Made by a program: the position numbers and the translations under genes. From Ectocarpus siliculosus (Eukaryota; Sar; Phaeophyceae; Ectocarpales; Ectocarpaceae), in contig FN649741.1 of assembly GCA_000310025.1 (NCBI GenBank), positions 3,248,107-3,312,106 on the forward strand: a stretch of 64,000 nucleotides of DNA. Direction: 5' to 3'. This document shows, one piece after another, positions 1-64,000 of the stretch (the first letter of the stretch is position 1; each line of letters begins with the position of its first letter). The notes below the pieces were generated by a model. That model ran no database searches. It was not told the DNA's origin and worked only from the letters and a program-made list of their open reading frames with translations.

Positions 1-1753
1 ACAAACAACACGCCCTCTCTTTTCTACCGCCTAACTCCTTCTCTCGCCGCTCTAAAGACTCATTCTCCACCCCCACCATCTCCGCCGCGTCGGCAACGAT
101 AACCCTGAGCATCGACAGGGCGCCTCTGACGGCGTCCGTGTCGCCGACGCACAGCCGGACGCGCCTCTGCTCCGGCCCGTCCATCCTCCAAAACCTGGCC
201 TTCTTTTGTCGGAGGGGATCTCGCGCGTCCAAGCGGAACAGCAGCGGGACCTTCGAGAGACCATCCAGAGGTATACCCAGAGAGACGCACACACACACAT
301 GGATGAGGAAAGGGGAATGTGGGGAAAAACATGGTATTTAGAGGTTGTGATGGGTTGACAGTAATTTGGGAGAGAGAGAGGGGGGGGGGGGGGGGGGGAG
401 ACCACACGCAGACCGAGTTTGAGCGAGAAAAGGAAAGGTAGGAAGCTGTGATACACCAAAAAAAACACAGAGACAGGTAAAGAGGAAGGAAGGGGCGACA
501 CAAAATACCCCAAAAAAGAAGGAAATATTAATCTTCTCCCCTTGACACGCATGCGCACATCCGCGCGAGAGCGACGACGTCGATCGCGGATTTAGATGCA
601 TGCACCCTCTCGTCTACCCATCACCCCCCGCGAGGAGCACGCACGCAACGACCCTCACACCTCGTTGGGGCAGAAGCCGTTCGCCTCCTGGTTGTTCTCT
701 ATCGCAAAGCCGTAGTTGAGCAGGAAGCGGTGGTTGCACTTCTGCCCGTAGCTGTCGTACACCTGGGCACCGCCCAGGATGCGGTGGAGCGTCGTGATGG
801 TAAAGCCCCCGCGATTGTTGTCGTAGGTCCACTTCGTCTCTCGCGGACTGAGGGACGGGGGGGGGAGCGTGTCGGTAAGAAGCAAGTAACAACTCTCCTC
901 TCTCTCGCGACCACGCTTCCGTTTACCCACCGACTTTCCTTTCCCGACACCCGACCGCCCAACGCCCAACCACAAAAAAACTTCCCCGTTCTTACCGGTA
1001 GTGGTTGAGCATGTCCGCGTAAGGGACCAGGGCGCTGGTTCTCAGCCCATTGATGTCCAGCCCGAAGTTGCGGCTGCACACGCACATGCGGGCCCACTTG
1101 AACTCCTCCAGCGTCGCCACGTCGCGGAACGGCGGGTAGAGGTCGCAGATGACGCCGTAGTCGCCCTCGATCGCTTGGTTTCGCTCCTCCACCTGTATGC
1201 GTGTGAGGGGCACAGCAGTCGAAAAGGCGGGGGGTTAACAGGGCGTTGATACAACCCCGTCTGCTTCCGTTTGTTGTAAGGGACTCTATGTGGGCGGCGC
1301 AAAAGCAAAAAAAAAAAACGGCAGTCAATTCCTTTCAGATGGAACAGATGCGCGTGCGGGCAAGAAAATGAACTCCAACTTTCGTGTCCTCGCGCAGGCT
1401 GTAAAACCACACGGGTCCCCCGCTCTAACCGTCCCCCCCCCCCGCCTTCGGCAGGCTTTCCTGACAAAAACGAGACAACAAACGAAACGCACCTGGGTGA
1501 CGAGGTAGGATCCCTGGAGTAACCTCATCTCCTCCTCCGTCCAGAATATGGGCATGTTGCTCAGGGTGGTGGGCAGCAGGTCGTAGTAAGGGCGGAAGAA
1601 CGTGTCCGGCCTCCTCATGTCGGTTAGGATGAAGAGCATGAGGAAGATGTGCTTGGGGGCGTCGAACGACACACCGGACGCGAGCACGGCCTGGCCCACC
1701 GGCAGAGCCTTGCCCATCTCCACCGTAACCAGGCACCTGTTGTTCAGGTGCAT

Positions 1754-1794
<41 letters not shown>

Positions 1795-3280
1795 GCTTGT
1801 TTTCGGGTGGGGGCATGCGGGTTTCAATCAAATCAAGCATTTGAAATAGAACAAGAGCGACGTGCGTTTTCGTGGTGCTGTTGTTAATCCGCGATCAACC
1901 CATTACACACCGTCTCCAGCTTGCTGAGCCATCCTTTTCCGGCTTCTGCAGCGACCATCCTGTCGGCCTCTTCCTCCGCTGCTTCTTGTTCCTGTGGGTC
2001 GGCAGTCGCCAGCTTCACGTCACGCCAGCCGGTCATCCTCGAAGACTTAACATCTACCGGTATGTCTCTTGTCATATGGCATATGACAAGAGACACACCG
2101 GTAGAGTTTAGGACGTCGATGATGACAGGCTGGCGTGGCATGAAGCTGGCGACTGCCGATCCACAGGAACCACGAGACAGCGGAGGAAGAGGTGAAGAGG
2201 ATAGTCCCTGCAGAAACGGGAAAGGGATGACTCAACAAGCTGGAGACGGCGCGGTGTGACGCAAGGTTCTTGCAAACCTCAAGAGCTTTAGAAGAGGGTG
2301 GAGAACAAGAGTGAACTCGGTGGGCGAGGAGGAGGAGGAGGGCGTGCGCGTGCCCGAGCGGGATCCGATGTATATATCTGATTCCAGGATTTCGAATCCA
2401 ACGGTCGACGTCAGCATCAAAAAGTGGCACGCCACCCGCCTGCAATGGCCCCCAAATACCGGTGTGCTCAACGCCCCCAACGTTGCCGTCCTCCCAAGGA
2501 TTTTACACCTGTGAACGTCCTCTCCTGATGGCGGCCACGGGAACTGCTGTGAATGTACCTATGAGAGTCTACTTTGTATCTACCCCTTCAACGGTTTGCT
2601 ATCTCAGACCACAGGAGAGTGTTGGTCCCACGGTCGTCTGGTGGACAGACGGTCTCTCCAGAGCAACAGACGCGTGCGTACCGGGAGTGATCCGCAGAAT
2701 AGTGCGCGGAGGAACAAATGCACGCACGTTTCCGTTTTATTTCTACCCATTTCGTCAATACACAAATTTCCAACCCAACAAACCAATTACCCCTGGACGC
2801 AGGTTCTACCTCCGTGTCTGCGGTGCGAGATATGCAAACCTAATCCTAACTCTAAGGGTTGCCCATATAAACGCCTTCTTGCATTTGAGCTCTTGCCCGT
2901 GCTACTTACCCTCACTCTGCGCATCTTATGACCTCAGCCCGGTGCAGCGTTCATCGCCTTGCACTAGCATATTGGTGGTGGTGGTGGTGGTGGTTGTTGT
3001 TGGTGTTGTTGTTGTCGTCACATTCAAAACCGTCCCGTCTTGACATTCGCGCTGGTCCAACTGACACATTGTGGGAAGGGGTAAACAGGCAACAATGGAC
3101 CCAGCAACACCTACGCACGTACTTGAGCGGGATTTCCACGATGACCTCGTCGGGGTCTATCTCCCCTCGGGCGTGCACCCCTCGAACCTCGGGGTCGTAC
3201 CGCCGGATCTCGAGCCGAGGAAACCTGGCTCCGTTCTCCAGCAGCCAGCGCTCGAACGCGACCACCTGCGCGGCGGCCAA
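1..3280 (-). CDS. SET-domain lysine methyltransferase, SETD3/Rubisco-LSMT type (partial, 3' end beyond window)
   Basis: Five exons on the minus strand join in phase: 3280-3123, 1736-1493, 1192-996, 847-661 and 250 to the window edge. They give about 345 residues. The first exon starts MAAAQVVAFERWLLENGA and covers the start of the split SET domain. The second holds the family segment CLVTVEMGKALP and the helical SET insert. The third ends in the SET motif YADMLNHYR, continued as PRETKW in exon four, which also has the conserved LLNYGF near its end. Exon five begins the C-terminal substrate-binding domain, VPLLFRLDARDP. The family transfers methyl groups from S-adenosylmethionine to lysine or histidine side chains of non-histone proteins such as actin or Rubisco. 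Intron 1 is long (1737-3122) and carries a foldback repeat. The substrate cannot be told from sequence. The last exon is still open at base 1. Confidence 0.85.
1754..1790. repeat. (GT)n microsatellite in SET-gene intron 1
   Basis: A near-perfect GT dinucleotide run lies just upstream, in transcript terms, of the exon 2 acceptor of the SET gene. On the transcript strand it reads as (CA)n. Confidence 0.9.
1911..2248. repeat. Foldback (long inverted repeat) element in SET-gene intron 1
   Basis: Arms of about 168 bases (1911-2078 and 2080-2248) are imperfect reverse complements around a single G at 2079. The inner 15 bases of each arm, GTCTCTTGTCATATG and its complement, are perfect. Both arms read outward encode a similar peptide containing KLATADPQE. 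That suggests either a captured coding fragment or simply shared ancestry of the arms. The layout resembles a foldback or MITE-type element. No target-site duplication was identified with confidence. Confidence 0.75.
2971..3018. repeat. (GTG)n/(GTT)n trinucleotide repeat
   Basis: A run of GTG followed by GTT triplets lies inside intron 1 of the SET gene, near its donor. Minus-strand translation gives a spurious Asn/His run, so this is not coding. Confidence 0.85.
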
Positions 3281-3318
3281 GGAATATGCGCGTTTGCGCG
3301 TGTGTCGGTATTGATAGG

Positions 3319-3498
3319 ATCGATAGCGCTACATAAACGGCTGGACAATGAAAATACGTCGGTCATAATTACTAGCATCGCCCGCGCTAGTATCGACTGG
3401 ACAGTGACGCCGGTCTTAAAAATGAGCATCGACCGCGAATGTAACCGGCTGGAAATATGTGAAGACGTCGGTCTCAGTGTGGTTAAAAGCACAAAACG
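3319..3498. repeat. Cluster of copies of a short (~65 bp) dispersed element
   Basis: Two or three divergent copies of a short sequence family lie at about 3319-3366, 3385-3418 and 3425-3498. The last is the clearest. It is the reverse complement of the tandem pair at 23297-23465, sharing blocks such as GACGTC, CCGGCTG and the CGACCGCG start. The cluster sits immediately upstream of the SET-gene start codon (3280), so it may lie in that promoter region. Confidence 0.6.
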
Positions 3499-5026
3499 CT
3501 TCTGAAGGCGCCCATGATCTGGGACCCCACGAGGTGTATGTGTGTGCGTGTGTTGGTCTCGTGAAGTGGCACCATCCTCGCTGGCCGACTAACCAGTCAA
3601 AAAAAATTCTTGAGTGCCAGTGTACTATGTACCCGCAGTTTTCTACATCGATCGCGTTGACGGGCTCACTAGAATGACCTGACGCCAGTCTTCAGAGCAG
3701 GGAGAAAAATCAGCGTCATGGGAAAAAAGACACGTCTTCGTGAAAGGGAGGGTGGCAGCAGGAGAGTATCGCCGGCTCTAGCGCGGGAGTGATGATGCCA
3801 CGGGGTTAGTGCGCGCAGAGGGGTCGGTTTTCTTCGTTGTCCCGCCAATCTTTCCGACAGGACAACACGCCGCAACCGCGTGGCTGCGGAATCATTATCA
3901 TCGAAACGGAAAGCGTTGGGCAAATAGGGTGGCTCGACGTCAACGGGGGGTGGGGTGCGAAACATTATCAACCGAGTTGAGCGAAGGTAGACATTGGACG
4001 CCAGTGCGGCAGACCGCAATGCGACAGAAATGCCACACACGCTGATAATCGCTCGCTCGCTCGAGCAGCACCATGGCATTCTACCGCGTCATACGAAACC
4101 ACCAACTATCCGTACATACCTTAGCATCGTGATCTGGGTCATCCGGGTTTACTTCTGCAACAGGTCGAAACGGGATGCGCGAGAGAGGGGAAAACCAAAA
4201 ACACCGCCGGTCAGCATTGGGGGCGGGTGGGGTTAGGAACTATGGCAACGAAGAGCAGACAGGGCTTTCCTTCATGTCAGACTCTCTCCCGTGTAGGTGC
4301 CGTGTCTGTGGCTCAACCTGTAGACGGCCCGAGCGAGCGGCCTGACAAGACCGACGACAAGGAAAACTTTGTTTACCCGACCCAGAAAAGCAAGTACAGC
4401 ATGTCCATGTCTGTGAAACCTCGCGAACAGTTCGGAAGGGCGGGACGCGACAACAGCTGAAAACCTAGATACGTGTAGGTAGATTTGTATACCTGGCAGG
4501 TAATCACAAGACGCGTGTCCCTTGAATGGAAGACACGACAACAAGCAAGTACAACTTCCCCGCCCGGCAACGTCCACCAAAAGTCGCGGAAGACTCACCG
4601 GCATGAGTGCCATTGAGCCGCGGAGCACCGGATAAATGTTGAACATCTATTACTGTAATACGTAAGGCGTACGCCTGAACGGCACATTGAGGATGTTCAG
4701 CAGTCCGGTTGATTGCATCCATAAAACTCCTACGGTAGTTGTAGTAAACTCTACTCCGGAATACGACACAGAGTTATTAGTCCGCACGCAGTAAATGGTA
4801 CTCGAGAGAAAAATTTCGTCCGGGAAACATGCGTTGACATCCCCACAACAAGGATTCTAACCCGGGCGCACGTCAACGTGCTCCATACACACACTCCCCG
4901 GGCAACTACTATGAGCTTCCGACCAAACCCGCGTATGATACCCAAAAAACGTCTTCTCATTTGTCCTACTGCTGAAGGGACAACAACAACAATCCCCCGA
5001 AAGTGCAAGCTCTTCGAACGACGCAC
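3499..5026. other. No supported gene
   Basis: Short open frames on both strands lack family similarity and consistent splice sites. A degenerate relative of the ~65 bp dispersed element may lie near 3645-3690. The interval may contain introns or downstream exons of the minus-strand candidate whose first exon is proposed at 5027-5216, but none could be recognised. Confidence 0.5.
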
Positions 5027-5216
5027 CTGCAACAGAAGCTTCCGCTGCTCCTGCTGCGGTGGTACCGCCAGCGGACTGATCGAACTTATCTCGATCGGCG
5101 TTCCCCTCGCGCCCGTCCGCCGAGCCCTCTCCGGCAGCCAGCGGAGGGGGCGGAGGCACTACTAGCTGGGCTCCCCCCCCCCTCCCCTCGATGGTGAGAA
5201 GATTCGGAGCGTCCAT
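5027..5216 (-). CDS. Possible first coding exon of an unrecognised minus-strand gene
   Basis: On the minus strand an ATG at 5216 opens MDAPNLLTIEGRGGG. The frame continues through a proline run and Asp/Gly/Ala-rich sequence to AEASVA, where it meets a good donor, CAG|GTGCGT, at 5027/5026. Just upstream is a (CAG)n run. The composition resembles the disordered N-termini of other proteins here, but no domain is visible. No partner exon was found downstream between 3.3 and 5 kb. It could equally be a chance open frame in GC-rich DNA. Confidence 0.3.
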
Positions 5217-5239
5217 GCTGCTGCTGCTGCTGCTGCTGA
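5217..5239. repeat. (CTG)n triplet repeat
   Basis: Seven to eight CTG triplets on the plus strand (CAG on minus) lie directly upstream of the candidate minus-strand ATG at 5216. They would fall in its 5' untranslated region. Confidence 0.85.
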
Positions 5240-5921
5240 CGCGGTGGTCGCGGTCGGCTGTGTGTGTGTGCTGTGTGCTGCAGCTGCTGTCCGCTGCTGA
5301 GACACGTGCTTTGGGCCGCTGCTGTTCGCTCGATGGGAACGACAACAACAACAAGCGGAAACTCCGCGACCAGGGTTCTCCTTGCTCCGCTGCGTGAAGC
5401 CGAAGAAGGATCGTGTGCTGTGATGTATCTCACCCGGGAACACAGCAGCAGCAGCCGTGAATGTTGCCCGCTGCAGTTACAGGAGGCTTGGTTTGCCGAG
5501 AGACGGGCGCTATTAGTAGTCCGACGACGGGAGAACGACGCGACGAAGCGTTGTCGCCACCTTGAGCAGGACGAATGGGAGGTTGGGAGTAAGTCTGGCG
5601 GCCAACAGAGCCAGCGATCCGCCCGACGCAATCTCAAAAACCACCGTGGTGTGTGTGTGGGAGGAGAGGGAGGAGCACGAACGCGCCAGCAGGGAGAGAG
5701 TGCTGAGCTGGGTGCGGTGGCTTGGACTTTCACTCGACGAACAGCCCAACCCCCTCGGACTGACGTGGTACCCCTGTTTTATTCCGCGGGGCTCCTAGGC
5801 GTGGCATGACACGCCGACACACCCCAAACAGCACAGCGGGACCTTCAACAAGGGCACAGGGAACGCACGTCCGAACTCCCACGGACATTGCGTAAGACCG
5901 GAAAAGTGGAGGAGCAAAGTC

Positions 5922-8900
5922 ATGGACGGTGCGATGCAGGACGACGACCTGTGGCGGCGCGCCTTCTCGACTAACGCAGGCCTGTTTTTCGACGAGCAGG
6001 CCGACTTCGGCCCGCTGCTGACCGGAGATGACACGGCGGCGGCGTTGATCGCAGCGGCAGGCGTGGCCGACCCCGTTGTGGGTATGCCGTCACCCTCGCC
6101 CGCTCCGGCATCCAGCAATGTGGCCTCTATTGCGCCGATGCCCTTTGTTGCGGCGGCGCCGACACCGGCCCGTCAGCAACAACAACAGCACCAACCTCAT
6201 GTGCGGGTTCAAATCGCGTGTCGGCCGTCGACGTTGGTGGCAGCGCCGCCGCCGCCCGCTCCACTCGCGTCCGAGGAACCGCCCTCGGCGACAGCACGCC
6301 CTGCCCCGCCGCCGTCGCAACGGCAGCAGCGTAAAATTGGGCCCGCTCCGGAGTCGGCTCGTAGCAAAGCGAACTTGCCGGCGGCGCTGAGCAGCAGTAA
6401 TGCGGCGGAATCAACAGGCGCTGCCCTTGAACAGCAGGCCGCCGCCGAGGGACCTCCCGCGGAGCAGCAGCAGCAGGCGAGCTTTGTTTATTTTTCAAGG
6501 GTCGTTGCCCTGCGGTGCCGAGGCTGTGATGGTTGTAATTACGCTCCGTATTTTCTTGAACAGACGAAAAAAATGCTGGTGGTGGTGTGCATGTCTTGGT
6601 CCAACAGAGGCGGACGTTGCACTATTGGTCGATTTTTCTGTCGTTACAGCGTGTATGTACGCATTATGTAACGTACGAAGTATGCTTCACGAATTTTCAT
6701 GACAACAGCAGTTGACGTCTTCAGGTGCGTTTCTTGGAGCTAGGGTGCTCTGGGGGAACATGACGGCGACTCGTGTTTTTTTGTTGCTTGACATCATTGC
6801 CGTCTTCAAGAGGGGTGCATGTCGGGATCAACGTGTTTCGGGCCACCGAGCGGAAGTAACATTGTAAACTGTAACCGCTCGCTCGGGCCATGTCGACTCT
6901 CAGGCGACTTGTTCGGCAGAGTGTCAACATTTTCCATTAGGCCTGGGAGGATTGAACATGATGCTGGAGTACTTGAAGCCCGACACTTCTCTCGAAAAAT
7001 GCCTCGGTTTCTAGCTTCAGCCTCAGCGTTTTTTCATAAAACACCTCGACTAGACTAGTGTGGGAGAACGCACTTTCTAAAACGGGACTACTTGGTGTTA
7101 TTTTGAACGTGGTACAGTAGTTTTATTGTGTTATCTCATCAATATAATTTTCGTTGCTGGCACAGGGTGCTCCTAACCAGAGGGGCGGGGAGAGCTTCTC
7201 CCGCAAGCGCGACCGCGCGAAGCTGCTTCGGCAGCAGATGAACGACGGCTTGGACAACCTTCACGAGGTAGGTATTTATGCGCACCTAGAACGTGTTCGC
7301 CTTTTTCTCTCCGGCAACCGGCAGCAGCCCTCCCGACGCCACACCTGTATCCCCATCCACCCTCCCCTGTTGCCACCCCACCCATGTTCTCACGAAAGAC
7401 GTGGTACAGTGTAATAGGAGCCTTCGAGCTCATGAAGCCTCCAGTACTTTGCAAGGGCCGTAAGTAGTATTTTGTCTCTTGTGTTTTTCGCTCTTTGTCG
7501 ATCGACTGCATGGAGCCGGTTGTTGCCGAAACTTGCTCTAGCGGGTCTTTCTCTGGCATGCTGCAGCGGTTTATTGAGCCCGTTTGTCGGCGAGGTTGAC
7601 GGGGCGCACGGTGCTGCCTTTGCGTGAGTTTTTTTAGGTGGATTGCCGCAGAGACACCCGGCCCGCATCGCAGAAAGGGGTGATCGGCGGGGGGCTGGGG
7701 GGCGTCCCACCATGCGGACCTGCATCTCACCTGCTGGATACATTCTCTCGTACGCGATTTTTTGTTGGGCCCTTTTTTTTTGCACTCATGCAGAACCCAG
7801 CAAAAGTGAGAATACTGAACGTTTTGAGAAGAGTAGTGGGGTGTGGATATGCACCGTGCCAAAAGTGTGTGCCGTCTCTACCCTGGGTGTGCATACCTAC
7901 CTGGCTGCGCTCGAGTGAATCACGTACAACTGCCAGCTACAACAGTAGCACCTTCATGTTGTGGTGCGAGGGATTGATAAGTTAGTTGGGGGAAATACCA
8001 CCTGTACGTTATCGCGTACTGAAGGAACACCACCGCGACCCCGCTGTCACGTTTTTTGGCCTTGTACGCCGCCCGCCCCGTTTTGACGTCGGTTCATCTT
8101 GGTACGCATTCATCGCGACTGTTGGGGCGGCCTCCCCCCCTGCCTTCCAGTGATTTCGTTCAGCAGCCGTGTGCATGCCGTGGCCCTCATGCTCATGCAC
8201 GCGTAGCTTTTTGACTATTTGAGAAACGACGGGACAGGGAACCGGAAACAATTCTCGGCCGTGAGGCTGTTGAAGAGCGGCCACCACCCAGGGCCGTTGG
8301 CTCTTGTCATCTCTCGTTACATGCACGCGTGATTGCAAGCCCTTAAATGTATGTATCAATAACGACGTTACGGTGCCCCCCCCCCCCCTCGCCCTCCCCG
8401 GGCTCCTTTCCGCCGCCCTTGGCACTTCTTCCGAAGGCGCTCGTGGAGATCAGCACTAGCGGGGCCAACCTCTCCGCTTCCGCGGCGACGAGCCTCATCC
8501 CGACCCGCGGCCCCCGACGAGCCGCGGTCGTCGCCTGCAGCGCCGGCCTCGTGCGGGACCTGATCTCCACCTGCATCGCCCTCCGCAAGGATAAAGCCTC
8601 CTTGTCGGCACGTTTCGCCGAGGCGCTGCGGCAGCTGCAGCAGCAGCAGCAGGGCGCAAGCGGCGGTTCTTCGGCGCACGTCGAGAGCGGTGCTGCCGGC
8701 GCCGCCGGCGATGGCGAGACCGCGGCGAGAAAGAGGCATGACGACGGTGGCAGTCATGGGCTGGATAGTGGCGGTGCCGGCGGCGGCGCCGAGGCGGTGG
8801 TGGGCGTGGCGTCGTCGGCGAAGGTGTTCGGGCAGCTGCTGTCGCTCTCGGTGTTCGGGTTCCTTGGCCCGCAGTCCCTCGAGGAGGCCAGTAAGGTGTC

Positions 8901-11225
8901 GCGCGAGTGGAGGGACAAGTGCACGTGGGATTGCAAGTGAGTTGGAGTTGTCTGTGTTTTTTTTTTGCCTTTGTGGCGGAGGGCCGACGAACCACAAACG
9001 AAGGCTGTTTTGGCTTGGAGGGTTTGGGTCCGAGACCGCACCTGGTGGGTAGGGCTGTTGTCGGATGGGCCACATTGTACATCAAGCACCTCGAAACAAG
9101 AGCTGGGTGGATTGGACCCCCATCTCCGCGCCGGTTGCCAGCCCCTTGGTCGTGCTCGTCCTCTGTCTACACCGCTCTGTTTCTCCCCGTCCCCCCACGT
9201 TGCGCATCCCTCTCGCAACCAGCTGGAGCACCCTGTGCGTTTCGCGCTGGAGACTCGGGCCTGAGCAGCGCCACGCGGAGGTTTGGCGCGTCCCCGACGA
9301 CGCCGACGGCAAGGGCAAGGGCAAGGGCGTGGCGAGGTCGGCCGTGTCTCCTCCGGCGCCCCCGCCGACCTGGCAGTCGATCTACGGCCGCCTCCACGGG
9401 GACGTGCACGCGCCGAGTGGGACCTTCTGCCCCTCCCACATGGTCATCGGCAGAAGCGTTCAAGAGGTATGTATGTGGAACGTTTTTTTTTCGGTGGGAC
9501 TGGAAAGAAAGGGGGAACGGAAGTGGGGGGATAGGGGTGAGAATCGCGTAAAGACGCTATCTGTTGCCGTGCTCGAGCCCAAGAGCTGTTTTTAACTCTC
9601 GCACATACTTAGAATTTTTCCGCATGGTCCTCTTCCCCTTTTGTTTTTGGCAGGTCCTTCCCCTTTGCTACTTGCATCGTGCTTGGAAGGGTGGACCTTT
9701 CCATGCGTTGTTGTTTTGCCAGGCGGAACCGAATGTATGCAGGTCCGGCGGCAAAGACCGCGTGTCGGGGCCGTTGGCTCTGCACGCAGCCATGATGACC
9801 TCAGTCTGAATTTCCTGCCTATGGTATATGTATCTGTCTGTCCAGGGAGTCGCGGTCTGGATCGCTCTTACCCGCCGGAGTAACGGTATGACGGGCCGCT
9901 CCGTCATGACGCAAGGGTCAACCGGGTTGAGGACGACTGAGGTAGGTGCACACAAGAGAACGGTGTTCTGTTTTGGTGTACTCTTTGCGACACCTTGGTG
10001 ACGTGAAGTTAACCTCCTGTCACGTTGTGTTTGATTGGTCAAGCACCCTCGAGGTAGTTACACAGTGCTTATGACTGTCTCTGGAAGTGAAAGTACCAGA
10101 ACATGAATTTGAATCATTCGCAGCGGCCATCCGTATGCAAGGAAGTAGGCACAAGATGCCGAACACCCTTAGTATGATGCAGGGCACCCTCCATGCGATT
10201 CGCCGAATACCTCACGGCGCTTCGCACTTGGTCATGTCAGAGCCTGGTCCGGTGAGAACCCGGCGTGCTCCGTCCCGGCTTTGTAGGGATGCGAGGTCAA
10301 TGGTCTAACGACTACGGCATGCACGACTACGAGTACAACCCCGCTCGTGTCATGAAAGAAGCGTTGACGGTGTATTTCACCGCGCTCTTCCGTGCGACGC
10401 TCTCTGCGACTCGATACGTGCCGGCCCGACTTTGGACCAGCTCCCCCGCCCTCCCTCCCTTTTCACGAGCTTCCGCACCCGCGTGCACCTCATTAACCTT
10501 CTGCGGCACCCGTGTCTTCCTTGTCCTAAAACTGTCCCGGGAGACAGGTGATCGAGCTGAGGGCCGTGGTCCAGCGAGTGGAAGAAGGACCCGCGGTCCG
10601 CGTCCACCCCCACGCCTTCAAGGTCAGGCGAGTCAGCGGCCTGCGCGCCCTCCTCAACGATCACAGCGGCGGCGGCGGCGGCGGCTCCAGGAGCTCTGGC
10701 GCCGCCATCGTGACGACGACGACCGGATTTTTCCCGCCGGTTTCCCAGGGCGAAGACCGCTTCTCGCCGAAGTTCACTATCAACAGGGGAGCCGCGGAGA
10801 GCAGCAGCAGCAGCAGCAGCGCGGCGGGCTTGCTGATGAACGGCGGCGGCGGCGGCAGAGGAGCAGGAGCTGGAGTGAGGTCTTCTTGGTCGGGGACGGC
10901 AGCGGCAACAGCTTCGCCGGCGGCGGAGGCGACCCCACCGCTGGCACTCTACGAGTACGCGGCCGTGGACTTCTTCATCGAGGCCGCCGGCTGCCCCACG
11001 GAGGCGGATTTCCTGAGGCTGGAGGCGTGCGTCGACGTGGCGGTCTCGGGCGCCACCGCGTCGGCGGCCGGGGCGACGCCGGTCGTTGGGAGCGTCTGTG
11101 TGCCCCTCCTGTCCGTGGGGTTGACAGAGAGAAACCGCCCGCGACCGGCGGCGGCGGCGGCGGCGGCGGCGGGGCTCCGCGCCATGGGCGTAGGAATCGG
11201 CCAGCCGATGAAGCGCTGGTTCTGA
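5922..11225 (+). CDS. bHLH-like plus F-box-like protein
   Basis: Five exons are proposed: 5922-6476, 7166-7267, 8437-8936, 9223-9466 and 10548-11225 (stop). They total 693 codons with consistent phase. Residues 1-185 are acidic, then Ala/Pro/Gln-rich. Exon 2 encodes a basic helix, SRKRDRAKLLRQQMNDGLDNLHE, reminiscent of the basic region and helix 1 of bHLH proteins. Exon 3 begins with a loop and a helix RRAAVVACSAGLVRDLI followed by LRKDKASLSARF, like helix 2 with a leucine-rich extension, then a Q run. It ends with an F-box-like stretch (FGQLLSLSVFGFLGPQSLEEA, then SREWRD) completed by WSTLCVSRW in exon 4. Exon 5 is Gly/Ser/Ala-rich. If both domains are real the protein could link DNA binding to SCF-type ubiquitination. 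The exon 1 donor is uncertain: a GC donor at 6477 keeps phase, and GT sites farther on also exist. Both domain calls are by eye. Confidence 0.6.
10020..10336 (+). mobile_element. Copy 1 of a repeated non-autonomous element (5'-truncated)
   Basis: About 317 bases match the 3' two-thirds of the element at 17041-17700 in the same orientation. They include the shared block around GCCGAACACCCTTAG and the terminal block ending in GACTACGAGTACA. The copy lacks the poly-T and 66-base-repeat portion. It lies in intron 4 of the bHLH/F-box gene, about 210 bases before exon 5. No clear target-site duplication is seen. Confidence 0.8.
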
Positions 11226-14200
11226 GGGAGAACCGACCAATCAATCAGCGCAGCAGGCCGAGTTGGCCCCAGGCCTCTCTTGTTTTTGATCTTTCCTTTC
11301 GGGTGTTTTACAGGTTGACCACCTTGTTCTGGATCGGTTCCCTGGCCGTGAAGTATTAGACAATGAGATAGCAACGGGCTTCGTAAGGGGCGGGATCGGA
11401 TTATTTTGTTTGTAGAAAAGAAATTTGCTTGCTTGGTGAGCGTTTTGTTGAAGGCGGAGGGAAAAGGTGCGAGCGTTTTGACTCAGTCGCTTGCACGCCC
11501 GCCCTATATTTCTCGATTGCGAGAAGAACAGTTGATAAGTCTGACATCACAATTAGCACTCTCCTGTGAAAATGACGTATTTTGATGGGAGATGCGATTT
11601 GTCAATGTTTCGGCGTCTTCAGGCAGGGGCTTGTCTGGCGCTACGAAGGTCTCCTAGATTTTGGCGTCTTGTCCACGCGTGCTCTGCCTCTGGCTGGAGG
11701 TTTCATCACATTTTTTGTTCACTTTGCAGATTTATCTTTTTTTTGGTTGTCTTGTTTTTTCATTTTTGAAGGCGTTGTGGTAAGAGTTCAGAGAGCACGC
11801 GCGGGACAAGGAGCCTTTCAGCGGGAAGCGGCTACTCTCGCCACGCTTGTCACTCACCCACTCTCCTTTCCCCCCTCGTTTGCATTGCCCTTTTGAGTTT
11901 GCGGGGTCGCCGAGTCTTGGTCCGAACCGCAAGCTCGTGGGCACGCGCGTCGGTGTGAACGCTGGCTTTTTCCAGGTACTGATTCCATATATATATGGTG
12001 CGTGGTGGTGTTCTCGTTGTGTGTTGTCGTTCGAAAGCAAAGCAAAGGGCATTGTCTAGACGTTGCGTATTTTTGAGGTGTTTCTTTGGTTTTCTGGGTG
12101 CATGGCATGTGGGAGCGATGCACGCCGCCGCGGACAGGGGGCGACGAGCGGGTCGCAGACCCACACGCTGCTTGGGGTTGCGTGATAAAGCGCACACCTC
12201 TTAGCGCGATGCGTTCTGTGCTTTCGTCGTTCCATGTCTTTTGTGGCGCCAGCCAACGCCTCCGTTTATTGCATGTCTTTTGCCGTGGCAGCCGGGCGCA
12301 CCCAGTAGGGGGAAGACCGCGTCCGTGGTCTGTAGTAATCGTTTGGAGGAGAATACCATCTGTTTTTTGGAGGCAATGTAGTGCGCGAACCATGTCACCC
12401 CCCGGTGCGTACTTGTTCGTCGGTGGCGGTTGGTGGTTAGTAAGTCGGGGCCAGTGGGTGCGCAATGGGAGGTGCTTGATGGCTTTCTTCGCGTCAGGGG
12501 GCGGTTTATCTGTCGCTGGGGAAACGTGCGTGGTAGGCGGCTCCCCTGCTGTAGAGTAGGCACCGCGTATGCACCACCTGGTGGCAAACATAAGTAGGAC
12601 ATGTATTCTATCTGGGTATGAGTCACGGTGCCCCGAAAGGGGGACCACAGATCGGATCGCGGGACGCTCTGTGCTTATGCACATGTGCGTGCTTTGCTCT
12701 CTTGATGCTCTGGGATGGGATGGGCGGTCGGTTTACTGGGTTGTTTACGCGAGCCCCCCTCTCTGTTTGTCAGGCAGTCCGCCCTCTGTTGCTTTCTCTC
12801 GCCTTTGCATCGGAGAGGCTTGCCGTCGTTTGGCGCCGAGCTCCTCGGATTTGCCTCCAGGCTTCGCGCGCGGCGCGCTGCCTCCGTCCCCCCTTGGCAC
12901 GAGCGGCGCAAGAGGCTGCGTGCTTTCTGTCTCGTTATCGCTGCGCTGCACCGTTGATGTTTTTCTCGTGTCACGGCTCGGCCGGGTTGTGCGATCAAAG
13001 ACAGACATCGTTTTGTCATGCATTGTTGTGGTGATCGTGATGAGTGTTCTTGGTGTTCGAACGTGCGGGTTACATCGTTGCATCAGCCAGCCGCCGCCTT
13101 TTGTGCTTCCGTGTCGCCTTTCGCATTGCTTTGCGTGGGGGGGGGCTCATGGAGACCTGCGTCATTCCCTCACCTTTAGAGATGCCCGTTAGGCGAGCTT
13201 GGCTGAGTGTGTTTACGTGTGTCCAGCCCACGCAGCAGTAGTATATGTTAGACGCAGGAGCAGCACGTATGGTCGCGCCAGCGGGTCAACAAGTAAATTA
13301 AAACAGGAACGGGAGTGTGCTTGGACGTACGCTGTGCACGGATGGATTAACGGATGGGTGGTGGGGGCTGTGCTTCTCTTCGTTCGGCAGTCTAATGCAA
13401 GCATGTACACAAGGGACCTTGTTTGCGGATTCCAGGGGAGCTTGCGTGTGCTCCACAAGAGCACGAAGCCACCCAGCTGTTTTTTTTTGTTCAACCAACG
13501 CCGCGACCCCATCAACTGCGGCGCGATTGGTCATCTTACATGAAACTCTATTGGTCTTGCTGAATGTCAGTATCTTTGGCGCGGTGTGCGCGTCGCGCTA
13601 GTCCCGGTGAGCCCTACGGCTCCCCTGGGTCGCTCCAGCATCCCAACAAATGGAACGATTCTTTTGACGGCGACCCCGATCTATTCTGTTGGCCATCCCG
13701 CTCATTCGAGGATGTCGCATATGGAGTATTTTTTTACACGTACCAGAGGAACGCCACACGGTATTTGTAGGTGTTCCTGCCTTATGGACATCAAAATACG
13801 TACACCGTAATTCATGCGAGAGAATGCACGAGGGTGTTAGCTTTATTCATAGCGTGATTTCTCCACAACCAGGAGGGTACCACTGCCGACAGGCGTGGTC
13901 TTGGGGGGAATTTTTCGAAATATGTTGTCACGTCGAGGGCTATCTTGAGAGGTATCGGTTTTCGCACCCTCCGGGTTGTGGAGCAATCAAGCTTTGAAAA
14001 ACACTAGTAACACCGTGCGTTCTCTCGCATCCGTACGATAGTCGTCCATCAGTGGTGCCAGTCAGTACTGTACTCAAACGCTTTTTGGTGCGGGTGTTCG
14101 GCGAGCACATCCCGACACTACCGCTGAGTGAGGGACCCCATTACTGCATACGTGTATGCATTTCCGTCCCACGGCTGCAACATCCGGAGTAGGCATGTTT

Positions 14201-14949
14201 CGGGTGTATGTCCCGAAAAACTGCACCCCTTCCCCCAAACAAAGCGAATGTCATTCTTAATAATCCATGAATTACAGCAGTGATCCTTGGCCGTCGCCGA
14301 GGTGATCGGTGAGATGAGACTGTTTAGCTGTATGTAGTCTACGCTGAATACCAGTACCAGACTGCTGCTGTCGATTTCATGCCAACAAAAAATTATGTGT
14401 CGTTCTTGGAATATGCTATCATTTGCCTGCTGCATGTTGTTTACCACTTAGAGTCGATGAGTCTATGCACATGCAGAGTCGAACCCTGTGTCTATGCACG
14501 ATGCACATGCACGTGCCACGTGCCGCGTGCCTGCTTGCCTGCTGCATGTGTCGGAACTTTTTTTTTTCGGTTCGCGCTGAGTCTCGCCGCACTTATGTTG
14601 CGTTTCGACGCCTGTCCATGCAAAGTAGGCACGTGGGCACGATGAGGTTTGGGCCTAGGTTTGCGCGTTGTACTGGTGCACACCTGCGCATGTACGCAAT
14701 TTACAGGCTGCCAGAGGTTCAGGTTGCGGCAGGTTGGATACCAACTGCAACCGGTGGAAGGTTGGGGTGGGACCTCGGGAGGAAGGGATCAAACTGGTAT
14801 CTCTCTGTGTGCTCTCAGCCAGCTTGTTTGGATGAACGCTGCTCTTGGCAATGGCGGGGATAGCTGTACACCTTGAGGTTATGCCCAGGTTGTAGTACGT
14901 GCTCCCACAACCTGGTGCCCCTGGCGACCTTTGCTGCCGAGAGACAGCG
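11226..14949. other. Intergenic; no supported gene
   Basis: The interval follows the stop codon of the bHLH/F-box gene and precedes the proposed start of the armadillo gene. Several open frames of 60-280 codons occur on both strands, for example 11854-12684 minus and 12569-13192 plus. None shows a domain, a sensible hydrophobic pattern or flanking splice consensus, and they overlap one another. The first few hundred bases are probably 3' untranslated sequence of the upstream gene. Confidence 0.6.
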
Positions 14950-16182
14950 ATGGGTAAGCTCCCCGTTGAGGGGGCGGGGAGGGGAGGAGCAAGGCGTGTT
15001 AGCCGGCTGGGGAGCCGAGCCCTGCCTACGCGAGGCGCAGCGCTAGGAAGCGCGGCCACGTCGTTGTCGGCTTCGGACGAAAAGACTCGGAGAGCTTCAA
15101 AGCGCACGCCACCCTTGACCAAGGGATCCCTTCCTGCGGCAGTCTCCACCCCTGGCCTTGGCGAAGGCAGGGAACAATTTCATGTCGTCAAGAGTTTGTT
15201 CAAGCCTTACCAGGTATATAGGGGAAGTACAACGGTCAAACTCCTGTTTGTGTTTCGCGTCGTGCATGGAATGCAATGACACTTCACGAAGACTTACTCG
15301 AGTAGGCTGACGGTAGAATAGACATGTTAACAACAGGTGGGGTTCGATGGTAGAAGGAATCCATTTGAGGCCAAGCCCCTCAAGCTTTTCCATGAGGTGG
15401 ACACCTGGAGTATTCTACAGCAGTACAGGAGTAGGAGACCGCCACCAGACCGAAGGGGCCCTGCCGTCCCAGCTTTCAAAGCCCTTACCCCTGTTGTGTG
15501 CACGTCCGTGCGCATGCACCCAGGGCGACTTGTTCGGCAACTCCGGCAAGGACAACACCCAAGGAATGCTCTACCTCAGCCGGATGGATCCCAGCAGAGA
15601 CCCCAAGAAGACTCGCGTGGACACCGCCGAGGAGCAAAGGCACAGGTCTCTCGCTCAATACGGGGCCAAGGAAGGAGAAGATTTCGTGGCGGAACAAGAG
15701 GTAGGTGAGGTATTGTGTCGATGTTGCTAAAGCACGTCCCACACCCCAACGGCTCCACCCGCCGAGTGCCCCGCTATGTGTTTGTTGGGGTTTGGTTCCG
15801 CTGGAGTCCTGTGTGGGAGGCGTCGTGAGATGCAGTACCTGATGTTCGAACGGCACTTGGCAATCAAGTAGAAAACCGCCGGCCATGCAATACGTACGTC
15901 GTGCAGAACATCACCGTTCTGCTTTAATCGAACCACGCGCAAGGAACATGGAACTAAAACAGCCAACAAGCTTAGTGATAGCACGTGGATTTCACACAGA
16001 AAGCGCTTCTGTTTTTCTTGCAACTGGGTGGCCTTTATGTCGCGTTGGTAGAGCGATGCACGGGTTACGATCGGCTGTCGTCGGCGTTACGAGCACACCC
16101 ATGCTCCATTTGGCAACTGGATTGAGTGTAATCAAGCGGAAAAGGGTGTACAGTGTGTGCGGCCGGAGAGAGCAAATAGGAG

Positions 16183-16224
<42 letters not shown>

Positions 16225-19200
16225 AGGACACCTGCCCGGTTTGCACGCACTCTGACTATACCTACGGAAGCATCTACAGGATACCTCTGTAGATCTTGTT
16301 CGCGGAACTTTTCTCCAGGAACCGCAAGCAACACCACGAGCAGGAAGCAACATGTTGCAAACCGGAGACTGTGAACGAACCCGTCCACGGATTGAGCTGC
16401 CTTTGAAGAGTGGATTCTGACGGGTGGGACGGGTATCCGCTCACCGTTTCAATCCGTGCAAAGGTTCGGGCAACAACCTCAAACATATGGAACCGCTAGC
16501 GATATGAATAGTACTACTTTTGTCGCCCGTGCATGCGTGACCCCCCCAGGCGCACCGCGCAGCAGGCGAGGAGCGGCGACGGCGGCTGGCGATATCCCTA
16601 GCCACTCTCTCCAAGAAGCCCGAGAAGCGGGCGAACGTGGTGGCGAACGGAGGGGTGGCCGCGCTCGCCAAGCTATCCAGGAGCGAGGAGTCCCGAACGC
16701 GAAGTTCTTGCGCCGAGGTGATTTTTTTTTCGGTTTCTTGGAGCTGTGGTCTAGACGAGATGGCGAATGCCAACAGGGCGTATCAAACCTAGCTGTTCCG
16801 CCCCCATCCCCTCGAAACAACAGCATGAGGAAACCCTTAAAACACACTTTGCTCCCTGCCAACGACGACACGTCACCGCCAGGGCGACAGATAATCCCAT
16901 CTGGTTACTTCGTGGTGCCCGAAAATACCACCACCCCAGGGCTTCGCCTGTGAGCTCTCTCCATTCTTCCCTGTGCCATTTCCGCTTTGATTCGGGATTT
17001 GAGCGTCACCCAGTCTTTCGTCCCCCCCCCCATCACTCGCCTGTCCCCGGTGTTTGCCATCGGGGTTGGGTTTTCGTCGCTTGGCAACGACGTTGTAAAC
17101 CAAGCCGCCCCCCCCGGTGTTTGCCATCGGGGTTTGGGTTTTCGTCGCTTGGCAACGACGTTGTAAAACAAGCCCCCCACTCGGTGTTTGCCATCGGGAT
17201 TGGGTTTTCGTCGCTTGGCAACGACGTTGTAAAACAGGCCAATTCACTTCGTGAACTCGGCAACCAGGTTACCGTTTTTTTTTTTTTACCTCGTTTTTTT
17301 TTTTGGCGGTAACCATAATGGTGGTCGAGTAGATCATGTTGTGCGGGGTCGAGAAACCTCACTCCGCGCAACGGGGGATGATCGCACCACGTTGTGTTAA
17401 AATGGTCAAGCTTCCTCGAGGCAGTTACACAGTGCGTACAACTGTCTCTGGAAGTGAAAGCACCAAATAAATTAAGTCATACGTAGCTGTCATCCGTACG
17501 CAAGGAAGTAAGCACAAGATGCCGAACACCCTTAGCAGGATGCAGCTCACCCTTCATGCGACTCGCCAAATACCTCACGGCGCTTCGCGCTTGGTGATGT
17601 GAGAACCTGGTCCGGTGAGAACCCGGCGTGCTCCGTCCCGGCTTTGTAGGGATGCGAGGTCAATGGTCAAACGACTACGGCATGCACGACTATGAGTACA
17701 CCCCCCCCCCATCACTCGCAGGTTTTCAACAACCTTGCGACGGAGAGGTCCCTGAGGCAGCGCATGATCGAGGAAGGCGCAGCGCCGGCCATCATCGCCC
17801 TTGCCGCCTCCTCCCACAACCGCCACCTGAGGAGCCAGTGCGTGGAGGCCCTGTGCAAGCTCGCCGTGGTGCCGGGCAGCGAGGCTCAGATCATCGCTGA
17901 GGTGAGAGCGCGGAACGGGATGTATACGAGGACGGGACACAGACGCCGGATGGAACCCGAGGCCTACATGGAAGAAAACGCGGGGCCTGAGCAGTAGAAG
18001 TACTGTGTCGGGAACTCTGTTTCTTAGATCTCGAGAAACGTGTTCACAACCCCGCGCACGGCTTGGGGCGTGTGAGATAGACTTCTTGCTCGTGTGGCGA
18101 TCCTCCCTTAACGTGAGGCCATGGGCCCTGAAATGAGTTGGAAGGCATGAGTACGCGCGCGTTTCTCAACAATAATTCGCATATTATAGTAGGTCCGTGT
18201 CCAGAATCGGGTTCTGTGCCAACGAGTTTCGTTCTGCCCTTCAGACGCTCGCATCACAAGACGCTTCTCAACCCCCCCATGCTCGCGTTTTTGTGTGCGC
18301 GGTGGAAGTGCGAGTGAATGAATGGTTGTCAAATCGATTCCTCCAATGCCCATCTTGCCATACGTGCCGCACCGTGCAGGGAGGCGTGTCGTGCATTCTG
18401 GCGGTACAGCGGGCGGTGCCGTCGCTAGGAGGGGTAAGTCCCCTCTTGATCTCTACCTGGGACATTTCCGGGAGACAGATACCTCACCGCACCGTTCTTT
18501 GCTGCTGGATGTTGTAGAACACACACTTTTAGCCTGTGTCGGGGCTGAAATCCAGAAAACGGCATGCAGGTGGTGCGGGCTCTCGTGCATAGAGAACCAC
18601 CACGCATTGGCAAATGCGGAGACGTGCGATGTACCCCGGATCTGCACAGCACGGGATGCCTCGCATCCTTCGTGTGTACCTTGCCGTGGTACTGCAGTTC
18701 ATAGAAAATTCTCACTCGTGTAGGAGCAGACTTCAAGAAGGCCCTCTCCGGCCGCACGGAGATCCTATGACGTCATTCGCTTCGATAGCATCATCGCCTT
18801 GGTACCGAAACCAATGCTCGCCTCCGGTCATGCATCCTCTCTGCCGTACCCCTGCGTCTTGTGGTAAATTGTTGAAATGTTTCCCCACGTGCAACAACAG
18901 GTNNNNNNNNNNNNNNNNNNNNNNNNNNNNNNNNNNNNNNNNNNNNNNNNNNNNNNNNNNNNNNNNNNNNNNNNNNNNNNNNNNNNNNNNNNNNNNNNNN
19001 NNGGGGGGGGGGGGGGGGGGGAAGGGGGGGGGGGGGGGGGGGGGGGCGCACCGAGGTGCACGGTGACGCTCTGCTCGCTCGTACATGCTCTGCTTCGCAG
19101 ATGCAGATGTTCGTGGCAAGGCCAAACCACCAGCCTTTTGCAACTGGCGTTCCCTTGAGGGTCTTCTCCGATACATTCTGATTGTTTGTCGGCCCCACGG

Positions 19201-22200
19201 AAGAGAAGCGGGGGAGAGAAAGTGTGACCGAACCGAAGGCGTGAGCACAGATGGGCATTTGATTGCGCCGTCACGTTGTCCGGTTCGAGGTTCTAATAGA
19301 CCGGAGACGTGGACATGACAGCTCTCTGGTGTCCCACGTTAGCAAGCGCTTTAGTTTCTGTACAAAATTGCTTTTATCTGCGCTCCACGTCTGGAATCAC
19401 TGGAGCCGCCGCGTCAGGCGTCGAGCACTTGAACGTGCATGTCTGCATCGTCGCGGCCCTCACGCTCGAATCGACTGTGCCTGTCTAAACAGTTGGCTGG
19501 AACGGTAGAGGAAGACGAGTCGTTAGAGAGGCTCCTAATACAGCTCCTGTGCAACCTATCGGGCTTCAAGAACAACCAACTAAAGCTAGGTGAGTGGGTG
19601 TATGGAAGACTGAATCGTCCACATGATCGCCAGAAGGGTATGGAATCCACAGGGATGGCCCTCCCTCTCATTCTGTTTTCGTCTTTCCCCCTGTCTCCAC
19701 CCCAGGCGCTCGAGAACTCCCGGTTATCCGGCTGCTAGTTTAGTTCGGGACATTATCCTATTCTGCAGGCATCCAGGGAACCCGTTGGTTCGGTTGTCAT
19801 CATGTACAGTAGCGCTGCCATGTTCTTCAGAACGAACATGGGACACACGAAAGAACCCGACTGTGGCTTCAGCACAGAACGCCACCGTCCCAACCGTCAC
19901 CTCAAGCCCTAGCGTTCGAAGCCGACCCTAGCACAAGGAGCCTAGGGGACATCGCTTTCTAGCTCGGCGAACGTCGCAGGACGCTTTCTCCTGGGTCTTT
20001 CGACTCGAACCGCTGCTGATGCGGAAGAGGGTGTCGCTTGTGCGGCATACAGGCGGTACCTCTAAGCCCCATCCTTCGTCATGGGTACCACCTAAAACTG
20101 TGTCGGTTCTGGGTTGAAAAATAAAACCACCGTGCAAGAAAGGACGCCGCATGTTACCTGCGCTCAAAACGGGGCCATTGTTTTACCAAGTGTGCGCATC
20201 AGCCAAGTCGCCGTTTTTTCGTCTCCTTCGAATGATTTCTCAAACACTTGCTGCGACACGCGATAAACCTGCACGCCGCCGCCGCCGCGGTCGCTGAAGT
20301 GGAGGAGGGCGCCATCCGGATCATCTCCCGCGCGGCCGAGAGGACCGCTTCGGTGGACGTGGTCCGCCTCTGCGCCAGCACCCTCTGCAACTTCGCCGGG
20401 GAAGGGAGGGCCAGGCCCAAGATGTCAGACAGCCGGACGGCACAGGTGTGTGTTGGGCGGCGGCGATGACTGGAGGCCGCACGACGAAAGAAAGGGGCGT
20501 GCTTGCCTGAAGACAAAAGTGCGATGGTAGTAGCGACGACGACGACGATGATGATGACGATGATGATTTCAGCCACATTGATCGGGCGTAGCGGAAGGCA
20601 AAGACGAGAGCGGTATCGTTGCTCATCTCGCCTCTGGTCAAGCACCTTGTATCCGTGTGTGCGCTAGCTCTGAGTATGGCCCACGTCCTACCAGTACCAA
20701 CGGGTGAGACCCACATCCAGCGATCAGCAAGAGCAATAGTTCGTGGAAATTCAATAGATCCCGCGGGAAACCAGTTGGTGTCAGCTTGCGGAGTTAGACT
20801 TTTGTAGAACCATAGACAGCAGTAGAAACAATCTTGGCCAACATTAAATGCTTAGTGGGAGATCAAAAAGCGAACTTGGGTTTCTGGCGGGGATACTTCG
20901 AAACATACACACGAGTGCCCCGCGCCCAGCAGTAGCTGTAGTCTCAAGGCGAGAGGTGCGTCACTGCCGTTGCATATTTCCGTCGAAAGGCGCTGTTGAA
21001 CCTGACGAAGCACGAAGACATCGGCATCCGGCGAGAGGTGGCGCACACGATAGCGAGGCTGGCGGCCGACGCGAGCTGCAGAGAGAAAATCCTGCAGTAC
21101 GGCATCATCCCGATCCTCGTGACCATGAGCACCGCACCCGACCTGGATACCACCACAGGCCGGTGAGGGAGAGGGTGTACTCATAGTCGTGCATGCCGTA
21201 GTCGTTTGACCATTGACCTCGCATCCCTACAAAGCCGGGACGGAGCACGCCGGGTTCTCACCGGACCAGGCTCTCACATCACCAAGCGCGAAGCGCCGTG
21301 AGGTATTTGGCGAGTCGCATGAAGGGTGAGCTGCATCCTGCTAAGGGTGTTCGAGGGGGGGGCTGTACCGTGAGAGGGAAGAGCAACGCGTCACGTCGGA
21401 GCTTTTCATTTCGTACATATATAGGATACCCATACACGAGTACACACCTGAACTATCCCCGTCGCATCACACATAAGGGCTATCGTTTCGTAACGGGAAT
21501 AGTAAAGCGGTTCGCCGGGTGCGTACAGCGCGGAATATATCTTCGGTAGTTCCTTCACGGGCACCCCTCCCTCGCTATAGACGTACCCACCTCTCCTGCC
21601 AAAGCGTTTGCACAAACGCCACATACATACCATTGTTTAGATCTCCGAACGCCGAAACGCAAGTTTAACCATGCACTGGTACTGCCCCATTTGCCGCCGA
21701 GACAGATGCATCGCGCTGGCTTTTCGGGTGCTCTCGTCGGATCGAAAATTCGCCGAGATAATCGTCGACGGCGGAGCGGTGGATGCCCTCATCTCCCTCA
21801 CGAGGTCCACTGATTCCCCCTGCCGCCTAAGGTGGGGTATCGACAAGAGGGGCATCGACGGCAATAGGTCGCAGGGGTACTGACCATCTCAATGCACGCA
21901 TGTACGGTGCGCGAATTGTTTTCCGCTATCCAGGACCTCCCGAACAAACCCTTAGCCTTCTTCTCGATCCCACATCCCATTCTCAAGATCGAATAACTAG
22001 CCGCCTACCTAGGCAATCAATGTTCTCCGATCGGCGGCGCACTAACATACGCCACCAATTCCTGCCCCTCTCGCCCCCCCCCCCCCCTCCCCGTCGTGGC
22101 ACTCCTCTTCTCCCTCCTTCTTGGGTATCGTCCCTGTGAACGCTGCCAAACCTTCCCCCTAAAACGACGACCCTTCACCAAACAACCCCACCGAAAAACT

Positions 22201-25200
22201 CCGGTGCGACGGGCAACGAAGCTGCGCACAGTCTCTTTGCAACCTGATACGCTTTGCTATCCGCCTGGACTACCTGATCGAGTGCGGGGTTGTGTCAGCC
22301 CTTGTCCGACTGGCGGATCCCGGCGATGAGGCCACGTCGGAGTGCTGCGCGGCCGCGCTGTACCTGTTCTTCTGCCACCCGGCGGTGCTGGCGCTGATTG
22401 ACGGGCGGGAGGTGATCAACAGGGAAAAGGGGGGTGCAGATGAACTCCTAGCGTGTACCTTACTAGGTTGGGCTTCCGGCTTACGAGGTATTTTTGGTTG
22501 GGCGGGGGGTTTCGGTCGAGCCTTGTACGAAGCATTCAGGTTGAAGGGTACGAACGGTATGAAATGCGAAGACCACACGACTTCACTCGGAATTACGCGA
22601 CCAATACATATGTTCCCGCCCGTTGCGCCGGGAGCATCTAGGCAGTGTTCACGAGCATGGTAGAGAGGGTGCCGAACACCCGAGCGTAGGTGTTGCAGTC
22701 ACACCTCCGAAGAGAAGCGACGGGACGCGAATTTGATTATCTTGGCCTGTCATGTCCGTTTTCCTCTAGTGAAGCCGTGGTCAAGCGCGCCGTCAATATA
22801 AAATAATGCGTTGTTTGACGACAGCGATCAACCATCAGACGCAGCTACGGGGGAAGAGCAAGCGAGAACATCACGCGATAATGCGATCGTTTCCTCCGGG
22901 GAATTGTCGCCCCGATGGTCTAGTCGTTCTCCTCGTAAACCTACTGTGTAGTACTAGAAGTATGGAGCAGGTTGGCGTTCCATTGTCTCACAGGAGTGGA
23001 GAACAAAAACTCGAAAACTGCAACCGAAAACGATTAGTTCGGGAGTATACACACCACGAGTGCACGGTCGACGAGGGACTGGGACGGCTGCACCCTTTTC
23101 GCAGGAGGTGGGGCACAAACTTTATGTGGCCTTCCTCCTGCGCGACTCCTGCTGACACGTCAAACGCATACACGGAAAGGGTGTGAAAACTGATGGCGCC
23201 AGAATAGATCGGACGAGCACACACACACACACATACACGCACACACACACACACACCCTCACGGGGTCCCAGTTCATGGCAGATAGAAGTTTTTTTGTGT
23301 TTTCAACCGCACTAAGACTGATGTCTTTTCATTGGTCAGCCGGTTTGCGCGGTCGATGCTAATAAACACACACACACACACACACACACACATTGTTGTG
23401 TTTTCAACCGCACTGAGGCTGACGTCTTTTCATTGGTCAGCCGGTTAGCGCGGTCGATGCTAATAATAATAATAATAAAAACACACAAACACAATATTTC
23501 ATGTCTCTGCCTGCCCTCTGCTGTCGATATTCATTGGCAGGTCATCCGCGCGCTGATGGACCTCTGTCGAGTGGGCACGACGAGCGTCAGAAAGCGTTGC
23601 GTGGCGGCGATCTGGAACATGACCAATGTGGAGCAGGTGGCGCACAGTGGTGGCAGCGCCGCGGAGAGCATCCCGATGCTTTTGGTAAGAGGAAAGGATG
23701 GCGAAACTAGCGCATCGGGATGGGTCCAGGAAGAGGAATATGTTATAGTGTGAGTGTGGTTCGAATATGCAACGGACAGCCACATGTTCGATGGTTGAGG
23801 TGCGTAGACCCATGTGAAGAAGGCAGAAATTACAGTGCATACCCGCCTCAGTAGGTTTGTTTCGGTTTTTCACCAAATAAGCCCTGTTCCCTTATGTCAC
23901 GTTCTACAGGGGCTACTGCAGACGGAGTCGGACAAAGCGCTCCAGGCAGACTGCGCCGCGGCTTTGTACAATCTCGCCAGAAACCAGGAGAACTGCCAGG
24001 TTAGAGCAAGCATTCAGCCCGTGTAGCCTTCCCACATCTTCCGTACTCCAAGCCTCAGCATCCGACGACGAACCGCGGCGTCGTGTATGGGGATATACCG
24101 CAAAACACGAGTGTTTCGGTGTGCCGGGTGTGCTATCTCGCTGGTGGAGCTCTTCAAAGTTTCCCCACGTCCTTGATTTGTCCAACAGATGTTTTTTGTT
24201 ATCCAACAGTCAAGGCTGCTAGCGTCGAGTTCGCGTCCCTTTCAGGCTACGTGCACCGCTGACTGTGTTGAGTATCCTCCTGGATATACCCGGTTCACAT
24301 CACATGTCGGGAAGACGTCCTTGCGGTTTGTGAACAATACAGCGCCGCCTCGCTAGTCACTGATGTCTGTCGTGGTTCATTTCATTTCCCCGTTCCTCGT
24401 CATAATTTTTCCTTCACAGGCGATGATCGTGTCCGGGGCGGTGCCGCCTGTCATCGTATTGGCGAAGTCCGGGTCGTTTGAGACCAAGACGCAGTGCATG
24501 TCGATCCTGCAGCGCATGCTGCTTGGGAGGACCATGCCTGAAGAGGTCAGCCGGTGGCTCTCGTGTGTTTGCTGTGTGTGAAGTACGACGAAAAGCAAAT
24601 GCTCCGCTTGCGAAGGGTGGCATCCGTCAGTTTCACACCAAACAAAGTACCCACGTCGAGAAGTGCGACATAGCTTGCTTGTTCAGGCGTGCCAGGATAC
24701 ACCTCTTTTCAGCAAGCATGCTGTCAAGGATATGAGTATTTCGCCGCTCCCACTCTGCCGCACCCTTTCAACACCCATTTCCCAGTTGGAGACAGCCATT
24801 TACTCGATCCCTGTTTCACAGCGCGAACACTGTCATGAATACACCCGCCAGATCATGACCAAGTCCTTCGTGAGGACACTCCTAGACATGTCTAAGATGG
24901 AGCACCGGGACACGCAACAGCGCGTGGTGATCGCCGTGTACCGCATCTCCTGTTGCGAAAGAGGCCGAGAGCTCCTGCTTGAGGAAGGGGCGCCAGAGTC
25001 TCTGATTCGTCTCATCAGCAAGCCGAACGAAGAGATGCGAAAGGTTAGCTTGTTCTCCGCCACATCGCTGTGCAGCGAAAGACACCGAGCCTTTCCATCG
25101 GATCCTTATTGAGCTGCTCCATTGCCGGGGGGAGGAATCAGCACTCTGCTCCGAGCTTCCCGAAGTTTTACAATCGATTTCGATGCCCGCAACGCTTCAT

Positions 25201-28200
25201 CGAATAAAATGGCTAGAGTCTATTTCTGCATATGCCCACCCACAGTTCACTTTCGCTATTGCGGTGGGGACGTTGGCAATCCTCCACACTTGTCCGTGTT
25301 GACATTAGACGCTATCGCTTTACTTTTTCATAAAAAATCTCGAGCCCCCTAATCCCATCGGTGGTCCCCGCTATGAAACGCCTCCCACCCCGACAGCTCT
25401 CGTCCTTGTCTTTTTTTTCTAGTGAACAACTTTGTTGCTGGTTTTGGCACTGTAACAAGTCCCATACGCCACGAGTGCCCTGCACCAATCCGTTGGGCCT
25501 TATCCAGGGCTGTGCAAACACTCTCCTCAACTTAGCCTACGACCACGGGCGCGAGATTGAGATCACCAAGTGCGGCGCCGTGTCGGTGCTGCTAATCACG
25601 GCACTCGTGGCTTCCGATAGCGACGAGACGAGGCACGCCTGCACGAAGGCCTTGACGAACCTGCTGTGTGAGAAGCAGGTACGTACACGAATACCGGAAC
25701 AACGTGTTGCCCCGCCAAAGATGCGATAGAGAATGAGCTTGTGTGCGAACGGACTAACCCTGTACTTTGAGTGCGAGAAAACAACTCTGTACTTTTGAAA
25801 GTGTGGGCGAACGCAGAAACGGGGTGCGATCAATTTCTAAGGTCCGAAATGCCCCACAACCAAGAGAGTGTGAAACGCGACCAACACGTGAAAGCAAAGC
25901 TCTCTCTAGACGAGATCGGTCCAGAACCATCATTTTCAGCACTGACTGCAGCCTCTTCGTTCTGGAGGATTCGAGCGTATTATTATAAGGAACGGAACCC
26001 TGTGCGTTGTCCCGCACTTCGACCATATTCATGCAGCGATGTGTAGTACTCTAGCGCATGCGTGAAGACAAAAGTATTGTGTGTGCTCGACCGTTACACT
26101 GAAACATCGGATGTACAGAGTTCTGCACCGTGTTCTACGCGCCAACCTGTGTGTTCCCTCCGGGATGAGATCAGTCTACAGGTTCGAAGGCCCCTGTAGC
26201 AGCCCCGTGGCACCTGCTTCGCGCTGCGCGGTGACGGTATTGGACGGCCATCGGAACTCTAGTCGACGGACTAGACTTAACAATCTGCAGTGTTGAAGAG
26301 AATAATAGGGAGTTGGAGCGGCATCGGTACGTCCCGACAGGGGGCCGAACGCCCACGAAGGAATGTTAATGGGCTTCGACCAACGATGATGCCAACAAGA
26401 GCCATGGGTAGGTTCACCTTCCCCGATCGCACTCCCCCCGACCTTGGACAGGCGCACCGTGGGATGTTCAAGGACGGCGTGGTGTGGGGGTTGGCGGCTA
26501 TGAGCAGGTCGAACGACGTTACCATCGCGAAGTTGTGCTCAGTGGCGCTGTGCAACCTGAGCTGCGAGTACTGGAAGGAGATTGCCATGTCCAACTGCAT
26601 GCAGGTACATCGCTGCAGAACAGCCCTCGCGTTTTCTGCAAACATCCCGAGACCAGAGAGGGAAATTCGACGTGTAGACCATGTTTCACCCTGATGGAAC
26701 TGTTGGTGTTGGTTGTGTTTCACGTCGAACACCTCTCCGCTGTAGCTCTTCTTGGGCTCTTCTTGCATCTTCAAGGCTTAGAGAGACACTTTGTTCTGGG
26801 GTCTAAAATGCCAATGTGACGTAAGATAGGACGTTAGATGCCCAAAAGAAAGAGCGTTCTATGTCCAAATGAAGACATGATTTCCGAATTAATCGTTGCA
26901 CTTGAAAAGAAGCAAGATTCCTGCGACCAAGAAACTCCGCTTACGACAACGAACCAGGGTACGCTACTAAAAGATTCCAACAAGGAATAAGAGCCCGTTG
27001 CTTGAGCTCAGGGAAGCTGCGTAACCATCAAGACGTTCAAACAATTATCTAAACACAAGCGGTAACCATACCAGTTCGTCACTGGTCAAGTTCATTGCCC
27101 TCAAACCAACATTCTTTTTGGGCCCCGCCCTTCATCATCACCAAGATGCTACGTGCCCGTCCAAATGTCATCGCCGCCGTCGCCGCCGTCGTCGTCGTCG
27201 TGCAGGCCGTGTACGGTTTAGCGCGCTCGTCCGACGAGGCTGTGATGTCTGCGGGGATGAAGGCGCTACACAACGTGCTGTTGCGCGCGCAGCACCTGGA
27301 GGGGGTCGGCCACATCTTCTCCGGCACGGTGCGCGCTCCCGGTGTACACCCCACCGAGACAGGCCACATCTTACGAACCCGCCATCAGACCTCTCTGGAT
27401 ACCCTGAATTTCCGCCTTCTGTCCGCCCGTTTCACTGTCCGGGCAACGTATCAACCAATACGCTTTTTGATCGAGTGTGTTAGGCCACCGCACGACAGGT
27501 TTGTCCTGGTTGCTCCAATTCCTTCGCGGCAAGCCCCGAGCCTACAACAGCGGCAACGGCAATGGGCAGCTACCTGCCGCACTTCTCGCGCATGCTCGTG
27601 TGTCCCTCTGTATACCGACACAGGTACCCATCGCACGCCGGGCTTTGATGCACAAGTCCAAGGAGATCCGCCTGGTGGGCGTGAGGCTCACGAACCTGGT
27701 TTCCACGGCCTTGGTGGCAAGGCAGACGGCGATGCTCTACAGAATTGTAGAACGCGTTAACGTTGGCGACTTCGACAGCGACGAGCGTGAGTGTGGCAAG
27801 GTGGCGGTACGGCTGTAGCCCCGTAGCTACATCAAGTTTTTTTCGTTTTTCGTAGACAACAAATGCCTCAAACGCAGCCACAGCGAGTGGAACGCATGGC
27901 AAGCATGATGAGCACGTATGTGGTGTATGAAAGTGGAGGCGCTGCATGGGGGACAAGGTAGTGTATGCATTCAAGATCGCGGGGCTGCTCTACCACTGTA
28001 CCAATCTGCTATACCACCCCCAGCTCGCCCTGGTTGACGGAAATACATATCATGCCCTGATTTATCCTCTTCTCCTCCTTCTCCCTATATTTTTGGTGCG
28101 CTCAATAGTGGTAGTGAAGACAGAAGAGTACAGTCATCGTGTGTCTGCCATAAGCCAAACTGGTGCCCATCGCTTGGGCGTCGAGAGATGTGTTCCACGC

Positions 28201-31200
28201 CTCACAGAATGCGTCCCCCGAACGTCCAACAGAATCGGGAGCTTCGAGCACAGACAAACATTTTGCTTTGCTCTATTTTCCAACTTTTTTTCTCCGAATG
28301 GTCTTCGGGCGTCGCTGGTGGCATCATGTTTACAGAGTGAACAACACCGCCGCCTGTTCAATCGTCTGACCGCAATATCATACAAAACATGAGAACGCCC
28401 CTCCCTCCCCCACCGCTCCGAACGCGACCGCAAACACGCAGCCCTGAGCTATTCCTTCTGTTGCGCGCTCGAACGGTTTGCGCTCGACCCGGCCACCCGC
28501 TCCTCCGTGCTCCATTCGGGCTGCATCGACAACTTCACCGCGCTGTGTGCCATGAGCGGTCGCATCATGTCTCGGCTGGCGCAGTTCATGTACAGCGTGT
28601 CCTGCTCCCCGGAACTCGTGCCGAGCCTGGTGCTAGAGCACGACGGCATGAAGGTCATAGCCGCCGTGCTTGAGCCGGTTGTCCAAGAGGAGGAGGACGG
28701 ATCGGTCGAGGGACGACAGGGCGGTGGAGCGGGGAGCGGGGGCGGCGAGGACCGAAAGGAATCACTCGACGGGGCAAAAGAGACGTGCGCCGCGCTGCTC
28801 TTCAATATGTCGACCCAGGTACCGAGGCCCCGCCGGCGTTCTTAATATGTCGACCCAGGTACCGGGGTCCCACCGGCGTATTGTGTGTTTTCATGGCGTT
28901 CGTTTCCACGGCCAATGAGGATGTCCTACGCGGCAGACGGGGTCGGATGGCGACTGCGCTGCGTTGCTGGAAGCAGAGACATTCACAGCGGTGGGGTATC
29001 AGAAAGGGGAGGGGGGGGGGGTGGGGGCTAATAGAATTAGTCTGCATCTTCGAAGAATGTTCTCTCCAAGGGCTGGTCGCGGTAGGCATGGTCGACCAAG
29101 ATATCGCTTCCGCTTTGACTCGTACAGGGCCGGTTGGTGTTGCGCCAAACGAGTGTTGATCCTGGGGGATATAGATTCTTTGCGTAGGCCTCCCTACAAG
29201 AGAGTGAGCATGCCTGAGTCACATTGCGCGCACGAGATCTCCGAAATGAACAGAACATTGTGCATGTGGTATATGTTTTGAAACTCTCTCACAACCGATC
29301 AGCAGGTTCGTTGGTGACCCGAAAAAGCTCTGCTCTGACTTCGAGCATGCTCCCCTGCGTACCCCTTTCCTCACGCCAAACCATTCACCACGTAACTCTG
29401 TTCCTCTCCGTTTTTGTTTGTCTCGCCGGTTGAACTCTCTGCCGCAGGATGAGGTTAAGACAGAACTGGTCCTGAAGGGGGGAATCCGGCTGGCTTTTGC
29501 CCTGTGGGAGGGGGCTAGCCCGGAAGCCCGGCGCAGCTGCTCTCTCGTTGCGTGTAACCTCGCCGTGGGGAAAGTGAGCCAGCTACCGTGCTCGTCTATC
29601 TCGGTCAATTTATAGCTCGCAGAGGTGTCCGGATGGGATGATGCCAAGCGGCGGCGAAAGAGAAAATTTCCACGAGTTCAGAGCGCCTCGCTTCCTCGCT
29701 GAATTGCAGTTGGAGGTCCGGCTACGGATAGAGGCATCCACTGCCAACACGCTTTAGAAGCGATTTATATAGCTGTCTACGCCACTGGCAGGTTTGGCTG
29801 GTTTCGAACCATAGATTCAATCCACGCCCAGAAATGGATCAGTACGCTCATGATGTGTGAGTGCGGGCGGGCGTGTTCACGAGCCCCCCCTTGTTTGAGT
29901 CGGGGGTATGGGGGAACCAGTACGTTCCGACAGGCGATATGCTTGCCAAGCGGTTTCATGAAAAAGCTTCCTCAAGAGAGCAGGCAGCAGCCCCGTTGTC
30001 TGCGGCTGAGACAGAAGACGAGATCACAATGCGCAATGAACCCGAAAAAACGTTTTTTCAGGTCAATACCGCCAAGATGGTTCGACATGGCGCCGGGCAG
30101 CTGCTGGTGGAGCTGGTGAAGAACACCGATCCGCTCAACGATGCAGGAGTGAGGAAACGAGCGAGTGCAGCGTTCAGAAACATCCTGTGCGTGTCGGTGA
30201 GTGCATGAGTGAGTGGGATAGGAGAGCGAGAGAGGGAGGATGGGAGGCTGTTCGGTGTGCTGCAGGGTATTCTGCAACACTCACACAACCCCGATGCCCC
30301 CCCGGTCCCTCAAGTTCGAATCTCAGGACGTCTGTCCAATTCTCTCCTAACAAAACATGCGGCGAAAACGATCGGCTACTTAACTTAGCCCCCGACACAA
30401 GGAGATATGGGTACATAATTACAGAGGCGATGTTTATTCTCGGCTCCCGAGCGTTTTTTGTCGCATCACGCGTTGAATCAAACATGGCTTGTCATGTGCC
30501 GCCGGCTCTCAGCAAGGTGAGCGCTGGTAGGTTTGCGAATGCGTGCCTCTCATCCTTTCTGTGAACTACTGCAAGCATCGGTGTTGCTGTAGTCGAGCTT
30601 GATTTACAGGACGACGACGTCTGGGCCGTGTGGGAGAAAATACAAGACTTTCTCGAAGGGCGTTTCTGGCCCTTCACGCTGACGCAAACATCATTACAGA
30701 GCTGTTGACACCCGGCATACACAGTTCCCGACAAACGCATCACGCGTGTAGAAGATACTTCGAAAACAATCTGGAATCAGTCTGCAATTTCACGGTAAGC
30801 CTCCTGAGCCCACGCCGTCTGCCTGTGGGGCACGATGCGGTGCAGGGAAACCACGTCCAGCTGGCTGAAGAGGGGGTGATCCCCGCTTTGATCGACCTCG
30901 CCAAGACGGATTGCCCCGTCGTGAGACGGAACTGCGCCTCCGCAATGAGGAGCATGACGTGCAAGGCGGAAGTTAGGCAGCTGCTCGTGGCCAGCGGCGC
31001 CATCAAGGTCATCCTCGACGACGCCACGAATCAGGTGCTGTCATGAATAAGATTGATTGTGCACGCCAACGTGGTTTGGAAGCGTGTAGAGCACTGCTAC
31101 ACACTCTTTTTGACTTGCTGCCGGCCGCTGTGTAGCGCATGGTGTGCGGAGTCACAAGCCCGCGCGAGCACGCCGCGGGAAGTACGGCGTCGTTTGCGAA

Positions 31201-34200
31201 GATACCATCACGCGATAGCACCAGGAAAATGTAAACATAAGAAATATGGACAGAGTTCTGGCACACCCTTCGCGACCACGCGTCAACATGGGGTGGTGGC
31301 CCTGCGAGAGAGAAAAGCGTGGACTGGATCTACGTGCTCACCATTTAGTATGTGCTACGGTTCAGGCCGTGTGTCATCATACGCAAAAGACAATCCAAGA
31401 AGGTTCAGCCCTGGCTCGACACAGAGGTTTTCTGTCGTCGGTCCATCAAATCCTGAAAGTGTGCAAGGCGCGATCGAGCGAGTGGAAGAGTTTACCAAAG
31501 TTGAATGAAAACACGCTGTTGGATGGGATGCGGCAAGTTTGGTACTACTTGCGTCATTGCCAGGCTGCCAAGTAGTCACGCCCACAGCTACTGCCGGGCT
31601 CCAAAGCAGTCCGAACGGGGTCCATCACATTCGCCTGTCCACATGGCGACCCCCCGCTCATAGAAAAAACTTGGAAAATGCCACAAAGCAGGTGATGTTT
31701 CCTCAAAACATTACACTGACCGTGGCCACCGGGTTGAGGCTGCCCAAGATACTCAGCAATCGCTATCGGTATTTTGTGGCAAACCCGTTCAATTTCCCCT
31801 CTTGTTTCTTCCTACCCTTCTTGTTGTGCCTCCTTGTGTCTTGGAAGGACGCCGACGAAAGCCTGACGATCGACAACGAGCTTCTTTGTGAGATCGAGGC
31901 CGAGTCTTGGGTCAACGGAACTAGAGGAATATTGGTAGAGTCGAGGGCACCCGTGTTACCCATGCTGGAGCAGAACTGTTCGCTGCTCCCGGCGCCCGCC
32001 GACAGCCGTACCCAGAAAGCGGCAAGGGTGGCCGCGGCCGCCGCAATAGAGAAGGAGGCGGGAGACGCGCTGTACAGCATGCCTTGGCAGAAGCTTCAGG
32101 TCAGACACATTGCGAGCGGCCAAACGGCTTCAAGAGCACTTTTGTCGCCCGCCTTTGTTTGGAGGCTTTAAAAATTGTTAGGCACACCGCCTCCTTGCAA
32201 AACATCTTCTTCCGACACCCTTCTCGCCGTCTTTGAGCAGGCTCTTGACGTCGACCTCCGAGAGCCGGACATGGAGGTGTCCACCAAGCAAGACGACGCG
32301 AAACGTTACGACGATCCTGGAATAAACGCCGCGCTCGCCGGAGACACCGACGCCGATGGGCCCCGGGGACTGCCATCATCGACGTCGGCGAGCTGCGGCA
32401 AGGTGGAGCCAAAGGTGCCGCTCCCGCCTACACGGCAAACACCCTCCACCTGGTCTTGCGTCTCATACGGCGATTCGAGGACAGCACAGCTTTCCTACTC
32501 ATCTCCTTCATCAACTCACATCAAGCAGTTATTGCGTACGTAACGGCTGCGAGAATTTCGCTCGACGCTCTTTCGCCCAACGGGCGTGTCGTGCAAGAGT
32601 TGGCTGCCTGACAGTTTCACGGGTGATAAATATGGGATAGGCACAATTCGTTTTATACTATGAAATTTGCAGCATCCAGATTCATGGGAGAGTACAAAGT
32701 GCGCCCGCGGCTTCCGTCCGCATGCCCTTGCTTGCCACAGGAAGCCTCCCAAGCAAGCAGAACGATGCTGGGGCACCCCGACGATACCGACGAAGAAGAC
32801 AGCTCCCTCCGCGGGAGTGCGGGGAGCTCCAGCAGCATCAACGGGACAAATTGCAACAACAACAACAACAACAACCGCGATGACAGCAGCAACACTGCAT
32901 TCGACAACGAAGAGGGTCACACAGATTCGACCAGCCACAGCAGCTGCGGTGGAAAGGTTAATCCTCTGATGAGCCTCGGTTCCACGCCAGAAGAAGACGA
33001 GGACGACACTTCTAGCGATAGTGACGGCGGCAGAAACGACAACTCCACGGCCGACGGGAGTGGGAGTAGCTGGACAACAGCGACAAAGTCTCGGCGGCAT
33101 CGCCAGCAGCGTAGTTCTTCGGTGTCGGAGGCGACAAGCACCTCTTCGGAATCGGACGGTGGCCTCAGCAACGAGCAAGCTTCCTGGCGACGAGGGAAAC
33201 GCCGTGGTGGCGTGCAGATGTTTGGGAGACAGCATCAACCGCCGGCCGGCATTGACGGAATGCCCGACCCTTCGGTCGTCGATTGGGAAGTGGCGGTCGT
33301 GAGGGCTTCGGCGAACGCGGACGAAATGGTATGTGCGATGGAAAAGGGCCAAGGTATTGGTGGTGAGGTGGGAACTTCAAACATCAACCCGTGTCCCCGT
33401 TGGTTCCACATGTAGTCCTCACGACTTGGACCCGCGGCGCGGAGAGTTCGCGATTGGTCGGAGGGTGATCGCAGTGGCCATCGCTCGCGCAACGTTCACT
33501 TTTTCGATGTACCCGCCCCGTGTGCCCACAAGATGTGATCGATTGGCCCTTGCTGTCTGCTGCGCCTCCCGGTTCCAATGCCACAACTGCTCTCCTTTTG
33601 CAACAGGTCGAAAGGTACATTCAGACGCGGAAAGAGATCCACCCTGCACGAAGGGGGTCCGTCAACATCTCCTCCATTGGCTCGCCGCGCCGTAGTTCAG
33701 TCCTTCAGCCAACCGGCGGTGGCATCAACAGCAACGCCATGGCGCTCACCGCGTCACGCCGCAGCAGCCTGTTCCCAGCTGCGGCCTCACGTCGCGGATC
33801 CGTTCAGGCGGCTGGCAACCGGCGGGCGTCGGGCGTGCTGTTTCGGCCCCAACACCAGGCGACGCAGGGCGGAACAGGCAACCCCGTCGGCAATGCTGCT
33901 GGGCGGCAGGCGAGGCGGGTGTCTGTTTCGCACCCCACCATCGCCGCAGGCGGTGCTGGGCGGCGAGCCTCTAGGGCTGGAGGAAGCATCACCACGACCA
34001 ACACCACCAGCACCAGTAAGAGCGTCACCAGCCTAGCTTCGGTGGGAGAAGGCGGCACTTGCTCAGAGTTGGAAATAGGAGTACTGTCCCACTCTGATGA
34101 CACGACGTCGCTCACGATGGCCGACACAACTCAAAGCTCTGGCAAAGAGGGGATGTTACCCCTGAGCTCGACAGAACACACTGGCAACGATTCAGGAGGT

Positions 34201-34314
34201 GCCGCGGGGCCACTGGAGACGGTTATAGTGGAGGCAGCAAGGGGTGGGATTAGGTCGTTTATGCCCATAAGAGGGGGTACGTTTGACGCCGAGGCCGGGC
34301 GCTTCCCGCTTTAG
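14950..34314 (+). CDS. Large armadillo-repeat protein, 26 exons (~1,757 aa)
   Basis: Exons: 14950-15213, 15524-15700, 16550-16717, 17722-17901, 18380-18433, 19493-19589, 20300-20445, 20990-21162, 21706-21831, 22222-22411, 23541-23684, 23910-23999, 24420-24545, 24852-25043, 25508-25678, 26452-26604, 27206-27328, 27624-27786, 28442-28818, 29448-29573, 30062-30196, 30846-31034, 31848-32099, 32241-32402, 32741-33328, 33607-34314. They sum to 5,274 bases with every join in phase. From exon 3 to exon 22 the product is a chain of ARM-type helical repeats, for example NVVANGGVAALAKL, QYGIIPILVTM, CAAALYNLARNQENC and EEGVIPALIDLAK. The C-terminal third is acidic, Ser/Asn-rich and disordered, with a cluster of R-R-x-S sites. 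ARM solenoids bind other proteins; the vacuole-inheritance (Vac8-like) and beta-catenin families are examples, but no specific role can be assigned. The N-terminal Met is inferred. The N gap lies in intron 5. Confidence 0.85.
16183..16222. repeat. (GA)n microsatellite
   Basis: A GA dinucleotide run lies in intron 2 of the armadillo gene. Confidence 0.9.
17022..17719 (+). mobile_element. Copy 2 of the repeated element, with 19-base target-site duplication
   Basis: The element occupies about 17041-17700 (660 bases), flanked by perfect copies of ten C followed by ATCACTCGC at 17022-17040 and 17701-17719. It starts near GGTGTTTGCCATCGGGG and carries three copies of a ~66-base unit from 17049, 17116 and 17182. 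These are followed by two T-runs, a GCGGTAACC block and the shared 3' part ending TATGAGTACA. The right duplication is the polypyrimidine tract of the exon 4 acceptor of the armadillo gene, with the acceptor AG immediately after. No open frame looks like a transposase, so it is non-autonomous. Confidence 0.85.
18903..19002. other. Assembly gap (100 N)
   Basis: Exactly 100 N, followed by a G homopolymer with one AA interruption (19003-19046). It lies in intron 5 of the armadillo gene. The flanking exons join in phase without extra coding sequence, so no missing exon is required. Confidence 0.98.
21163..21365 (-). mobile_element. Copy 3 of the repeated element (truncated, inverted)
   Basis: The terminal block TGTACTCATAGTCGTGCATG and about 180 bases of the shared 3' part lie in inverted orientation. 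The copy begins about a dozen bases after the donor of armadillo exon 8 (CCG|GTGAGG at 21163) and ends near the CTAAGGGTGTTCG block. A possible degraded duplication of the donor region (CCGGTGAGG versus ACCGTGAGAGG) follows the element. Confidence 0.75.
23217..23254. repeat. (CA)n microsatellite
   Basis: A CA-rich dinucleotide run in intron 10 of the armadillo gene. A second, shorter CA run lies at about 23367-23392, between the two copies of the ~65 bp element. Confidence 0.85.
23297..23465. repeat. Tandem pair of the ~65 bp dispersed element
   Basis: Two copies (about 23297-23364 and 23396-23465, offset 99 bases) share GTGTTTTCAACCGCACT, a GACGTC-like core, TTTTCATTGGTCAGCCGG and GCGGTCGATGCTAATA. 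They are separated by a (CA)n run and followed by a short ATA run. Relatives occur near 3.4, 43.8 and 63.8 kb. The pair lies in intron 10 of the armadillo gene, about 75 bases before exon 11. Confidence 0.85.
28804..28883. repeat. 40-base tandem duplication spanning a splice donor
   Basis: A 40-base unit beginning AATATGTCGACCCAGGTACC occurs at 28804 and again at 28844 with a few differences. The first copy contains the end of armadillo exon 19 and its donor (CAG|GT at 28818/28819). The second repeats the same junction at 28858/28859. Using the second donor would add 40 bases, shift the frame and include a TAA. Confidence 0.85.
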
Positions 34315-34490
34315 ATTTTCTATATGCGTTTAGACTGCTAGACCCGTCAGCATAGGTGGACGGAGAAAACAAAGTCGGGGTAACATCTGCCCACCACCAG
34401 CGTTTCAACTTCGTGGGGATACATGTAGCCTTGCCTCCCTTTCGCGCTGGTTTAGAGAACATGGATGTTTGAGCACATAACGTGTGTCAG

Positions 34491-34592
34491 GATCGCCGAC
34501 AAAAGTTACGGTTGTTCAACTACGTCCGCTCCAACCTCCAGACAATTTTCAAGTTGGACAGTCACGTGGGAAGCGACGTGCATCTGCCTACG
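34491..34592 (+). CDS. Possible small exon downstream of the armadillo gene
   Basis: A 34-codon block flanked by GTGTCAG| and CTACG|GTACGT reads DRRQKLRLFNYVRSNLQT and then a Leu/Asp/His stretch, a plausible helical peptide. The armadillo gene has a strong donor, GTACGT, at 34277 shortly before its stop. Splicing from there is also in phase with another frame of this block. It may be an alternative 3' end of that gene, an exon of another gene, or chance. Confidence 0.25.
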
Positions 34593-35779
34593 GTACGTAT
34601 TCCGCACCGTATTAGGCAAAATTACGAGGTGCAACAGGACCCGTCAACACGTACGGCTGAATATGTCCTCAGCCACGCTTCATGGGATCCAACGCCTTTT
34701 TCACAAGACGGACACCCCTCACATGAACGGCGGAATGCTATCTAGCGGTGCCGAAATATGTACACCAGACCAGTTGGTATTCGCGACATGCCTTGCGCTA
34801 AATCGCTTGTCGGAACTCTTTGGCGGAAGCTTGTCGAAATTCCGTCCAATTTCGCACACAGCTGGGGGGAGGAGAGTATGCTTGTCTCACATGTTCCCCT
34901 CTTGTTCCCCACATCCAATGTCCACAACCTGACTAATATATGTCTCAAGTCAGGACTCTGGGAGTCAGGATTCTGGAAAAAACCAAAGGGAACAAGGTGG
35001 GGGTCATACTGTTGGCCACGGCACCATAACCACAGCCATGGCACGCTTGCTAATAGTGCAGGTAAGTTGATACGTTCCGCAACGGGCATGGTATATAATT
35101 TATAGTTTACTAACACCACTGGCAAGCACATGCGACCACCCCCACGGCAAAACCACTCTCCCCATTTACTGCACAAGGTGTAGCCGCCAGTCGAGAACAC
35201 GACCCCTCGCGGGCTGAAGGCAGACTTAGGAAAAAAAAAAATCAGACAACGCTAATGTATTTGTAGTCCTGCCGCGACTGTGTCTGGTGTACCCTTTCTC
35301 TCCGTCGGGAAGGTTCGCTTCCGATTCCACGTGAGCACAAATCGGCCAACCAAGCTCACAATTCCCACCCGGCAAGAGGAAGGCCGACCCGCTGACGTAA
35401 ATAACTGCTGCTGCGTGGGAAACACAACGGGCATGCCGACTGGCACCGTTTTTCCCTCATCGCGGCGGGCGTGCGTAAATTATCACCCGCATTCAGCGCT
35501 CGATGTGGCTGCTACACCTTCTTCCACATGCTAAAAAGAAAACGCTTCGATGCGTACCCCCTACAGCCCGAGAGCCATTGTTGTGCAACCATGTCTTTCA
35601 GTTGAAATCAAGCGATGGACGAAAACTGTTCTCATCTGTTGCTTAATGATTCGCCAGGGGGTTCGAAAAAACGACCCCAATGTGGTAAACTATATATTAT
35701 CGATGTGGCCCAAATGCTGTTCGGTACCAAACCAGACCGCCGAAGACAAAAGGATGATGTAACGTCCAATCCATCTATC

Positions 35780-35875
35780 TGGACCAGGCGCTAGCGCCCT
35801 ATTTCCGAGCTTCTCATTCCCCGTCTCCTGGACCAGGCGCTAGCGCCCTACTTCCGAGCTTCTCATTCCCCGTCG
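35780..35875. repeat. 49-base tandem duplication
   Basis: Two nearly identical units start with TGGACCAGGCGCTAGCGCCC at 35780 and 35829. Each contains the 12-base palindrome GGCGCTAGCGCC. No gene overlaps. Confidence 0.9.
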
Positions 35876-36148
35876 CTGGTTGTCCTGTGAAGTGTCAACG
35901 GCGATGAGGGGCCATGAGGGGGCAAACCTTCTTCGTCCGCATCACGGGACCCCTGCGGCTGCTGTGTTTTGGGAAGTCTCGTCGGGGAACACCTGCGCGT
36001 TCGAGAAAGCAGACGAGTAATTCTCATTGGATACATAAGTACGCAAACATGTTTAATCCTGTAACAGAGTCAGGTTGACTGCACCAGACCCACGGGCAAG
36101 TGTTCGATCCAACCACCGCGGACGGGGTTGGCTGCCGAGAGATATGCC

Positions 36149-36925
36149 AACGCACCATGAGAGGACGCTGGACTAGGATGAAGAATGCGTCTGAAGGGGT
36201 TTCCAACGGACAATACAGCAGAGGCTTTCTTTCTGTTCTCCGCTCATTTCGGCCGTTTGCCTAACCCTGATTCCCGCAGCCCTTTGTCTGCCTACCACGT
36301 TTTCCCGTCCGCGCCACGGCCTCCGGTACAGCGGTCGACTCGCAATGCTTGGAGTGATACACTCATCACTCCCACAGCCGACAATACCACAAGAAACACG
36401 TTTGGACACACACCTCGAAGCCGTCGAAAATTCCCGTGTACTCGGCCCAGTCCACCGTCACTTCCTGAATCTGTTGAGACAAGCCTGGCCGCGACGAGGA
36501 AATTCAAGGGTCAACGAGGGGAGCCATCAGATGACGCCGGCGGGCATGGCCGGAAGCACAAAACATATGAAAGAATGTTCTCCAGGAATTCCGGAGCAAC
36601 GGGGGCTAGACCGTTCGTCTCTCCGTCCTCGTGCGTTGTCCCATCTGATAGTACGGTCACCCCATGTATGCAAACGAATGCCGTGATATCGAAAAAAGCC
36701 CACCGAGGGACGGAGAGAAACAAACGCACCATGAGAGGGCGCTGGAACTACGGTAGACGAAAAACGGGTCTGAAGAAAAGGTTTTCAACGTACAATACAG
36801 CAGAGGCTTTCTTTCCGTTCTCCGTTCATTTCGGCCGTTTGCCTAATCCCAATTCCCGCAGCCCTTTGTCCGCCTACCACGTCTTCCCGTCTGCGCCATT
36901 ACCTCCGGTACACCGTTCGACTCGC
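36149..36925. repeat. Pair of ~190-base direct repeats flanking an acylphosphatase exon
   Basis: Copies at about 36149-36335 and 36720-36925 (offset ~573) share CACCATGAGAGG, ACAATACAGCAGAGGCTTTC, CATTTCGGCCGTTTGCCTAA and TCCGGTACA blocks. One lies in intron 3 and the other beyond exon 4 of the minus-strand acylphosphatase-like gene. A segmental duplication therefore appears to have included part of that gene's 3' end. Confidence 0.8.
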
Positions 36926-39045
36926 CGCGACCACAATGAATCGGGAAAGGATTCCTTCCCATCCCGCCGAGGTCTCCGAAACGCAAGCACTCAGGGATTT
37001 CACCCAGACTACACTTACCGGGGCCCCTCTTGCACCACCGCAGGAAGCTCCGGATGGCGCTAGTCTTCCCTTCGACGATGATCTCCGTCTGCCCTTGACC
37101 CAGCTCTTTCAGGGCCCCGCACAGCTTGCGGTTGAAGTGGGCCTCGTTCCTGGCGTGCGCTCGGAAGTATCCGCCGGTAGACTGCCATATTTCGCAATCC
37201 AACCAGGTGTTTGGGTACGCAAAAGCGGGGACGCAAGGTGTGAGTGGAAACGGGGTGGGGATGGGGGGCAGAAGAGCGCAGCGGCTCGAACGGGGGGATG
37301 ACCTGGGCTGGAGATACAATACTCACAGACTCGAAGCCCATAAAAGCATAAAAGCCTCCTGACAAGGTGCGAGGGTATGGGATTACGTACTCTGCATACA
37401 GAATACAGCGATGGAAAAGACAGTTATTAGTAGTAGCATCTACCAATACCCAAATATCTTGCTGATGTAACATCTCCCAAGTTGTTCACGACCGACTCGT
37501 TGTATTAGACAATAGAGCACCAAATCAGAAACAAAAAAAACGAAATTAGGTAAAACACCCCCTGGCACCTAACGCACCTGCCCCTGAACCACTATTCGAG
37601 CCTCGGCGAGAGCTGTTCCGTCGCTGCTTCCACCGTCCGCCGCCAAACCCTCCTCTCCTGCTGTTTCACCCATCCGCAAGCTGCTTGACGCATAGGACCA
37701 ACCCGTGCTGGCAGTTGCTGGTGTCGCTGTTCGAGACGGGCCTGTGTTTGAGGAGATATCGTCGATCAAATCGCAACGCCTTTCAGAAAAAAATCGTGGT
37801 ACTCGTCAGGACCTATTGTTAGGAAAAAACAAAAAGGGGTCCTGACGTGCCCATGGCACGTAAAGAACTTTGTTGGGTATACACTTGGCGAAATAAGCTG
37901 GAAGGAACGGAGTCGTTGTCAAGGTTTGAGATAGAGGGGGCCGGGGCGGGACCATGGGCGATCATGCTTTCAAGTTTCAAGTTGAAGCCGTTCGGCTTTG
38001 GTCTGACATCTTTTATGCATTGGATCAGAGAGTACCTCGGGCTGCTGCCGACCAGCCTCGAGTATTTAGCACCAAGAGCGAGAGAGGGGAGGTGTGGGAG
38101 AAAGCAACGAGTACATAGTCCAATGGGGACTGGGACGACCCCACGATCCCTTGACGGTCCCGGCCGGGGGCTCCGGCGTTTGGACCGCCTGTTAGGCGAA
38201 GCCCTGTCAACCATTGTTGTCATGTCCCCATTACAAATTATTCTGACCAGTCTCCTCGCGGTGACTATTCTAACCACCACCACCGCCGTGTGCGTTCGTG
38301 GTTTCTCCGGTTTGAGACTTGAGACAGGCAACAATGGAGTTTGTGCCTGTGTACAAGTAGCAACATATACATGTTGAACGGAAATCGAAATACAAGAGGT
38401 AGTCAGTGGGGTGCGGCTCGGTCAGGCTTTACAGCGGTGTCCATTTTTGAGCAGCAGCAAGTTTTGAGAGTTCAGCAAAACACGACCAGATGAGACCCCA
38501 ACAGCGACAGCATAACGGCACAATACAACACGCAGCCACCGCCTGTTGATCTGTGGGTCGGTTGGCCGGCAAGCGAAACACCCCCCTTCTCGATCCTTGT
38601 GCAAATGCAAATCGTGTGCAACGTTGGCTCTCCTTCCGCAGCATATTGACAAAGGCCCGCCATGACTGCAAGCATCCGTGCCCCTCTTGTGCAATGGCTA
38701 GGCACTCCACCACTCAAACACGAAGCACGAGCCAAATGCTCCAGCAGGCCCTAGGGGGGAATCCTCAGCCGACCGTGTGCGGCGTACACGTGCCACATGA
38801 GCAGCTACAACCGGCCGAGACTACAATTTGGCCGGCAAAGGAAGACCTCACACTCTCGTTCGCAACCACGCACCATGAACGCGGCAGAGCGAACACGCAC
38901 CTTTGCAGGCGCGCGTGGTGCACGGAACGCCACTCCGGTTGCTACACGACCCGCTCCTGGCACCAGCAGCGGCAAACATGAACCCGGAGGACCGACGCAA
39001 GGACGAGGCGGCCGCCATGAACGACAGCAGCAGGGAGAGCCTCAT
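36414..39045 (-). CDS. Acylphosphatase-like protein with N-terminal hydrophobic leader (last exon unresolved)
   Basis: Minus-strand exons 39045-38901, 37741-37578, 37181-37019 and 36484-36414 join in phase (181 codons). A short terminal exon is still needed and was not found. Residues 1-20, MRLSLLLSFMAAASSLRRSS, look like a signal or organelle-targeting peptide. The C-terminal ~90 residues align with acylphosphatase, which hydrolyses acyl phosphates: IVVQGQSTGGYFRAHARNEA matches the phosphate loop and keeps the catalytic Arg in YFR. Then come TEIIVEGK, SFLRWCKRGPG and a final strand, QEVTVDWAEYTGIFDGFE. The loop normally reading G-W-V-R-N-T-x-x-G is GALKELGQG, so the catalytic Asn is Glu. Activity is therefore doubtful. 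The join of exon 1 to exon 2 rests on phase and splice sites only. Confidence 0.6.
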
Positions 39046-39755
39046 CGTGGATATGAGACGACGATACGCCGCGTGATTCGCCACAAATGCTAGCGTTGGC
39101 GTCGTAGCTCGACTCGACGGTAGCAAACCCAAGACAGCTCTCCGTATCACGCGCAACTCGCCACACTGCTCTGTTCGCGCCGGCCTGGCCTCGGATCAGC
39201 CGAAACGCACATTGAAGAAGGGGCTCCGTGCATCACATTGTTCAAATCGTGGATACCATATAGGACTGCTAGTCGTACATAAACGTAAGATGCCACTTGT
39301 TTCGATTTTCACAGCACGATTACTCCACAGCACAAAGAGTGGTGGCGGCGACAAATGACGGTGTTGGCACCAACTCGTTGAGATCGTTCCAAAAACATAT
39401 CGGTTAAGATTTTAACCCACTTCTTCGTGGAGAAGTCGAGCCAAAGAAATTTGGTCCAGGGGTTGTGGTATCTTGTGTCAATCTTGTGTCACCTATGCGT
39501 ACGGTATGCAGGTTGCCCTATCTGCTGTGCCTCAATGAAGGTTTGCTGTCTGCAGCCCTGTTGTGCTGTGCACAACGCAAGCACGCCTTGGGTTCTGCCT
39601 CTCGTGACAAGATCTACGCTGTAGACGAATTGCTCTGTGCACCAAAGCTGGCTCTCGGCGGCATAGGCTCCAAGACACAGACGCGCGTGCGGCACCTACA
39701 TACGTAAATGCTCTGAAGATCCATCCGCAACACACAGCAGCCAGCAGCAACGATC

Positions 39756-40172
39756 ATGTCGTTGGGGACCTCTCGTACGTCTCGCTCGGCGACGTGCTTT
39801 GCTCTAGGCCTTCTCTTCGGCCTCCTCGTCCCCGTACCGGCCTTCGTGCCGCCTTCTGGTGCAGGAAGGCTGGCCTCGGTGAGGCGTGCCAGATGTTGTA
39901 GCGCAAACCAAGTCTGCTGCATGGGAATCAGTGTTTTTGTGTGTTGATTGTTCTGGCTCTATACAATGTAGGTTGGGCCGACGATCGTCAACCCTGTTCT
40001 AACCGAGACACACACCTTATTTTATGCGTAACGTCCAGGCACACGGGCACAGAGGGCATGCGGGTACCCGGGCAGACACGCGAGTTTTCTTGCTACGGCC
40101 TCGGCCTGAAGGAGAGACAGACGCGGAGACGGGAGCATACGAGCGCTTGCAGCAGATGTACGAGAACGACGG
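39756..40172 (+). CDS. Probable 5' exons of the beta-carbonic anhydrase: plastid presequence
   Basis: An ATG at 39756 opens MSLGTSRTSRSATCFALG, then a Leu/Val-rich core and PVPAFVPPSG. This is a signal peptide followed by an A-F-V-P-P cleavage motif, as in bipartite plastid presequences of heterokont algae. A second exon, about 40076-40172, encodes TRVFLLRPRPEGETDAETG and then YERLQQMYENDG. It ends GG|GTGAGA in phase 2, exactly the phase needed by the carbonic anhydrase exon at 42880. The donor of the first exon is ambiguous (phase-1 candidates at SG|GTGCAG or after TGT T). Assignment to the carbonic anhydrase is inference from phase, order and strand; otherwise this is a separate small plastid protein. 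Confidence 0.45.
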
Positions 40173-41404
40173 GTGAGAGCCTCTTGCGGTACAACTGCTG
40201 CAACGCCAGCAGAGCGATCATCGCGCCGAAGCTCACGCCCTCTTGTTATATTAATATAACGGGGTGTAAAGATCTAAGCCATCGAGGTTTCTACTGCTGT
40301 AGCACCGTAGCGATATGTGCTGAGACATTCATCACACCCAAGCGCAACAGCAGGGCACGTGGAACGGGAAAACGCACCGGAGCTATGCATAAAATGGTAC
40401 TTCTACATGTCGTAATACTGCTGTCGAGTTGAACGGCTCTCGCGAGACCTGGGGCGGGGAGAATGGTCTACTCGCTGGCGTTGCTAGTTTTAGTCTACAG
40501 ATGTGGCAGGTTATGATTTCGCCATTCTTGTGCGAGGTGCAGTGTAGAGACCTATAAGCAGACATACACGCATTCTAAACATATTCGACATACAACATCT
40601 GATTCGCGCTGTTGTGCAGAGTGTCCGGCGGGGCTCACGAGAAACAGGAGGGTCACCCAAGCATGTAGTACAGTGTAGTTTTTGTCACGTTTCCCAAGCT
40701 CGAAAAGCTCACAACACTAGAGTGTTGATTTTAAGGTGAACCTCGACGACAGGTATTACAAAGCTGTTGTACGCATATTCTACCAGCAGAAGTTGTAAAA
40801 TTAGAAACGGGACTATGTTTTCATAATGTATTCACTGCTGTTCGTTATGAAAACATGTGGCACCAAGTGCTAACACGATAGGCAGGGTACTTACAGGGGA
40901 GACGGGAAAAGAAAACTGAGCAACATCGGGGACGATCAGGCATAATCCCCGGGTTTCCCCTCAGCTGTTACAGCTAGTCGGTGGTTGGTCTTCCGTACGT
41001 CGAGTTTGGTCCGTTTTCTTTTTTCTCTCGTTCCACTGTCACCACCAGCGGAATTCATGGGATCTCGGGTAGAAGCGTGCAGCAGGCTCTGGCTCTGAGG
41101 CGGAGTCTTACGGCTTGGTTTTTCCGGATTGGATTTGGGGGGGGGGGTCCTTTCCTGGGCCCAAAAAATACTTTGGGCATCTTACGGGTAGGAAAATGGC
41201 AAATTCCAACAGCCCGAATTGCAACAGCCCAATTTCTAACAGCGATTCCGGCCGGCCTGTTAGAAAAATGACCCATTTTCCAACAGCGATCGGGTTGGAA
41301 TATCGCTGTTAGAAATGGGGGGGGGGTACCCCCTGGTCACACCCCGATCGTGCCAGAACAAGGAACTACACCGTGTGCTGGCCAAACAGAGGCCAGTATC
41401 ATGC

Positions 41405-42160
41405 TGGTCATGCACAATTCAGGGCGTTCTGCGTCGTGTTGGCCGCACACGAGCCGATAACGTCAACCCTGCCATGTTGCTCTGCTGACGTTCTTGCCTT
41501 TCGGCCGAAGAGAGCCGTTTTTGCGCCTGCTGCGTGTGTGACCAGTTGAAAACGCACGCCAGAGAGAGGCCTTAGGCCGTCGACATCCACAAACTGCAGC
41601 CAATGGCGTGTGATGATACTCATACCCTCTGCTCGCGTACCAGAAACAGAGCGTATTGTCCAGTTTTAATTGCACACGGCCTGCAAAGTGTGTTGCGGTG
41701 TTGACTTTTTGGGCATTTTTCTTGTTCCGCCGCGTGTTTGCTCCGTGTGTCACCCGCTACGAGTCAAAAACGCATGCCCGAGAGAGGCCTTTGGCCGACG
41801 ACATCCACAAACAGCAGCCAGTGGCGTGTGGTCATACACATATGCTCTGCTCGCGTCCCAGAAACAGAGCGTATCGCCCAATTTTGATTGCACACGGCCT
41901 GTCTACGTGAACGGAAGTGTTTTGCGGTGTTGACGTTTTTTGGATGTTGCCTATTTTTTTCTGGTTGCTCCAAGCGTGATCAGTCCACAACGCATGCCAG
42001 AGAGAGGCCTTTGGCCGACGACATCCACAAACTGCAGCCACTGGTGTGCGATGAAACACATTCCCTCAGCAGGCGACCGAAAAACAGGGCGCTCGGTGTC
42101 TTGTTGGTCGCACACGAGCCAAAACCGTGAACTGAAGCATGTTGTGACCCACAAGAATCT
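41405..42160. repeat. ~220-base tandem repeat, three full copies plus a partial
   Basis: Blocks such as GCCAGAGAGAGGCC, GACATCCACAAAC, CAGCCA and CCAGAAACAGAGCGTAT recur near 41557, 41771 and 41992, a period of 214-221 bases. Copies differ by about 15-25 percent by eye. The array ends near 42160 and lies in the proposed long intron between the presequence exons and the catalytic exons of the carbonic anhydrase. Confidence 0.8.
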
Positions 42161-42879
42161 TGAATCGGCCTTTTTTTTCCCGGAGAAAAAAATATGCCTC
42201 GAGGAACCGTATGAAGGTCGTTTGGATCCAGATAGTTGTCCCTTGCAGATCACCCCCCCCCCCCGACCGAGAGCAAAAAAAAATCTCCGAAATAATCACG
42301 ACGCAAGGCTCGGCCTGAGCGCGAATATGCCATTTGTTGACAACAACAAAAAAACGCCCGCTTTTAAAATATGGCGTTCTCTCGTTCTCTCTCGTCTGAC
42401 ACTTCCGTTGGTGAACTGTCCCTCGATGAACAACGGCACTCAGTTTTTTTCCCCGGATTCACATTTTTTTTTTGTCGTTTGACCACTTCTCCCAGAAGCT
42501 TTGGTCCTCCCCACAGCAGCCATTTGTTTGTGTACGGGCGACCGATCGAGAGCCTTTTCAACCCATGAAAAAGAGCCAACCGAGTCCATTGTACCGCTCC
42601 CACCACACCGTTTGCATTTATTTGTCACACTTTGGCGGCGGGAATAAGTTGGTTTTGTAACAGCTTGCAACCCGTGGGGTCGGGGCTGGTTCTCATGTCG
42701 GGGAATGTTGTAATCTAACCTCGACGAATTTTCCTCCCTGAGTGCGATACGAGTCGCCGTCGAGTGCGGTAACGTGGCAGATGCTCGGCCGGCGCTGCTG
42801 ATGTTTGTCGCGTAATCAGAGAACTTCCCAAACTCTTCGTTTCCGTTTCCGTGGCTGTGCCTGTGGTACACACGAAAAG

Positions 42880-45518
42880 GTCGACCGACTACATCTTCGC
42901 GAACAACCGCGCGTGGGTGGAGGAGCGCCTGGCCCAAGACCCGGACACCTTCAAGAGGCTCGCCAACTCTCAGAAGCCAAGATACATGTACATCGGCTGC
43001 AGCGACAGCCGTGTACCCGCCCAGAACATGATGGTGCGCCAGAGACTATTCTGCTTCGTTTGTGTCCCCAGTGGCAGTGATAGGTCGGGCGAAGCATGCC
43101 GGGTGTTCCATCACAGACTACCTTTTTCATGTTTGGTGCAGTACATCGATATTGTGCTGCCGCGGTATCCTGCTCACGGACGTTGTTTTTGTGTCGGGCA
43201 AAAACCTTTTCACGAACGAATCGGCTGTGGCCAACGACAGCAGTTCGTCCATCTCAGCAGCTCAGCGAGATTTATTTCAGTTTTTTTCCCATCCTTTTCG
43301 TTTGTGTAAGATGCGGCTGTGTCGTCCGCCTTTGCTCCCGTCTCATCTCGTCTTGCTCCCGTCGCTGGGGCATCTCTGGGGCGCGTTACGTTGCGTTGCG
43401 ATGTGGCAGGGTCTCAATACCGGCGAGCTCTTCGTCGTTCGCAACGTGGCAAACCTGTGCGTGAACACGGACCACAGCCTGCTGGCGGCCCTGGCGTACG
43501 CTGTCAACGTTCTCGAGGTGCGCTTGCGAGCTCGCGACCACGGTGGTGCTGCTGCCGATGTCAACCTTTTCCGGAAACACCGCCGACCTTGTTGCGTGTT
43601 GGAGCGTCGTACTCATCGGGTTCGGCAGACGGCAAGCACTATCGCTGCCGCAGGGGAACGCCTTTGGTTGGAGCGCCGAAGTAGTCTGTTTTTCCTCTCC
43701 TTTTTCGACACAAGTTCCCTCCCGCGCCTGCGGATTCTCCTTTTGTGTGTGCTGTTGACCGCGTGTCTTTTTTGTTGTAACATCGATCGCGCTAACCGAC
43801 GTACTGCTGAACGGACGGCAGTCTCAGCGCGGCTAGAAACGGGAAACGTTTCTGACAACCATTGTCGCGGTTGTGGGTGGGTGTGTGCTGTTCTCTTCTC
43901 TCGATCGGGGGTATGCAGGTCACTGACATCATCGTGTGCGGGCACTACGGCTGTGGTGGCGTCCGTGCGGCAATGGAGAACATCGACCACGGGCTTCTGG
44001 AGCACTGGCTGCTGAACATTCGAAACGTGGTCCGCCTCCACAACGAAGAGCTCCAGGCAAGAAAACGGCAAAAGCAGCAGCAGCAGCAGCAGCAGCGGGG
44101 ACCATGGCCCCATTCGACTGATCCTGCCTGCAAAACGGCGAATGAAGGGACCTTTTTCGAACGGATATTTAGTTTTTGACACCCCCGCCCCCGCATGCTC
44201 GCTGTGAGGAGAGTTATCAACCTCGGGATATTCTCTTGGGCGATGGATTCGCCTTCCTTGCAACTAATGGCTCGGCGCCTCGCAGGTTCCGGGCGGCCCT
44301 TCGGTGTAAGAGTACTTGCTGTTGACCCGCGCGTGTATGTCTATCAATATGTGGAGGTGCCCCGAAGCAAAGGACCCAACGGTTGAACGGATTAAGCGTG
44401 CCCTTTTCTGTCGCAAGCGGACATGCCGTGGTTCGGCTGTACAGCTGTTGTTGATTTCCTGCTTTCGTCCCCCTTCGTGCCGCGTACACGCCGAAGTCGG
44501 GCTCACAGCATTCAGTACTTTTTTTAACATCAGCATGGGCACCACTTTTTCAGCGGCTTCAAAGCCGCAGTGGTGTGTGTTATGATACGACTTTTTTCTC
44601 CCCTTGACGTACGTTAAAAACAGGGCATTTCGGACATGGACGAGAAAAGCAGGAGGCTGGTGGAACTGAACGTGCAGGAATCGTGCATCAACCTGTTCGC
44701 GAACCCAAGTGAGCTTTGAGCGTGGGTGTTGTTGTTGTTTTTGCTGTTGTGCTTGTTGTCGATGATGTTGTCATCGGCTTGGTGTTTCTGCGTAAATGAG
44801 TATTGTTTTTCGATTTCCCATCTTGGTATTTTGTTCGCCGGTGTTCCAACCGCCCACCGGTCTCTGGTGGTGCGCTCGCGTGCGCCCCGGCACGTGTGTG
44901 ATAGTCGTGCAGAAGAAGCAGGCCACTCACTCCATGCCCAAGATTCATGGCTGGGCATACGATGTGGGGAACGGACTTCTGAAGGAGCTTGACATCGACT
45001 TCAAGGTGCGCAACATGTGTTTTTTCGTTAGATGAAGCCACGGCTCTTTTTAAAACGGCCGGTTCGGGCGCGCGCCCCTGATGGTACCCACGTCGGTAGT
45101 CGTTTAAGCCTGTCCGTGCGGCCCTTTCTTTTTTTTTGACTCGCCAAGCGAACAATGCCTCTCTCGTTTTGGTGTTCTTCCCGGGTGCAGCCGTGGGAGA
45201 TTCCTCATCAAACGCTTGGTTTTCTTCCTATTCCCTCTGCCGCTTTGCGAAGAGTATGTCCTCTGTCAGGGAGTACATACGACCCAAGACATGCTTTGCC
45301 CCCTCCGTTGTTCTTTCGTGTTTCGGCAGGCGGAGATCAGGAAGTACCGCGACGTGTACCGGCTGTACGAGTTCCCGCGGCGCCCGCCGTCGCACAACGG
45401 AGCCAACGGGTCGATGGTTCCTCGCAGAAGAGACCGCCACCGAGTCGTAGATCCAAAGGTGGCCCAGGGCTGGGCCAAGAACACCCTCAGAGACACCAAC
45501 AACGTGCCTCAACAATAG
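42880..45518 (+). CDS. Beta-class carbonic anhydrase (catalytic exons)
   Basis: Six exons are in phase: 42880-43033, 43410-43517, 43919-44056, 44624-44708, 44905-45005 and 45330-45518 (stop), 258 codons including the stop. The enzyme interconverts CO2 and bicarbonate using zinc. Motifs: YMYIGCSDSRVPAQNMM (zinc Cys and the Asp-Arg dyad), GELFVVRNVANLC, then IIVCGHYGCGGV (zinc His and Cys), WLLNIRNVVRLH, ESCINLF, and KIHGWAYDVGNGLLKEL. The basic C-terminal tail ends NTLRDTNNVPQQ. The start must lie in an upstream exon because the first exon begins with one base of a split codon and has no in-frame ATG. Intron 3 begins with a GC donor, CAG|GCAAGA, and holds a CAG run. With the proposed plastid presequence the enzyme would act in inorganic-carbon supply to the plastid. 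Confidence 0.93.
43782..43850. repeat. Divergent copy of the ~65 bp dispersed element
   Basis: ACATCGATCGCGCTAACCGA followed by CAGTCTCAGCGCGGCTAGAA resembles the reverse complement of the 23.3 kb copies. It lies in intron 2 of the carbonic anhydrase catalytic region. Confidence 0.45.
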
Positions 45519-48500
45519 AACTCCGTGCCAGGTGTAGGAGCCCGCTCGGTTGTCAGTCATTGAGCGGCGTCTAGGGAGTGTACCACGGCGGAAGAATCTG
45601 CTAAGGTGTTTAGAAGCGAATGAAGAAGTGAGAGACGGATACAAATATAGAAGCGCAAGACCCCTTGTCGCCGACTCTAGCGGCAAGCCTTGCTTTGCGT
45701 AGGTTAGCGTTACTTTGCCAAGGTTAGGTTTTAGCCACGCTTAGCTTCTAGAAGCGTCGCGTCCGAGCAGTCAGAAATACTACAATAGAAGTAGATTTCA
45801 ACCTGAAGGGATCGACTGCATAGAGAGTCTCCGGCTCATGAGCTCAGGCCTCTGGTACGGTCGGCCTTCAAATCGCTCTGGACGCTTACGCTATTTCAAG
45901 GACGTGAAATGTGGGGGCACTGCAATACGTATCTCGACAGCCTGACGAGTTCCGCGGACAATAGCTGGCAAGAAGAGATGGTCATTTTGGTATCCAGACA
46001 ATCATTTGGATACTTGTTGATGGAGGGCACGCGTTCTTGTCAGCGGTACCCCGCTTAATAAGATATCCCGTGAACATGGCGTGTCGTCTGATCCGGCTTG
46101 CCGCGTTCCTCGAGGTTTTACAGTTGCTGAGAGACGGGACGGGAGGGTGTAGCGTGGCATAGGGGTGCCTTGGAATGCTGCGGGGGGCCCCAATCTCTCT
46201 TTCGGGACGCAGGCACTCAATGTTAGTGGTTGAAGGATGGCAGTCGCAAGAGAATCAACCGACGCGCCAAAAATGCGCCTTTGGTGAGCACTGACTGTAG
46301 GACTGTCCACGTCATAGGGCGCCGCTAGCCGACCAGTCTTGTCCTTTCGAGCACTCCTTCCGTTCCTCTCGAGGGTGGAAAGGAGAATCGGTCTTTAGAA
46401 TGTTTTGATGAGTCTTTGTTGTCGGCTAGCCGCACCTTTGGGGCCTGTGCACTCCGACATTGGTGTGTCGTATTCTAATTTAGAAAAATAGATCACCCCC
46501 GTACGCTCCATCGAGGGGGTACATGGGTCGATACTGCCAACTTTTTTTGTGGTGCGTGCGCAGTCGGCGAGTGGTACTCCGCTCCGTCCAGGCACGGCTC
46601 CACTTCAAAGCACCACAAGCCTTGGGGAAGGGGGACCTGTGTCCGTCTCTTCACCGGGAGGAATTAAATGCTACGCACGTTTGCTTACGTGCCATAGGTG
46701 CATATGATAGTATGGGAGTTTCGGGAGGCAGGCCGGAAAAATTAGTTCGGATGTGAGTGGAGTGTGAGCGTGAGCTCAGTGTTGGCATGGTGGCGCGTTT
46801 GGCTTGAAGCTTTTGCTTAAGCTTATTCGTCGTTGTTTTCCCAAAGTACGATTTGGCCTGCGCAAAGGTTCTTGAGATTTTTTTGCCGCATTCGTCAGAA
46901 CCAGGTAGTCTTCGTTCTTTAGCTTCATCTTTCGTTTGTCTTTGAGAAACCATATGAGTTTCTGGTTGTGTTTTTTTCCCTGCGCGAACGGTGTTTGTCT
47001 AAGATTCCATAGTATAAATTCTTCGCCTGCCTTGGTGAATATATGCAAAATTCGGAACGAAGAGGCGCTGGCCTGAAGAGTAACCGTTTGCTTTTCTGGT
47101 GTGGTGACCACGCAGAATTCGACGGCATGCGAATTGCTTCAAGTGTGGAACGGGGGGGTCTCACGCATCGACATAGTTGAACAAGTGATGTTCAGATCGG
47201 TGCAAAAATGAAAATGCTACTGCAGAGGTTGGATTGAGCACCAATCAGCTCAACCAGAGCTGTGCGGCTGTTTTAGCGCCGTTCCCGCAAAGTCTACCGT
47301 AGTGTCCGCCTTTGACCCTTCGCCACCTACATGGGGAAGAGTGCGATCCGCGCATCCAAGCTCGACCGGAGCCGTGTGGGTGCATCCGCCTTTGGTCCTT
47401 CACCACCTATTTACCCCTGATCAGAATCAAGTGGCCGATATGGACCTATTCATTCTTCAGTATGGACCACCATGAGTTTCACACTCGGATTCGAGGTAGC
47501 GACGTATTTCCCCCACACGTATTGGTGTTGTCCTTTGCCGTTTTTATTTTTGCTCTCTATTTTTTAGCTACGATATTCCTGCAGGTGTGAGCACAAATAT
47601 TGTCTCCTTGTGGTAGAAGAGCAAACCAAGTTGGATTTTCGAAGAATGTATTGTCCGGTTGAGGTGAAACACTCGTCAACCACGAAAAAAAAAATGAGAC
47701 ATAATGATGCCTGTTTTGCGCTGAGGACGGTAGATGTAAAATGGCCCAAAAATGGCCCAGGTTGCCCTGGAGAACACCCTGTAACCATGGGGAGGGGACC
47801 CTTGAAAAGCCATCACCGTGCTTTCCATCCAACTTCTCTCATTTTTATCGCCGTGCCCCCCCAGCGAATAACGCCAGTATTCATTCTTGTTACCATTTAC
47901 GCAATGCTCATTTTCGAAACGGGTCATTTGTTCTTGACCGTCTGTATCGGCCACTTGATCCTGATCGGAGCGGTACGTGAGGAAAGCGCGATTGGCGCAA
48001 TCAGGCAAACCCTTCGCCGAAGCAGGTCACTCTGGATCGGCGGCTGTTCCACTGTTGTTCACACCGGAAAAAATGAACCTGTTGGGTCTGGTTGGTGCTT
48101 CGAGGGGGGAGACAGTATTCAAGGATGCCCGGCGTCTGCGTACGTTCGGAAAGCGCCTCAATATAGTAGTTGACATTTTAGAAATCGAGCCACAATAAAC
48201 TTGATATGTAACATAGAACTTTTGAGAGTTCGGTTTACGTACTCTACAACCAGTACAACGGTCATTTGTAGGATGACCCCAGGAACTACGAGCCCCAGCG
48301 CTTTCTCTATTGGGGCTTCTCAGTGAAAATCACGCGCTAGAAGGAAAAGAGTCACAAAAGACAGAGGAGCGAATGAAACAGGCACGATGGTGAAGTGACC
48401 TACGGTGAGAGAAAGGGAATCACAGAGGCCGACGAATAGAGAGAGATCGAAATGGGGAGAAATCAGAAAATAATGACAAAACGACAGTACAAAAGTTAGA

Positions 48501-48704
48501 TAGGCCTTATGCCGAAAGTAAAAGTGGCCAATACTTTATATCTATTGAATATTGCTACAGAGGAAAATATGTAGGCCGCATCTTTGCCAAACATTCGATT
48601 CTCGAAGGCGCGTCCAGAATGGGGTTCAAGACGGAAGGATTCCAAAAGACAGCCCACTGAAATATTCTCACTTGTTCGGCAATATATTCCCCTACAGAGT
48701 GAAG

Positions 48705-48822
48705 AGAGAGAGACAGAGAGACACAGAGACAGAGAGACAGAGAGAATGAGAGACAGACAGAGAGAGAAAGAGAGACAGACATACAGACAGACACAGAGCG
48801 AGAGAGAGAGAGAGACAGAGAG
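48705..48822. repeat. (AGAGAC)n/(GA)n purine-rich simple repeat
   Basis: An imperfect AGAGAC/AGACAG run of about 118 bases on plus. The minus-strand frames across it are Ser/Leu/Cys repeats and not coding. Confidence 0.85.
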
Positions 48823-49489
48823 AAAGTAAAACCCATCAATGTTTGCTGCGTTTGCGGCGCATCGTTGTTGCACAGGAGTTGACTCACAAAATACTCATGA
48901 ATGTGAACATTGCGGGACATGCTCCCGCATGTTGACAACCTTACTTGCTGACAGGCACTGTGTCAGCACGGCACACGCAGCCAGGTTAGCGTTTGCATTG
49001 TGTGTCACGACCGAATCCGCTCCTGCAGGGGGTGGCCACGTAACATCAGCTCACTGTCAAAAGGGGGAGAGGTTTCGGGCTGTTATCCCTGCACTTCGGA
49101 TACCTCGAAACATTAACATTTGCTTCTCGATCTCTTTACGACACATACATGTGGCCGTTCGAATTTATGTCGGGCGGATTCCCGTTTTTGTATGGAAATC
49201 TTCAAGGACGAATTGGTCTTCAATTCGTCGGTGACAGAGTAGTAACCAAACGACAGTGGATATAGGGAAACAAGTAAGAACAGGCAGCAGGGAGAGGCAG
49301 AACACGTCGACCACACGGAATGAAGTAGACAGAGTGAGAAGGAATGAAATGAAAAAATTGGGTTAGTCAAAACTAGTCCGAAGAATATGAATATTAACTG
49401 AAGCCACAACCTGAGAGAAGAACCGAGGTTGAGCAGACAGAGGGAAGAAGTGCCATGGTGTCATAGAATATAGAGGGGCGTAGACAAGG

Positions 49490-50640
49490 CTCGTGGGTTG
49501 GGAGGCAAGGGTAGATGTTGTAGGGAGGCCGGCGGGACGCGAGATGGCAAGGCAGGACAAGGGTCAGGGAAAGGGTTGGTTTGGCGAAGAGAGATACCAA
49601 CCATAGTCAGGATGGGGAAGAAAGAAATTTATGTAGCCAGCGCCTCGGCTGGCTCCTTTCAGGTGTTTGTCGACATATGATGTCACGTAGGTCCGATAAG
49701 ACATTGACTGAGAGGAAGGAGGCTACGAATAAATCTCTCCGGCGAGGCCTTGGTCGGACGCTATAAACCATATAGCGGGAGAGGGGTCGGGGGAATGGGT
49801 GGGGTTCGCGAGGAGGGATTGGCGAATGTGAGTGAACAAGGGACGGGTTGTGTGAGAGAGTGAATATGTGGTCAGAAGCTCGGGGGATGTAAGATGGTAT
49901 GGCGGGAGGAGGGTCGAGGAAGGTTTGGCGAGAGGGAATGCCACGAACGTGTGAGGGGAGGGGGAGTGGTCGGGTGGCGCGGAATCCTTCTAGCCAGGGT
50001 CCGCGGCTGGACGTGAGATTGTATGGCGGGAAAAAGGTCGAGCGATTCCACACTGAAGAGAGTGAGAGTGAACAAGGTATGAATATGAAGGGAATGAATC
50101 GTTCTAGCCGGGCCATTCGGTAGCACCTACGATAGCACGGCGCGAGAAGGGCTGGGGGATAAGGGTGTTGGAGCGATCCAAGCAGATGAGAGTAAAATAG
50201 CGATGCACGGGTCGGGCGACAAGAAATGTTCTGGCGAGGGCATCGAGATGGAAGGGCGGGAAAATGGTCGGGAAGAGGTTGGGGTAAGTGAGAGCGATGT
50301 CACGCGGCCAGAGTGAGTGAACAATGCATGAGTCGGAAGTACATTATTCGTGTGGTCAAAAGCTCGGGGTGACGTGAAATGGCATGCATGGCCAATGGTA
50401 CAGTGAGGGATTCCGTTGGCAAGGAGCGATGCCGCGTTGTGAGATTGAAATGAATGAACAAGGGACTGGTTCAGAGGAGGCACGAAATCGGCCTTGTAGT
50501 CAAGGCCTCTGCTAGACGGAAGACGGCAAGGCGGGCCAAGGACGTGGGTTTGGAGGCCAGCTATGTGACAGAGTACTGGGCGAACAAGACATGGGTTTGG
50601 AGGCAAACATTCTGTGAACCCAGAAGCTCGCTGGGAAGCG
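49490..50640. repeat. Degenerate long-period tandem repeat, purine-rich
   Basis: Blocks resembling GAGTGAACAAGGGAC, AGCTCGGGG, ATGGTATGGCGGGA and a CTAGCC-type block recur in the same order at irregular spacing of about 120-250 bases. The clearest GTGAACAA-type blocks are near 49830, 50067, 50318 and 50455. Plus is G-rich. Long minus-strand Ser/Pro/His-rich frames across it are composition artefacts. Confidence 0.6.
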
Positions 50641-51213
50641 AGCGACTCCGGCGCTGTGAGACCCTTGGTTCTTCCACTTCCACGAGGTACACCGACGGGT
50701 TGTTTCATGTCTGCGCGAAGGTAACCTCGCTTGGACGTTCCTGGTGCGAGCAATGCGTGGGAAGCCGGGCACCGACAGAGTCTCGGATGAGCGTCCCAGC
50801 GGTGTGATGCGTTTAATTTGCTCTGTTTCTTCTCTGGTTTGAATCGCGCGCCTCAGAGGAACCCCGCCTTTGTGGTCACACTTTTCCCGGAGAAAACCCG
50901 GGGTCGGGAGAGGTTGACGATCTGCTACGAATTTTGGCAACACATGCCTTAGCACGGCCTTCTGTTATTGGAGCACGAACAAACCGGTGTGACGAGGAGT
51001 GCCCTATTTTTCTTCCTCCTCAGAAGCCAGCAGATTGAAAATGAGTGCCCAATAGATCGATCTCGTTCTGGTTGAAAAGGAGGGTTATTTCAAACTTGGG
51101 GCGCCTGCATCGTGTGGAAAAGGCCCACGTTTTGAGGTTTGTTCCCCTTCCTGGGACAATGGGACTAGGGGGAAAAGGTTGCGCTTCGCGCTCCGCGGTT
51201 CAGTACAACCACC

Positions 51214-51360
51214 AGACAGACAAGACAAGACAAGACAAGACAAGACAAGACAAGACAAGACAAGACAAGACAAGACAAGACAAGACAAGACAAGACAAGA
51301 CCAGACAGGACAAGACAAGACAAGACAAGATAAGAGAGGACAAGACAAGACAGGACAAAA
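51214..51360. repeat. (AAGAC)n pentanucleotide array
   Basis: More than twenty near-perfect ACAAG/AAGAC units on plus, with a few variants toward the end. Translations of both strands are periodic (TRQDK or LVLSC) and spurious. Confidence 0.95.
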
Positions 51361-52314
51361 GACAAACCACAAAAAAGGAAGGACGCTTTCGAAACGACAC
51401 CACTACAAGCAAACACGACAGCTATCCGGAGAGACTATACCACGAATCTCCACACCAAGTCGACTTCCGCAACACTACTCCTGAAATCTGTCGAATACTG
51501 GGAGCCGAAACTCGCAACCCAAAATCCTCCCGATGTCACCGGCGCAAACCAAAACGCCTATTCATTCGTAGCCCAACAGAAAAACGGAGTACCATGTACT
51601 ACAACAACACACATTCCTCGACACACGCGTTCCACGCCAATGACTCCGTCCAGTTTTTCGTGTGTGTGGATTGTCTCACGAATGCGGCAATAGCAGTGCT
51701 GCTCTCATTCACCAACAACCGTTCCGTGCGCGTGAATGGACATCCAGAGTTTTGCGCTGAGAGGGATGACTAATGAACTCTGGCTCCTTGTTCGGCGACC
51801 GGTCAGCCCGTTGCACGCCTCTTTCGGCGTTCATTTTTTACGGCCCCCGTTATTTGTTGATCGCCGTCGGTGTGGCAGTAGCACCACCACCAGCAGAAGC
51901 AGCAGCGGCAGCAGCGGCAGCAACACCCGCCCGGACTTTGTCGAGGTCGAAGGACACCGGGATATTGCCGCAACACAAGAGAATGTACCTGGTTGCATGA
52001 GAAGATGGGGATTTCGAGTTCCATATACAGGGGTAGCGAGGTATGTGTTCATGCGGTCAACTAAGCGCACACCGGAATTCAACTTGTTTCGAAGCCGTCA
52101 ATGCCCCGTAGTAGTACGACTTGTCGAAGTTTGCTGCATGCGTTTGGCTTGAAGAAACCCATCGAGATTGGCAACAAATGACCCGCGGGTTGAAATTTAT
52201 CCGTCATCCAGAAGGTCAGCCCTCAACTACCGCTCGCATTAAATATGAAACGAGCACCTAGGGACGCCAGAGGTGACACTCCTTTCTGTCCCGCTCTCTC
52301 CCCCCCCCCCCCCC

Positions 52315-52414
52315 NNNNNNNNNNNNNNNNNNNNNNNNNNNNNNNNNNNNNNNNNNNNNNNNNNNNNNNNNNNNNNNNNNNNNNNNNNNNNNNNNNNNNN
52401 NNNNNNNNNNNNNN
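52315..52414. other. Assembly gap (100 N) with low-complexity flanks
   Basis: Exactly 100 N after a run of C. The sequence after it (52415-52520) is C, G and T homopolymer-like and may be poor-quality consensus rather than true genome sequence. Confidence 0.95.
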
Positions 52415-52898
52415 CCCGCCCCCTTAAAATAAAAAAGGGCCCCCGGGGGCCCCCGGGGGGGCCCTCTTTTTTTTTTCTTTTTTTTCCCCCCCCCCCCCCC
52501 CCCCCCCCCCCTCTCTCTCACGCTGTCGTCCCCGACCACCCCGCTTGTAATTTCTTCTCCGCACACCGACATTCGGGTCGGATTCCCTGAGCCGCACAAT
52601 AACCAACCCCTGTGCCATTAACCTGGCCTCTGGCCCCGAGTGAAAGCGAGTGAATCTCCCTACAGTCGCCTCCTGGTGGGTCTGTGGATGGATCAGTTGG
52701 TAGAGGTGTCGATCGACGGACCAACCTAGCGAGTGAAATCATCAAGCTTCTCGAAAACCGAGGCACGAGAGAGGACCGAAACGGTACTACGCAACAGCGG
52801 TCGCACCAACCAGTGTACCAAGCAAAGACGAGGGCGAGGAACCGGGGGGGGATACCAAGAGCTCAGAGCTGCCCCGCTGCATTGCTTCTTTCGGCGCC

Positions 52899-53514
52899 TC
52901 ACATGTCCGCCGCGTCGCTCTCGTCCTCGAGCGTGATGTCCAGGTAGCCCTCGTCGTCCTGGTTCTCCCGGTCCGCGGCCAGCTCCTCGAACAGCCTCTT
53001 CTCCTCCGGCGTCGGCTCCGAGTCCAGCCCTTCCTCTCCGCCACTGCTACTACTGTCTGCCTCGCTATCGTCGTCGTCGTCATCGTTGGCATCCACGCGA
53101 GAAGCGCCGGCATCGTCTCCCGCCAGACCACCGCCGCCGCCGCCGCCGCTGCCTACGCCGGCGGCGGCCGCCCTTTCCGGAGCTTCTAGCCCGAGCTCGT
53201 TCAGGGCGTCGCGCAGGGTCCCCGTCCTGTCGAGGACGTCGCGGGCCGCCTCGGGGGGAACTCCCATGGAGTGCAGGACCGCCAGGGCCTCGTTCTTGTT
53301 GTCGTCGGTGTTGCTGCTGCTGCCACCGTTGCTGCTGCTGCTGTCTCCCGTGGTGAGGGTGGTCAAGGCGGCCGCGACGTCGTTGTTGTGGAGGCGTAAG
53401 GCCCTGGAAGTGGCAGGGATGATGGTTGGACGCAGTCAGCACGCAAAAACAGAAATACGCAGATTTAGGTGTCTGCTCGATGTTCACAAAATGCTCAGGG
53501 TGTCAGGGAGAGGC

Positions 53515-53566
<52 letters not shown>

Positions 53567-56500
53567 AGTCAACGCAGTTCTGAAGCTGCTGCTTCGTGAC
53601 AAAGGAAGAGGATCAACAACAAAAAGGCGGAGAAACGCTGGTTCACACCGCCGAGGGACATGCCACCGCATTGCGGAAACCCAAAAAGTGAACATACAAT
53701 AATGAAAATACTCGGAGGAAGAAGGACATGCTTCAGGTGCTCATTGCCTGCATGCCAGGACGACGTCGGAGTTGGCCTTCCACGCCACATTCCGAGACAC
53801 GAACATCCCGAGAGGATCAGAACCAAAACATATGGTCCCGCAATCCGCCGCATAAATCAGTTTGACCGCACACACGGCGGAACGCCTTTTGCACAAAGCC
53901 GGGTCGTTGAACAACAACGGAGAGGCTCAACAGCTTCGCTTTGCGGCACGACTGGGCAAGCTTCTTTGGGCCAGCTGTTGGAAAATCGGCGGGGGCTGCT
54001 TGTGAGGAGGATCTAAACCTGACCTAATGGCTTTGGTCTTCGGGAAGCCCATTCCGGCCAGCTGTTGGACGAGGCTCTCGCTGACGTAGGCCTTCTTGTC
54101 GGCCGTCATCCCGAGCCGGCTAGCCCGTCGCCGCTCCATCCTGAGCTTCCGTTCCTTGCGCACGGTTTCCTTTCGAACGGAAGCGTGTCAAGAAAGAAAA
54201 GACATGTCGATAGGATAATAATTAAGGGCGGGCGGAGGAGGAGCTGGGAGAGGATGTTATTGACGAGATATCGACTGTGTATGGCCCAACAACCGTGGGA
54301 AGGACCTTCTGCCACCCCGACCGCGACGAGGCGGAGCACGCGCTTTGAGTGGCGGGTATGCGACGGCAAACCAACACCACGGGGGCGGGGGGCGTGTATC
54401 GACGAGAAAACCGCCAACAGAACCAGATCAATCCGAAACGAGAAGAACGGAAGTGGGCTATCGGCTATTACGATGCGGAACAACGCGGGCAACACGTGAA
54501 CCTCTCGAAAACGCGCGTGTGCATGTGCATGTGTAGCTCATAGAACATCATCCGTGCAGCCAGGAGGTGGAAGGGCGCCGATCATGCTGTTCGGGTAGAC
54601 GAGAGCCGATGCCCATCCAGCAAAGCTGAAGCTCGTACATACGGCAGCGAAAGAGACAAGACGTTGACATCAACGACGACGACCGCGTGCTCAAAGCACG
54701 CTTGTGTACGCCTCTGGAGGTCTTTTCGAGTTTTTCGGATGTGACGAGCGGCGGGAAAAATACGCCCGCGGTTTCGTCCGTTCAAGTAGCAACCAAGATG
54801 AACCGACCAGAACGGGCCTCCCGCCGGCTCACCTTCCTTTGGCGCAGATTCTCCAGGTACTGCCAGGCGGCATCGATGTTGTTCCGCCCGGCTCGCAGGG
54901 CTCGCAGCGCTACCTGCACGAGCCAGACGAAGATGTCGTTTCGGTTGATCGATGGTCAAGGTGTACATACCGAACAAAGCTGGTTGATAGGCCAGACAAC
55001 GAAGTTCTCCATGGGAGAGAGGGCTCATGCGAACAGATCAAACAGAATCAGGAGGGTGGCTATTGTAAGACCGCCTGGACTCAAGAGCAATCGAAAGAAA
55101 ACGGTGAAAGTTTTCGAACGTTTTCCCAAAGTGAAAAGCAAAACGGGCCGCACGAAACACCAGCACGATAGTTGGTCTCGAGTTCAACGACGTAGATGCA
55201 AAGCCGAGATGTGTGTATCGTGCTCATGTCCAACCGTCCAAAGGCGTGTTTGCGACACCAGCCTCAGGTGCAAGCCCCTTTTCGCGTATGACCACCACAA
55301 AACATCTCCTCCGACGTGCCAGGTGCCGGGCATCAACCAGCAACCGACACAGGCCTTACCCAGAAGAGCGAGACATCAGCGCTCCAGAACCAGCGCCCAC
55401 CGCACCTTCGGTTGCAGCACCTCGAGCCTGACCGTGTGCCACTTCTGCATCAAGCGACAGGCCAGGGCCGGGTTAGGCTTGAGGGCCTTCGCCTCCCCGC
55501 TCGCGCGGAGGAGCAGCGCCGAAGCCTCCCCTGAGTCCCCCCGGAGAAACGCCACCACCCCCTGTCGCGGAAGCAGCAGCAGCAGCAGCAGCAGCAGCAG
55601 AGCCGATGAGCGGTGGGTGGAACGCCAGCGTCAGAGAGAGGGGGGGGGGTATGGGTCTTGCACGTGAAAAGCTTGGTGTGGATGGGACCCGAGGTACGTC
55701 GAGTGACGCCCGCTATGGCACGTGAGCGCTGCCGGAGGAAGCATTCCTCCAGACCTTATCCCCCGCAACGTTCGGATGCTCCCCGTACGTTTGAGTAACG
55801 GAGGAAGAGGCAGGGCGACAGAGTTGGCGAAAAATAAAAACAAGATTGAGTGGAGAGAACTGGAACACTTTTGGAGGGAAAAGTACGGCAAATACTCCCT
55901 CATCGGCCTGCTCCCTTGGCCGGACCAGGCGGGAGAGAGGTAGACAGCCCCCCCATCGTGCTGATCCGGATCCGATGCGTCGCGCGTGTGACCAAGGGCT
56001 AGACTACACCGTAGAGGTATCAAGCACGGGAGATCCTGGGACACTACTCCAAGCGCAAACCGTACTTGAAAAGCGTCGGCACCTGGGAGTGGTACGCCTG
56101 TCCACAACACGGCGGCTACTTGCTATCTACCCCCGCCCCCCGAGGAAACCGGCCGACGCAACGACAGAGGGACTGGCTACTGCCGAGGGGAGGGGAGGGG
56201 AGCGAACGTGCGGGTGGTGATGGCAGATGAAGTCGTCACAGAGTCCAGAAAAATAGACACACGCACTGCGAGAGGGTCGCGGAGACGTGAAAGCGAGAGC
56301 GAGAGCAGAAAAACGCGAAAAAATACCATGGTATATCACTTGTATGTATTTGTTCGCGAAACAAACGAGCAATCAATGCACAGAAACGTCTTTCTATTGT
56401 GCGCCCAATCTTGAACGGATCGTCACAAGTATACAATCGATCGAAACACACCTGCAGCAGATGGAGCCTGACGTACAGGAGCTTCTCCGCACAGTGCTCC

Positions 56501-59500
56501 CCCTTGAGCGCGGTCAGCCGCTGGAGGCCCTCCCCGTGGGCCTTCCGGAACCCCTTCTCCACGGCCGCCAGCATGCGAGACGCGAGGTCGATGTTCTTCA
56601 TGTCCTTCATGAGGAAGAGCAGCCATACGATGTCTGGCGGCGTCGGGGGACACGCGAGGGATGGAGCGGGGGGGGGGGTCAGCATCTCGCGGAGTTGTCA
56701 AAACCATATCGAAGGCAATAGACCCGACACGCTCCGTATCCTCTTTCGACGAAACCGAAGTCATGTCCCTCCACCAACTCATTTCCCGGCAGGGTTCTAG
56801 AGGGCACGCGTAGCAAGCATGAGACGGCGCTGCAGACACAGGCCGACCGAATACAGCGGGGAAGGACAGTGGTCCGTACTTTGTGGATACGCATGTCTTT
56901 GCACTCTCAAAGCGGCAGCTCGAGAATATTTAGAGCATACGAACAGGATACCTAACCGCCTAAATCGTGTGTCCAGACCAACCCAGCCACAGGAAGCACA
57001 GCACCCGGTTGCAGAACAACAACCGCCTACATGTAGACACACAGAGAAAACAAGACAAAAAAATCAAGAGGCGTTGCCGTGCGCGTGTCGAATCGGACAG
57101 AAACCGCCTATTTTACCCTACGGCGACCCCGAACTCACCCAGGCAGAGGTAGGCGTAGTTGTCGACGGCCTCCAGGTACTTGGGGTCACACCTCCGGAAC
57201 GCCTCGTCTGCCCTCATCAGCAGCCCGAGCCCTTCCCGCTGCGCCATCAGCTTCTCCGCCGCCGTCAACGTCGGCCCGTCCCTTCGAGGCCCCCGCACGG
57301 TGCCGCTGCCGCCGCCGCCGCTGCCGCCGCCAGAGCCCTCGCCCGCTTGGTCGTTGCCATCCGAATCAACCTCCATCGCATCTCCGTCCCCTGCCGAAGC
57401 CACGCCCCCGGACTCTTCTCCGAACGCCGGCGGAGCGTCGGTCGGCGGTGACCCCGGAGCCGCGGCGGTGCCCTCAGGGGCGGGGCTCGGAGTGAAACCT
57501 TCGTTGCCCGTCGACTCCTCCCTTGCGCCCGTGCGCTCCGGCAGCTGTTCCTTGGCTGCCGCTCGACCGACAATCCCGGCTCTCGGCGGCGATGATTCGC
57601 CCTTGCCCTCTCTCTCCGCCGTCCCCTGCTGCTGCTGCTGCTGCTGCTGCTCCTGCTCCTGCGTCACGCTTCTGCCTTCGCTCTCTTTCCGCTCTTCCCA
57701 CCCGCCTGGTCGTCCACTGCCACCGCCGCGATCAGCAGGGGACTTGAGTCTCAGCGCTCCTTCTTCGCTCGCGCCCGGTGCAGCTTTGGCCGCTGCCTCA
57801 GGACCCGTCTGCGGCCTGTGGCGAGCCTTCTTGTTCTGGACACCGGCCGGAGCTCGTTCGGCTGCTGCCGGCGGTGCGTGGCCATCGCCCGTAGCGGCAG
57901 CAGCAGCCGCCGCTGCTGCTGCCGCCGCCGCCGCCCCGGGTGACCTGCTCGACGGGGCGGTGTTGCGCGCTCGACGGAGGCAGGCCAGCCCCTGGCGGTG
58001 AAGCATCATGCCTTCCATCAGGGCGGCCGAGTCGTCCGGAGGGATTGCCATGGCCTCCCCGTCTTGGTTGGTCAGCTCGATCTGAGTGGCGAGACACGAA
58101 AAAAAAGGACTACGGTTGCAAATACACTGACGCAGCGGCAACAGTGGTAGGCACTTGCCCGGGGAGATTTCCATCGTTGAAGCTGGGTAGAACACCGCAA
58201 TCTCTTCGCCGATCCTTGGTCCCACGAGAGCACACCGTACAGGGGGGTATGACAAAAGGTTGCAACGAAACAACTGCGTCATCGACCAATCGTCTCATTG
58301 CTCGTTCACCCCCGTGAATACCCCAGAGCCCCACACGGACGACATCTTGCTCCAGAAATTTGCGCAAGGAGCGTGTTGCCATAGTTTCTCCGCGGTGGTG
58401 ATAGTGGTGGTGGTGGTGGTACTCCGAAAGTGAATGACACGGCAGGGCGTATTTGTTTGGCATTTTTCAACATGCATGTTCCACGGATTCGAGCTCCTGC
58501 CCTGCGCGGAATGCTGTGAGGGCTGACATAAAGTGACCAACAATAAAAAAATAAATAGAAACCCAGAGGAAATTCCGTGAGCTTCGAGCGCTGGTTAATG
58601 GAAGTGATAAAAACAAACAAAAACCCCCACGATTGCCGTGAGCTTTGCCACCTCCGACCCACCTACCTCAGGGCGATTGCCACCTCTTCCCCTCCCACCC
58701 CTGCCTCCCGATCGCCCGCCGCCGCCGCCGCCGCCGCCGCGGCCGTCGTCCCGTCCCCACGCACCCCAGGCGTTCCCCCTGCCGCCGCTGCCCATGTCGC
58801 GGGCGGCCCGAGCCGAGAGCAGGGAGGCCGCCTGCACCGCCTCCTCCGTCCTGCGGGTTAACCCCGCCTCCGCCTCGACCTGTTCGGAGAGGTCTTGGCG
58901 CAGGACCATGATGGTCTTGCCCGGCGTTATCCTGACGCAGTTCGTTTAGATGTGGGATGATGATCAGATTGGCATATTTCATATTTTTGTATCTTGTGGG
59001 TGTCATCCTGAAGCAGGTGTCTTGGATGGGATGGTGATTGGATTGGAATATGCATTATTGTGTGCCGTGGACGTGAAGAGAAAACGACTACTTCAAGCCA
59101 TGATAGCCGTGATGAACATGTGCTGCGATTGAATTTCAATATCTACCATGACGCTAGTATTGTACTGTTTTCTCGATAAATTATCACTTGGTCGTTTGCT
59201 TTGATTTGGGCCCTGATTAGAATTCGGTGTTGTTGGCCATCCGGCCGCCGCCCGCGTTGTTGTATGCATATCCAGCAACGCCGGTGTTGAGAGACTGCAG
59301 CTTTCGACCCCATGGGAGCTGCAGGAGACCAAACGTCGTTCCTTTTCCCCTCCAAAATTTGGAAAAGCGCCCTTACAGATGAATCACGGCAATTTCTTTT
59401 CACCAAACATTGCCCAAGAAAGGTATGTAGTGCACTCACTCGCCTAGACTGCTGCCTACACCGACTCACCCGAACTGAGCCAGCTTGCCTGCATCGTCTT

Positions 59501-60560
59501 TCAAGTGCTTGCCGCCTGATCCCGAGAAAGCGAAACAAGCAGCAGAGGGCAAAAAGTGACAAGGCGGAGGAACGTATTCAGGAGCGTCTTACTAAACATC
59601 CTTGTCACAAAAAGCTAGCTTTCCCCTATGCTGCGCTGGTGCTAGTGCTGTTGCTGTTGCGAAGGAGAAAGGGCCAAGAACCACGGAAAGGCCGGCCATC
59701 TGTGACGTCCAAGCCCGCGGAAACGCATTTTTATTGTCTTGCGCATGTGGGACCGACACGCGTAGGAAGTTCATCCTCGAAAAACGTTGAGTGGATGACT
59801 CGAGAGGTGAACCTCTATCCTGCATATGTCCTGCACCGTGCCTTCCGCCAAATAGAAGACGCAAGAAATCGATCCACTCCGGCGGTAGGATATCATTCAC
59901 AAGGCCGTTCGTACACGGAGGATATTTGACAAATGGGACCCTAGCCGAGAATACAGAGAAAGAGCCAGTTTTGACCGTCCGCTGTTTTCATAACACTCCA
60001 AACCACGAACAGCAGCGATCCTGCCTGGGCAGTGTTTCCTGTTGGTGATTCGTCACCCGCACGCGCTTGGCGGAATCTTGGTTTGTGAAAAGCGCAGGAC
60101 ATAGGGCAGAGCAGCCCAACAGCAGCAGCAGTGTGAGACGGCGGTGGACAAAGCAGTGCGGGGGGTCATCATGTCATCATGTTCAAATCTCCTTATTCCT
60201 CCGCATCATGTCCTTGCCTGCGAGGAGCTTGAGCCCAGACGCTGTGAGGCCGGAGGCGGCAGCGATCGATCTTTTAAGGTCGAGCACCGTCGCATTTTCC
60301 AGGTCCAGCGTGATCGAGCCCTTGTGCTGCCCAACGATACGGAGCGCCATATCAGCAGGTCCTGTGCTCTTGTACCAAGCGAGAGAAAAGAAGGGCGCGC
60401 GTGCCAACACCAGCAGCGTTCTCGAGAGATCTGAGCACTAAACCTCAAGAATCTACACCCGGTAGGCACCTTAAATTCAACGGTGTGGGTGTAGCTGGCA
60501 ATATCTTCGCGCACCCACGACGAGATCAGCGCAGGCACACACAGGTAACGTAGCGGTGCT
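52899..60560 (-). CDS. NUB1: NUB1-like (NEDD8 ultimate buster 1) UBL-UBA protein
   Basis: Minus-strand exons: roughly 60560-60471, 60368-60218, [at least one unresolved], 58931-58667, 58081-57139, 56633-56452, 55561-55406, 54913-54833, 54169-54024 and 53403-52899 (stop). The UBL begins ALRIVGQHKGSITLDLENAT and resumes at ITPGKTIMVLR. A disordered insert of about 200 residues, with A, Q and G runs, precedes ALMEGMMLHRQGLACL-type helices. The family signature is YLEAVDNYAYLCLGDIVWLL across the 57139/56633 join, then NIDLASRM and EHCAEKLLYVRLHLLQG. UBA-type segments follow: RALRAGRNNIDAAWQYL, ESLVQQLAGMGFPKTKAIR + ALRLHNNDVAAAL, and EALAVLHSMGVPPEAARDVL. The tail is acidic. NUB1 binds NEDD8/FAT10 and delivers conjugates to the proteasome. 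Phases of the two UBL exons do not fit directly, which implies a missing exon between 58932 and 60217. The true start codon is not established. Confidence 0.85.
53515..53563. repeat. (GA)n microsatellite
   Basis: A GA run in the last intron of the NUB1-like gene. On the transcript strand it is a CT-rich tract about 110 bases before the final acceptor. Confidence 0.9.
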
Positions 60561-60826
60561 GTGTTCGTGGCTCGTGGCGTCGGCACAGGCAGGAGAGCTT
60601 CAAGTACCGCAATGCAAAACGTGTGGGGGGGCTCACAGTTTTGATACGACAACGATTGGCCGTGTATGCCATGACCTTTGCTGTCCACGCGCCCCCGCGG
60701 CGATCGAATCGATCACTGCAAGTTCATCACTGATGTGCTAGAGGTGTCCAGAGCCCGCAAGCGCTCTTCCTTGTGGCTTGGTGTGTTAGGGGATCGGTTG
60801 AAGTGATCCCGGACAGCACTGCCAAG
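60561..60826. promoter_or_regulatory. Putative shared promoter between divergent NUB1-like and IFRD-like genes
   Basis: The two genes are head-to-head, with at most about 350 bases between the proposed first NUB1-like exon and the IFRD-like ATG at 60827. No TATA box or other core element was identified with confidence. The call rests on gene arrangement. Confidence 0.4.
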
Positions 60827-63761
60827 ATGGGCAAGAAAGGTGTGTCATCGCGTGGCGCTTGTTTTGCTCTGCGTCCTTTCTTGACAAAGTCGCGCTCCTG
60901 CTGTGACAACGGCTTTCTTTCCCAAAGAGAGAATGCTGCGCGAGACACCCTGCTGTTTCTTTCTGATGTGTGAAGGGCACACTTGCATCGCCGCCAACAA
61001 CGCTTGGCTTGACCACGCCCTGGTGCATCCCCTCTCTTTTGCGGTCCCCCTTATAACAGGCAACAAGGGCAGGAAGTCTCCAAGCAGCAGGGAGGAGTTC
61101 GGAGATGATGTCATCGATGACGCCATGTCCACCACGAGCGTAGACACGTACGGGAGTGCGCTCGACTACCCCGAGACATACAACGGCGGCGGCGGCGGGG
61201 CGTGGGACGCAGCTGGGGGAGAAGAGGGTGTCAACAGCAAGGCGGTGGACGACTTCAAGGACGGTGTTGAGCAGCTGACGGAAAAGAGGTGGGACTACAC
61301 TGCAGCAGTATTGCCGTACATCTATCTGCATTGATCGGCGTATGATGCACTGCAACAGGGGGTCTGGGAAACTCCAGGCAGCAGGAATAGAGGGTGGCTC
61401 CGCGGTACCGATGGGAAGGGGGGAGAGAGAGAGGGAGAAGCCACCGGCTAGGCTAGCTGCTGATCCTTCCTTCCCCCTGAGTAACTTGTGCGCATGGGGT
61501 AGGGCTGCTTCTGGGGAGAACCCGTTGTCCACGACTCTGTCGCGCTGCCGAAATAGAGCCACCTATTGATGACGTGCTATGACGTACTTTCACTCTTCAT
61601 TTACTCCTCACGACGAGAAACCTAAGTATGTAGTTGCTTGGTCCGGACGCTCCATTCGCAACACAACACACGCGGTTTGTGGACTTACGAATCGGTCACG
61701 CATTTTATCCTCAACTCCAATCTCTATGGGTTCACAAGATCAGGAGTTTTCTTTGATTCTGCATGTAGGTACAATGTGGAGGTTCGATAGCACAATACAC
61801 CGGCTAACATGTTGCACAGCCACTTGTTGGTTGTGCCTTAGTTGAAGAGGGATATCTATCAGCTTCGGTTGTATTGCGTTCATCTACACGTGAATGTGTA
61901 CCAAGCGCTCTCGGCGACAACAAAGGAAAATCGAGTGCTATTTTTCTTCTGCTCTTGAATCTGGAATTTGTGCTATATCGTGGATCGTGGACCCCCCGCA
62001 CGATTTGATCACATCATCGTACCACCCGAGCGCACACAGCTGACATAGTGGACTTCCCGGGGCCCTCGCGTTTTCAGGCCAAGCACCGGACGCGCCACCA
62101 ATTTTGCAATGACTTGGTAGGAGAAGCATTGAAGAACTTGACCATACATGTTCGATATGTTTTTACAAGTGTATTTCGTTGCTCGCCCTCGGCGTGGTTT
62201 GTTCACGGCAGGAAAATAATCTTCCCGCCGTCGTGGCTGGCACCAACACGTGTTCGTGGGTGTCTTTTTATTATGCACCTGAGCCTCTCCTATTTTGCTA
62301 CTGACTGACTTGACCGACACCTTTTTGCCTGCTTGCCCCTCTTGCCGACCGAATGATCGACCGCCTGCCCAGGGCGTCCACGCGCGAGGCCGGCTTGAGG
62401 GCGGTCATCAAGTTCATGCTTCACTCTCCGGACCTCGAGCCCGTGCTGGCCATGCGGGAGACGGTGCTCTCGGCCCTGATCGGCGTCGCTCGTGGGAAGG
62501 GCACGGAGTCGCAGGTGGGGGGGGGGAGGGGGGGTACTCATAGTCGTGCATGCCGTAGTCGTTATACCATTGACCTCGCATCCCTACAAAGCCGGGACGG
62601 AGCACGCCGGGTTCTGACCGGACCAGGCTCTCACATCACCAAGCACGAAGCGCCGTGAGGTATTCGGCGAGTCGCATGAAGGGTGCGCTGAATCCTGCTA
62701 AGGGTGTTGGGCATCTTGTGCTTACTTCCTTGCGTATGGATGACAGCTGAGTATGACTTAATGTATTTTCTGTGCTTTCCCTTCCAGAGACAACTGTAAG
62801 CACTGCTGTGTACCTGCCTCGAAGATACTTGACCATTTTAACAAAACGTGGTGCGATCATCCCCTTTGCGCAGAGTGAGGGTTCTCGACCCCGCACAACA
62901 TATTCTACTAGACCACCGTTCATGGTTACCGCAAAAAAAAAAAAAGGCAAAAAAAAAAAAAAGCGGTAACCTGGTTGCCGAGCTCACGAAGTGAATCGGC
63001 TTGTTTTACAACATCGCTGCCAAGCGACGAAAACCCAACCCCGATGGCAAACATCGAAGAGGGGGGAGTCGCAGGTGGGGGGTGTTTTTGGAGGGGTTTT
63101 TTGAGGGGGGTTACGGCCGCGGCAGCTCCGATCTGCTGGGCGTTTTGTTTTGATCTCGCTCGGAAGTGAAGGATGTGTAGGTATGTGCCGCCTTACGCCT
63201 ATTACCATCGAGTCTCAATTTAGATGGATGTACGTGGAGAGCTCATGCGTGCTTTTCTACCGGCTGCATTTGTCCCAGATGGGCTATTGCGTAGCGCAGG
63301 TCGTTTGTGTTGTATAATAGTCCAAACGAGAATGGAAGTCCCTGTGCAGGTCGGGACGGGGTGGGGTTCGAATATATGACAGGTATGTTTCCAGGGAAAG
63401 GTACCGAAAGGGTCCCAAGTTCTCGTGTTACGTATCATAGCCCAACAGACGTGCACATGCGGGAGAGCTCTTCACACTCACAAGAAAAAAAAACACACAC
63501 ACACGCGAAACATATGCCAGGGGGCTCACGCGCTGCGAGCGCTGTCGGTGCTGTGCGTGTGCATCGGGCCGGAGGAGGAGGAGGCGTTTCGGTCCCTGCG
63601 GCGGCCGCTGCGGAGCCTCATCACCCGCAGCCGCCATGAAGGGGTGAGGGTCGGGGCGGTGCGCACCCTTGCGCTTGCATGCTTCATCTGCTCGAGCGAC
63701 GACGACAACACCAGCGAGACCCTAGACCTCTTGGCCGACGTGTTCAGCAGGACGAGCGACG
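60827..63761 (+). CDS. IFRD-family (interferon-related developmental regulator) protein, 5' part
   Basis: Exons 60827-60839, 61060-61288, 62373-62514 and 63521-63761 are in phase, and the gene continues past the window or into its last 240 bases. The product starts MGKKGNKGRKSPSSREE, followed by an acidic/Ser segment with AMSTTSVDTYGS, like the N-terminus of IFRD proteins. Helical repeats follow: VEQLTEKRASTREAGLRAV, EPVLAMRETVLSALIGVARG, then the conserved block ALRALSVLCVCIGPEEEEAF and GVRVGAVRTLALACFICSS. IFRD proteins are HEAT-like, and animal members act as transcriptional co-regulators and in ribosome recovery. A tiny 13-base coding first exon is inferred from ATG, donor and phase. The exon after 63761 is unclear: a block at about 63925-64000 (ELDDSVLLLKYKEDTQ) looks coding but is not in phase with this donor. 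Confidence 0.8.
62505..63082 (-). mobile_element. Copy 4 of the repeated element (inverted), with ~18-base target-site duplication
   Basis: The element spans about 62523-63064, inverted relative to copy 2. It carries TACTCATAGTCGTGCATG at one end and GATGGCAAACATC at the other, with two A-runs split by GGC in the middle. GGAGTCGCAGGTGGGGGG occurs at 62505-62522 and 63065-63082. The left copy is the end of IFRD exon 3 and its donor (CAG|GTGGGG), so the insertion duplicated the exon-intron junction. Confidence 0.85.
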
Positions 63762-63811
63762 GTAAAAGGGGTAGCACGAGGGCGTTGCGGGTGGGGTTTT
63801 TATTTGCACCC

Positions 63812-63865
63812 GACCGCGCTAGCCGGCTGACGGATGGAAATACGTCAGTTTGTAGCGGGATGGAA
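63812..63865. repeat. Divergent copy of the ~65 bp dispersed element
   Basis: CGACCGCGCTAGCCGGCTGA followed by GGAAATACGTCAGTTTGTAG resembles the inverted copies near 3.4 kb. It lies just after the last resolved IFRD exon. Confidence 0.45.
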
Positions 63866-64000
63866 AACTTAAGGACGCTTTCTAGTCGACGCGGCGCGGT
63901 TCTGCCGGGAGGGGGGGGGCGCAGGAGTTGGACGACAGTGTCCTGCTTCTGAAATACAAGGAGGACACTCAGCACCACCAGGCAGGCAGCGTTGCTGCCC

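Follow-up and report, generated by a model that had tools for sequence, protein, structure and literature searches.

The four copies of a short retroposon in the window

The window, by which we mean the whole 64-kb stretch of DNA analysed here, contains a first gene with an armadillo repeat, a second gene with an IFRD domain and four copies of a short element. The features are listed below. The exon edges are predicted from open frames, Pfam matches and a coding model and not from transcripts, and the identities of the copies refer to a genomic copy at locus L004.

10021..10336, + strand: copy 1, 5'-truncated, 90% over 317 bp
17022..17040, + strand: 5' target duplication of copy 2, C10ATCACTCGC, 19 bp
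17045..17699, + strand: copy 2, full length, 98%
17648..17699, + strand: 3'-terminal ~52 bp of copy 2, common to two LINE families (80% with X1, 85% with X2)
17701..17719, + strand: 3' target duplication of copy 2, C10ATCACTCGC, abutting the acceptor AG
17722..17898, + strand: exon downstream of copy 2, weak ARMC5 match (19.3 bits, under the curated cutoff)
21177..21353, - strand: copy 3, short, 5'-truncated, 178 bp aligned
62505..62522, + strand: target duplication of copy 4, GGAGTCGCAGGTGGGGGG, 18 bp, across the exon/GT donor (exon end 62514)
62534..63066, - strand: copy 4, 91%, with fewer 66-bp units
63065..63082, + strand: second duplicate of copy 4, GGAGTCGCAGGTGGGGGG

An earlier, sequence-only reading of this DNA had recognised a repeated mobile element, four copies of which carry a common end block. 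Both points are confirmed: the block is found three times exactly and once with a single mismatch in the window, where shuffled sequences lead one to expect 0.01 occurrences. The element runs in + sense at 17045 and in - sense at 62534, and the block GTACTCATAG corresponds to the complementary strand of its 3' end. Read in the sense of the element, copy 2 begins with about three units of 66-67 bp, followed by a T-rich stretch and by the terminus ...GCATGCACGACTATGAGTAC. By eye, one can notice in this copy an inverted repeat, GGTTACCG...CGGTAACC, flanking two T-tracts (window 17265-17330); internal T-tracts such as those of this element would be expected to act as a Pol III stop. Copy 3 is 100% identical to another genomic copy.

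The duplications of copies 2 and 4 do lie on splice sites, as had been claimed, the first (19 bp) directly before an acceptor AG and the second (18 bp) across a donor. In the sense of the element, the duplication of copy 4 consists of C6 and twelve further bases. Copy 3 had been placed just after a donor and is indeed found 14 bases past that of an armadillo exon, with an unclear duplication (7 shared bases plus filler, hence no clean repeat). Copy 1 is not splice-adjacent, because ~210 bp separate it from the next acceptor, that of an exon starting near 10548. Concerning the names given to the two genes, the armadillo repeat is found by Pfam in a later exon of the stretch to which the exon downstream of copy 2 belongs, and the IFRD domain, again by Pfam, in an exon downstream of the donor exon of copy 4. 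The names do not extend to the exons which touch the insertions: the one after copy 2 has only its weak ARMC5 match and the donor exon at copy 4 has no Pfam match.

The short element in the genome

We searched the genome (189 Mb, 492 contigs) with copy 2 and obtained 53 matches from the best 40 of 2,271 candidates, the top 40 matches being near full length with 97-100% identity. There are 1,673 exact occurrences of its 21-base 3' end, 887 in forward and 786 in reverse orientation; the reversed control has none in the genome, nor has the control followed by NCCCCC. This 3' end is fixed and the 5' truncation is variable, as can be seen in window copies 1 and 3, in a copy of ~48 bp (L107) and in the copies of the LINEs described below. 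The short element is a non-autonomous, SINE-like retroposon of ~660 bp. No tRNA was found in it and no Rfam family at gathering score; at a relaxed threshold, Rfam returned one match at chance level (E 4.6).

The element also forms head-to-tail arrays with C-tracts at the junctions (L009, L015, L016, L021; contigs C469, C17, C1, C18). In the arrays on these four contigs the downstream copy begins at query position 133, which corresponds to a single 66-bp unit.

A 3' end common to two LINE families

A second and a third family, X1 and X2, have the same 3' end. Both are LINEs with a reverse transcriptase, and in the alignment the short element is 80-85% identical to their 3' ends over 51-52 bp. 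The reverse transcriptase of X1 matches Pfam RVT_1 (5.7e-16), and the best-scoring solved chain for X1 is LINE-1 ORF2. Its endonuclease-like region matches Exo_endo_phos_2 at 8.4e-6 with 26.1 bits, just under the curated 27.4. The translation of X1 contains GDFN and DH motifs, which we take to be those of the endonuclease, and a C-terminal cysteine/histidine motif.

The frame of X1 is closed by a TAA six bases before the 3' end of the element (for instance at L048 1591-1599), and that of X2 by a TGA four bases before it in L103, L104 (near 225-238), L106, L107 and L108; the X2 copy L105 has a small deletion at the region of the stop codon. Since the LINE stops are located 4-6 bases from the 3' terminus, the common 3' region codes for protein in the LINEs but not in the short element. 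The fold of the corresponding RNA was no better than that of shuffles for the three single sequences folded, and we claim no structure for it. The LINE copies are truncated in 5' at many positions. Among the best 150 of 572 candidates of the reverse-transcriptase search, identities cluster near 97-99% and near 67-68%, with others between. Going by the description in the relevant passages of PMC12477816, X1 and X2 would belong to the RTE-X clade.

C-tracts at both ends of the insertions

In the genome, 1,390 of the 1,673 short-element 3' ends are followed by NCCCCC and 283 are not. We fetched the 30 best-scoring loci of the short element, and a C-run of at least 6 is present in 27 of them; of the remaining three, two reach gaps, and in the third a short duplicated end precedes the C-run. 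In 20 loci taken in position order, the C-run is of at least 5 in 17, the other three being interrupted C-rich flanks. The LINEs behave in the same way: C5 or more after the first base at 27 of 30 X1 ends (30 of the 40 matches identical over 99 bp), and a C-tract at all six X2 ends fetched. The best-scoring short-element sample and the X1 sample are both biased toward young copies. Assembly gaps often start right after C-tracts (L003, L013, L019, L022, L042, L059, L102 and, in the window, 52300-52314), so that tract lengths and some flanks are uncertain.

A C-run following a 3' end may belong to the target. It may also be a tail of the element itself, homopolymeric or microsatellite-like, added at largely arbitrary targets; a study on moths deals with microsatellite families that RTE retrotransposons have generated. 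The two readings differ on the 5' side, which we analysed in the LINEs. From 50 LINE loci, 13 in which the junction falls off the locus edge and 2 with gaps at the junction were removed, leaving 35. In 26 of these 35, a run of C7 or more is found no further than 30 nt upstream of the 5' junction (or at most 5 nt inside), for an expectation of ~0.01 derived from the window's own tract density; in six of the 26 (L033, L037, L042, L051, L060, L073) the tract is located behind the 3' end of another copy. Among the nine junctions without C7, two have C6, and seven have no C-run of 5 or more; one of the nine, L064, is probably a misplaced junction. In most cases, then, the run belongs to the target that was duplicated. 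In the window, too, C10 or C6 belongs to both duplicates of copies 2 and 4. In places, the 3' run exceeds the 5' run (17 versus 9 in L002, 18 versus 5 in L007), and L038 and L039 have long C-runs on the 3' side only. Slippage or a tail may therefore account for part of the longer runs, but as a general explanation the tail is distinctly unlikely given the C-runs on the 5' side. Hence the preference for G/C-tracts suggested by the sequence-only reading holds well, both at the 1,390 3' ends and at the 26 LINE 5' junctions.

Duplications made of a C-run and a complex flank are clear in L001 (the window copy), L002, L007, L014, L023, L029, L030, L050 and L053; where clear, their length is ~11-20 bp and variable. 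In L107, the C-tract following the X2 LINE contains the nested ~48 bp copy, with the duplication CCCCCCATCTCACA. When C-runs are collapsed, a duplication of at least 10 bases is present in 7 of 22 short-element copies, versus 1.8% of shuffled pairs, and absent in 15. These 22 were obtained from 30 copies after taking out 4 with gaps and 4 with another copy directly behind them, as an apparent duplication could then be the next copy's own 5' end; without this filter the count is 10 of 26, versus 4.2%. With uncollapsed C-runs, matches of at least 5 are found in 24 of 41 (34% in shuffled pairs) and of at least 7 in 15 of 41 (23%). The contrast thus depends on the method and is much weaker if C-runs are not collapsed. 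The long duplications and the target-primed type of insertion proposed for the window agree with these observations, the 19 and 18 bp duplicates there both including the C-run.

Insertions, C-tracts and exons

It had also been proposed that the element prefers splice junctions, and that this be checked genome-wide on the distance of insertions to splice sites. We ran a check of this kind on a sample of insertions, with predicted exons. The coding model was self-trained on the exons of the window, long open frames being dropped from the training set since many were spurious; it is rough, with 30 segments called in the window versus 10 in the reversed control at the threshold used. We started from 79 flanks, 59 from the earlier loci without the window copy and 20 ordered by position on contig C1 (a set which skips one array locus). 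Removal of 13 for gaps and 13 for transposon sequence left 53, the transposon mask being composed of the short element and X1, without X2 or other families.

Among these 53 insertions, 8 are followed in 3' by a predicted exon at a distance of at most 100 nt, as are 24 of the 457 random positions (p=0.012 for the difference), and 7 of the 8 insertions are in the sense of the gene. A strict and a loose threshold both reduce the excess over random positions (p=0.11 and 0.054) but leave that on the sense strand in place (p=0.009 and 0.006). C-tracts without the element are, however, just as close to exons: 11 of 54 have one within 100 nt (p=0.61 versus the insertions), and on their other side this is so for 1 of 51. 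The result was similar in an earlier run on longer flanks and a smaller number of loci, where a sense exon was present within 100 nt for 5 of 36 insertions (the window copy excluded), for 7 of the 53 empty tracts and for 14 of the 349 random positions. In that run, none of 21 left flanks of short-element copies had an exon within 250 nt.

The association with exons is one-sided (11 of 54 versus 1 of 51), which means that C-tracts have a polarity relative to exons, as would be the case for polypyrimidine tracts and donor-side G-runs. The insertions inherit this polarity. That the element should prefer splice junctions themselves, through splicing factors, co-transcriptional access or reverse splicing, was suggested by the window, where three of four copies are within ~20 bases of a splice site, and by the excess over random positions with its gene-sense bias. 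We nevertheless hold it to be very unlikely, as empty C-tracts are equally exon-near and no exon is predicted within 100 nt of 45 of the 53 insertions. The check on these insertions, which shows no excess over empty C-tracts, does not bear out a preference for splice junctions as such. A modest extra preference may exist, the numbers being small and the exons predicted.

Introners create introns when they insert into exons, according to the passages of PMC9860276 that describe them; the many similar intronic copies and the duplications touching splice sites are what they have in common with the present element. The comparison drawn in the sequence-only reading fails; its remark that the introns appear to pre-date the insertions agrees with what is found at copies 2 and 4. 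The predicted intron extends over ~300 bases beyond the element at copy 2 and over ~450 at copy 4, hence these two introns are older than the insertions, which is the difference from the introners of those passages. As, moreover, 45 of 53 other copies are away from predicted exons and the 3' end is common to LINEs, an element creating introns is extremely improbable here, despite the copies at splice sites whose duplications touch splice signals. A cut-and-paste or rolling-circle DNA transposon, which the high copy number and the tandem repeats at one end might bring to mind, can practically be dismissed, since the 5' truncation is variable with a fixed 3' end, this end is common to elements encoding a reverse transcriptase, and the ends of copy 2 are, by eye, not inverted repeats of each other.

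A proposed target-primed insertion into C/G-tracts

We propose, with a probability of roughly 0.85, that the short element is a non-autonomous retroposon copied by the LINEs X1 and X2, whose 3' end it carries, and inserted by target priming at C/G-tracts. Four observations are brought together in this way: the common 3' ends, the C-tracts at both junctions in most readable copies, the 5' truncation and the association of the tracts with exons. The LINE endonuclease would nick the G strand at the border of a C/G homopolymer tract, and the G-rich 3' end thus formed would prime reverse transcription on an RNA with the terminus GAGUAC(A/G)C... Cleavage of the second strand a few bases past the tract would then yield duplications of ~11-20 bp, made of the C-run plus a flank. 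The enzymes of X1 and X2 would act in trans on the short element.

As C-tracts of this genome are located just upstream of acceptors (in the sense orientation) and, in the form of G-tracts, just after donors, a minority of insertions fall at splice sites. There the duplication restores the C-tract or the donor, as can be read from copies 2 and 4, and splicing would be little changed. One may go one step further and imagine that an endonuclease reading C/G-tracts exploits the splicing grammar of the host, a splice-neutral niche letting thousands of copies enlarge introns. This is a tentative idea which we consider possible but rather doubtful.

Relation to known elements

In the passages of PMC12477816 (published in 2025) that concern them, a family of Ectocarpus sp. 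7, RTEX-N1_Ec32, is described together with two LINEs of RTE-X type, RTEX-1_Ec32 and RTEX-2_Ec32. It is ~600 bp long, has more than 6,000 copies, which makes it the most abundant single family, and its 3' end is conserved with RTEX-1 and RTEX-2, the origin of its 5' region being given there as undetermined. Size, abundance and a 3' end common to two autonomous LINEs all fit the short element, which, by this description, is probably RTEX-N1_Ec32. The main text of PMC12477816 does not contain the word 'homopolymer', and its passages on RTEX-N1 mention neither C-tract targets nor splice sites. Among the titles and abstract openings listed from the open-access literature, none reports an RTE-X element targeting C-tracts.

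LINE/SINE pairs with a common 3' end exist elsewhere, for example the UnaL2 pair of the eel. As in such pairs, the non-autonomous element bears the 3' recognition end of the LINE; it differs from them in that no tRNA or Rfam origin was found and that the common region is protein-coding in the LINEs.

Most target-specific LINEs belong to the early-branched, Tx1 and R1 groups, with (TG)n and RNA genes among their targets, according to the part of PMC4640811 which lists them. Togen, HERO, Tx1, R1 and others, whose targets are microsatellites and multicopy genes, resemble the present LINEs in that repetitive DNA guides the insertion. A C-homopolymer target in a LINE of RTE-X type is absent from that part, and the preference seen here is strong, not absolute. 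If it holds biochemically, a specificity for homopolymer tracts would be new to a LINE group outside the target-specific ones listed there, and it would suggest in what way transposon-rich introns stay spliceable. For what is apparently the most abundant retroposon of a brown-algal genome, C-tract targeting would provide a simple and testable landing rule, and it accounts for the apparent preference for splice sites without any mechanism linked to splicing.

Abundance of C-runs in the genome

Runs of C9 or more are very numerous in the whole genome: counting both strands, there are 38,180 of them, for ~2,700 expected from the base composition of the window. We considered whether the family might have seeded these tracts itself. 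A strong effect of this kind was rejected, as 1,769 of the 38,180 runs come after GAGTAC plus one non-C base. This means that the C-runs of the genome mostly do not originate from this retroposon family.
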